A DNA stretch of 39,442 bases from Oscillospiraceae bacterium (lineage in GTDB: Bacteria; Bacillota; Clostridia; Oscillospirales; CAG-272): the NCBI GenBank assembly GCA_015064085.1, contig SVSX01000014.1, positions 1 to 39,442 on the forward strand. The letters are read 5' to 3'. Position numbers and translations under genes: made by a program. Below, piece by piece: positions 1 to 39,442 of this stretch (position 1 is the first letter of the stretch; each line of letters opens with the position of its first letter). The notes below the pieces were generated by a model. It saw only the letters and a list, made by a program, of their open reading frames with translations, made no database searches and was not told the DNA's origin.

Positions 1-3
1 TCC

Positions 4-99
4 ATCTTTATGGACTTTTTCTACCGCCGTTTTCGGGGCTCGACGTACGCTTGTACGCCTCACGCCCCGAAGAACGACGCTTCTTGCTCAAATCTGACT
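4..99 (+). repeat. Dispersed ~96-bp hairpin repeat, copy 1
   Basis: This stretch is about 95% identical by eye to the reverse complement of 27869-27965. It contains an internal palindrome in which CGGGGC pairs with GCCCCG around GTAC-gctt-GTAC. No coding function is evident: the reading frame through it is an accident of the repeat. It is probably a REP/MITE-like intergenic element. It starts at the window edge, so its full extent is unknown. Confidence 0.7.
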
Positions 100-112
100 A
101 TCCCCTAACAGA

Positions 113-150
113 GGCTGTCTCAAATTTACATTTGAGACAGCCCCTCTCTT
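113..150 (+). terminator. Terminator hairpin of the GGCTGTCTCAAA family
   Basis: Arms 113-125 and 130-142 are perfectly complementary (GGCTGTCTCAAAT and its complement), followed by a CTCTCTTTTT tract on the + strand. Near-identical stems occur at 8131-8163 and 22453-22494. The T-run suggests termination of something entering from the left, while the stem may also serve the minus-strand aldolase gene. Confidence 0.7.
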
Positions 151-168
151 TTTATGCTATCTGTGGGC

Positions 169-846
169 TCAGTCGAGCTCACAGATATTCTTTCCGCCGT
201 ATGCCTCGGTCCAATCCCTTGAAAAGCGCTCTACGATCTCGTCCACAAAGGGATTTTTCAGCATCTTCGTATAAAACTCGGGGGGCGCTGTGACTGCGTG
301 CGCTCCCGCAAGGAAGCACCTCATTATCTGATCGGTATTTCTGAAGCTTGCCACGAGCAGCTTTGTGCCGATCCCGTGGGTCGCGAAAAGCTCCGCTATG
401 TCCGACACCACCTGCTCTCCGCTGCCAAAGGAGTCGCTTATGCGGTTGAAATAGGGCGCGACGTAGTCTGCTCCCACGTTCGCCGCCATTGCCGCCTGCT
501 GAAGCGAAAAGATCACCGTTGCCGTGACCTTAAAGTCTTTCGACTTGAGTATCTTTATGGCTCTGATGCCCTCCTCCACGGCGGGGATCTTTACGTAGGT
601 ATTTTTGCCGAGGAGCGAAACTATCCTCTCTGCTTCCTTCACCATTCCCTCGCTGTCGGCGGCTGAGACCTGAACGTGGAGCTGCTTCTCTCCTATGATC
701 TCGCGGATCTTAAGAAGAGTGGGAAAGAATTCGCTCTTCTCCCTCGAAATTATCGTGGGATTCGTGGTAACGCCCGTTATATCGTATATATCGTTATATC
801 TTTTTATAACTTCAAGATCTGCAGTATCAAGTAATATTTCCACCAT
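169..846 (-). CDS. fsa: Transaldolase / fructose-6-phosphate aldolase-like protein
   Basis: This is a 225-residue small transaldolase of the FSA/TalC type, the usual length for that subfamily. Visible family marks are the N-terminal LLDTAD strand, GVTTNPTII (residues 25-33), the Schiff-base lysine K86 in YVKIPAV, VTATVIFSLQQA, and GADYVAPYFNRI. The family makes or cleaves fructose-6-phosphate or transfers a dihydroxyacetone unit from a cytoplasmic sugar phosphate. The start is the ATG at 844-846, preceded by AGAGGT. It is monocistronic here and I could not identify a clear promoter in the AT-rich upstream region. FSA and short transaldolase cannot be told apart by eye. Confidence 0.9.
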   Translation of the reverse strand: MVEILLDTADLEVIKRYNDIYDITGVTTNPTIISREKSEFFPTLLKIREIIGEKQLHVQVSAADSEGMVKEAERIVSLLGKNTYVKIPAVEEGIRAIKILKSKDFKVTATVIFSLQQAAMAANVGADYVAPYFNRISDSFGSGEQVVSDIAELFATHGIGTKLLVASFRNTDQIMRCFLAGAHAVTAPPEFYTKMLKNPFVDEIVERFSRDWTEAYGGKNICELD

Positions 847-1002
847 TTTACCTCTTTCTGTTTTTTATTTTTTTCGCTTGATATTTAGTTTTTTTGTGAT
901 ATTTTTTACCTTGACCGATATATTTTATCACATTTTTTGAATTTTTTCAAGACGAAAATTTCATTATATTAAAAATATTTTAAGGAAATAGTGAAATAGC
1001 CC
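847..1002. other. AT-rich divergent intergenic region
   Basis: This separates the minus-strand aldolase from the TRAP operon. It is very AT-rich with T-runs and A-runs. I see no gene and no convincing minus-strand -35/-10 pair. Confidence 0.5.
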
Positions 1003-1031
1003 TTGAAATGTTTAACAGAATGTGGTATAAT
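1003..1031 (+). promoter_or_regulatory. SigA promoter of the TRAP operon
   Basis: The -35 is TTGAAA (1003-1008) and the -10 is TATAAT (1026-1031), with a 17-bp spacer and a TGG extension just before the -10. It ends about 30 bp before the start codon of the binding protein. Confidence 0.85.
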
Positions 1032-1062
1032 GTATGCAAACTTATTTTTTGGAGGAAGTATC

Positions 1063-2016
1063 ATGAAAAAGATAATTTCGCTTGCGCTCCTGCTTGTGAT
1101 GATAATCACTCTCTCGGCGTGCGGCAATTCATCAACAATGACTATGGGTACGGGCGGTACTGCCGGAACATACTACGGCTACGGCGGAATCCTCGGATCT
1201 CACATCAAGAACACCGCGGGTGTTACGGTAAACGTTGTTGCTACAGACGGCTCAAAGGCTAACATTCTCGGCATCAACTCGGGTAACTACCAGCTCGGCA
1301 CTGTTCAGTCCGACGTTATGGCTTACGCTTGGAACGGCGCTCGCTCCTTCGAATCCGAGGGCGCTATCACCACCTTCCGCGTTATCGGCGGTCTCTACGC
1401 TGAGGCTGTTCAGCTCGTAACGATGAACCCCGACATCAAGTCGGTCGCAGACCTTGCGGGTAAAAAGGTATCTATCGGCGCTGCGGGCTCGGGCGTTTAC
1501 TTCAACGCAATCGACGTTCTCACAGCCGCAGGTCTCAGTGAGGAGAGCATAGTTCCTCAGTATCAGTCATTCGCTGACTCGGCAGACGCGCTCAAGGACG
1601 GTAAGATCGACGCGGCATTCATAGTTGCAGGTCCTCCCACACCCGCGATCACCGAGCTCTTCACAACAAACACCGCATACCTCGTTCCCATTGACGGCGC
1701 GGTTGCAGACAGCCTTATGAGCTCCTGCCCCTACTACACAACTCACACTATTCCCGCAGGAACTTATACGGGACAGACCGCCGACATAAAGACGGTTACA
1801 GTTAAGGCAACACTTATCGTAAGCGCTTCGGCTTCCGAGGACACTGTTTACGAGATCACAAAGGCTATCTTCGATAACGTTGATGCTATCAAGTCTTCCC
1901 ACGCCAAGGGCGCTGAGCTCTCTATAGAGAACGCAACCTCGGGTATGACCGCTCCCTTCCACGCAGGTGCTGCAAAGTACTTCGCTGAAAAGGGCGTTAC
2001 AGTCGAGACTAAGTAA
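1063..2016 (+). CDS. TAXI-family TRAP transporter solute-binding lipoprotein
   Basis: This 317-residue extracytoplasmic binding protein captures a small carboxylated solute and delivers it to the fused TRAP permease downstream. It starts with a lipoprotein signal peptide (MKK, hydrophobic stretch, LSAC lipobox with Cys20). It continues with GTGGTAGTYYGYGG, typical of the TAXI family, and with VADLAGKKVSIGAAGSG in the middle. The start at 1063 is chosen because GGAGGAAG (1051-1058) is spaced correctly; a longer reading frame back to 1003 would overlap the promoter. The ligand cannot be deduced, though glutamate/dicarboxylate-like solutes are usual for the family. Confidence 0.92.
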   Translation: MKKIISLALLLVMIITLSACGNSSTMTMGTGGTAGTYYGYGGILGSHIKNTAGVTVNVVATDGSKANILGINSGNYQLGTVQSDVMAYAWNGARSFESEGAITTFRVIGGLYAEAVQLVTMNPDIKSVADLAGKKVSIGAAGSGVYFNAIDVLTAAGLSEESIVPQYQSFADSADALKDGKIDAAFIVAGPPTPAITELFTTNTAYLVPIDGAVADSLMSSCPYYTTHTIPAGTYTGQTADIKTVTVKATLIVSASASEDTVYEITKAIFDNVDAIKSSHAKGAELSIENATSGMTAPFHAGAAKYFAEKGVTVETK

Positions 2017-2031
2017 TAAGGCTCGATATTC

Positions 2032-2057
2032 GGCTGCGGCGGAACACCGCCGCAGCC
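2032..2057 (+). terminator. Intercistronic GC-rich hairpin between binding protein and permease
   Basis: Arms GGCTGCGGCGG (2032-2042) and CCGCCGCAGCC (2047-2057) form an 11-bp perfect stem with an AACA loop. No long T-run follows (TTAATTT). It is probably an attenuator or mRNA-stabilising stem that keeps the binding protein in excess over the permease, as is common in transporter operons. Confidence 0.6.
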
Positions 2058-2129
2058 TTAATTTACCCTATCCTTCCAGAACCTAAGAAAGGAATTTACA
2101 ATGGCACTCTTTAAGAAAAAAATACGGCA

Positions 2130-4055
2130 GTGAACGAAGAGCCAATGGATCTTGACGCCATTATGAAAAAGTATGACAAGGAATCCACCACCCGAATTTG
2201 GGAGGGAGTTCCGAAGATCATCGTTACCTCGATCCTTGCCCTCTTTTCGGTAATGTGCATATACGTTACCTTCTTTGCCACCTGGCTTGACGAGCTGAGG
2301 CTTACCACCTTTATGGCTTATATAATCTTTATCGGTTATATGGTCTTCCCCGCGAGAAAGGGAGTCCAGAAGCCAAACCATATGCCCTGGTATGACATCG
2401 TGCTTATGCTGCTCGGCTCGGGCTCATTCTTATATTTCGCCTTTAACGCGGGTGACATCGTCGCTCGCTACAATATAACTACCCTTGAGGTCATCATCGG
2501 TATTGTCGGTATCCTCTGCCTTGCGGAGCTCTGCCGCAGAAGCGTGGGACTTCCGATCATCATAGTCGCTGCGGTTCTCCTTATATACGCCCTTATTTTC
2601 GGACTTCACAACCCCAATTTCTTCGCGAGAATAACCGAGAGCGTACGTATCCTCTTCTATTCCAAGGAGGGCGTTCTTTCAACTCCCGTCAACGTGTGCT
2701 CCAAATATATAGTAATGTTCATTATCTTCGGTGCTTTCCTTGAAAGAACAGGCGTTGCCGATTTCTTCATCAAGATCGCGAACGCCCTTGTGGGTCGCTT
2801 CTCAGGCGGACCCGCAAAGGTTGCCGTTGTCGCCTCTGCCCTTGAGGGTATGGTGTCGGGCTCGTCGGTAGCAAACACCGTCGGCTCGGGCGCGGTTACT
2901 ATCCCCCTTATGAAAAAGACGGGATACAAGGCTGAATTCGCCGCTGCCGCTGAGGCGTCCGCATCTACAGGCGGTCAAATAATGCCCCCCATTATGGGCG
3001 CTGCCGCTTTCCTTATGGCTGAGACAGTCGGCGTTGCCTATTCAAGTATTGTCGTCAGAGCTATACTCCCCGCCCTTCTCTATTTCGCGGGTGTATTCAT
3101 CGCCGTTCACCTCGAGGCTAAGAAGGAGGGTCTCCGCGGTCTTACCAAGGAGGAGCTCCCGAGACTCAAGCCCCTTCTTAAGAAGACCTACCTGCTTCTC
3201 CCCCTTATCGTGCTTATCGCCCTGGTAGGCTCGAGCACTCGCTCGATCGCTTACGCGGCTGTTATCGCTATCGTTGTAGCTATCATCGTCAGCCTTTTCA
3301 ACAAGGAGAGCAGAATTACCCCCAAGCGCCTTTGGGAGGCTCTTGCGGCGGGCGCTCAGGGAATGATAACAGTTGCCGTTGCCTGCGGTATCGCGGGTAT
3401 CGTTGCGGGTGTTATCAGCGTAACGGGTCTCGCTTATATGCTCTTCAACGGAATAGTTTCTGTTGCGGGTAACCACCTTATCATTGCTCTCTTCCTCACG
3501 ATGCTCTGCTGCATCGTCCTTGGAATGGGCGTTCCCACAACGGCTAACTACTGCATTATGGCGGCAACCTGCGCGCCTATCCTCGTCCAGATGGGTGTTC
3601 CGATGCTCGCCGCTCACTTCTTCGTATTCTATTTCGGTATAGTTGCCGACCTCACTCCCCCCGTTGCCCTCGCGGCTTACGCGGGCGCGGCTATCGGTCA
3701 GGCAAATCCGATGAAGACCGCCTTTACGGCAACCAAGCTGGCTATCGGCGCTTTCATCGTCCCTTACGTATTCGCCCTCAACCCCGCAATGCTCTTTATC
3801 GGAACGAACGGTGTCCTCGAGATACTCCTCATCGTCATCTCCTCCTTCGTCGGTATATTCGCGGTCTCGGCGGCGCTTGAAGGATATATTCTGACGAATA
3901 TGCCCTGGTATCAGCGAATAATAAGTGTCGCGGGCGGACTTCTGCTTATCTACCCCGGAGTAGTCACAGACGTTATCGGTCTCTCGATCGTAGCCCTTGT
4001 GGTCATCCTTCAGATAATCACCAAGCAGAGAAGAAACAAAACTCTTGCAGCCTGA
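2130..4055 (+). CDS. TRAP transporter fused permease (DctQM/TAXI type)
   Basis: This 641-residue polytopic membrane protein joins the small (4TM) and large (12TM) TRAP subunits and couples solute uptake to Na+ or H+ flow. The SGSSVANTVGSGAVTIPLMKK segment and MGVPTTANYCIMAATCAPIL are typical of DctM-like permeases. It works with the lipoprotein just upstream. The frame opens at GTG 2130, which lacks its own ribosome site. The well-placed AAGAAAGGA precedes an ATG at 2101 whose frame stops after ten codons. Adding one A to the A7 run at 2116-2122 joins the two frames, so the native start is probably 2101 (see findings). Confidence 0.9.
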   Translation: MNEEPMDLDAIMKKYDKESTTRIWEGVPKIIVTSILALFSVMCIYVTFFATWLDELRLTTFMAYIIFIGYMVFPARKGVQKPNHMPWYDIVLMLLGSGSFLYFAFNAGDIVARYNITTLEVIIGIVGILCLAELCRRSVGLPIIIVAAVLLIYALIFGLHNPNFFARITESVRILFYSKEGVLSTPVNVCSKYIVMFIIFGAFLERTGVADFFIKIANALVGRFSGGPAKVAVVASALEGMVSGSSVANTVGSGAVTIPLMKKTGYKAEFAAAAEASASTGGQIMPPIMGAAAFLMAETVGVAYSSIVVRAILPALLYFAGVFIAVHLEAKKEGLRGLTKEELPRLKPLLKKTYLLLPLIVLIALVGSSTRSIAYAAVIAIVVAIIVSLFNKESRITPKRLWEALAAGAQGMITVAVACGIAGIVAGVISVTGLAYMLFNGIVSVAGNHLIIALFLTMLCCIVLGMGVPTTANYCIMAATCAPILVQMGVPMLAAHFFVFYFGIVADLTPPVALAAYAGAAIGQANPMKTAFTATKLAIGAFIVPYVFALNPAMLFIGTNGVLEILLIVISSFVGIFAVSAALEGYILTNMPWYQRIISVAGGLLLIYPGVVTDVIGLSIVALVVILQIITKQRRNKTLAA

Positions 4056-4076
4056 CGGCTTCAATAATAACAAAAC

Positions 4077-4115
4077 ACAGCTCCCCTGTAGATCTACAGA
4101 GGAGCTGTTCGTTTT
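4077..4115. terminator. Terminator between TRAP operon and LysR gene
   Basis: Arms ACAGCTCC-CCTGTA (4077-4090) and TACAG-A-GGAGCTGT (4095-4108) flank a GATC centre and are followed by TCGTTTTT. It lies between two converging genes and probably stops transcription of the TRAP operon. Confidence 0.75.
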
Positions 4116-4963
4116 TAATTGCGTATCGTTTCCTTGAACACCTCAAGAAAGACCTCGACCGATCGCTTAACGCGCTTGTTTCTCGGCAGGTAGGCGTAGG
4201 TCTTTCGGCGTATATTACCCACACTCTTTAGTGAAACGTTATCCGAAAAGAGCCGACGCCAGGAAAAGGACGGCACAAAGGCAATGCCGAGTCCGCGCTC
4301 GATGTATTTTCTTATGTAAAAAGGGTCGTCTGTCTGTATCGCGATGTTCGGAGTAAATCCCGCCTCGTTACAGGTGCTGACGGTGATATTGTGTAGACTG
4401 CTTCCCGTTGCCATCGTGATGAATCTCTCACCCACAAGCTCCTCGGCTGACACAAGCTCCCGCTCTGCCAGAGGGTGATCTCGATTGACCGCGAGACAGA
4501 TCTCCTCGTCAAGGAGCAGTATCCTGCTCTCGTATTCTATCGGACAGCTGTCGGATATGAGAATATCAAAGTCGTTCTCCCCCCCGCTCGTATGATTCAT
4601 AACAAAGTTCACCTGAGGATAAAGCATTGTGAACCTCTCCACCGCGTCGGTCAGGGTACTTCGGTTGCAAAGGCAGGTTATCTTTATCTCACCGAAGATC
4701 TCTCCCTCTCTGTCGGTGAGAGCAGCTTTGGCGCTTTCAAGAAGCGACAGCGCCTCCGAGGCGGCGGAAAAGAATTTCTTTCCGTCGTCGTTGAGAAATA
4801 TCTTGTTCGAGCGGTGCTCAAAAAGCTCACAGCCAAGCTCTCTCTCGAGCCTTTTGACCGATTGTGATATGTTCGAGGTGGGAACGAGATATTTCCTCGC
4901 TGTTTTTGAAAAATTCTGGCTCACCGCCGCGTCGCAAAAATATCTGAGCTGCAAAAGTTCCAT
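4115..4963 (-). CDS. LysR-family transcriptional regulator
   Basis: This 282-residue protein has an N-terminal winged HTH (MELLQLRYFCDAAVSQNFSKTARKYLVPTSNISQSVKRLE, about residues 1-60) and a periplasmic-binding-like effector domain. A ribosome site AAGGAG precedes the ATG. It is divergent from the PQ-loop gene at 5112, and a perfect dyad sits between the two (5005-5032). By family habit that gene is its most likely target, together with autoregulation. The TRAP operon converges on it and is a less likely target. The effector is unknown. Confidence 0.9.
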   Translation of the reverse strand: MELLQLRYFCDAAVSQNFSKTARKYLVPTSNISQSVKRLERELGCELFEHRSNKIFLNDDGKKFFSAASEALSLLESAKAALTDREGEIFGEIKITCLCNRSTLTDAVERFTMLYPQVNFVMNHTSGGENDFDILISDSCPIEYESRILLLDEEICLAVNRDHPLAERELVSAEELVGERFITMATGSSLHNITVSTCNEAGFTPNIAIQTDDPFYIRKYIERGLGIAFVPSFSWRRLFSDNVSLKSVGNIRRKTYAYLPRNKRVKRSVEVFLEVFKETIRN

Positions 4964-4992
4964 AATCTCTCTCCTTATAGCTTTGTATCATT

Positions 4993-5021
4993 ATTTTATC
5001 ACCTCTTGCTTTAACTGTCAA
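4993..5021 (-). promoter_or_regulatory. Promoter of the LysR gene
   Basis: Read on the minus strand: TTGACA (5016-5021), 17 bp, then TAAAAT (4993-4998) with a TGA extension. Its -35 lies inside the dyad at 5005-5032, so a bound regulator would block it. Confidence 0.75.
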
Positions 5022-5032
5022 GTGAAAGCAAG
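5005..5032. promoter_or_regulatory. Putative LysR operator (28-bp dyad)
   Basis: CTTGCTTT (5005-5012) and AAAGCAAG (5025-5032) are perfect inverted repeats 12 bp apart. The centre (about 5018.5) is roughly 66 bp upstream of the start point predicted for the PQ-loop gene, the classical LysR recognition position, and it overlaps the regulator's own -35. That it is the binding site is inference. Confidence 0.6.
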
Positions 5033-5049
5033 TGCATTTTATTTAATTA

Positions 5050-5078
5050 TTTACATTAAGGATACGCAGTGATAAAAT
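5050..5078 (+). promoter_or_regulatory. Promoter of the PQ-loop gene
   Basis: TTTACA (5050-5055), 17 bp, TAAAAT (5073-5078) with a TGA extension. The -35 and -10 are both imperfect, consistent with an activator-assisted promoter. Confidence 0.75.
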
Positions 5079-5111
5079 AAAGTATATATATTATTATCAA
5101 GGAGAATAAAA

Positions 5112-5423
5112 ATGGCAGAATTATTGGAAATAATTATGATCGTCAGCTTCGGCGCTTCCTGGCCGCTGAACGTTATCAAATCCTACAAGGCGAGAACGAC
5201 AAAGGGAAAAAGCCTCGGCTTTTTGCTTCTGATCTTTTTCGGATACATAGCGGGTATCACCTCCAAGCTGGTCAACGACACCTATATGGCTCAGATCGAT
5301 CAGAAGTGGTACGTGCTCTTCTTCTATATTCTTAACTTCATTATGGTCGGAACAGACCTCCTGCTCTATATCAGAAACCGCAGACTTGACAAGGAAAGAG
5401 CCCGTGAGGTCTCGGCAAAGTAA
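5112..5423 (+). CDS. PQ-loop / SemiSWEET-like small membrane protein
   Basis: This is a 103-residue protein with three hydrophobic segments (about 5-20, 36-55, 68-87). Its SWPLNVIKSYKARTTKGKSLGF stretch resembles the PQ-loop repeat of bacterial SemiSWEET sugar transporters, which act as dimers. Ribosome site AAGGAG is at 5100-5105. Transcription is probably controlled by the divergent LysR. The substrate is unknown: sugar is the family norm, but many clostridial members are uncharacterised. Confidence 0.75.
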   Translation: MAELLEIIMIVSFGASWPLNVIKSYKARTTKGKSLGFLLLIFFGYIAGITSKLVNDTYMAQIDQKWYVLFFYILNFIMVGTDLLLYIRNRRLDKERAREVSAK

Positions 5424-5571
5424 CCTCGGTATTTTATCTAAAAGGAGAATATATCTATCTCAAGGAGGAGAGCGCTACGTTGGAATTCATTGAGGAAAAG
5501 CTGCATTATTAATAATGGAAAAGCTTTGATACCCTTTCTTAACACCGTCGGGAGATTTGCCCGACGGTGTT
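5424..5571 (+). terminator. Region ending in a strong terminator after the PQ-loop gene
   Basis: AACACCGTCGGG (5541-5552) and CCCGACGGTGTT (5560-5571) form a 12-bp stem followed by TTTCTC. Between the gene and the stem are two Shine-Dalgarno-like sequences (AAAGGAGA near 5440 and AAGGAGG near 5463) and a ten-codon TTG frame at 5480-5512 of doubtful meaning. Confidence 0.75.
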
Positions 5572-5610
5572 TTTCTCTGCTAAGTTTTTTCGGAAAATAC
5601 TGCCCTATTG

Positions 5611-5639
5611 TTGATTTTTCACCGCCGATATGCTATAAT
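5611..5639 (+). promoter_or_regulatory. Promoter of the GH78-like gene
   Basis: TTGATT (5611-5616), 17 bp, TATAAT (5634-5639) with a TGC extension. Confidence 0.8.
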
Positions 5640-5669
5640 CCAATTAACGTATCTACAAGGAGGTGCTTT

Positions 5670-6824
5670 ATGTTAAACGAAAAAGCGAAATGGATATGGA
5701 TCTCTCCCACCTTCTCGCAAAACGAATACGTTGCCTTTGAGGGGAGCTACGAATATTCCCGAGGCAAGGCTATCCTCCGTATTGCCGCCGAGACCGACTA
5801 TATCCTCTATGTAAATCACCGCCTCGTCTCCTTCGGACAGTTTGCGGGTTATCCCTTTGAGAAATATTATGACGAGATCGACCTCTCGGAATTCTCAAGA
5901 GAAGGAAGCAACACCCTCACCGTCACCGTACGCTACGAGGGAGTGAACTCCGCCACCCATATAGACGACGGCGGCGGACTTATCTTTTCCCTTGAGATCG
6001 ACGGCGAGCTTGCCCTTGTGAGCGACGAAAATATACTTTGCGGCTATGACGGTCGCTATATCGCTGGTCAGACCCGACTTATCACCCCTCAGCTGGGGCT
6101 CACCTCGGGTATGAAAAGCGGTACTTACAAGGCAGACCGACAGTCGGTCGAGGTGAAAAAGACCAGAAATATAAAGAAACGCCCCGTAAAAAAGACAGTC
6201 CTCGGCGACTTTATCGAGGCACAGCCTATCTCCGAGGGAAGCCGCATATACGACCTCGGGCGCGAGGAGGCGGGATATCTCAAAATAAAGCTGAGATCCC
6301 CATCCCAGGCATCGGTGAAGGTGGTCTACGGTGAGCACCTTGCCGACAAAGAGGTGAGATATCTTATAGGAAAACGGGATTTTTCGGTGGACATCGAGGC
6401 AGACAGCGGCGAGGAGGAATTTATTCTGCTCTTCCTCAGAATTGCCGCAAGGTATCTTCAGGTCTATGCTCCCGATAAGACCGAGATACTCTCAATAGGT
6501 CTCCTTCCCTCGCGCTACCCACTCACCGAAAAGCCCTTTGCGCTCACGGGGCTTGACAAGGAAATCTATGACACCTCCATCAGGACTCTGCGTCTCTGTA
6601 TGAACACTCATTACGAGGACTGCCCCTGGCGTGAGCAGGCGCTCTACGTTCTCGACTCGAGAAACCAGATGCTCTGTGGCTATTACGCCTTCGAGGAGAC
6701 CGAATTTCAGCGTGAAAACCTGAAATTCATCGCGAAAGGAACACGTGAGGACGGCTTTCTCGAGCTTACCTACCCCGCGGTAAACACCCCCGCGATACCC
6801 TTGACGTCATTCTCGGCTTTATGA
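5670..6824 (+). CDS. GH78-like (alpha-L-rhamnosidase-type) glycosidase, N-terminal part of a frameshifted gene
   Basis: This 384-residue fragment begins at ATG 5670 after AAGGAGGTG. It has an N-terminal beta-sandwich (KWIWISPTFSQNEYVAFEGSYEY), a second beta-domain with GQTRLITPQ and YDLGREEAGYLKIKL, and the start of an (alpha/alpha)6 barrel marked by HYEDCPWREQALYVLDSRNQM (near 310), the GH78-like active-site region. It ends at an out-of-frame TGA after LTYPAVNTPAIP. The rest of the barrel follows at 6821 in another frame. The family releases terminal rhamnose or related sugars from plant glycans. There is no signal peptide, so it should act inside the cell on imported oligosaccharides. Confidence 0.85.
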   Translation: MLNEKAKWIWISPTFSQNEYVAFEGSYEYSRGKAILRIAAETDYILYVNHRLVSFGQFAGYPFEKYYDEIDLSEFSREGSNTLTVTVRYEGVNSATHIDDGGGLIFSLEIDGELALVSDENILCGYDGRYIAGQTRLITPQLGLTSGMKSGTYKADRQSVEVKKTRNIKKRPVKKTVLGDFIEAQPISEGSRIYDLGREEAGYLKIKLRSPSQASVKVVYGEHLADKEVRYLIGKRDFSVDIEADSGEEEFILLFLRIAARYLQVYAPDKTEILSIGLLPSRYPLTEKPFALTGLDKEIYDTSIRTLRLCMNTHYEDCPWREQALYVLDSRNQMLCGYYAFEETEFQRENLKFIAKGTREDGFLELTYPAVNTPAIPLTSFSAL

Positions 6825-7438
6825 ACAAGCTTTACAGCCGAATAGACGAAAACGGTCTTATCCCCGAGCTCGAGCCCCCCTTCTGGAATTTTTACGAGTG
6901 GACCGAGGGCAGCTCGGGAAAGTCAAGCTCTCCCTATCACCTTATCCTCAACGCCGCCTTTGTCTATTCCTGCGAGAGGCTCTCGGAGCTTTGCAGACTC
7001 GCAAACAGAAGCTTCGGACTTGACACAGCGCCGATCAAAAAGGCTATTAAAAAAGAATTTTTCAACCCCGAAAGGGGAATATTCACCCTTTCTCCGAACG
7101 GTAAGACAGCTTCTCAGCTTGGAAACGCCTTCGCGCTTCTGATCGGTCTTGGCGACGAGAGAACAAAGGAGGCGCTCAAATGCTCGGCGGAGCTGATCCC
7201 CGCCACCCTTTCTATGCTGCCCTTCATCTACGACGCCCTTCTTCTTTGCGACTGCTCCGCAAAGGATTTTATCCTTAGGGATATCCGCGAGAAATACGGC
7301 TATATGCTCCGCGAGGGCGCGACCACCTTCTGGGAGACCATCGAGGGCGAGTCTGCCTTCAGCCGCGCGGGAAGCCTCTGCCACGGTTGGAGCGCTATTC
7401 CGATCTATTACTATAATATTTTTCGGAACGGAAAATAA
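6821..7438 (+). CDS. GH78-like glycosidase, C-terminal part of the frameshifted gene
   Basis: These 205 residues complete the catalytic barrel of the preceding fragment. They include ENGLIPELEPPFWNFYEWTEG and the late motif GATTFWETIEGESAFSRAGSLCHGWSAIP, typical of GH78-like enzymes. The ATG at 6821 overlaps the upstream stop as ATGA but has no ribosome site before it. The frame is open upstream (LDVILGF precedes the Met), so this is more likely one gene broken by a single-base change near 6797-6801 than two coupled genes. Restored, the protein would be about 590 residues. Confidence 0.8.
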   Translation: MNKLYSRIDENGLIPELEPPFWNFYEWTEGSSGKSSSPYHLILNAAFVYSCERLSELCRLANRSFGLDTAPIKKAIKKEFFNPERGIFTLSPNGKTASQLGNAFALLIGLGDERTKEALKCSAELIPATLSMLPFIYDALLLCDCSAKDFILRDIREKYGYMLREGATTFWETIEGESAFSRAGSLCHGWSAIPIYYYNIFRNGK

Positions 7439-7454
7439 AAATTTTCATAAGACC

Positions 7455-7483
7455 TTGAAATCGCGGAAATAAGATGTTATAAT
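7455..7483 (+). promoter_or_regulatory. Promoter of the RpiB-like gene
   Basis: TTGAAA (7455-7460), 17 bp, TATAAT (7478-7483) with a TGT extension. Confidence 0.85.
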
Positions 7484-7500
7484 AAAATCACATAAACCGA

Positions 7501-7529
7501 AGAAAGGACGCCTTTGACGGGCAAAGGCG
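7501..7529 (+). promoter_or_regulatory. Leader with ribosome site and hairpin
   Basis: A Shine-Dalgarno AGAAAGGA (7501-7508) is followed directly by a stem (CGCCTTTG 7509-7516, CAAAGGCG 7522-7529) and then 12 nt to the ATG at 7542. The hairpin may fold out the spacer and bring the ribosome site to a normal distance, which would be a possible control point. Confidence 0.45.
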
Positions 7530-7541
7530 ACGGTAAAGAAA

Positions 7542-8117
7542 ATGAAAACTGTTAAAGACAAATATCTTGTAGTAGGCGCTGACTTTGCGGGATACCCCCT
7601 CAAGGAGGCAGTTGTGGCTCACCTTAAGGAAAAGGGCTGGAAGATAACCGACCTTGGAGTTACCGCCGACAGCGACCCTGACGACACCGAAAATATGTTC
7701 CACAGAGTCGGTCTCCGCGTTGGAAGCCGCATTTCCGAGGGCGAGTTCGAGCGCGCTCTTCTCTTCTGCGGAACAGGTATGGGAATCCATATCGCCGCAA
7801 GTAAATGCCCCCACGTTCACGCGGGTGTTGTTGAAAGCGTTCCCGCCGCTCTCAGAGCTATCACGGGTAACGGCGTAAACGTTCTGGCTATGGGCGCGTT
7901 CTACGTTGCTCCCGCTATGGGCTGTGACATTGCCGACGCCTACCTCGGAGCTGACCTTGGCTCGGGCTACGAGTGGTGGAAGAATTTCTACGAGTTCCAC
8001 AAGCTCGCTATCGACGAGCTCGAAGCCTTCGACTATGAGGAGTACAAAAAGAACGGCTTCAAGATGGAGCACCTCGGCGACTATCCTCTGAAGCTTGAAA
8101 AAAAGCCCGAAAACTAA
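7542..8117 (+). CDS. RpiB/LacA/LacB-family sugar-phosphate isomerase
   Basis: This 191-residue protein interconverts aldose and ketose phosphates in the cytoplasm by family. Visible are VGADFAGYPLKEAVVAHL (N-terminal loop) and ALLFCGTGMGIHIAASK, which holds the catalytic Cys. The HNDANVL segment of true ribose-5-phosphate isomerase B is replaced by TGNGVNVLAMG, and a C-terminal extension of about 40 residues follows the normal ~150-residue fold. The substrate is therefore probably not ribose-5-phosphate. It is monocistronic, ending in the shared convergent terminator. Confidence 0.85.
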   Translation: MKTVKDKYLVVGADFAGYPLKEAVVAHLKEKGWKITDLGVTADSDPDDTENMFHRVGLRVGSRISEGEFERALLFCGTGMGIHIAASKCPHVHAGVVESVPAALRAITGNGVNVLAMGAFYVAPAMGCDIADAYLGADLGSGYEWWKNFYEFHKLAIDELEAFDYEEYKKNGFKMEHLGDYPLKLEKKPEN

Positions 8118-8130
8118 AATAATAACACGA

Positions 8131-8170
8131 GAGGCTGTCTCAATTTGCATTTGAGACAGCCTCTTGTTGT
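8131..8170. terminator. Bidirectional terminator of the GGCTGTCTCAAA family
   Basis: A perfect 13-bp stem (GAGGCTGTCTCAA 8131-8143, TTGAGACAGCCTC 8151-8163) lies between two converging genes, with T-rich sequence on the + side and A-rich sequence on the other. Confidence 0.8.
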
Positions 8171-8174
8171 TTAA

Positions 8175-9164
8175 TTACATATCTCCGCCGAGAGGGATAT
8201 TCAGATATTCTTCCGCGGTCTCTCCCGAGGAGCTGAGCAGCCAGAGCTTCATATACGCCGCAACGGGTGAGATATTGTATATCGGCGTTATTCCAAGCTC
8301 GTCGTAAAGCGTTGAGCTCTCATACTCAGGACCTTTTGCCACACCCGTGGCAAAAACACGGACTCCCTTCGCTCTCATCTTCTCATAAAAGCTTACGGCG
8401 GCGGGAGATTTCGTGTCAAGCGTACCCGAGTGATAGGTGTTCAGAAGCAGATATCTCACTCCCTCTCCCACCTCGGGATATACTATTCCGGGGTAAGGGG
8501 TCAGCATAAGGATACCCGCGCTCTCGGCGGTGAGTCCCGAGACTTCTATCGGCGCTCTTCCGTCCTTTTTCTCGGAAAATTCGGGATTCTTCACAAACTC
8601 AAAATCACCGTTGTATCTTCCGTACTCCCTATTCTTGACGCTCGACACCTGATCCGAGAAGGATCTTCCGCCGACAAGACGGGTCGCGCGGTGTATCTTC
8701 ACCACCGAGGAGCGGTCGTCCATATACGGCACGAATGCCCCCCTGCCCTCTCGGTCCTCAATAAAGCGGACAGCGGCGTGGAGATTTTCAAGGGCGTTGC
8801 TCTTCTCGTTTTCTATAGGTCTGTTTGCCGACACGAGGCAGACGGGCGGCGTGTCGTTGCCTATGGCGTATCCAAGGGCGGCGGCGCTGTACTGCAGGGT
8901 GTCCGTTCCGTGGGTGACCACGATACCGTCGTAGCCAGAGGTGATATTTGCCTTCACCGCCTCGAGAAGCATTCTTATCTGCTCTCCCGTATTATTCTCG
9001 CTGAGCTCGGTATAGGGCTCGGAAACGTCGTAGTCAAAATCGATTCCGTATTTTTTCGAATACGCCTCAAGTATCTTATATGCCTTTCCCTTGTCGGCTG
9101 AAATGACTCCTCCCTCAAGGGTGCTTCCGATCGTTCCGCCCGTAAATATAAAAAGTATCTTCAT
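8175..9164 (-). CDS. L-asparaginase (type I-like)
   Basis: This 329-residue cytoplasmic enzyme hydrolyses asparagine to aspartate and ammonia. The two threonine motifs are present: TGGTIGS (nucleophile Thr11) and THGTDTLQY (Thr87/Asp88), with VKIHRATRL further on, as in the family. The C-terminal domain (RYLLLNTYHSGTLDTKSPAAVSF) is also typical. There is no signal peptide. It follows the small cysteine-rich ORF (stop at 9182) on the same strand and probably shares its promoter at 9438-9466. Glutaminase side activity cannot be judged from sequence. Confidence 0.92.
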   Translation of the reverse strand: MKILFIFTGGTIGSTLEGGVISADKGKAYKILEAYSKKYGIDFDYDVSEPYTELSENNTGEQIRMLLEAVKANITSGYDGIVVTHGTDTLQYSAAALGYAIGNDTPPVCLVSANRPIENEKSNALENLHAAVRFIEDREGRGAFVPYMDDRSSVVKIHRATRLVGGRSFSDQVSSVKNREYGRYNGDFEFVKNPEFSEKKDGRAPIEVSGLTAESAGILMLTPYPGIVYPEVGEGVRYLLLNTYHSGTLDTKSPAAVSFYEKMRAKGVRVFATGVAKGPEYESSTLYDELGITPIYNISPVAAYMKLWLLSSSGETAEEYLNIPLGGDM

Positions 9165-9181
9165 CGGTTACCTCTGTTCCT

Positions 9182-9406
9182 TTACTGTTCGTCCTTTATA
9201 AGAATATCAAAAACGCAAGTGGGCTTGAAACGGTTCTTCAAGGGGCATACCCGACAAACCAGCTCCACCTCGGCGCTGAGAAGTGTCTCGATAACTCCCT
9301 CGCAATATCCTCTCACAAATTCGCAGATGTGGCGCTTATCCTTGATATCAACGATAAAGCACTCGCTTATGGTAAGCGTACCGTTAAAAGCTCCCGTCTC
9401 CTTAGT
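9182..9406 (-). CDS. Small cysteine-rich ORF without a standard start codon
   Basis: Reading the minus strand from the ACT codon at 9404-9406 to the TAA at 9182-9184 gives 74 codons without a stop. The product contains ISECFIVDIKDKRHICEFVRGYCEGV, then LVCRVCPLKNRFKPTCVFDIL, with six cysteines. The pattern CEFVRGYCEGV...CPL...CVFDI loosely resembles the end of V4R/heme-NO-type small-ligand domains; that is inference. A good AGGAGG (9412-9417) and a perfect promoter lie just upstream, yet no ATG, GTG or TTG occurs at the right distance. It may be a mutated start, a rare start codon, or a decayed gene. Confidence 0.5.
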   Translation of the reverse strand, partial: TKETGAFNGTLTISECFIVDIKDKRHICEFVRGYCEGVIETLLSAEVELVCRVCPLKNRFKPTCVFDILIKDEQ

Positions 9407-9437
9407 CTTTTCCTCCTGATGGCTTATTATTAGTTAG

Positions 9438-9466
9438 ATTATAGCACACCCGAAGAAGATTGTCAA
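9438..9466 (-). promoter_or_regulatory. Promoter of the small ORF / asparaginase unit
   Basis: On the minus strand: TTGACA (9461-9466), 17 bp, TATAAT (9438-9443) with a TGC extension, a full consensus. It is divergent from the promoter at 9503-9531. Confidence 0.88.
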
Positions 9467-9502
9467 TATTTGTCGGCTGATAAAAAACTCTTTATTTCGC
9501 GA

Positions 9503-9531
9503 TTGACATACCCTCGGGGGTGTGGTATAAT
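9503..9531 (+). promoter_or_regulatory. Promoter of the NagD-like gene
   Basis: TTGACA (9503-9508), 17 bp, TATAAT (9526-9531) with a TGG extension. Confidence 0.88.
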
Positions 9532-9575
9532 TAACCCGAAGACATTGCAAAATCTATAAAAAAGGACGTGAGTGT

Positions 9576-10358
9576 ATGAAAAAAATTCTTGAGAAAAAAG
9601 GCTTTATATGCGATATGGACGGTGTTATCTATCACGGTAACAAGCTCCTTGACGGCGTGACCGAATTTGTGAATTGGCTGACCGAGAACGATAAGAAATT
9701 CGTTTTCCTCACCAACAGCCCCGAAAAGACACCCCAGGAGCTTTCTATGAAGCTGCAGCGTATGGGTCTTTCGGTATCCCCCGACCATTTCTACACGAGC
9801 GCTATGGCGACGGCAGAGTTCCTGCACTCGCAAATGCCCTCCTGCACAGCCTACGTTATCGGCGAGGCGGCTCTCGCGAAGGCGCTTTACGACCGGCAGA
9901 TATATATGAACGACGTCAATCCCGACTACGTCGTGGTGGGAGAAACAAGGACCTACAGCTTTGAGAAGATCGAAAAGGCGATCGCCCTTATACGCGGCGG
10001 CGCGAAGCTCATAGGCACTAATCCCGACACCACAGGTCCTACCGAGCAGGGCATTATGCCCGCGACGGGTTCGCTTGTCGCGCCGATAGAGATCTCCACG
10101 GGCAAGAAGGCGTATTTTGTGGGCAAGCCCAACCCACTTATGCTCCGCCACGGACTCAGAATGCTTGGCTGTCACAGCGAGGAGATAGCCTTTATCGGTG
10201 ACAGAATGGATACCGACATTATAGCGGGAATTGAGTCTAACGTAGACACGGTGCTCGTCCTCTCGGGCGTTACCTCGAGAGAAAACATCGACCTCTTCCC
10301 CTACCGACCGAAATACGTTCTCGGCGGCGTGGGCGATATTATAAAAGAGGCTGAATAA
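9576..10358 (+). CDS. HAD-IIA family sugar-phosphatase (NagD-like)
   Basis: This is a 260-residue cytoplasmic phosphatase. The HAD motifs are in order: DMDGV (Asp13/Asp15), LTNSPEKTP, GKPNPLM with the motif III lysine, and GDRMDTDI near the C terminus. The C2B-type cap between motifs II and III is typical of NagD/4-nitrophenylphosphatase-like enzymes, which remove phosphate from nucleotides or sugars. The start follows AAAAGGACGTG. It is monocistronic with its own consensus promoter. The precise substrate is not predictable. Confidence 0.9.
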   Translation: MKKILEKKGFICDMDGVIYHGNKLLDGVTEFVNWLTENDKKFVFLTNSPEKTPQELSMKLQRMGLSVSPDHFYTSAMATAEFLHSQMPSCTAYVIGEAALAKALYDRQIYMNDVNPDYVVVGETRTYSFEKIEKAIALIRGGAKLIGTNPDTTGPTEQGIMPATGSLVAPIEISTGKKAYFVGKPNPLMLRHGLRMLGCHSEEIAFIGDRMDTDIIAGIESNVDTVLVLSGVTSRENIDLFPYRPKYVLGGVGDIIKEAE

Positions 10359-10375
10359 GGCTTACAATAAAAGAA

Positions 10376-10418
10376 GATCGCTTTTTTCCGTCGATATGGC
10401 GGAAGGAGCGGTCTTTTT
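10376..10418 (+). terminator. Terminator after the NagD-like gene
   Basis: GATCGCT...TTCCGTC pairs imperfectly with GGCGGAA...AGCGGTC and is followed by TTTTTTG. Confidence 0.65.
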
Positions 10419-10596
10419 TGATCGGAATATACCGTTCTTACTCGCTTCTTAGATCCCGATGTCCCGCATCGCCCCTCCTTCCGTCAGGTTCGGCTACGCA
10501 AACAATATTCAATTGTTTGCTCCGCTCATCGATGTTTTCGAAGAAAACTCGACGTCGCTTGAGGCAAGGATGAGTAGTCAAAAACGAACAAAAATG

Positions 10597-10659
10597 ACAC
10601 CTCATCCGTCAGCCGACAAGCGGCTGCCACCTTCCCCCACTGGGGAAGGCTATTTGTTG
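10597..10659 (+). repeat. CTCATCCGTCAG...GGGGAAGGC intergenic repeat, copy A
   Basis: It reads ACACCTCATCCGTCAGCC, a CCGACAAGCGG small hairpin, then CCACCTTCCCCC and GGGGAAGGCTATTTGTT. It is almost identical to copy C at 10811-10872. Elements of this form are common between genes in gut Clostridia (recollection, not a search). Confidence 0.75.
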
Positions 10660-10743
10660 CTGTGGTTTCAAAATTTTGTTTTCGCATTATTGGCATAAGG
10701 TGGCGAACAAATAAAACTTATTCGAACCGCAAGTTACAAAAAA

Positions 10744-10788
10744 GCCTTCCCTTGTCAGGGAAGGGGGACCGCGTTAGCGGTGGATGAG
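10744..10788 (-). repeat. Same intergenic repeat, inverted and diverged copy B
   Basis: GCCTTCCC...GGGAAGGGGGACCGC...GCGGTGGATGAG is the reverse-complement form of the neighbouring repeats, with a different central hairpin. Together with copy C it makes a large inverted repeat that ends in GGATGAG / CTCATCC. Confidence 0.7.
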
Positions 10789-10810
10789 TAGTCCGTAGCA
10801 AACAAAAAAG

Positions 10811-10872
10811 ACACCTCATCCGTCAGCCGACAAGCGGCTGCCACCTTCCCCCGCTGGGGAAGGCTATTTGTT
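10811..10872 (+). repeat. Same intergenic repeat, copy C
   Basis: It matches copy A at all but one or two positions over about 60 bp, including the trailing CTATTTGTT. Confidence 0.75.
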
Positions 10873-11056
10873 ACTGAGCTTTCGATGTGAAATTGTTTGC
10901 TATTTGGCTTAGTGGCGAACGCATAAAAATATTCGAAACGTACGTTGTATTCAATGTAATACATCAAGGAGACTACGTCCCCTCACATTCGGTGTACGAA
11001 GAAACATCGCATCTCTACGCCTTTTGCGTTTTGAAAAAGTAAAAATTATAACCCAA

Positions 11057-11089
11057 AAGGGCAGCTCCGCGGAGCTGCCCTTGATTTTT
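11057..11089 (+). terminator. Perfect palindromic terminator with no gene in front
   Basis: AAGGGCAGCTCCG (11057-11069) and its exact complement (11070-11082) are followed by GATTTTTTT. No gene on the + strand lies within 690 bp upstream, so it either insulates the next promoter from read-through or ends an untranslated transcript. Confidence 0.75.
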
Positions 11090-11144
11090 TTATGAGTTCC
11101 TTCGCGGCGGCAATCTTTTGTAAATAAATTAAATGCTCTCCTTA

Positions 11145-11173
11145 TTGACAAAACGCGAATAATATGGTACTAT
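11145..11173 (+). promoter_or_regulatory. Promoter of the cysteine-synthase-like gene
   Basis: TTGACA (11145-11150), 17 bp, TACTAT (11168-11173) with a TGG extension. The start point would fall near 11180, which rules out the ATG at 11178 as start codon. Confidence 0.75.
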
Positions 11174-11207
11174 TGGTATGATTGAATGTTTTATGAAAGG
11201 CTACGTT

Positions 11208-12134
11208 ATGATATACAACACTATTCTTGAAGCTATGGGCAATACCCCTATGATACGCCTTCAGCGTATGACGGGCGCGGAGGACGCCGAAATTCTCGTT
11301 AAATTCGAGGGTCTCAACGTCGGCGGCTCGATAAAGACCCGCACCGCCCATAATATGATACTCGACGCCGAAAAGAAGGGACTTATCAACAAGGACACCG
11401 TCATCGTTGAGCCCACAAGCGGAAATCAGGGTATCGGTCTCGCGCTTATCGGCGCTGTAAAGGGATACAAGGTAAAGATAATAATGCCCGACTCGGTCAG
11501 CGAGGAGAGACGAAAGCTGGTGTCGAACTACGGCGCTGAGGTCATTCTCGTTCACGACGCGGGAAATATCGGTCTCTGCATTGAGGAATGTCTCGCGCTG
11601 GCGCTTAAAATGCGCGACGAAGACCCGAACGTTTTCGTCCCTCAGCAGTTCGAGAACACCGCAAACCCCGAGATACAGCGAAAGGGTACGGGCGTTGAGA
11701 TCCTACGTCAGGTCGACGGACCTATCCACGGATTCTGCTCGGGCATCGGCACGGGCGGCACTATAACGGGAATCGGCGAGACCCTGAAGGCGGAAAACCC
11801 CGATATGACGATCTGGGCGGTAGAGCCCGAGCACGCGGCGATCCTCTCGGGAGGCTCGATCGGCACACACGTGCAGATGGGAATCGGCGACGGTCTTATC
11901 CCCCCTATCCTCAACCGAGAGATCTACGACGACGTCTGCATAATCACCGACGAGGAGGCGCTGAACACCGCTAAGGATCTGGCGCGTCTTGAGGGTATTA
12001 TGTGCGGAATCAGCAGCGGCACGAACGTCGCGGCGGCGATCAAGCTGGCAAAAAAGCTCGGAAAGGGCAAAACAGTGGTGACTGTCCTCCCCGACACCGC
12101 CGAGAGATATTTCTCCACCTCACTTTTTGATTAA
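11208..12134 (+). CDS. cysK: Cysteine synthase-like PLP enzyme
   Basis: This 308-residue fold-type II PLP enzyme of the CysK/CBS family by habit condenses O-acetylserine with sulfide. PLP lysine K43 lies in GGSIKTRTAHNM, the substrate loop in PTSGNQGIGLA, and the phosphate-binding glycine loop in GIGTGGTITGIGETL. It departs from standard CysK at key places: VGGSIKTR instead of PGGSVKDR, and GNQG instead of GNTG. The substrate may therefore differ. The start at 11208 is chosen for GAAAGG and because the upstream ATG overlaps the predicted start point. It is followed at once by the GH39-like gene, probably co-transcribed. Confidence 0.87.
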   Translation: MIYNTILEAMGNTPMIRLQRMTGAEDAEILVKFEGLNVGGSIKTRTAHNMILDAEKKGLINKDTVIVEPTSGNQGIGLALIGAVKGYKVKIIMPDSVSEERRKLVSNYGAEVILVHDAGNIGLCIEECLALALKMRDEDPNVFVPQQFENTANPEIQRKGTGVEILRQVDGPIHGFCSGIGTGGTITGIGETLKAENPDMTIWAVEPEHAAILSGGSIGTHVQMGIGDGLIPPILNREIYDDVCIITDEEALNTAKDLARLEGIMCGISSGTNVAAAIKLAKKLGKGKTVVTVLPDTAERYFSTSLFD

Positions 12135-12165
12135 TAAAAAGCTGAACAAATATAGGAGTGAAGTT

Positions 12166-13473
12166 ATGGCAACAATAAATATCGATCTCACAAAGGCAGT
12201 AAAGAAAATGAAGCCCATGCACGCCATGGGTCAGCCTCCTCTCGGTGGAAGAAGGGCCGAGATCTTCGGTAATTTCAAGTATCTTCAGGATTTTGGCGCT
12301 CCCTATTCCCGTCTCCACGACGTGGGCGGGGTCTACGGCGCTAACAGATATGTTGACGTTCCAAACATCTTCCGCGATTTCGACGCCGATGAGAACGATC
12401 CCGCCTCCTATGATTTTGAATTTACCGACAGACTCATAACCGCCCTCGTAAAGGCAGGTATCGAGCCCTATTACCGCCTCGGCGTTACGATAGAGAACCA
12501 ATCGGCGATCAAGGCGTACAGAATATTCCCTCCCAAGGACTATGAAAAATGGGCGCGTATCTGTGAGCACATAATCGCCCACTATACAGAGGGCTGGGCA
12601 GACGGCTTCAATTACGACATCACCTATTGGGAGATCTGGAACGAACCCGATGACGGCTTCAGAGGCGAGGGCTACGTCTCCCAGATGTGGATCGGCACGA
12701 AGGAGGAATATTTCCGCCTCTACGACGTGACGGCAAAGCACCTGAAGGCGCGCTTCCCGAATATAAAGGTGGGCGGATACGCTTCCTGCGGCTTCAACGC
12801 CATACTCGGAGACGAAAAGGAGCTTGCGGAAAAGCCGCACTACCTCTATCAGCTTGAGTTCTTCCACTGCTTTATGAAATATATCAAGGAGCACAGCTCC
12901 CCCATCGACTTCTTCTCCTACCATTCCTACTCGAAGGTGGATAAGATAGTAAAATACGACGAGTGGCTTCACAATGCCCTTGTTGAATACGGATACGGCG
13001 ACATCGAGGTCCACCTCAACGAATGGAATCCCGCCCACACCTCGAGAGGTACGGGTCTCCACGCAGCCGAGGTCACGGCGGTAATGCTCGCTATGCAGTG
13101 CGGTTATACCGATATGCTGATGTTCTACGATTCAAGGCTTATGGGAACCTCTTACGCGGGTCTTTTCGATCCTTTGACCTGCAAGCCCTTCCACGGCTAC
13201 TACGCTATGGTCGCCTTCAATACCCTCTACTCCCTCGGGGAGCAGGTGGCGCTCGAGTGCGACACCGAGGGGCTTTACGCCGTCGCCGCAAGCGACGGAG
13301 ACCGTCACGCCCTGCTGATCTCCAACGTCTCGGGAGAGAGAGTTGACCTCGACATCCTCGGAGTCGACCTTTCGGGCGCTCGCTGGCACGTTATCGACGA
13401 CAAGCGCCTCCTTTCCTGGAGTCCCGCGGTGAAAAAGATCGAAAATAATTCGGTGGTTCTTGTGGAATTCTGA
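12166..13473 (+). CDS. GH39-like (clan GH-A) glycoside hydrolase
   Basis: This 435-residue enzyme has a TIM barrel followed by a short beta-domain. The proton donor lies in YWEIWNEPDD (Glu160) and the nucleophile in VHLNEWNP (Glu286), both placed as in GH39 beta-xylosidases. GAPYSRLHDVG near residue 45 also fits. The start at 12166 follows AGGAGTG (12152-12158); the frame is open back to 12127 but with no ribosome site. No signal peptide is present, so it is probably cytoplasmic, acting on imported xylo- or other oligosaccharides. It lies 31 bp after the cysteine-synthase-like gene. Confidence 0.85.
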   Translation: MATINIDLTKAVKKMKPMHAMGQPPLGGRRAEIFGNFKYLQDFGAPYSRLHDVGGVYGANRYVDVPNIFRDFDADENDPASYDFEFTDRLITALVKAGIEPYYRLGVTIENQSAIKAYRIFPPKDYEKWARICEHIIAHYTEGWADGFNYDITYWEIWNEPDDGFRGEGYVSQMWIGTKEEYFRLYDVTAKHLKARFPNIKVGGYASCGFNAILGDEKELAEKPHYLYQLEFFHCFMKYIKEHSSPIDFFSYHSYSKVDKIVKYDEWLHNALVEYGYGDIEVHLNEWNPAHTSRGTGLHAAEVTAVMLAMQCGYTDMLMFYDSRLMGTSYAGLFDPLTCKPFHGYYAMVAFNTLYSLGEQVALECDTEGLYAVAASDGDRHALLISNVSGERVDLDILGVDLSGARWHVIDDKRLLSWSPAVKKIENNSVVLVEF

Positions 13474-13512
13474 GTTTTTCCTTTATTTGATAAAAATTTT
13501 TTTAAAAATTTC

Positions 13513-13541
13513 TTGACACGCAACCGCTCTTGTGTTATAAT
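13513..13541 (+). promoter_or_regulatory. Promoter of the aspS-gatCAB operon
   Basis: TTGACA (13513-13518), 17 bp, TATAAT (13536-13541) with a TGT extension. Confidence 0.9.
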
Positions 13542-13547
13542 ACCCTT

Positions 13548-13806
13548 GATTTAGTATGAATAATATTTAGGCGTTGATGAAGAGAGTATCGCAAATCATC
13601 TGCTCAAAGAGAGCCGCGGACGGTGGGAGCGCGGCAACAGGTCTTGTGAGAAAAACACTTCGTAGCCTGCGGAAGAAAGCCTTTTTCGGTGATTAGAACC
13701 GCACGTTCATCTCGTAAAGATGTTTGAGAGGATCGCCTTGGCGGTCAATTTGGGTGGTATCGCGGAAGTTTACCTTTCGTCCCATTTGGGGACGAAAGGT
13801 TTTTTT
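13548..13806 (+). promoter_or_regulatory. T-box leader, probable Asn (AAC) specifier
   Basis: This tRNA-sensing leader precedes aspS. The T-box GGGTGGTATCGCGG (13752-13765), which pairs with an uncharged tRNA acceptor end, is followed by a terminator (ACCTTTCGTCCC 13772-13783, GGGACGAAAGGT 13789-13800, then T7). Stem I shows AGAGAGTA at its base, AAAGAGAGCC and GGTGGGAG further up. The basal helix ATGAAG (near 13576) pairs with CTTCGT (13658-13663). The triplet just before it, followed by a purine, is AAC (13654-13656), an Asn codon. Low tRNA(Asn) charging should therefore switch the operon on. The specifier is assigned by hand folding. Confidence 0.9.
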
Positions 13807-13878
13807 GTTCCCTTCGTGAATTTGTTATCAATAATGATATAAAATATTACTACAATAAATTTTTGGAGGATCAAAGCA

Positions 13879-15654
13879 ATGTTGAGAACACATAATTGTA
13901 ATGAGCTTAGCATCGATCATATCGGTCAGAAGGTTACTCTGACAGGTTGGATCGAAACCGTCCGCGACCACGGCGGCGTCCTTTTCGTTGACCTTCGCGA
14001 CCACTACGGCGTGACGCAGATCGTTTTTTCCGATGACTCTATGATCGCGGGTATGTCCAAGGAGACGGTCGTTCTGGTTGAGGGCAACGTAACAAAAAGA
14101 GCGGAGGAGACGGTAAACCCCAAGATCGCTACGGGTCTTATCGAGGTCCGCGCCGAGAAGATCGAGGTGCTCGGTCCTTGTCAGCTGGCTCTTCCCTTTG
14201 AGATCGACGCTTCTACCCTTACCCGTGAGGAGGTGCGCCTGAAATATCGCTACCTCGACCTCAGAAACCGCAAGATACACAACAATATCGTGCTCCGCTC
14301 GAAGATACTCAGCTACCTTCGCCGTCAGATGGAGGATCTGGGCTTCCTTGAGATCCAGACACCTATACTCACAGCTTCCTCTCCCGAGGGCGCTCGTGAC
14401 TACCTCGTTCCCAGCCGTAAGCACAAGGGCAAGTTCTATGCTCTTCCCCAAGCGCCTCAGCAGTTCAAGCAGCTTCTTATGGCGTCGGGCTTCGACCGCT
14501 ATTTCCAGATAGCTCCCTGCTTCCGTGACGAGGATGCCCGTCAGGACCGCTCACCGGGTGAATTCTATCAGCTCGACTTTGAGATGTCCTTCGCTACTCA
14601 GGAGGACGTGTTCGCTGTGGCTGAGACAGTCGTTTACAACACCTTCAAGGAGTTCTCGGACAAGGAGGTCTCGAAGCCTCCCTTCCGCCGTATCACCTTC
14701 GCCGACGCGATGCTCAAATACGGCTCGGATAAGCCCGACCTCAGAAATCCCCTTGAGATCAAGGATCTGACCGACTTCTTCGCAAAGCACGAATTCCTCA
14801 ATATCAACGGCAGAACAGTTCCCTTCAAGAACAAGCTCGTCCGCGGTATCGTCGCTAACTACCTCGTCAAGAAGGACGGAGAGGGCGACGGCAAGAAGGC
14901 GTTCGAAAAGGCTATCGACGTATATTCCAGAAGCATCGGAATGAAGTTCGGATGCGGATATATCACCCTTGAGGACGGAGAGTTCAAGGGCCCCATCGCC
15001 AAGTTCCTCACCGAGGAGCAGAAGGCTGAGCTCTGTGAGCTTTGCGGCATCAAGAACGGCGACTCCCTCTTCTTCATAAGCGACAGCGCATCTGTCATCA
15101 ACAAGCTCGCGGGCGAGATGAGGACCTGGATCGGCAACGAGCTCGGTCTTATCAGAAAGGATTCCTTCGAATTCTGCTTCATCGTCGACTTCCCCATGTA
15201 CGAGCTCAATCCCGAAACAAACAAGATCGACTTTACTCACAACCCCTTCTCTATGCCTCAGGGCGGTATGGACGCGCTTCTCAACAAAGATCCCCTTGAG
15301 ATCTTCGCTTATCAGTACGATATCGTCTGCAACGGCGTAGAGCTTTCCTCGGGAGCTGTCAGAAACCACAACCCCGAGATAATGAGAAAGGCGTTCGAGA
15401 TCGCGGGCTACGGTGAGGAGGATCTTAAGGCTAAGTTCGGCGCTCTTTACACCGCCTTCGCTTACGGCGCGCCGCCTCACGCAGGTATGGCTCCCGGTGT
15501 TGACAGAATGATAATGCTCATCGCCGAGGAGGAGACTATCCGCGACGTTATCGCATTCCCGCTCAACGGAAACGCGCAGGATCTTATGATGGGAGCACCC
15601 GGTGAGGTCACCGAGCAGCAGCTCCGCGAGGTCCATATCAAGGTTAGAGACTGA
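13879..15654 (+). CDS. aspS: Aspartyl-tRNA synthetase, probably non-discriminating
   Basis: This 591-residue bacterial-type AspRS has an OB-fold anticodon-binding domain (about 1-110), then the class II catalytic core with APQQFKQLLMASGFDRYFQIAPCFRDEDARQDRSPGEFYQLDFEM. The GAD insertion follows, and then motif 3 near 537-552 (GAPPHAGMAPGVDRMIML). Residue 31 is His in RDHGGVLF. Discriminating enzymes such as E. coli's have Leu there, and His is a known mark of enzymes that also charge tRNA(Asn) with Asp. With the Asn T-box and gatCAB behind it, this supports indirect Asn-tRNA synthesis. Ribosome site GGAGGA precedes the ATG. Confidence 0.95.
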   Translation: MLRTHNCNELSIDHIGQKVTLTGWIETVRDHGGVLFVDLRDHYGVTQIVFSDDSMIAGMSKETVVLVEGNVTKRAEETVNPKIATGLIEVRAEKIEVLGPCQLALPFEIDASTLTREEVRLKYRYLDLRNRKIHNNIVLRSKILSYLRRQMEDLGFLEIQTPILTASSPEGARDYLVPSRKHKGKFYALPQAPQQFKQLLMASGFDRYFQIAPCFRDEDARQDRSPGEFYQLDFEMSFATQEDVFAVAETVVYNTFKEFSDKEVSKPPFRRITFADAMLKYGSDKPDLRNPLEIKDLTDFFAKHEFLNINGRTVPFKNKLVRGIVANYLVKKDGEGDGKKAFEKAIDVYSRSIGMKFGCGYITLEDGEFKGPIAKFLTEEQKAELCELCGIKNGDSLFFISDSASVINKLAGEMRTWIGNELGLIRKDSFEFCFIVDFPMYELNPETNKIDFTHNPFSMPQGGMDALLNKDPLEIFAYQYDIVCNGVELSSGAVRNHNPEIMRKAFEIAGYGEEDLKAKFGALYTAFAYGAPPHAGMAPGVDRMIMLIAEEETIRDVIAFPLNGNAQDLMMGAPGEVTEQQLREVHIKVRD

Positions 15655-15698
15655 TCTTTGACATAACACTCACCCTAATGGATAAAGGAGTTTAATTT

Positions 15699-15980
15699 AT
15701 GGATAGAGATACACTTAGAAGGCTTGAGCTCTTAAACCAGCTCAGCCTTACAGAAGCGCAAAAGGAGGATGTATTCTCCTTCTTCGCAGATAGAGACGAG
15801 GATCTTAAAGCCCTTGAGGCGATAGACACCGAAAACACCGAGAGAATGGTTCACGTTATGCCCATTATGACGGTGGTCCGCGAGGACGTGGTGTCTCAGC
15901 CCTTCGCGCGTGAGGATCTTCAGCGCGGCGCGCCCGAGACCGACGAGGGTTATTGGTGCGTTCCCCGCGTGGTAGAATAA
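15699..15980 (+). CDS. gatC: GatCAB subunit C
   Basis: This 93-residue subunit ties GatA and GatB together in the amidotransferase. The N-terminal helical half (RLELLNQLSLTEAQKEDVFSFF) and the conserved C-terminal tail (EGYWCVPRVVE) are in place. The start follows AAAGGAG at a good distance. It lies 44 bp after aspS and 17 bp before gatA. Confidence 0.88.
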   Translation: MDRDTLRRLELLNQLSLTEAQKEDVFSFFADRDEDLKALEAIDTENTERMVHVMPIMTVVREDVVSQPFAREDLQRGAPETDEGYWCVPRVVE

Positions 15981-15997
15981 CAGGTCGGGAGGATATT

Positions 15998-17194
15998 ATG
16001 ATGAAGGCTTACACATATAAAGCAGATACGGCGGCAGAAAAAAGAATAGTCGCCGACGATATGATCCTGACAAAAGATATACCCACCACCGCAGGCTCTA
16101 AAATGCTTGAAGGGTATGTCAGCCTTTTCGAGGCTGAGGCGCTCACACGCCTCAAAAACGCGGGCTATTCCCTTTCGGGAAAGGCAGACGTAGGCGAGTT
16201 CGCTATCGACCTTCTCGGCGAGACCTCTGTACGCGGAGCTCTCTCCGTTGACGGAAAAATACTGAACCCCGCGGCAGAGATAGTCAGCTCGGGCGAGGCT
16301 ATGGCAGCCCTCACACTCGACGTGAACGGCTCGGTTCGCCGCGCGGCGGCTCAGAGCGGTCTCATAAGCGTCAAGCCCACCTACGGCACTGTTTCAAGAT
16401 ACGGAACTATCCCCGCGGCGTGCTCGGGTGAAACGGTAAGCGTTATGGCAAAATGCCCCTCGGTATGCCGTGAGGTCCTCGGAGTGATCGCTGGTCACGA
16501 CGATAAGGACGGCACGAGCCTTCCCGAGGAAAAATGCGCTCTCGTGAGCGCAGCCGCTCCCATTCGCCGCGTGGCTATCCTCACCGATATGGCAGAGGGA
16601 GCTGACGGCAGCGTGACCGAGAGGATCGATGCCCTTTCAAGGGCGCTTGAGGCTTCGGGAGTTACAGTTGAGAAAATAAGCTCAACTCTCATTTCCTCGG
16701 CTCGCGCCGCTTGGAATATCCTTATGAGCGCCGAGCTCTGCAACAACGTTTCCCGTTACGACGGAGTCAAGTACGGCTACCGTTCCGATAACTTCTCGGG
16801 TCTTGACGAGCTCTACACCAACAGCCGCACAGAGGCGTTCGGCGAGCTCCTTAAGACGGCTATCCTCTTCGGCTCTGACACACTTTCAACGGAAAATTAT
16901 ATGAAGGTCTACGACAAGTCGCTTCGCGTCCGCAGACTCATTTCGGAGGAGTTCACAAGAATGTTCGAGAGCTTCGACGCGGTGATGATGCCCGCTTGCT
17001 CCTCTATGAGTTACACAGAGGAAGCGGTCAAAGCAGACAAATACCTCTGCTTCAAGGAGAATTTCTACACCGCTCCCGCAAGTATCACGGGACTTCCCGC
17101 TGTGGTTACGGGCGGAGTACAGCTTGTAGGCAGAGCCTTCTCCGAGGCGGCGCTCCTCGACCTCGCTGAGCTTTCCGCAAAGGAGGGTAAATAA
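15998..17194 (+). CDS. gatA: GatA-like amidase subunit, short and apparently lacking the glutaminase site
   Basis: This 398-residue protein occupies the gatA position (usual length about 485). It aligns with GatA from KDIPTTAGSKMLEGYV to the end, including KPTYGTVSRYGTIP, IAGHDDKDGTS, SRYDGVKYGYRS and SLRVRRLI. The ~60-residue N-terminal region is missing. The catalytic Lys of IKDN is Asp20 (IVADDM), GGSSGGSAAAV is reduced to EIVSSGEAMAA with about ten residues deleted, and DTGGSIRQPA is DVNGSVRRAA with Ser112 kept. The Arg and Asp that hold glutamine appear as Thr287 and Asn355. Start 15998 follows GGGAGGA. It may be a structural subunit; a second true GatA could exist elsewhere. Confidence 0.85.
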   Translation: MMKAYTYKADTAAEKRIVADDMILTKDIPTTAGSKMLEGYVSLFEAEALTRLKNAGYSLSGKADVGEFAIDLLGETSVRGALSVDGKILNPAAEIVSSGEAMAALTLDVNGSVRRAAAQSGLISVKPTYGTVSRYGTIPAACSGETVSVMAKCPSVCREVLGVIAGHDDKDGTSLPEEKCALVSAAAPIRRVAILTDMAEGADGSVTERIDALSRALEASGVTVEKISSTLISSARAAWNILMSAELCNNVSRYDGVKYGYRSDNFSGLDELYTNSRTEAFGELLKTAILFGSDTLSTENYMKVYDKSLRVRRLISEEFTRMFESFDAVMMPACSSMSYTEEAVKADKYLCFKENFYTAPASITGLPAVVTGGVQLVGRAFSEAALLDLAELSAKEGK

Positions 17195-17196
17195 TT

Positions 17197-18639
17197 ATGA
17201 AATACGAAACAGTCATCGGTCTTGAGGTCCACGTTGAGCTCGCTACCGATTCAAAGATCTTCTGCTCCTGCTCGGCTCATTCCTACGGAGCAGACCCCAA
17301 CTCTCACGTTTGTCCCGCCTGCTGCGGTATGCCGGGTATGCTCCCCGTTGTAAACAAGAGAGTAGTCGATTTCGGTATGAAGGCAGGTCTTATGCTTGAC
17401 TGTCATATCAACCGCACCACCACCTTCGACAAGAAGAGCTATTACTATCCCGACCTTCCCGCGGCTTATCAGACTACTCAGTGGTTTGCGCCCGTGGCTG
17501 TGAACGGTCTTGTTGAGATAACCACCTCAAAGGGCAAGAAGAACGTCCGTATCAAGCAGATCCATATGGAGGAGGATGCGGGAAAGCTTGTCCACGATAT
17601 AAGAGAGGACACCACACACGTTGACTTCAACAGAACCAGCGTTCCGCTGATCGAGATAGTCAGCCAGCCCGACCTTTCGAGCGCCGAGGAGGTAGAGGCT
17701 TACCTTGAGCGCCTTAAGACACTTCTCCGCTACGCGAGAGTCGCCGAGTGCGAGATGGCGCACGGAACTATGCGCTGTGACGTAAACCTTTCGGTTCGCC
17801 CCGAGGGCAGCGACAAGCTCGGCGTGAGAACCGAAATGAAGAATATGAACTCGGTAGAGGCTATCAAGCGCGCTATCGAATATGAGACCGCGAGACATAT
17901 CGACGCTCTCGAGAACGGCACAGAGGAGCTCCGTCAGGAGACACGCCGTTGGGACGACATCAAGGGAAAGAGCTACGCTATGAGATCCAAGGAGACCGCG
18001 GGTGATTACCGCTATTTCCCCGATCCCAACGTAATGCCCGTGGTTATCGACGATACTTGGTTTGAGAGCATCAAGTCATCACTTCCCGAATTCCCCGAGG
18101 TCAAGCGCGCGCGCTATGCCGAGGAGTACGGTCTTTCCGAATACGACGCCGAGCAGCTCACAAAGAGCATTGCCCTCTGCGAGTGCTTTGAGGACGCCTT
18201 CTCTGTCTGCAAGAGCGCTAAGGACGCGGCTAACTGGATGATCTCCGAGGTGATGAGCATACTCAATGCCCGTCAGATGACCTACGATATGCTGAAGCTC
18301 AACGGAAAGGCTCTCGGAGAGCTGATCCTGCTTGTATCAGAGGGCAAGGTCGGACGCGCGAACGGAAAGAAGATACTCGGCGCGATGTTTGACGATCCCA
18401 CCATCGCCCCTGCCGCTTACGCGGAGGAGAACGGTCTTATCGTTTCAAACGACACGGGACTTATCGAAAAGGTAGTTGCCGAGGTAGTCGCATCCGATCC
18501 CAAGGCTGTTGCCGACTACAAGGGCGGCAAGGAAAAGGCGCTTATGTCTCTCTTCGGAAGATGTATGAAGCAGCTCAAGGGCAACTGCGATCCTCAGATG
18601 CTGAGAACTATTCTCATAGATATTGTAAATAAGCAGTGA
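17197..18639 (+). CDS. gatB: GatCAB subunit B (kinase/transamidase)
   Basis: This 480-residue, full-length subunit activates Asp or Glu on misacylated tRNA with ATP and amidates it with ammonia. The N-terminal IGLEVHVEL, HMEEDAGK (about 126-133) and DYRYFPDP motifs of the catalytic cradle are intact. A cysteine set CSC...CPACC (about 28-49) fits the zinc-bearing GatB type. The C-terminal YqeY-like tRNA-binding tail is present. In contrast to its GatA partner nothing looks degenerate. AGGAGGG (17181-17187) overlaps the end of gatA. Confidence 0.95.
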   Translation: MKYETVIGLEVHVELATDSKIFCSCSAHSYGADPNSHVCPACCGMPGMLPVVNKRVVDFGMKAGLMLDCHINRTTTFDKKSYYYPDLPAAYQTTQWFAPVAVNGLVEITTSKGKKNVRIKQIHMEEDAGKLVHDIREDTTHVDFNRTSVPLIEIVSQPDLSSAEEVEAYLERLKTLLRYARVAECEMAHGTMRCDVNLSVRPEGSDKLGVRTEMKNMNSVEAIKRAIEYETARHIDALENGTEELRQETRRWDDIKGKSYAMRSKETAGDYRYFPDPNVMPVVIDDTWFESIKSSLPEFPEVKRARYAEEYGLSEYDAEQLTKSIALCECFEDAFSVCKSAKDAANWMISEVMSILNARQMTYDMLKLNGKALGELILLVSEGKVGRANGKKILGAMFDDPTIAPAAYAEENGLIVSNDTGLIEKVVAEVVASDPKAVADYKGGKEKALMSLFGRCMKQLKGNCDPQMLRTILIDIVNKQ

Positions 18640-18663
18640 TCCTACACCGAAGGACGGCTTTAT

Positions 18664-18707
18664 AAGAATACGGCATATCTCGAAAGAGGTATGCCGTATT
18701 CTTCGTT
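18664..18707 (+). terminator. Terminator of the aspS-gatCAB operon
   Basis: AAGAATACGGCATA (18664-18677) and its exact complement (18690-18703) form a 14-bp stem with an inner CTC/GAG extension, followed by CGTTTG. Confidence 0.75.
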
Positions 18708-18885
18708 TGTGTCCACAAATGCTGCGCTCCGCCTCCTTGTGTCATCCTGAGCGGAGGGCGAAGCATCGGGATCTACGAAATTGGAACAATATGCTCTTGC
18801 CCGAGCTCCTGCTTGATTATGCCTCGTCACCTACGTTTCGAACAATTTTATTCGTTCGCCACCTATACCAATATGAGGTTATCTA
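18708..18885. other. Intergenic repeat remnants
   Basis: This holds GTCATCCTGAGCGGAGGGCG...CGGGATCTACG (18737-18780), related in inverted form to 10450-10490. It also holds an inverted copy (about 18829-18868) of the TGGCGAAC...TTCGAA element found at 10693 and 10910. No gene is seen. Confidence 0.6.
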
Positions 18886-18914
18886 TTTACATTCTCCCTC
18901 TTTTGTGATATAAT
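18886..18914 (+). promoter_or_regulatory. Promoter of the YfcC-type transporter operon
   Basis: TTTACA (18886-18891), 17 bp, TATAAT (18909-18914) with a TGA extension. Confidence 0.8.
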
Positions 18915-18940
18915 ATTCCTAATATATATGCGAGGTAATT

Positions 18941-20380
18941 ATGGATAAAAAGTCAAGTCTGAAAATAAGTAAAAAATCTTTTATATCCTCGGTGCTGATA
19001 CTGCTCTTGCTGATGATCTGCGCGGGAGTTCTCACTATCCTTATTCCTTCGGGCGAATTTCAAAGGACCGAGGTGGACGGTCGGGAGGCTATAATCCCCA
19101 ACACCTTTACCTTTAAGGAGGGCGATCCCTACCCCGTCTGGCGGTGGTTCACTGCCCCCTTCGAGACCCTTGTGGGCGACGATGCCGTGACCGTCATCTC
19201 AATAATCCTCTTCATCTGCGTTGTCGGCGGCACATTTACCGTCCTCGACAAAAGCGGAATGCTGAGATTTATTATGACCGAGCTGGTAAAGCGCTTCGAA
19301 CGCTCAAAATACACCCTTATGGCTGTGCTGATCCTCTTCTTTATGCTCTTCGGCTCGGTCTTCGGAATTTTTGAGGAGCTCGTTGCGCTCGTGCCTATCG
19401 TGATACTGCTCTCCTACGCCCTTGGCTGGGATTCCCTGACGGGGCTTGGAATGAGCGCCCTTGCGGCGGGCTTCGGATTTTCGGCGGCGACCCTCAATCC
19501 CTTTACTCTCGGTGTGGCTCAAGAGCTTGCGGGTATTCCTCCTTTCTCGGGAATTGCCTTCAGAGCGGCGGTATTTTGCGTCTGCTACGTCATTCTCTAC
19601 CTTTTCGTTCGCTTTCACGCCAAAAGGGTGGAAAAAGATCCCTCCCGCTCACCCGTCTATATTGAGGACAAAGCCCAGCGTGAGCAGTATGCCGACACCT
19701 ACGCCGCTGAAAAGCTCCACAACAGTGAGCATCTAAAAAAGACGGTCATCATCTTCGGCGCGTCCCTCGCAGCTATCATTCTTTACATAATCGCGGGATT
19801 TTTCTTCCCCGTTCTTTCGTCGGTCTCTCTCCCCGTGATGGGTATATTCTTCCTCGTCGGCGGACTCACCGCCGCGGCGGTGTCACATTACGGAGGCTCG
19901 ATAGCAAAAGATTTCCTCTCGGGAGTGGGAGCTATCGCCCCGAGCGGACTTCTCATTATGATGGCAATGTCGGTCAAGCTGATAATCACAGAGGGCGGAA
20001 TAATCGACACTATTCTTTTCTACCTTTCGGAAAAGGTCTCGGGAATGGGCAGATACGGCGCGGCGGTTATGATCTTCCTGCTTGTGCTTCTCCTCAATTT
20101 CTTCGTCAGCTCGGGCTCGGCAAAGGCTTTTCTGCTGATGCCTATAATCGCTCCACTCTCGGAGCTTGTGGGTCTTTCGGGACAGGTGGCTGTCCTTGCC
20201 TTCTGCTTTGGAGACGGCTTTACCAATATGCTCTATCCCACAAACGCTCTGCTTATAATCACACTCGGTCTCACCGTGGTAAGCTACCCCAAGTGGTTCA
20301 GGTGGACTATCCCGCTTCAGCTCCTTATGCTGGCAGTCAATATACTGCTTCTGCTTATTGCAATATTTATTGGTTTTTAG
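18941..20380 (+). CDS. YfcC-family (DcuC-like) membrane transporter
   Basis: This 479-residue protein has about twelve membrane segments and a short basic N terminus. LTILIPSGEFQRTEVDGREAIIP after the first helix, GFGFSAATLNPFTLGVAQELAGI, and FFVSSGSAKAFLLMPIIAPLSELVGLSGQ near the C terminus are typical of the YfcC/DcuC/arginine-ornithine-like group of C4-dicarboxylate or amino-acid carriers. The substrate cannot be set from sequence. It is followed after 11 bp by a membrane metallopeptidase gene, which suggests joint expression and perhaps peptide or amino-acid use. Confidence 0.85.
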   Translation: MDKKSSLKISKKSFISSVLILLLLMICAGVLTILIPSGEFQRTEVDGREAIIPNTFTFKEGDPYPVWRWFTAPFETLVGDDAVTVISIILFICVVGGTFTVLDKSGMLRFIMTELVKRFERSKYTLMAVLILFFMLFGSVFGIFEELVALVPIVILLSYALGWDSLTGLGMSALAAGFGFSAATLNPFTLGVAQELAGIPPFSGIAFRAAVFCVCYVILYLFVRFHAKRVEKDPSRSPVYIEDKAQREQYADTYAAEKLHNSEHLKKTVIIFGASLAAIILYIIAGFFFPVLSSVSLPVMGIFFLVGGLTAAAVSHYGGSIAKDFLSGVGAIAPSGLLIMMAMSVKLIITEGGIIDTILFYLSEKVSGMGRYGAAVMIFLLVLLLNFFVSSGSAKAFLLMPIIAPLSELVGLSGQVAVLAFCFGDGFTNMLYPTNALLIITLGLTVVSYPKWFRWTIPLQLLMLAVNILLLLIAIFIGF

Positions 20381-20391
20381 GAGGATAACTT

Positions 20392-22410
20392 ATGATATAT
20401 ATTATTTTTTGTTTCGTAATTCCGATATTGTCCGATATTTTGGGTATTATTCTGAAAAGCTATTTAGCGGCTTCTCTTCCCCTTACAATATCGCTTCTCG
20501 TCCTTGCTCTGCTCCCGATACCGATCTTTGCGGCAAACATAATTGCCACATCGGTGTACACAAAACGGATTAAGGGTGAAAAGGTCGACAGCTTTCAAAG
20601 ATATCTACTCGAGCACCGAGAAAAAGCAAAGTCCGAGTCACACAAGGGACTCTCTCAGCTGAAAAGGATACGCTACCTCACAAACGCGTATTCTGTTTTG
20701 CTGGTTCTCTGCGCCATCTCCGCCGCTGTCCTTTCCTCGGCTTTTATCGGTGCTACAGAATGCTTCCCCCTTCTCATATATCCATTTTTGATAATGTACG
20801 CGGTACAACGCAGGATCAAAAAGAGAGAAAAAGAGGAGGATAATTCCGATAATTTCGCAAAGCCGGAGGATTATCCAAATCTCCACGCGCTGGCAAAGAG
20901 AGCGGCATCGGCTGTCGGATGCGAAACCAAGGAGATCAGAATATTCTTTACCTCCTCCTTTAACGTATCGATCTCAAAAAACAAGAGCTACTACATTCTC
21001 TTTTTAGGCGCTATGGTATTGGATAACCTTACCGAGGAGGAGCTCTACAACACGTTGCTCCACGAATTTTCTCACGTTTCGGATAAATATAAGAAGATCA
21101 ATAAGGAAAGAGATTATTACTGCTTCATCACCTCGATAGACGACATCCTCAACTTCGCATCAAAAATAGCCGCAAAGTTCTATCTCTTCAGTGACATCTT
21201 CCTTTTCATACGCTATACGGTATTCGATTACGCCACCACACTTATGATAGAAACAGACGCGGATGAGGCTATGGCAAAATACGGCGACCCGAAGATCGCC
21301 GCCTCAATGCTTATTAAGTTCAGCTATCATGACAGATTCCAATGGGAGGACGGCTCTTACGATTCAGAACCCTTATATGCCGACGAAGAGCCTCCCAAAA
21401 ACAGCGTACGCAACGAGTCGATGAAGCTGAAAAAAGCTATGGAGGAAAAGTCGGAGCTCTGGAACGACCTTGCTTCAAGGGAGATACTTGCCAACAACTC
21501 CACACACCCCACCGTAAAAATGAGAATTTCCGCCCTGGGCATCGAGGAGATAAAAACCGTTCATTCGAGCAGCTCCGAGGCGTATCTTGACGAAAAAGAA
21601 AAAGCCCTTGATATGATCGACTCGATCATATATGACAGAATAAGTAAAAATTATGAGGAGATACGTCGGGATAACTATATAGAGCCTCTTGAGAGGATCA
21701 CACAGTGGGAAGGCGAGGGCTCGCCCCTGCGTGGCGAAAGCTATGCCGATATAATAAGCGATCTCAGAGATCTCGGAAGATGCAAGGATGCTGAGGCGCT
21801 GTGCGACAGAGCAATAGCCGAGCTTCCCGCCGCCTCCGCTCACAGCGCGCACTTCTTCAAGGGCGCATTTCTCCTCCACAGGTACGACGCGAGCGGTATA
21901 GATCACGTCTATAAAGCCATTGAGGAGAATATGAACTACTGTGATGAAGGTCTTGATATGATCGGAAGCTTCTGCTGCATCACGGGAAGAGAAAAGGAGC
22001 TTGCCGAATACAGAGAAAAAGCGGTAGTCATCGCGCAGAAGAATTATGACGAGGACATCAACGCGAGTGAGCTTAACAAAAAGGACGACCTTCGCGGAGA
22101 GTCTCTTCCCGAGGGTATGCTCGAGGATATACTCGGTTATATAGCAACTATAGACGAGGGTATCATCGATAAAATATACCTTGTGAGAAAGACGATAAGC
22201 GAGAGCTTCTTCACCAGCGCCTTCGTTGTGGGATTTTCCTGCAAAGACGCCAAGAAGATACACAGCGTGATGCATAAGATCTTTCTTTACCTTGATGCTC
22301 ACCCCTCGGGTTGGCAATTTTCTCTCTTCGAGCTTTCCGAGCATAAGGACATAGATTTTGAAAAGATTGAGGGAAGCCTTGTTTACACGGCTGATAAAAA
22401 AGAAGATTGA
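20392..22410 (+). CDS. Membrane-bound M48-like zinc metallopeptidase with C-terminal helical repeats
   Basis: This 672-residue protein has two N-terminal hydrophobic pairs (about 1-55 and 97-137), then an M48-type domain with LLHEFSH (His224, Glu225, His228) and the glutamate ligand in IETDADEA (Glu287). The C-terminal half (about 440-660) is helical and TPR-like (LRDLGRCKDAEALCDRAIAEL, IDHVYKAIEENMNYC). The family cleaves membrane or surface proteins. The start follows TAGGAGGA, 11 bp after the transporter. The long C-terminal extension is much larger than in HtpX. The specific role is unknown. Confidence 0.85.
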   Translation: MIYIIFCFVIPILSDILGIILKSYLAASLPLTISLLVLALLPIPIFAANIIATSVYTKRIKGEKVDSFQRYLLEHREKAKSESHKGLSQLKRIRYLTNAYSVLLVLCAISAAVLSSAFIGATECFPLLIYPFLIMYAVQRRIKKREKEEDNSDNFAKPEDYPNLHALAKRAASAVGCETKEIRIFFTSSFNVSISKNKSYYILFLGAMVLDNLTEEELYNTLLHEFSHVSDKYKKINKERDYYCFITSIDDILNFASKIAAKFYLFSDIFLFIRYTVFDYATTLMIETDADEAMAKYGDPKIAASMLIKFSYHDRFQWEDGSYDSEPLYADEEPPKNSVRNESMKLKKAMEEKSELWNDLASREILANNSTHPTVKMRISALGIEEIKTVHSSSSEAYLDEKEKALDMIDSIIYDRISKNYEEIRRDNYIEPLERITQWEGEGSPLRGESYADIISDLRDLGRCKDAEALCDRAIAELPAASAHSAHFFKGAFLLHRYDASGIDHVYKAIEENMNYCDEGLDMIGSFCCITGREKELAEYREKAVVIAQKNYDEDINASELNKKDDLRGESLPEGMLEDILGYIATIDEGIIDKIYLVRKTISESFFTSAFVVGFSCKDAKKIHSVMHKIFLYLDAHPSGWQFSLFELSEHKDIDFEKIEGSLVYTADKKED

Positions 22411-22452
22411 CCTGATGTTCTGACGAGTATCTTGCTATCCCGTCAGCATACA

Positions 22453-22498
22453 AAAAGGGGCTGTCTCAAATACAAATTTGAGACAGCCCCTTTTGATA
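22453..22498. terminator. Convergent terminator of the GGCTGTCTCAAA family
   Basis: A perfect 19-bp stem (arms 22453-22471 and 22476-22494) has A4 at the outer left and T4 at the outer right, so it can work in both directions between the peptidase and PHP genes. Confidence 0.85.
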
Positions 22499-22524
22499 TA
22501 TCCGACTTATAAAATTTTTATGAG

Positions 22525-23334
22525 TTATATCTCTACCTCTTCAAATCCCTTTCCGTCAAATATGTATCTCGATTTAAAGCCCACCTCTCTGAGTATCTCC
22601 CTCGACTCATCAAAAAAGGTATCAAGATACCTCTTGTCGTGACAATCCGAGGTGATGACCGCGCCAAAGCCGCAGTTCCAAAACTCCTTCAGTATCTCGA
22701 GCTGAGGGTAGGGAGAGGTGCGGTAGCCCCTCGCCACAGCTCCCGTATTGACCTCAAAAAGCGGGATCTTGCCCTTGAGAGCGTGTACTGCCCCGAGGGC
22801 ATAATCGAGATATTCCTTCGAGTCAACGTCGAGAAATCTTCTCTCTTCGATGTTTTTGGTAATAAGATCAAAATGACCTATTATATCAAATCTTCCATAG
22901 CTCGGAAGATCTGAGAGCATACTGTAGTATTCACGGGCAAATCTCATCGGGTCGCCGCCCGAGACCTCGTCAATAAAATCAAGTGTGCCTTTAAGATCTC
23001 TGTCAAAGCACCTCACTCCGTTCTCGGTTTTGAAGCAGTGGGCAGAGCCTATAACGTATTCGTATCCCTCCGCGGTGCAATCCGAAAGTATTTCGTACTC
23101 AATGCCGAGAAAGATGTCTATCACCCCTCTGTATGCCTCCTTGAGCCTAAGGATCTCTTTTTTATAGTCCTCGCTCCTGTCGACCTTGTTTCTTTCGGGA
23201 TTTTGTCGGAAGGAGTGACCCGAAAAGCCAAGCGACCCAAATCCGCGGCTTATGGCTTCCTTTACCATTTCCTCGGGAGTGTCTCTTCCGTCACAGAAGG
23301 TAGAGTGTGTATGAAGATTCTGTTTGGTATTCAT
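22525..23334 (-). CDS. PHP-domain phosphatase (histidinol-phosphatase HisJ-like)
   Basis: This 269-residue cytoplasmic metal-dependent phosphoesterase has PHP motifs in order: LHTHSTFCDGRDTPEEM (His8, His10), GFSGHSF, GIEYEIL, GSAHCF, GHFDLI and TSDCHDKRYLDTFF. This is the HisJ pattern, so histidinol-phosphate is possible, but many such proteins act on other phosphates and there is no his operon here. Start 23334 is chosen because GAGGAAAG precedes it; the frame extends to 23397 over the promoter. It has its own promoter, divergent from the beta-helix gene. Confidence 0.85.
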   Translation of the reverse strand: MNTKQNLHTHSTFCDGRDTPEEMVKEAISRGFGSLGFSGHSFRQNPERNKVDRSEDYKKEILRLKEAYRGVIDIFLGIEYEILSDCTAEGYEYVIGSAHCFKTENGVRCFDRDLKGTLDFIDEVSGGDPMRFAREYYSMLSDLPSYGRFDIIGHFDLITKNIEERRFLDVDSKEYLDYALGAVHALKGKIPLFEVNTGAVARGYRTSPYPQLEILKEFWNCGFGAVITSDCHDKRYLDTFFDESREILREVGFKSRYIFDGKGFEEVEI

Positions 23335-23364
23335 AACTTTCCTCACAATTTTTTCTTTAAAAGA

Positions 23365-23393
23365 ATTATAACACCGACTCGCGGAAAAGTCAA
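23365..23393 (-). promoter_or_regulatory. Promoter of the PHP gene
   Basis: Minus strand: TTGACT (23388-23393), 17 bp, TATAAT (23365-23370) with a TGT extension. Only 9 bp separate its -35 from that of the divergent promoter. Confidence 0.82.
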
Positions 23394-23402
23394 GCAAATC
23401 CC

Positions 23403-23431
23403 TTGCATTTCCAACTCTTTTGTGCTATACT
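23403..23431 (+). promoter_or_regulatory. Promoter of the beta-helix gene
   Basis: TTGCAT (23403-23408), 17 bp, TATACT (23426-23431) with a TGC extension. Confidence 0.75.
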
Positions 23432-23462
23432 CAAGATATAAATAATTTGTGAGGTCAGAGCT

Positions 23463-24449
23463 ATGATAAATGAAAAATATATTCTTGAAAGTAAAAATGA
23501 TACCACCGATATGACGGCGGCGATCGAGGAAAAGCTAAGGGAGCACGGAGTCTGCATTCTCGGCAGCGGAGTTTTCTACGTAAACCGTGTCAATATGCCC
23601 GACGGCACGGCTATTATGGGTATGGGAAAGACAACTAAGGTAGTTCTCGACCCGTCGGCAGAGTCGGGCTATGCCATAAGGATCGGCTCTTTTTCGACGG
23701 TAAAGGACATCTTTGTCACGGGTAATGCCGATGAGCGGATCGAGCTGCCCGAGAGCGTCGGCGAGCGCCACGGTATCCTCTTTCTCGGAGATGCAACTCC
23801 CAAGGAGTGGCACGGTCAGCCCGAGAACTCTATAGTCACAAACTGCTTCATCACCGCCTTTACGGGGGGAGGTCTGACCTGCCTTGACACAGGCTACTAT
23901 ATCCGCTCCTCACTTACGGTATCCAACTGCCATATCCTGAACTGCGGCGCGGGTATCAATATCCCTCATTTCAGCGAGTACCACGAGTTCACAAACGTAC
24001 TCGCCGCTGAAAATCTTTACGGCTGTATTAACAACGGCGGCAACAATGTCTTCACAAACTGCGGCTTCAACTCGAATGAGACGGCTTTTCTTATCGACAA
24101 CTCAGAAGGTCAGTCTCCGAACGACTCCCACGGCTCGGTGATCGGCTGTACCTTCAACCACTCGGGAAACAACAAGGGTGTTGGAATAAAGATACTCGGA
24201 GCTAAGAACGGCTTCGTTTTCAGCGGTTGTCAGAGCTTCTACTCAAAGATAATTCTTGAGAATTCCCGCAATATCATCTTCAACAGCTTTAATTTCGGGA
24301 AAAAAACCGAGATCAGCATCAAGGGCGGGGCTCTCACCTGCTTCAGCGATTGCGCGTTTTTCGGTATGCCCACCGTGACGGTGGAGGACAACAGCGCTGT
24401 AAGGTTCAGAGGCTGCTTCAACACCGAGGGCGAGGAAATAGGAATATAA
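23463..24449 (+). CDS. Right-handed beta-helix (pectate-lyase-fold) protein
   Basis: This 328-residue protein begins with a pectate-lyase-3-like strand pattern (DMTAAIEEKLREHGVCILGSGVFYVN) and GTAIMGMGKTTKVVL. It then runs through short repeated strands rich in N, C and G (VTNCFITAFTGG, VSNCHILNCGAGI, FTNCGFNSNETAF, VIGCTFNHSGNN, FSGCQSF, FSDCAFFG) typical of parallel beta-helices. Such proteins bind or cut polysaccharides, but I see no lyase catalytic residues to name. There is no signal peptide, which is unusual for a polysaccharide-acting helix. It is single, with its own promoter. Confidence 0.75.
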   Translation: MINEKYILESKNDTTDMTAAIEEKLREHGVCILGSGVFYVNRVNMPDGTAIMGMGKTTKVVLDPSAESGYAIRIGSFSTVKDIFVTGNADERIELPESVGERHGILFLGDATPKEWHGQPENSIVTNCFITAFTGGGLTCLDTGYYIRSSLTVSNCHILNCGAGINIPHFSEYHEFTNVLAAENLYGCINNGGNNVFTNCGFNSNETAFLIDNSEGQSPNDSHGSVIGCTFNHSGNNKGVGIKILGAKNGFVFSGCQSFYSKIILENSRNIIFNSFNFGKKTEISIKGGALTCFSDCAFFGMPTVTVEDNSAVRFRGCFNTEGEEIGI

Positions 24450-24496
24450 AAAATGGGCTGTGGGGACACCTACCGTAAAGCATTTTTTATCAATAT

Positions 24497-24529
24497 CAAA
24501 AGGGACGAGGTTTTCTCGTCCCTTTTGCA
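24497..24529 (+). terminator. Terminator after the beta-helix gene
   Basis: CAAAAGGGACGAG (24497-24509) and its exact complement (24515-24527) form a 13-bp stem with a GTTTT loop. Confidence 0.8.
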
Positions 24530-24599
24530 CACTTCCTTGCCTGCAAGGTATAATGTGTTATACTATGTTATACTATGTTTTATTTTTGGGTGGTAAAGG

Positions 24600-24800
24600 A
24601 GTGGTGTTTTTGCTTACGCAAAAGTGATGTTACTCACTTCGTTCGTAATGATGTTGCTCCCGATGGTCGCAATGATGTGATGTTTGCTCACTGTGCCGAA
24701 GGCACAACATCATTGCCGTAGGCTACATCATTAGGCGAAGCCGACATCACTTGCCCGTAAGGGCAAACATCGTTCGGCAGACCTGCTTTATCGCAGGTTG
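24600..24800. repeat. Modular inverted repeat built on ATGATGT / ACATCAT
   Basis: GTGATGT, ATGATGT and ATGATGTGATGT units alternate with 14-18 bp spacers, then the same words appear inverted (AACATCAT, ACATCAT, ACATCAC, ACATCG). Several spacers are themselves small hairpins (GTGCCGAAGGCAC, TTGCCCGTAAGGGCAA, GGCGAAGCC). The ~170-bp stretch could fold into a large branched structure. No gene is present, and the rest of 24530-24822 shows nothing else except a GTTATACTAT direct repeat near 24555-24576. Confidence 0.7.
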
Positions 24801-24822
24801 CCGTGACAGCCCCTTTTTCGTA

Positions 24823-25572
24823 CTATCCTTTTCGGTATTTTTCGGGAGAGCAGCCCATCGACCTGTGAAATACCTGAATAAAGTAACTCGGACTCGAAAA
24901 CCCGCTTTGTTCGGATATCTGACCTATCGTGAGATATTCCGACTCAAGAAGCTTCTTTGCCCTATCCAGCCTCAGCTCCCTCAGAAAGGAAATGGGGCTT
25001 TTACCGTAGGCTATCGAAAACTCACGCCTCAGATACGATGTGCTGATCCTCAGGCTTTCCGCGAGAGATGATATTGAAAAAAGCGGGTCGGAAAAGCACT
25101 GTAGCATTTTTTCTCTCGCGAGGACGATCTTTTTCGGGATATTTTTCTCCTGCTCTGACGCGCAAAGCTTCTCAAGCTGCGCGAGAAGCTCGTAAAATAC
25201 CGACATACCCTCAAAGGATACCTGACTGTCCGCCCTTGAGCTCTCTATCAGCTTTTCGAAGAGAGACGGTATCTCTTTCGAATGTATCTTGATCGCCACG
25301 GGATTGCTAAATTTGATATCGTTATGAAGCTTGAAATGGATCGCAACCATTCTTGTCTCTTCGATTATCTCGGTCTCGTAGCTTATGCTTTTGGGCATAA
25401 AGGTTACGGTATCCTCGTCCGAGATAAATTCGCTTTCCGCCGTCTTAATGAGGACTTTGCCGTGATAACGGTAGGAAAGACTGTAAAAATCCCTCCCCTT
25501 GACCGATATTCTCTTTGTTGATTTTGATGTGGTATTAAAAGCAGACAGCTCAATGACCGCCGATCTTTCCAT
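24823..25572 (-). CDS. AraC-family transcriptional regulator
   Basis: This 249-residue protein has a cupin-like N-terminal sensor (about 1-130, e.g. ISVKGRDFYSLSYRYHGKVLI) and a C-terminal double HTH (SISSLAESLRISTSYLRREFSIAYGKSPISFLRELRLDRAKKLL and IGQISEQSGFSSPSYFIQVFHRSMGCSPEKYRK). The start at 25572 has GGTGATG before it; the open frame to 25692 runs through the promoter. It is divergent from the Fe-S gene pair, its most likely target. Confidence 0.88.
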   Translation of the reverse strand: MERSAVIELSAFNTTSKSTKRISVKGRDFYSLSYRYHGKVLIKTAESEFISDEDTVTFMPKSISYETEIIEETRMVAIHFKLHNDIKFSNPVAIKIHSKEIPSLFEKLIESSRADSQVSFEGMSVFYELLAQLEKLCASEQEKNIPKKIVLAREKMLQCFSDPLFSISSLAESLRISTSYLRREFSIAYGKSPISFLRELRLDRAKKLLESEYLTIGQISEQSGFSSPSYFIQVFHRSMGCSPEKYRKG

Positions 25573-25588
25573 TTCATCACCCCCGAAA

Positions 25589-25617
25589 AGTATAACACAT
25601 AAAAGCGCCTCTGTCAA
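25589..25617 (-). promoter_or_regulatory. Promoter of the AraC regulator gene
   Basis: Minus strand: TTGACA (25612-25617), 17 bp, TATACT (25589-25594) with a TGT extension. Confidence 0.82.
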
Positions 25618-25652
25618 GTTGCGAAAATATAAATTTATGTCGAATGTTGTTA

Positions 25653-25681
25653 TTGACAAGAGCTCCGCTCGATTGTATAAT
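25653..25681 (+). promoter_or_regulatory. Promoter of the tandem Fe-S protein genes
   Basis: TTGACA (25653-25658), 17 bp, TATAAT (25676-25681). It is divergent from the regulator promoter, with 35 bp between the two -35 elements. Confidence 0.85.
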
Positions 25682-25709
25682 GAACTCAACAATATTAAGG
25701 AGGAGTAAA

Positions 25710-26636
25710 ATGAATACTCATAATTTTAAAGCAGCGGTGGAGGAAGCCGCAAAGAAGATCGGTATAGATATGATAGGCTTTGCCTCAAAGGCGAGATTTG
25801 AGGGCGTTGACGCTCAGCACAACCCCTTCTCGATCTTCCCCGAGGGAAAGACGGTGATCATGGTTGGTAAGCGCATCTGCCGCGGAGCGCTTCGCGGTGT
25901 TGAGGAGGGCACGAATTTCGGTGACTATGCCCTCTTCGGCAAGAATTGGCTCGAGGACGAGTTTCTCTCCCTTGCCTGCTACGACCTTGTGAATTTTATC
26001 GAGGATAACGGCTGGGAGGCGTGTCCAATATTCCCTAACCCCTCGGAGCTCGGACCTCAGGGTGTTTCGGTTGCGGAGGGTCGTCCCGCACCGAACGTAT
26101 ATCCCGATTTCGACTATGCGGCGGTTGCCTGCGGACTTGGCGAGATCGGTCTTAACGGTCTGTTCCTTTCTCCAAAATTCGGATCACGCCAGAGATTTCA
26201 TATGATAATTACCGACGCCGAGATAGAGGAAACTCCTATCTTTGAGGGTCATATCTGCGACGGCTGCGGAAAGTGCGCCGAAAGCTGCCCCCTCTCGGCA
26301 ATAGACCTTCAGCACAGATACGAAACAGAGATCTGCGGCAAAAAAATGGAGGTGGCGTTTATAGATTACAGCATCTGCGCAACCTGCAAGAACGGTGCTT
26401 GTAAGAACCGTTTCTCGCCCACCGCGAGACCCGACCGTGTTGCCGCTCTTTGCAACAGGTCCTGCCTCTGCCATCTCGAGGAGAGCAATGCTCTTCAGAA
26501 CAAATTTGAGAACTCATTCCGTCAGAGAGAGGAATGGTCGGTAGGTGAGCGCCGCTCGGCTGATCAGCGCAACACCGAAGCGGCAAACGTGCTTGGCGGA
26601 AGCTTTTCCAAGGACGGAAACAGGGGGAACAGATAA
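25710..26636 (+). CDS. QueG-like 4Fe-4S protein, first of a tandem pair
   Basis: This 308-residue protein is related to epoxyqueuosine reductase and reductive dehalogenases. N-terminal sensor-like marks are GIDMIGFASKARF, KTVIMVGKRICRG and GVEEGTNFGDYALFG. These are followed by VACGLGEIGLNGLFLSPKFGSRQRFHMIITDAE and a ferredoxin motif CDGCGKCAESCPLSAI, then CATCKNGAC and CNRSCLC, which could hold a second cluster. True QueG is longer and sits with tRNA-modification genes, so that function is doubtful. AAGGAGG (25698-25704) fixes the start at 25710. Its TAA overlaps the next ATG by one base. Confidence 0.82.
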   Translation: MNTHNFKAAVEEAAKKIGIDMIGFASKARFEGVDAQHNPFSIFPEGKTVIMVGKRICRGALRGVEEGTNFGDYALFGKNWLEDEFLSLACYDLVNFIEDNGWEACPIFPNPSELGPQGVSVAEGRPAPNVYPDFDYAAVACGLGEIGLNGLFLSPKFGSRQRFHMIITDAEIEETPIFEGHICDGCGKCAESCPLSAIDLQHRYETEICGKKMEVAFIDYSICATCKNGACKNRFSPTARPDRVAALCNRSCLCHLEESNALQNKFENSFRQREEWSVGERRSADQRNTEAANVLGGSFSKDGNRGNR

Positions 26637-27766
26637 TGAAGCTGACGTCTCAGATGATAAAGGACAAGGCGGCTGAGCTGGGTATCGACTGTGTTGCCAT
26701 AGGCAATATAGAACGCTTCAAGGATGCCCCCAAGCTTATGTCACCAAGCACCTACTTCCCGGGCGCTAAGTCGGTGATAGCCGTGGCGATGCGTATTCCG
26801 AGAGGTACTTACCGCGGAATCGAGGAGGGTACGCATTGGCACAACTATACCTTTTACTCATATAACAAGCTGAACTCGCTGTTCAGACCCCGTCTTTCCT
26901 ATGAGCTTGCCTGCTTCATAGAGGATCACGGCTGGGAGGCGGTTTGCCATTACCCCGCCGTTCCCGAGGGAAACGGAACGACAAAAGAGCCCCTCCGAGA
27001 CGGTATCCCCCCCGACGTCGTCTGCAGTGTCAGACTGATCGCCGCAGGCTGCGGTCTTGGCGAGATAGGCTTCTCGAAGGTCTTCCTCACCAAAAAATTC
27101 GGACCTCGTGTCCGCCTTGGTCTGATCTTTACCGACTGTGAGCTCGAGCCCGATCCTATCCTCGATACGGGAGATATCTGTATTCACTGCGGCGCTTGCG
27201 CGAGAGAATGTCCCGGAAACGCTATCCCCTCGGTGAAGGATAAGAACAAGAGACTCACGGTAAGCTACGGCGAGAAGGACGTCTGGTACGGTGACGTAAG
27301 AATGGGAAGATGTACACTCTCTCATCACGGAATGAACAACGAGTGCTCTCCTTTCCTGAAAAAAGAGTTCCCCAATATGGCATTTGACGTTCGCAACAGC
27401 GAAATGACCGAGGAAGAGGCGTATATCCTCTCCTACACTATGGCAAAGGGAACTTGGGGAAGAAAGCCCGAGGACAATAGTGTCATCGGCTATTACGATT
27501 ACATACTGACCCATACGGGATACTTTGCTATCTGTGGCGCGAAGGGCTGTATCCGCGCCTGTATGAACGCCCTTGAAAAGGCTGACAAAATAGAAAACAA
27601 GTTCCACAATCCCTTCTACTACAAGAAGAGCTGGACCCTTTCCAATAATCCCGAAAAGGTATCCGAGGGAGTAAACCCCTACAGAGAGGAATACCTCGAC
27701 GAGAGATACCCGGGAATAAGAGAAAACGAATACGTTAAAACGGGTGATGACCCCGAAGAAAACTAA
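26636..27766 (+). CDS. QueG-like 4Fe-4S protein, second of a tandem pair
   Basis: This 376-residue paralogue of the gene before it shares LGIDCVAIGNIERF, RGIEEGTHWHNYTFYSYNKL, FIEDHGWEAVCHYPA and AAGCGLGEIGFSKVFLTKKFGPRVRLGLIFTDCELE. The cluster motif is CIHCGACARECPGNAI; further cysteines are in GRCTLSHHGMNNEC and CGAKGCIRACM. The pair overlaps as TAATG, so the two proteins are made together and may form a heterodimeric redox enzyme, possibly cobamide-dependent like QueG. The substrate is unknown. Confidence 0.82.
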   Translation: MKLTSQMIKDKAAELGIDCVAIGNIERFKDAPKLMSPSTYFPGAKSVIAVAMRIPRGTYRGIEEGTHWHNYTFYSYNKLNSLFRPRLSYELACFIEDHGWEAVCHYPAVPEGNGTTKEPLRDGIPPDVVCSVRLIAAGCGLGEIGFSKVFLTKKFGPRVRLGLIFTDCELEPDPILDTGDICIHCGACARECPGNAIPSVKDKNKRLTVSYGEKDVWYGDVRMGRCTLSHHGMNNECSPFLKKEFPNMAFDVRNSEMTEEEAYILSYTMAKGTWGRKPEDNSVIGYYDYILTHTGYFAICGAKGCIRACMNALEKADKIENKFHNPFYYKKSWTLSNNPEKVSEGVNPYREEYLDERYPGIRENEYVKTGDDPEEN

Positions 27767-27787
27767 AACGTGATAAAATAACACATA

Positions 27788-27821
27788 AGGCGGTCTCAGC
27801 TTTCATTGAGACCGCCTGTTT
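27788..27821 (+). terminator. Terminator after the Fe-S gene pair
   Basis: AGGCGGTCTCA (27788-27798) and TGAGACCGCCT (27807-27817) form an 11-bp stem followed by GTTTT. Confidence 0.8.
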
Positions 27822-27833
27822 TAAAGATATTCT

Positions 27834-28079
27834 TTTTCGGTCTTGCCAAATGTGACAAGCCCGGGCGCAGTCAGATTTGAGAAAGAAGCGCCGTTCTTCG
27901 GGGCGTGAGGCGTACAAATGTACGTCGAGCCCCGAAAACGGCGGTAGAAAAAGTCCATAAAGATGAAGAATTTCGAAGAAATTCGTCCTATTACTGTTTC
28001 ATTTGCGTTTTTATGCGTAAACGGGATTTTTTTATTTATTTTCGGACTTTTTCGGTCTTTCCGAATATGACAAGCCCGA
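27834..28079. repeat. Repeat cluster including copy 2 of the 96-bp element
   Basis: 27869-27965 is the inverted copy of 4-99. Outside it, TTTTTCGGTCTT.CC.AATRTGACAAGCCCG occurs as a direct repeat at about 27834-27863 and 28043-28078. The whole 246 bp has no credible gene and looks like an inserted or expanded non-coding element. Confidence 0.65.
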
Positions 28080-28805
28080 TCACATTTCACAGCACTCGGT
28101 GACGCACTCCTTGATAAGCTCGATATCCTCACGGCATATCTCCTCATCAAAGTCGCAAAATTCATTGTCGCTGATATCGTTACCCGTGAGTATCGCGTAC
28201 CACAATAGCCCAAGCGCATATCTTCCGATACCAAGACTCGCGTGAAAGGTATCTCTGTGTATCTCGGTGATCCCCGACTCAACAAGCTTCTCAAAAAGCT
28301 CTCCCGAGGGGATCAGCAAATCGGCGTCCACCGCCTTTGCCGCAAGAGCATACGCCTCGCTCAGATCCTCAAACATCTCACCTCGGCGGGAATAGCCCAT
28401 TCTTTCGCAAAGCCTCTGACTTCCGTCCTCATACGCCCAGGTCTCGTGGATCACGATCTTCGCCTTCGGTGAGCATCGCCTTACGTATTCTGTGAGTCTG
28501 TCAAGATATGGCTGATAATTTTTATAATCTGTCGACTCCGGGCTCGCCTGCTGAAGGGTCACCACATCCCACTCTCTTGAGAGAAGCGCCTCGGAAAGGG
28601 ATACGAAAAAGCCAGTACTCACTCCGTTCATTTCGAGTGAATAGATCTTCTCCCCGCTGAGCATATTTCTGTAATGCCTTGCCAAAGAGCATCCTCCTAT
28701 GTAAAGATTAAATACGTTTACCTTTTCCCCATCGGCTCTTGCTATGCCGTGTATATAACGCTGAGCATCCTGCGAAAAGCTGTTTCCAATTGATAAAACG
28801 TTCAT
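28080..28805 (-). CDS. DUF4886-type SGNH hydrolase-like protein
   Basis: This 241-residue protein starts LSIGNSFSQDAQRYIHGIA, with the GNSFS block typical of DUF4886. Then come GGCSLARHYRN, VVTLQQASPES and a C-terminal DTFHASLGIGRYALGLLWYAILTG carrying the Asp-x-x-His pair expected of an SGNH esterase. No signal peptide is seen, so it is probably cytoplasmic. Related proteins may de-esterify sugars. GGGAGAA precedes the ATG. It is divergent from the nitrilase-GDPD gene. Confidence 0.8.
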   Translation of the reverse strand: MNVLSIGNSFSQDAQRYIHGIARADGEKVNVFNLYIGGCSLARHYRNMLSGEKIYSLEMNGVSTGFFVSLSEALLSREWDVVTLQQASPESTDYKNYQPYLDRLTEYVRRCSPKAKIVIHETWAYEDGSQRLCERMGYSRRGEMFEDLSEAYALAAKAVDADLLIPSGELFEKLVESGITEIHRDTFHASLGIGRYALGLLWYAILTGNDISDNEFCDFDEEICREDIELIKECVTECCEM

Positions 28806-28831
28806 TTTTATTCTCCCTTACCGTTTTTTTC

Positions 28832-28860
28832 ATTGTAACATATTTATAGATTTATTTCAA
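28832..28860 (-). promoter_or_regulatory. Promoter of the DUF4886 gene
   Basis: Minus strand: TTGAAA (28855-28860), 17 bp, TACAAT (28832-28837) with a TGT extension. Confidence 0.72.
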
Positions 28861-28869
28861 CCGTTTTTA

Positions 28870-28898
28870 TTGACTTTTTAAAAAATATATGTTATCCT
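28870..28898 (+). promoter_or_regulatory. Promoter of the nitrilase-GDPD operon
   Basis: TTGACT (28870-28875), 17 bp, TATCCT (28893-28898) with a TGT extension. It is back to back with the minus-strand promoter, the two -35 elements being 9 bp apart. Confidence 0.72.
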
Positions 28899-28930
28899 AA
28901 ACCCAAAGGAAGATCAAAGGAGCTTTTTTT

Positions 28931-30556
28931 ATGAAAGCATATATTTTTCAACCCCCGTATTCAAGAGATACCTCCCTTTCCGAGGAGTATTTTAACTATA
29001 AGCTCGACCTTCTCGACAAGTGCCGAGAGGACGCCGATATTATCGTTCTTCCAGAGTACAGCGACGTTCCCTGCGCTACCTCCACTCTCGAGGAAACACT
29101 TTATTATCACGATAAATATATAGATATCCTTCTCGAGCGTTGCTCAGAGACGGCAAAGCGCTGCTCGGCGATACTCTGCGTCAATGCCCTCAGCCTTGAG
29201 GAGAGCGGATACCGCAACACCACCTACATTTACGGAAGAGACGGCGCTCTGCTCGGAAAGTATTTCAAAAAGCATCTCCCTCCCCTGGAGCTGGAGACCC
29301 TCGCCCTTGACAGTGACTACACCTTCGAGCCCTCCTCTCCCTATATCCTCGAGATAGAGGGGCTCAGATACGCCTTTCTCACCTGCTATGACTTTTATTT
29401 CTACGAGGCATTCCCGAACATCGCGAAGCAGGACGTCGACATAATCGTCGGCTGCTCACTCCAGAGAAGCGACACCCACTCGGCTATAGAGATAATGTGC
29501 CGTTTTCTGGCTTATAACACCAACGCCTACGTGCTCCGCTCGTCGGTCAGCTTCGCTGAGGACTCGGAGATCTGCGGCGCGAGTATGGCGGTCGACCCCT
29601 TTGGAAACGTTCTTGAAAATATGAAGGGGCGGTTTGGTATGTTCTGCGTGGAATTCGACCCACGAAAAAAGCATCTCAAGCCCGCGGGCTTCGGAAATCC
29701 CGACGCTCCTCACCACAAGTATATAGAGTACGGAAGAAAGCCCTGGCAGTACCGCAACGGCGGTGCGTCGGTGGTCCGCTTTGATGAAAATATGCCCTAC
29801 CCACGTCTCTGCGCTCACAGGGGCTTTTCCACAGTCGCCCCCGAAAACACTCTGCCCGCCCTCGGCGCGGCAGTTGCGCTCGGAGCTGAGGAGATCGAGT
29901 TCGACGTCTGGTCGACCTCCGACAGAGTCCTTGTCTCCTGCCACGACAGCACCCTTGACAGAGTCTCAAACGGCACGGGAAAGATCTACGACCACACCTA
30001 CGAGGAGCTTCTCGCCCTTGATTTCGGCGCTAAGCACGACGAGCGCTTCGGCGGTCTTAAGATCACCACCTTCGAGGAGATCCTCCGCAAATTTTCGGGA
30101 AGAGTCATTATGAACATTCACGTAAAGATCTGGGACAGAAAAAAAGATGACCTTATGATCCCCGAGATCGTTTCCCTCGTTCGCAAATACGACGCCGAAA
30201 AGCACTGCTACTTTATGACCACAAACGATGAGGTCATACGCTATCTGAAGAGCTACGCTCCCGATATCCCCTGCTGTGTCGGCTGGGACGGAAATAAGGA
30301 CAAGATGTCTATGGTCGACCGCGCGGTGGCTCTCGGAGCTTACAAGATACAGCTCTTCAAGCCCTATTTCGACGAAAATACCGTGAAGGCTGCCCACGAG
30401 CACGGAATACTCTGCAACGTCTTCTGGGCGGACGACCCCGACGAGGCAAGAAAATATCTTGAAATGGGCATCGACACTATACTCACAAACGACTTTCTGG
30501 CGATAAAGAACGCCACCGAAAATACAATCAAAAAGATCAAGGAGAAAAGAAAATGA
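28931..30556 (+). CDS. Fusion of a nitrilase-superfamily amidohydrolase and a glycerophosphodiester phosphodiesterase
   Basis: This 541-residue protein has two enzymatic domains. Residues 1-270 are a carbon-nitrogen hydrolase with the Glu-Lys-Cys triad visible: VLPEYSD (Glu42), GKYFKKHL (Lys113) and FLTCYDFYFYEAF (Cys152). Residues 290-530 are a GDPD TIM barrel with LCAHRGFSTVAPENTLPA (His296, Arg297, Glu305), EEIEFDVW (Glu323, Asp325), VSCHDSTLDRVSNGTG (His338) and a LTNDF end motif. One chain could thus cut an amide or nitrile bond and a phosphodiester bond, perhaps of one glycerophospho-amide substrate. It overlaps the next gene as ATGA. Confidence 0.88.
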   Translation: MKAYIFQPPYSRDTSLSEEYFNYKLDLLDKCREDADIIVLPEYSDVPCATSTLEETLYYHDKYIDILLERCSETAKRCSAILCVNALSLEESGYRNTTYIYGRDGALLGKYFKKHLPPLELETLALDSDYTFEPSSPYILEIEGLRYAFLTCYDFYFYEAFPNIAKQDVDIIVGCSLQRSDTHSAIEIMCRFLAYNTNAYVLRSSVSFAEDSEICGASMAVDPFGNVLENMKGRFGMFCVEFDPRKKHLKPAGFGNPDAPHHKYIEYGRKPWQYRNGGASVVRFDENMPYPRLCAHRGFSTVAPENTLPALGAAVALGAEEIEFDVWSTSDRVLVSCHDSTLDRVSNGTGKIYDHTYEELLALDFGAKHDERFGGLKITTFEEILRKFSGRVIMNIHVKIWDRKKDDLMIPEIVSLVRKYDAEKHCYFMTTNDEVIRYLKSYAPDIPCCVGWDGNKDKMSMVDRAVALGAYKIQLFKPYFDENTVKAAHEHGILCNVFWADDPDEARKYLEMGIDTILTNDFLAIKNATENTIKKIKEKRK

Positions 30557-32547
30557 AAGACGTTAAAAAGCTTGACATTGTCGTTCCCGCCGAGCTTGAC
30601 TGGGACTGGCACACACCCGACGAGATAGTCGCCGAGCTTACCGAGCAGCACGAAAACTACGGCATTGATCGGTTCATCCTCTATTTCCCTTCAAAGGGGT
30701 TTGAATGTTCCGCACCGCCGACTCCCGAATACGTAGAGTATTACGCCAAAAATTTCAACGAGGTCAAGAGAAGAGTTGAGCCCCTCGGCATAGACCTTGG
30801 CTGGTGGTTCTGTCTCTCGGTTGGAATAGGTCACAGCGACAGCTTCACGGGACTGACCTCCTCGGACGGAAGAGTATCCTATCAGAACAATTGCCCCCTT
30901 GATCCCGCCTTTGAGGAATATATCTATGACTTCACGGAAAGATTCACGAGAATCGCAAGACCCTCCTTCATATTTATGGAGGACGATATGACGATATACC
31001 GCCATACGAGAGACGACGGCTGCTTCTGTAAATTCCATCTCGAGGAATTTGCGAAACGTATGGGAAGATATTATACCCCCGAGGAGCTTGTTTCAACCTT
31101 CGCGACACGTACTCCCGAGGCACTGGCGCTCCAGAGAGAATGGCGTAAGCTTTCGGAATACGCCCTCGTGGTCTTGTCAGAAAACATAAGACGCGCAGTG
31201 GATTCTGTAGATCCCGATATTCCGATAGGCTCAATGCAACAGGGCTGCTGTCATGAGGACGGAGACTGCACCTATGCTGTAGCAAAGGCACTTGCGGGAG
31301 ACAGACACAGACCCTTCTCGAGACTTTTCGGCGCGATCTATGAAGGCGTTCCCGCGGAAAAGATACCGAGAGCCCTCTTCCACCCCATATATTCGAGACA
31401 GCACATCACCGAGGATTTTGAGTATTTCTTCGAAACGGACAGCTTCCCCCACACTCGGTTCTTTACCTCGGGTAAGGAAATGCAGGCAATGCTGTCGGGT
31501 GTATATTCCGCAGGCTATGACGGCTCTACCCTTCAAACTCAGCAGTGCCTTGACTACGCTAACGAGGACACCACCTACGGATACTCCTTCGCAAAGGAGC
31601 GACCCCGTCACGAGGCTATCCACAAGATCGCGAAGCGGTGTGAGCTTAAGGGCGTTGAGATAACCTTCGATCCCTTCTATAACACGGTTGAATTGCACAA
31701 CAAGCACCCGTTTTGGACTCAGTCGGTAAGCTTTTTCGGCATTCCCTTCACCACTCTTGAGTCAAGCGTCGCCTTCTGGGACTACCGCCCCGCCAAGTAC
31801 TATCCTCACGACCAGGTAATGAAATACCTCTCAAAGACTCTCTTCCTTGACAGCGAAGCGGCTAAGGCGCTTTGTGAACGCGGTTACGGTAAATACCTCG
31901 GCGCAGAGATCGGCGAATGTCTTCTGAACGGACCTGAGACCCGCGATATCTGCGCAAGAGAAATAATCTGCGATGGCTTCGCTCCCGACAGCAAGGGCAG
32001 AAATATGGCGATGCCCTATCTCGCCTTTATAGGTCCGAGCAAGCCCTTTGCGGTGATACCTACCGACGAAAAAACAGAGATTATGACCGAATATTATAAC
32101 TTCAAGCGCGAATTCACCGCCAACGCTATGACACGCTTCAAAAATGAGCTCGGAGGCACAATAGTTATAATGGGTATGACCATTGAGAAAAACTACTCTC
32201 AGTCTCTGCTCAACTACAGACGCCAGAAGCTCTTCCACCAGATCATTACCGAGGCTTGCGACGAATTCGTTCTCGTAAAGGACCAGCCCCGTATCTTCAC
32301 CTTTATGAACGAACCGAGAGAGGCAACCGACGACTTCATAGGTGCGCTGACCTTGCTTAACCTCAGCAGTGACAACTGCGAGTCTCTCACCCTCCGCCTA
32401 CCCGAAAAGTGGAAGGCTTACAAGGAGATTCTTTCGATGGATGATGACGGCAATTGGACTCCCGCATCCTTCGAGGTTACCGAGGACGGCATTAAGTTAA
32501 ACGAGACAGCCGAATTTATGAGAGCGACATATCTCCTCTTCAAGTAA
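30553..32547 (+). CDS. Uncharacterised TIM-barrel (clan GH-A-like) glycosidase-type protein
   Basis: This 664-residue protein resembles the GH42/GH-A type: an N-terminal barrel (TPDEIVAELTEQHENYGIDRFILYFP, LGWWFCLSVGIGH, FIFMEDDMTIYRH near 140-150, IPIGSMQQGC, SGVYSAGYDGST), a middle flavodoxin-like segment (KAFVVIPTDE region near 490) and a small C-terminal beta-domain (EFMRATYLLFK). I can propose Glu in FMEDD as one catalytic acid but cannot name the second. Its ATG overlaps the upstream stop (ATGA) with AAGGAGAAAAG before it, so it is translated together with the nitrilase-GDPD protein. Confidence 0.7.
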   Translation: MKDVKKLDIVVPAELDWDWHTPDEIVAELTEQHENYGIDRFILYFPSKGFECSAPPTPEYVEYYAKNFNEVKRRVEPLGIDLGWWFCLSVGIGHSDSFTGLTSSDGRVSYQNNCPLDPAFEEYIYDFTERFTRIARPSFIFMEDDMTIYRHTRDDGCFCKFHLEEFAKRMGRYYTPEELVSTFATRTPEALALQREWRKLSEYALVVLSENIRRAVDSVDPDIPIGSMQQGCCHEDGDCTYAVAKALAGDRHRPFSRLFGAIYEGVPAEKIPRALFHPIYSRQHITEDFEYFFETDSFPHTRFFTSGKEMQAMLSGVYSAGYDGSTLQTQQCLDYANEDTTYGYSFAKERPRHEAIHKIAKRCELKGVEITFDPFYNTVELHNKHPFWTQSVSFFGIPFTTLESSVAFWDYRPAKYYPHDQVMKYLSKTLFLDSEAAKALCERGYGKYLGAEIGECLLNGPETRDICAREIICDGFAPDSKGRNMAMPYLAFIGPSKPFAVIPTDEKTEIMTEYYNFKREFTANAMTRFKNELGGTIVIMGMTIEKNYSQSLLNYRRQKLFHQIITEACDEFVLVKDQPRIFTFMNEPREATDDFIGALTLLNLSSDNCESLTLRLPEKWKAYKEILSMDDDGNWTPASFEVTEDGIKLNETAEFMRATYLLFK

Positions 32548-32564
32548 AATAAACAAACAGAAAT

Positions 32565-32610
32565 ATCGGACAGACCCGAGCCAAGGCTCAGCGGTCTGTC
32601 CGATCGCTTT
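32565..32610. terminator. Terminator between converging genes
   Basis: ATCGGACAGACC (32565-32576) and GGTCTGTCCGAT (32593-32604), with an inner GAGCC/GGCTC stem, make a long hairpin followed by CGCTTTATTT. Confidence 0.78.
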
Positions 32611-32628
32611 ATTTATATTCAAAGCATC

Positions 32629-33990
32629 TCAGAATTTTCTGTATTTTCCTTTATTGTACCGTTTGTAGATCACGGTAGCCATAATGATATTGGATATCAT
32701 CATCAAGGTCCAGGAAACGGTATAGCAGAACATAAGACCTCTGAAGGACTCAATATGAGGATATACAATATTCATCCAGAACACCCTGAATCCGAGAACG
32801 AAGACGACCGAGTTCGTCGTGGAAAGCAAGGAATAGCCAAAGGTCTGAATAAACTGACCGAGAACTCCGTTTATCGCGGCTATAAAATAGAACTGAATGA
32901 TGTGCTCCATACTAACAAGCGCATATTCAATCGCGGTGGGGTCATCGGGTATGATAAAACCAAGCCAGAAGCGTCCTGTTCGGTAGAAGAACGTTCCAAA
33001 CACAAGACCAAAGGCGAAGGATATCCAAAGGCAATGGAAAAAGCACTTTTTCACTCTCTCTCGATTACGCGCGCCAAGGTTCTGTCCCACAAAAACTCCC
33101 GTCGAGGCAGCAAATGAGGAATGTATCGAACCCGAGAGAGACTGCATAGTATTCGAAGCGCCGACTCCGGCTGTTGCCGATACTCCGTAGCTGTTGACGG
33201 CTGACGAGATCTGAAGATTTGCCAGAGGAAAAAGCATATTATAAAGGGCAATAGGTCCGCCAAGGCTGAATATCTGTTTGACGGCGTTATTGTTCCAGCG
33301 TATGCCCTTTATACTGAAGGATATAAGTCCTTTCATTTTTGAAAGGTGAATAACAACACAGATCGCTCCCACAAGGTTTGAGACCGCGGTTGCGATCGCA
33401 ACCGCCGCTACTTTCTGCTCAAGACAAAGACAGAGGATAACGTTGAGAAGTGCGTTCAGAACACCGCTTATCACCATATAGTAAAGAGGACGCTGTGTAT
33501 CACCGTTAGCCCTTATTATCGCCGCTCCAAAATTATATATCAGGCTCGTGGGCGCGAACAGAAGATATATGCGAAGGTAGGTAAGCGCTCCGCCGTAGCA
33601 CTCCTCGGGACAGTTTATAATATTGAGGAAGAACGGCGCTACCACTATGCTCATCAATATCGTGATTCCACCAAAGATCACGGCAAGCAGCATTGAGGTA
33701 TCTATCGTCCTTTTCAGCTTATCCCTCTCGCCCGAGCCTATAAATCTTGCCACAAGCACCTTTATTCCACTGGAAAACCCAACGAAGGAGTTGAGCAGAA
33801 GCGCGGTTATCGGACTTGTTGCGCCAACAGCCGCAACTGCCGTTGAGTCTGCCATATTTCCAAGCACCACCATATCGACCGCGTGGAACATCGACTGCAG
33901 AAAGGTACTGATAATAACGGGGATCGTATATATTATTATTTGAGGAATGATCGAGCCTTTTGTTGCGTCGACCTTTTTTGTAATCGTCAT
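32629..33990 (-). CDS. MATE-family efflux transporter
   Basis: This 453-residue protein has about twelve membrane helices in two halves. MFHAVDMVVLGNMADSTAVAAVGATSPI in helix 1-2 and AIIRANGDTQRPLYYMVISGVLNALLNVILCL in the middle are typical of the NorM/DinF-like MATE group that exports drugs or metabolites using Na+ or H+. The start follows AGGTGAAA. It lies 23 bp downstream of the FAD oxidoreductase gene on the same strand, so the two are probably one operon. Confidence 0.92.
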   Translation of the reverse strand: MTITKKVDATKGSIIPQIIIYTIPVIISTFLQSMFHAVDMVVLGNMADSTAVAAVGATSPITALLLNSFVGFSSGIKVLVARFIGSGERDKLKRTIDTSMLLAVIFGGITILMSIVVAPFFLNIINCPEECYGGALTYLRIYLLFAPTSLIYNFGAAIIRANGDTQRPLYYMVISGVLNALLNVILCLCLEQKVAAVAIATAVSNLVGAICVVIHLSKMKGLISFSIKGIRWNNNAVKQIFSLGGPIALYNMLFPLANLQISSAVNSYGVSATAGVGASNTMQSLSGSIHSSFAASTGVFVGQNLGARNRERVKKCFFHCLWISFAFGLVFGTFFYRTGRFWLGFIIPDDPTAIEYALVSMEHIIQFYFIAAINGVLGQFIQTFGYSLLSTTNSVVFVLGFRVFWMNIVYPHIESFRGLMFCYTVSWTLMMISNIIMATVIYKRYNKGKYRKF

Positions 33991-34013
33991 ATTTTCACCT
34001 TTTCAAAAATTCT

Positions 34014-35267
34014 TCAGTCTACCGCCGCTCCCTTGCGGACAAGCATTGTCCGAAGCTCCGCGGTGTCTATTTTGTGAAAATCCGTTCGGTGGCTCTTTGC
34101 TATAGCCGCGGCAGCCCCCGCCGCCTCACCGAGACAGGCGCATATCGGCATTATTCGCACTGCCGAATGTGCCTCGTGAGTCGCAGAAAGGCATCTGCCC
34201 GCCACAAGCAGGTTGTCGACCTCCTTCGGGAGCAGAGAGCGGTAGGGTATTCTGTAATACTCACCGTCATTGAATCTGTAGCGATACGTTCCCTCGCCCG
34301 ACGGGTTGTGGATGTCTATCATATAGTTTCCGAGGGCAACAGTGTCCTCAAAGGCTGTCTGCGCCTTCATTTCGTCGGCTGTAAGCAGATGAACTCCGAG
34401 AAGCTTTCGGCTCTCGCGTATTCCTATCTCCTGCGCTATCGAGATCAGTCTGCTGTTTTTGCAGGACTCGGAATTTTTCCTGAGAAAATTATACATTTCA
34501 AGGACCTGACGTCTCGCCTCTATCTCGGCTACGCTCAGCGCTCTCGAATCAAGGGGAGAAAGCTTTATGACCCTTGTGGTATTGAGGTGAAGTATGCCGT
34601 CTCCAAGCCCCGTGAAGGTGAGGATATTCTCTCTCGGATTGCGGATATTTCCCTTCTCCTTCTCTGCCTTGTATTTCTCCTGCAAAGCCTCCTTTTCCTT
34701 GGCGAAAAGCTCAAGGTCGACTCCCGAGAGTCTGAAGCAGGTAGTCATCGGCTGGGAGAGTCCGTCGCTTTCACGTCCGAGCTGAAATGCGCAGCCCGAC
34801 ATTGCCATAAGCTCTCCGTCGCCCGATGCGTCAATGAAATAATCGGCTTCAAGCTCCTCGGCAGCTCCGCCTCTTTCGGCAACCCTTATCTTTTTTATCT
34901 TTCTTCCGTCGGTCTCAGCGCCAATGAGCATCGTGTGGAAGAGTATCTCCACACCCGCCTCGGTCGCCATTTCGTCGAGCATTATCTTGAATATCTCGGG
35001 GGAGAGTCCGTATTCCTCGACTCCTCCCATTTCCTCGTGGCGGCGACGCATCTCGGTGAATATACCGTCGCTGAGAAGCCTTCTCGTTCCGTCCTCTTTT
35101 TTTATGTAATATTTCATAAAGGGATATACGGCGCTGTTTGACATCGCGCCACCAAGGCAGCCGCACTTTTCAATAAGAAGCACCTTGACTCCCTCTCTCG
35201 CGGCGCTGACAGCCGCGGCAACGCCCGACAGTCCTCCGCCAACAACAATAAGATCGTATTTTTCCAT
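34014..35267 (-). CDS. FAD-dependent oxidoreductase (FAD_oxidored type)
   Basis: This 417-residue flavoprotein has the N-terminal Rossmann fingerprint DLIVVGGGLSGVAAAVSAAREGVKVLLIEK, a middle YFIDASGDGELMAMSGC and the C-terminal VDNLLVAGRCLSATHEAHSAVRIMPICACLGEAAGAAAAIA. This set marks the FAD_oxidored family, often found with sugar-utilisation genes. The substrate is unknown. Start 35267 has CAAGGAGG before it; an earlier in-frame ATG (35294) would fall on the promoter. It is the first gene of the oxidoreductase-MATE unit. Confidence 0.88.
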   Translation of the reverse strand: MEKYDLIVVGGGLSGVAAAVSAAREGVKVLLIEKCGCLGGAMSNSAVYPFMKYYIKKEDGTRRLLSDGIFTEMRRRHEEMGGVEEYGLSPEIFKIMLDEMATEAGVEILFHTMLIGAETDGRKIKKIRVAERGGAAEELEADYFIDASGDGELMAMSGCAFQLGRESDGLSQPMTTCFRLSGVDLELFAKEKEALQEKYKAEKEKGNIRNPRENILTFTGLGDGILHLNTTRVIKLSPLDSRALSVAEIEARRQVLEMYNFLRKNSESCKNSRLISIAQEIGIRESRKLLGVHLLTADEMKAQTAFEDTVALGNYMIDIHNPSGEGTYRYRFNDGEYYRIPYRSLLPKEVDNLLVAGRCLSATHEAHSAVRIMPICACLGEAAGAAAAIAKSHRTDFHKIDTAELRTMLVRKGAAVD

Positions 35268-35293
35268 ATGAACCTCCTTGCTTTTATGGTTCA

Positions 35294-35302
35294 ATTATAC
35301 CA
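35294..35302 (-). promoter_or_regulatory. Extended -10 promoter of the FAD oxidoreductase unit
   Basis: Minus strand TGGTATAAT, with TATAAT at 35294-35299. No good -35 lies 17 bp upstream, so this is an extended -10 promoter or one that needs an activator. Confidence 0.6.
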
Positions 35303-35375
35303 CCCTTTCCCCTCTTTTGCTTTATCTTTTAATCGCAAAACCTATCCAAAGGATACATCTTTTTTCAAAAACCCC

Positions 35376-35404
35376 TTGAAACAGCTAAAAATGTGTGATA
35401 AAAT
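35376..35404 (+). promoter_or_regulatory. Promoter of the PocR/AraC-manA unit
   Basis: TTGAAA (35376-35381), 17 bp, TAAAAT (35399-35404) with a TGA extension. A small dyad TATCC-aaa-GGATA sits at 35343-35355 just upstream. Confidence 0.7.
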
Positions 35405-35438
35405 AGATAATATAAATTGATCTTCAAAGGAAAAATAA

Positions 35439-36272
35439 ATGTACAGCAATCTATACGATCTCATCCTTGCTCTCGAGCACGGCACAAAGCTCCATATCGG
35501 AGTGATATTCTTTGGATACGGGCGCAGTGAACGGCTTATGCTTCCAAGCTCAGCCGTCACCCACACCTCGCCCTTTTGCCGCTACAGAAAAGACACACTT
35601 CTGCTTATTAAAAGCTGCTCGGAATGCAAAAGACGGGCGCTTGACAAGGCGGTACGACTGGCGCGTCCTTACGGAGGATACTGCGTAGGAGGCGTTTACG
35701 AGTATCTTCACCCTGTTATGGTGGACGGAAAAGCCGTGGCTGTGATATTTGTCGGAAATATGCTCCGAGGTGAAAGAGGGATCTCCGCTGTCTCCTCATA
35801 CTGTGACAACCCCCGTGAGATGCTTGAAAGTATGGATCAGCTCACGAGCGACGAGGAATGTGAGAGGATCGCCTCGGTCATCGACAGCTATATAAGAATG
35901 ATACTCGAGCTCTGCCCCGACGAGGCCCTCAAGCCCGACACCCCCGCCGTCATAAAAGACATCGTGAGCTACGTCGAGGGAAACCTCGCGGTAAATATTG
36001 GGCTATCCTCACTTGCCGAGATCTTTCACTACAACGAGAAATATCTTGGAAGGTTATTTAAAAGCGTTATGGGCAAAAGCCTGAGTCTTTATATCTGCGA
36101 GAGGCGGATCGAGGAGGCGGCAAGGCTGCTCAGGAAGACCGACCTCAGCGTGACCGAGATATCCCTTCGAACGGGATTTGGCAACGTCACCTATTTCAAC
36201 CGCAGATTTCTTCAGCTTATGGGTGTCACACCTACACGCTACAGAACCCAGAATTCACAGAAAAAGGAGTAA
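35439..36272 (+). CDS. AraC-family regulator with PocR-type sensor domain
   Basis: This is a 277-residue regulator. The N-terminal part (about 1-160: LHIGVIFFGYGRSERLML, SPFCRYRKD, CSECKRRALDKAVRLARPYGGYCVGGVYEYLHPVMVDGKAVAVIFVGNMLRGE) matches the PocR ligand-sensing domain, with its cysteine-rich core. The C-terminal double HTH is AraC-type (IGLSSLAEIFHYNEKYLGRLFKSVMGKSLSLYICERRIEEAARLL, VTEISLRTGFGNVTYFNRRFLQLMGVTPTRYR). It is followed two bases later by manA. The effector is probably a small sugar or polyol; that is inference. Confidence 0.88.
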   Translation: MYSNLYDLILALEHGTKLHIGVIFFGYGRSERLMLPSSAVTHTSPFCRYRKDTLLLIKSCSECKRRALDKAVRLARPYGGYCVGGVYEYLHPVMVDGKAVAVIFVGNMLRGERGISAVSSYCDNPREMLESMDQLTSDEECERIASVIDSYIRMILELCPDEALKPDTPAVIKDIVSYVEGNLAVNIGLSSLAEIFHYNEKYLGRLFKSVMGKSLSLYICERRIEEAARLLRKTDLSVTEISLRTGFGNVTYFNRRFLQLMGVTPTRYRTQNSQKKE

Positions 36273-36274
36273 TT

Positions 36275-37168
36275 ATGAAGCCTCAAAAGCTGTATCCCGC
36301 ATTTAAAAATTATATATGGGGAGGAGAGCGACTCAAGGAGGAATACCGAAAGGTGACCGATCTCTCCCCCTGCGCCGAAAGCTGGGAGCTCTCGTTCCAC
36401 AAGGACGGCGAGTGCAGACTCTCGGACGGAAGAAAACTCTCCGAGGCGGTGGGAGAAAAAGAGCTTGGCGTGAACCCCTCAAAGTTCCCCGACTTTCCCC
36501 TGCTTATAAAATATATTGACGCGAAAAGCGACCTGTCGATACAGGTACACCCCACCGACGCCTACGCCGCCTCCCACGAGGGTGGCTTCGGCAAGACCGA
36601 GATGTGGTACGTGGTCGATGCCGACGAGGGCGCGGGAATATATCTCGGCTTTAAGCGTGAGATAAGCAAGGAGGAGTTCAGAGCCGCTATCGAGCAAAAT
36701 ACCCTTTGTGAGCTTCTGAATTTCATAGAGGTCAGAAGTGGCGACTGCTTCTTTATCCCTGCGGGAACTATCCACGCCATCGGCAAGGGCTGTCTCATCT
36801 ATGAGATACAGCAGAACAGCAACCTGACCTACCGTGTTTTCGACTACGGAAGACGCGACGCTCAAGGAAAGCTCCGTGAGCTCCACGTGGAAAAGGCTCT
36901 TGACGTTACCGAAACAAAAAAATATTCCCCGACCGATTTCGGGGAATATCTTGGAATATCGGAATATTTTAAGGTGAAAAAGCTCAAAGTGTCGGGAAAG
37001 GTCACTATGGCGACCGACCGCTCCTCCTTCCACTGCCTCTCCTGTCTTGAGGGCGGCGGCAGACTTGAGGGTGAGCCTATCGGCAAGGGAGACAGCTTCT
37101 TTATCCCCGCCGACTACGGCGAGTACCTGCTCGAGGGGGATATGACACTGATATTCACAGAGGTGTGA
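36275..37168 (+). CDS. manA: Mannose-6-phosphate isomerase, class I
   Basis: This 297-residue short ManA is the usual Firmicute length. It converts mannose-6-phosphate to fructose-6-phosphate. Zinc ligands are visible: SIQVHPTD (Gln90, His92), KTEMWYV (Glu109) and PAGTIHAIG (His167). YEIQQNSNLTYRVFDYGRRD carries the family arginine. It begins two bases after the PocR/AraC gene, so both are on one transcript, and ends two bases before the convergent DeoR gene with no terminator between them. Confidence 0.95.
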   Translation: MKPQKLYPAFKNYIWGGERLKEEYRKVTDLSPCAESWELSFHKDGECRLSDGRKLSEAVGEKELGVNPSKFPDFPLLIKYIDAKSDLSIQVHPTDAYAASHEGGFGKTEMWYVVDADEGAGIYLGFKREISKEEFRAAIEQNTLCELLNFIEVRSGDCFFIPAGTIHAIGKGCLIYEIQQNSNLTYRVFDYGRRDAQGKLRELHVEKALDVTETKKYSPTDFGEYLGISEYFKVKKLKVSGKVTMATDRSSFHCLSCLEGGGRLEGEPIGKGDSFFIPADYGEYLLEGDMTLIFTEV

Positions 37169-37170
37169 GG

Positions 37171-37863
37171 CTAATTTATAATTTTATCTATCTCACCGAC
37201 GCTACAGAGAGTAAAGGGGTAGTCCTTCCCCACCTTTGAGGGGTCGCAGAGAAACACACTCGTCTTTGACCTCTCGAGCATCACGCGTCTGAGAGCGATC
37301 TCCTCCTCCGAGCTGTCGGTAATGTCACCATTCTCCGAAAGCCCCTGGGCAGAGAAGAAAAGCAGGTCGGCGTTTACCCGCCTCATAAATTCCTCGGCGA
37401 AATGCCCCACAAAGCATTCTCTTTTGGGTACTAAAGTGCCTCCCGTGCATATCACCCTTACGTCACAGTCCTTCAGCTCTCCGCAGACACGGAGATTGTT
37501 GGTTATGACGGTGAGGCTTTTTCGGGTCTTTATATGCTTACAGATCCTCCTCACGGTAGAGGAGGAATCGAGTATCACAGTTGCTCCGTCGTGAACGAGC
37601 GTCGATGCCTCTCTCGCTATCCGCTCCTTCTCGGCGGAGTTTTCGTTGTCGCGAAGATATATCGGCACAGACTCGTTGCTGTATTCGCAGAGGACCACCC
37701 CGCCGTAAACGCTTTTTACTATCCCCATTCGCTCAAGTGCCGAAAGCTCACGCCTCACGGTTGCTCCGCTGGTGTATATGTGCTCGGATATCTCGGCAAC
37801 AGAGGCAAAATGCCTCGGCGCTATAAAGGAAACTATCTCCTCCTGTCGCAAAGTCAGCTCCAT
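37171..37863 (-). CDS. DeoR-family transcriptional repressor
   Basis: This 230-residue protein has an N-terminal winged HTH (RQEEIVSFIAPRHFASVAEISEHIYTSGATVRRELSALERMGIVKSVYGG, about 5-55) and a sugar-phosphate-sensing domain (VILDSSSTVRRICKHI, LTVITNNLRV, VICTGGTLVPKRECFVG). It probably controls the divergent GpsA-like gene and itself through the paired sites at 37880 and 37979. The ligand should be a sugar or polyol phosphate; glycerol-3-phosphate or a relative would fit the neighbour. Confidence 0.9.
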   Translation of the reverse strand: MELTLRQEEIVSFIAPRHFASVAEISEHIYTSGATVRRELSALERMGIVKSVYGGVVLCEYSNESVPIYLRDNENSAEKERIAREASTLVHDGATVILDSSSTVRRICKHIKTRKSLTVITNNLRVCGELKDCDVRVICTGGTLVPKRECFVGHFAEEFMRRVNADLLFFSAQGLSENGDITDSSEEEIALRRVMLERSKTSVFLCDPSKVGKDYPFTLCSVGEIDKIIN

Positions 37864-37879
37864 ATTTCCTCCGTATTTT

Positions 37880-37996
37880 GAAAAAGTTTTTGCAAAATTT
37901 CAACAATCGCTTCAATCGTTGACAAATAAACTGCCTTGTATTATAATTATAACCGAACATACAGAAAATTTCAATATTTTTTGAAAAAACTTTTTC
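37880..37996. promoter_or_regulatory. Paired 18-bp inverted repeat, putative DeoR operators
   Basis: GAAAAAGTTTTTGCAAAA (37880-37897) recurs inverted at 37979-37996 with one mismatch, about 80 bp apart. Each copy lies close to the ribosome site of one divergent gene, with the + promoter between them. This is the layout expected for looped DeoR repression. Binding itself is inferred. Confidence 0.6.
37919..37947 (+). promoter_or_regulatory. Promoter of the GpsA-like gene
   Basis: TTGACA (37919-37924), 17 bp, TATAAT (37942-37947), a full consensus lying between the two inverted repeats. Confidence 0.88.
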
Positions 37997-38008
37997 ACGG
38001 AGGCTACT

Positions 38009-39058
38009 ATGGCAGTTATTACTATCGTTGGCGCGGGTATGATGGGCTCGGCTCTCGCCTTTCCCGCAAGAGAAAATCAAAACGAGGTCCGCCTCGTTGG
38101 TACACATCTCGACAGAGAGATAATTGAGGAGTGCATAAAGACAGACAAGCACCCCAAATTCACAAAGGCTTTCCCCGAGGGGGTAAAGTATTACCAGATC
38201 GAGGCGCTTGAGGAGGCGATCGAGGGCGCGGATATGGTCATCGGCGGCGTTTCCAGCTTCGGCGTTGATTGGTTCGGAGACGTTGTGCTCCCCAAGATCC
38301 CCGACACTACCCCCGTTCTCACTGTAACCAAGGGTCTTATGGACACCGAGGACGGAAGACTCCTCACCTATCCCGATCTCTGGAACGAAAAGCTCCGCAA
38401 GCTTGGAAAGACCACTCCCATAAACTCTATTGGCGGTCCTTGCACAAGCTATGAGCTTGTGGCTCACGACCAGACCGAGGTAGCCTTCTGCGGAAAGGAT
38501 ATCGAGATACTCAAAAAGCTCCGCGCTATGATGGAGACAGATTACTACCACATCAGCCTTTCCACCGACGTTGTGGGAATCGAGAGCGCGGTCGCTCTTA
38601 AGAACGGCTATGCCCTCGGCATAGCGCTGACAGTCGGTCTAAACCAGAAGACCTTCGGGCTTGACAGCGAGCTTCATTTCAACTCTCAGGCGGCTGTTTT
38701 CGGACAGGGCGTCAAGGAGATGTACAGACTCCTCGGATATCAGGGCGCGGCTACCCTTGAAAATATAACCGTGGGCGCGGGTGACCTTTACGTTACCGTC
38801 TACGGCGGAAGAACGAGACTTGTGGGCATCCTTCTCGGCCGAGGACTCAATATCGACGAGGCTAAGGCTGAGCTGAAGGGCGTTACACTTGAGTCTCTTG
38901 TAGTCGCTGAGCGCGTGGCACGTGCCGTCAAGGTAGCGGCAAAGGCGGGCAAGCTTGACCTTAAGGACTTCCCCCTCCTTCTTCACATCGACTCAATACT
39001 TACCGAAAAAGCCCCTGTGGACATTCCCTGGAACGATTTCAGATTTATCGTTGAATAA
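38009..39058 (+). CDS. GpsA-like NAD(P)-dependent glycerol-3-phosphate dehydrogenase family protein
   Basis: This is a 349-residue dehydrogenase. The Rossmann motif ITIVGAGMMGSALA (about 4-17) is at the N terminus, with VTKGLMDTEDGRLL, GGPCTSYELV and the catalytic region VALKNGYALGIA. GAGDLYVTVYGGRTRLVG corresponds to the GDL...RN segment of GpsA. The residues around the catalytic Lys and the phosphate-binding RN differ from true GpsA, so the substrate may be another polyol or sugar phosphate. CACGGAGG precedes the ATG. It is under the divergent DeoR. Confidence 0.85.
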   Translation: MAVITIVGAGMMGSALAFPARENQNEVRLVGTHLDREIIEECIKTDKHPKFTKAFPEGVKYYQIEALEEAIEGADMVIGGVSSFGVDWFGDVVLPKIPDTTPVLTVTKGLMDTEDGRLLTYPDLWNEKLRKLGKTTPINSIGGPCTSYELVAHDQTEVAFCGKDIEILKKLRAMMETDYYHISLSTDVVGIESAVALKNGYALGIALTVGLNQKTFGLDSELHFNSQAAVFGQGVKEMYRLLGYQGAATLENITVGAGDLYVTVYGGRTRLVGILLGRGLNIDEAKAELKGVTLESLVVAERVARAVKVAAKAGKLDLKDFPLLLHIDSILTEKAPVDIPWNDFRFIVE

Positions 39059-39442
39059 TAAAACGGTCAACCTTTGGAAATATCTCTTTCCCTATGAAAA
39101 AAATCACGGAGAGCAAAAGGGCTGATGTTCTTAGCGGAGAATTTGAACAACACCGCTAAGTGCGAGCATCGCATTTGACCGATCAAACGCATTAGGGGCT
39201 AAGCCCAAACCCTTATTACAAACAGAAAGAGATAACAAATCGTGTTCGTCGAAGGACGTGCACAATTAGCGGAGAAATCACAAAATCTTTCACCAATACA
39301 CGGTAGGGGCGAACTGTGTTCACCCACAGGCGCTCACAGAACACCCCTACGGATAATAAAATGGATATGCAGAAAACAAAGAGTAACCCCGACAGATTTT
39401 CAAAATCTGTCGGGGTTAGCCATTATTGACGATCATTTTCTT
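39059..39442. other. Gene-free tail with several hairpins
   Basis: I see no gene. It contains CTTAGCGG/CCGCTAAG (39130-39160), a GTAGGGGCGAAC...GAACACCCCTAC imperfect palindrome (about 39303-39350) of a type seen between genes in many bacteria, and a perfect 16-bp stem AACCCCGACAGATTTT with a single central C (39385-39417). TTAGCGGAGAA occurs twice (39131 and 39267). Confidence 0.6.

Follow-up and report, generated by a model that had tools for sequence, protein, structure and literature searches.

Recurrent loss of glutaminase-site residues in the GatA subunit of a predicted asparagine-dedicated GatCAB module of uncultured Clostridia

The genomes of some uncultured Clostridia, several of which live in animal guts, suggest that the asparagine of their proteins is made with a GatCAB amidotransferase whose GatA subunit has lost its glutaminase site. 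The case analyzed here comes from a stretch of 39,442 nucleotides, hereafter the window, which is positions 1 to 39,442 of contig SVSX01000014.1 in the assembly GCA_015064085.1 of an Oscillospiraceae bacterium. The window contains a T-box leader with the specifier AAC (Asn) followed by genes for AspRS, GatC, a GatA that we call GatA*, and GatB (table 1). We read this set, with a probability of roughly 0.6, as a module dedicated to asparagine in which GatA* is dead as a glutaminase and amidation would proceed with ammonia that GatA does not supply. In what follows, G numbers denote genomes and L numbers denote loci.

Table 1. Elements of the predicted asparagine module and the asparaginase/GatD-like gene AslG in the window.
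Feature	Position	Strand	Description
AslG, lower-scoring sub-group, candidate partner	8175..9164	-	PF00710, 102 bits; asnASE_I, 98.8 bits (cut-off 260.5)
T-box leader riboswitch	13565..13787	+	Rfam RF00230, 116.9 bits (gathering score 93); directly upstream of AspRS
AspRS, bacterial type, RDHGG	13879..15654	+	NCBIfam PRK00476, 768 bits
GatC	15699..15980	+	TIGR00135, 57.6 bits (cut-off 47.1)
GatA*	15998..17194	+	predicted glutaminase-dead, N-truncated GatA scaffold
GatB (kinase/transamidase)	17197..18639	+	PRK05477, 592 bits (cut-off 338)

The genes for GatC, GatA* and GatB lie side by side, as in a GatCAB gene set, and gatB and gatC, described as intact in the initial annotation of this DNA, both score above their curated cut-offs. 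The reading frame of GatA* is kept, as that annotation also held, giving an unbroken translation of 398 aa from the ATG or 413 aa when counted from the first TTG after a stop. The Pfam Amidase model matches the protein with an e value of 2.5e-52 over profile positions 56–445, and because the match begins at position 56 we agree that about 60 N-terminal residues are missing. NCBIfam gatA is the top model but at 247 bits it lies well under the equivalog cut-off of 481 bits. By sequence, its nearest relatives of solved structure are the GatA chains from T. maritima, P. aeruginosa, S. aureus, and A. aeolicus, and a predicted model of the protein matches GatA chains end to end (VIA-align), showing the GatA fold to be kept.

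To compare residues, 39 GatA* and 117 canonical GatA sequences were aligned together. In the window protein, Lys79 is replaced by Asp20, cis-Ser154 by Ile88, and Asp425 by Asn355, and Ser178 is kept as Ser112; the first and third of these assignments are those originally proposed. Arg358 corresponds to Ala288, which was placed by its 180-residue spacing from the nucleophile, the same spacing that the available text of PMC4027206 gives for S154 and R334 of yeast GatA. The residue named earlier for this position, Thr287, is one residue off and corresponds to the neighboring first Arg of KRR. The reported damage to the GGSSGGS loop stands as far as the loss of the cis-Ser is concerned; the deletion of about ten residues within the motif does not, since the alignment has a 7-residue gap directly before the motif, whose letters are substituted. 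Likewise, DVNGSVRR does replace DTGGSIRQ, to which it should be added that the nucleophile Ser112 itself lies in the replaced stretch and is retained. No catalytic triad was seen at another place in this protein, and in its genome, which is 82% complete, no Amidase-family gene other than GatA* was found and so no second full-length gatA.

Elsewhere in the window, rhamnosidase-like domains extend over two overlapping frames (5490–6824 and 6821–7438) that match the early and late parts of one Pfam model, and a carbon-nitrogen hydrolase domain shares a single open reading frame, at 28931–30556, with a glycerophosphodiester phosphodiesterase domain, a pairing that is unusual to our knowledge. The frames at 20392–22410 (672 aa) and 30553–32547 (664 aa) have no Pfam match at 0.001.

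GatA* is not confined to the window. It is carried by 10 of the 146 genomes of the window's family, by seven of the 30 genomes of its genus (57–100% identity; 19 more match at 31–36%, G186 matches in two pieces, and three have no match), and by 17 of 394 genomes in a sample of the order, where carriers score 356–692 bits, the next score is 281 bits, and eight families are represented. Combined over these samples, the carriers amount to 30 genomes of one order. Among the best 80 matches listed, at least nine named contigs from GTDB genomes also encode GatA*, five of them labeled as goat, roe deer or reindeer samples, and together with the 30 genomes they give the 39 distinct sequences of our set. 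This set includes an open 5' piece (L079) and a sequence without its first part (L200); the GatA*-like proteins of L064, L210, and L074 are kept outside it, and cut or two-piece matches (L030, L062, and L063) are uncounted.

The Lys-cisSer-Ser scissors and the Gln-binding Arg and Asp of GatCAB have been lost throughout this family. Among GatA* sequences having a letter at the respective alignment position, the Lys is found in 0/37 (Asp in 33, Glu in three, and Asn in one), the cis-Ser in 0/37, and the Gln-binding Arg and Asp in 0/38 each, and the nucleophile Ser persists in 13 of 39 (Ala in 16, Thr in nine, and Tyr in one), whereas each of the five residues is present in 117/117 canonical GatA. 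Members of the canonical set had to contain GGSSGG and to have a length of 440–620 aa, and its cis-Ser count is therefore biased; still, the eight GatA of canonical length that were excluded for having no GGSSGG all keep the Lys, both Ser, the Arg, and the Asp. Outside the main GatA* group, two further GatA-like proteins with ruined active sites adjoin AspRS and GatC, namely L210:4928-6067 (380 aa), in which the Lys has become Glu and the nucleophile Ile, and L064:1390-2490 (367 aa), which has lost the loop, has Lys for the nucleophile, and retains the catalytic Lys. The GatA* genome G087 also has a second, degenerate GatA (L074:1926-3305) with Gly for the Lys and a 23-residue loop loss, in which the Ser, Arg, and Asp are kept.

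Sequence evolution indicates that GatA* is maintained by purifying selection. Pairwise dN/dS, calculated from open frames and thus including a few codons upstream of the likely start, could be computed for 10 of 12 GatA* pairs and is 0.07–0.21, well below 1, and it is lower still for the partner GatB (0.02–0.10 in nine of 12 pairs). If GatA* were decaying and its operon dispensable, the single in-frame stops in the copies of L079 (near position 6772) and L200 (G292), which may be sequencing errors or real breaks, would be explained; however, 39 conserved members, the low dN/dS, and the failure to find another route to Asn-tRNA (see below) leave this explanation a negligible probability, and we reject it on conservation and dN/dS.

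In a tree made with a quick method, the 38 GatB encoded with GatA* form one clade among 102 canonical GatB, with an SH-aLRT support of 95, or of 100 when the related L210 is included, and this grouping is free of any information from GatA. Both groups share 58 positions that are at least 97% conserved in each, including Glu10, His12, and Glu125, which we take to be among the catalytic ones. A switch at position 79 separates them fully, from Arg in 102/102 canonical GatB to Lys in 38/38 GatA* partners, and F83Y, S94T, G148S, Q234H, and D278N are further switches paired with GatA*. Because members of the window's genus are mixed with other families inside the clade, the tree suggests that the operon has been transferred horizontally. 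The initial proposal of selection for a structural role over decay is supported by the recurrence of the losses in 39 proteins, their dN/dS, the GatB clade, and the AsnRS survey below.

The operon as a whole points to tRNA-Asn. The specifier of the window's T-box, read by eye from the alignment, is AAC, an Asn codon, as expected of an Asn T-box. T-boxes above the gathering score were found in 17 of the 25 GatA* loci scanned, all 17 with AAC by the same reading by eye, and were unseen in L065 (which has no upstream view), L068, L070, and L204–L208. The RDHGG stretch of AspRS has its His in 28/28 operon enzymes in which the stretch is present (27 from GatA* operons and that of L210), whereas Leu occupies this place in 10/10 separately encoded AspRS from relatives. 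We take His for Leu in the anticodon-binding domain to be a mark of a non-discriminating AspRS, following work on P. aeruginosa. Of the seven genomes of the genus that carry GatA*, five show a second AspRS, as do G177 and G178. The AAC T-box, the AspRS His, and the second AspRS together lead us to assign the module to the synthesis of Asn-tRNA(Asn). In one GatA* sub-clade (L068, L075–L078, L080–L083, L204, and L205), AspRS and GatC apparently form one fusion of about 700 aa, as judged from a profile match in L076 and L068 and, in the others, from the length of the open reading frame and the lack of a separate GatC; such a fusion is also seen in L004, a locus with canonical GatA.

We then asked what other sources of protein asparagine these genomes encode. 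AsnRS was not found in 17/17 GatA* genomes of the order sample, compared with its absence from 93 of the 377 others (Fisher 1.5e-10), nor in six of six further GatA* members of the genus, which makes 23/23 tested, the remaining seven of the 30 (G014, G062, G079, G087, G098, G108, and G141) having been left out of this test. AsnA was found in 0/30 GatA* genomes and in 17 of 22 other genomes, which were hand-picked for the AsnA and AsnB comparison, and a strong AsnB match is present in 14 of the 30 GatA* genomes and lacking in 16. The two main absences are not independent, because the loss of AsnA is expected to accompany that of AsnRS, according to the available part of PMC4206432. In the window's own genome (G000), GlnRS is present, and neither AsnRS nor an asparagine synthetase that could provide a bypass was found above the cut-offs; since this genome is 82% complete, its absences alone prove little. 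A firmer case is G013, 96% complete, in which neither AsnRS nor AsnA was found, nor a strong match to AsnB, and in which GatA* is the sole match to the gatA model. If its operon were dead, no known way of placing asparagine in proteins would be left to this organism. From these absences, the complex should be the sole route to Asn-tRNA in the GatA* genomes tested, and should work without a GatA glutaminase. In G177 (97% complete; L207), no GlnRS was found above the cut-off, and its GatCAB may serve tRNA-Gln too; in both G177 and G178 the GatA* profile finds one more match, which may be a canonical GatA.

Judged from sequence, it is thus very probable that the complex is functional and that GatA* is not its glutaminase. 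An objection to the latter part is that the lost catalytic residues would be compatible with a new site, for which Cys248 and Asn249 offer themselves as residues that are both new and kept: each replaces a Ser, the first in 38 of 39 GatA* and the second in 39/39. GatA* might accordingly have re-invented an active site, for example near Cys248, and hydrolyze Gln or another amide by new chemistry. We consider this very improbable, because neither Gln-binding residue is left, nor is the catalytic loop, because Cys142, which is likewise new in the window protein, occurs in only 25 of 39, and because most positions that are conserved in GatA* are conserved in canonical GatA as well.

With the glutaminase site lost and GatA* conserved, the nitrogen would probably come from ammonia or from an unrecognized partner. 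A candidate for such a partner is AslG, which in the window lies 4.7 kb from the AspRS gene on the opposite strand; it gives a name to the other glutaminase that the initial annotation offered as an alternative to free ammonia. Flanking genes could be counted in 35 of the 39 loci, the contigs of L040, L069, L197, and L209 being cut; of the 35, L065 offers nothing to read upstream, and for L066 and L082 one side is limited to about 1 kb. AslG is the immediate same-strand neighbor of the GatA* operon in 11 of these 35 loci, so that an asparaginase-family gene is encoded with the kinase subunit as in GatDE, and is one open reading frame off in a 12th (L073). It stands upstream in some loci and downstream, abutting GatB, in others, and in L201, L202, and L212 it comes after GatB, downstream of an Asn T-box. 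A universal neighbor it is not, as it is absent from the flanks of the nine named contigs in our set. Ten annotated neighbors at other loci, including an M20 peptidase, a GDSL lipase, NUDIX, and LarA, have no common theme.

The distribution of AslG across genomes was followed with a profile built from 12 operon-near copies, using a line of 160 bits that was chosen after the scores had been seen and lies just below the 162 bits of the window's copy. By this measure, AslG is present in 14 of the 17 order-sample genomes that have GatA* and in 10 of the 377 that do not, in 7/7 and 0/20, respectively, in the genus, and in 26 of all 30 GatA* genomes, or 14 of 18 when the 12 genomes that supplied the profile are set aside. 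In the order and genus searches, scores above 330 bits are reached in GatA* genomes only (17 of 30). The four GatA* genomes in which it is missing are G087, G177, G414, and G346, the last of which has a weak match only. The 10 non-GatA* carriers have the lower-scoring type, and nine of them also lack AsnRS, and thus the link between AslG and GatA* may partly run via the loss of AsnRS; among AsnRS-lacking genomes, AslG is still found in 14 of 17 with GatA* and nine of 93 without it (Fisher 2e-9).

The top PDB matches of AslG are an asparaginase and archaeal GatD (1zq1 and 2d6f). Of the GatD active site, made up of Thr, Thr-Asp, and Lys, AslG keeps the Thr and Asp and has lost the catalytic Lys (K254 in M. 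thermautotrophicus), which is Gln in 18/18 high-scoring AslG and Lys in 0/38 AslG rows, the window's copy too having no Lys there, compared with Lys in 5/5 ordinary asparaginases; AslG as an ordinary asparaginase is thus unsupported. A 314-bit AslG, likewise with Gln at the Lys site, occurs in G055, a genome with canonical GatA that lies outside the order and genus searches.

One reading of these data is that AslG has taken over the production of ammonia from GatA, hydrolyzing Gln or Asn and passing ammonia to GatB through or past the GatA* scaffold, which would make it a bacterial counterpart of GatD in GatD-GatE. The operon adjacency, including the copies behind an Asn T-box, the distribution across genomes, and the GatD matches speak for this, whereas the missing Lys, the post hoc line, the carriers without GatA*, G055 among them, and the GatA* genomes and named contigs without AslG speak against it, and we regard it as a tentative, rather doubtful alternative. 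On another, which we find slightly harder to credit, AslG would be a scavenging gene, linked to GatA* only indirectly and tolerated since translation in cells without AsnRS does not depend on free asparagine. The amidotransferase would then use free ammonia alone, an account that overlaps our preferred one. The lack of AsnRS in nine of the 10 other carriers fits this account, and both the excess of AslG that persists among AsnRS-lacking genomes and the operon adjacency count against it.

In the preferred reading of a dedicated asparagine module, uncharged tRNA-Asn would switch the operon on, and the operon AspRS would charge the tRNA to give Asp-tRNA(Asn). GatB would then phosphorylate Asp-tRNA(Asn) and amidate it with ammonia that does not derive from Gln hydrolysis in GatA, and GatA* would serve as a scaffold joining GatB, GatC, and perhaps the tRNA and an ammonia tunnel. 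The chemistry of GatB should permit the use of ammonia, because NH4Cl substitutes for glutamine in vitro in the related yeast GatFAB, as stated in the accessible text of PMC4027206. The direct donor would most likely be pool ammonia, with supply by AslG as second choice. Given a working complex with a non-glutaminase GatA*, we lean somewhat toward free ammonia as the main donor; under the same condition, nitrogen from AslG is possible with the odds against it. Against free ammonia stands the asparaginase-like gene beside or close to the operon, which points to a source of nitrogen dedicated to the complex more than to bulk ammonia.

In all described GatCAB known to us, GatB amidates with ammonia that GatA frees from Gln, the two reactions being coupled. 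In the literature searched, whose coverage leaves out most subscription journals, we found neither a glutaminase-less GatCAB from nature nor a conserved glutaminase-less GatA described. If our reading is true, this GatCAB, which is conserved and apparently essential yet has no glutaminase, would be the first case of natural uncoupling known to us. It would open questions about roles of GatA beyond the making of ammonia and about the swapping of amidotransferase subunits in evolution, and would lead one to ask whether some habitats permit ammonia-dependent formation of asparagine in proteins. In practical terms, a "gatA" annotation in these genomes is no proof of glutamine-dependent amidation.

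Compared with bacterial GatCAB of known structure, such as that of S. aureus (2df4) and the Asn-transamidosome of P. aeruginosa (4wj3), GatA* differs in being without the Lys, the cis-Ser, the Arg, the Asp, often the nucleophile, and about 60 N-terminal residues. We know of no dead GatA or asparaginase-like neighbor in the system of C. acetobutylicum. That system resembles the one described here in its T-box control, extra AspRS, and tRNA-dependent amidation by GatCAB, as far as the available part of PMC4206432 relates it (Saad et al. 2012). Ammonia-dependent carbamoyl-phosphate synthetase I is thought to derive from glutamine-dependent forms, according to the accessible portion of PMC6022934; this turn of a glutamine amidotransferase to ammonia is what our working model proposes for GatCAB, with the differences that the proteins are unrelated, that the glutaminase here is a separate subunit, and that the use of ammonia by GatCAB is deduced from genomes. 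In archaea, GatD is the asparaginase-family partner of a GatB-type kinase subunit, and a similar link, here by genome context, connects GatB with AslG; unlike in GatDE, GatC and a dead GatA persist and AslG lacks the equivalent of Lys254. It is possible, although we think it unlikely, that these uncultured Clostridia have convergently arrived at a tRNA-Asn-regulated hybrid of GatCAB and GatDE, in which a dead GatA scaffold is combined with a recruited protein of the asparaginase/GatD family whose remodeled site delivers or gates nitrogen.
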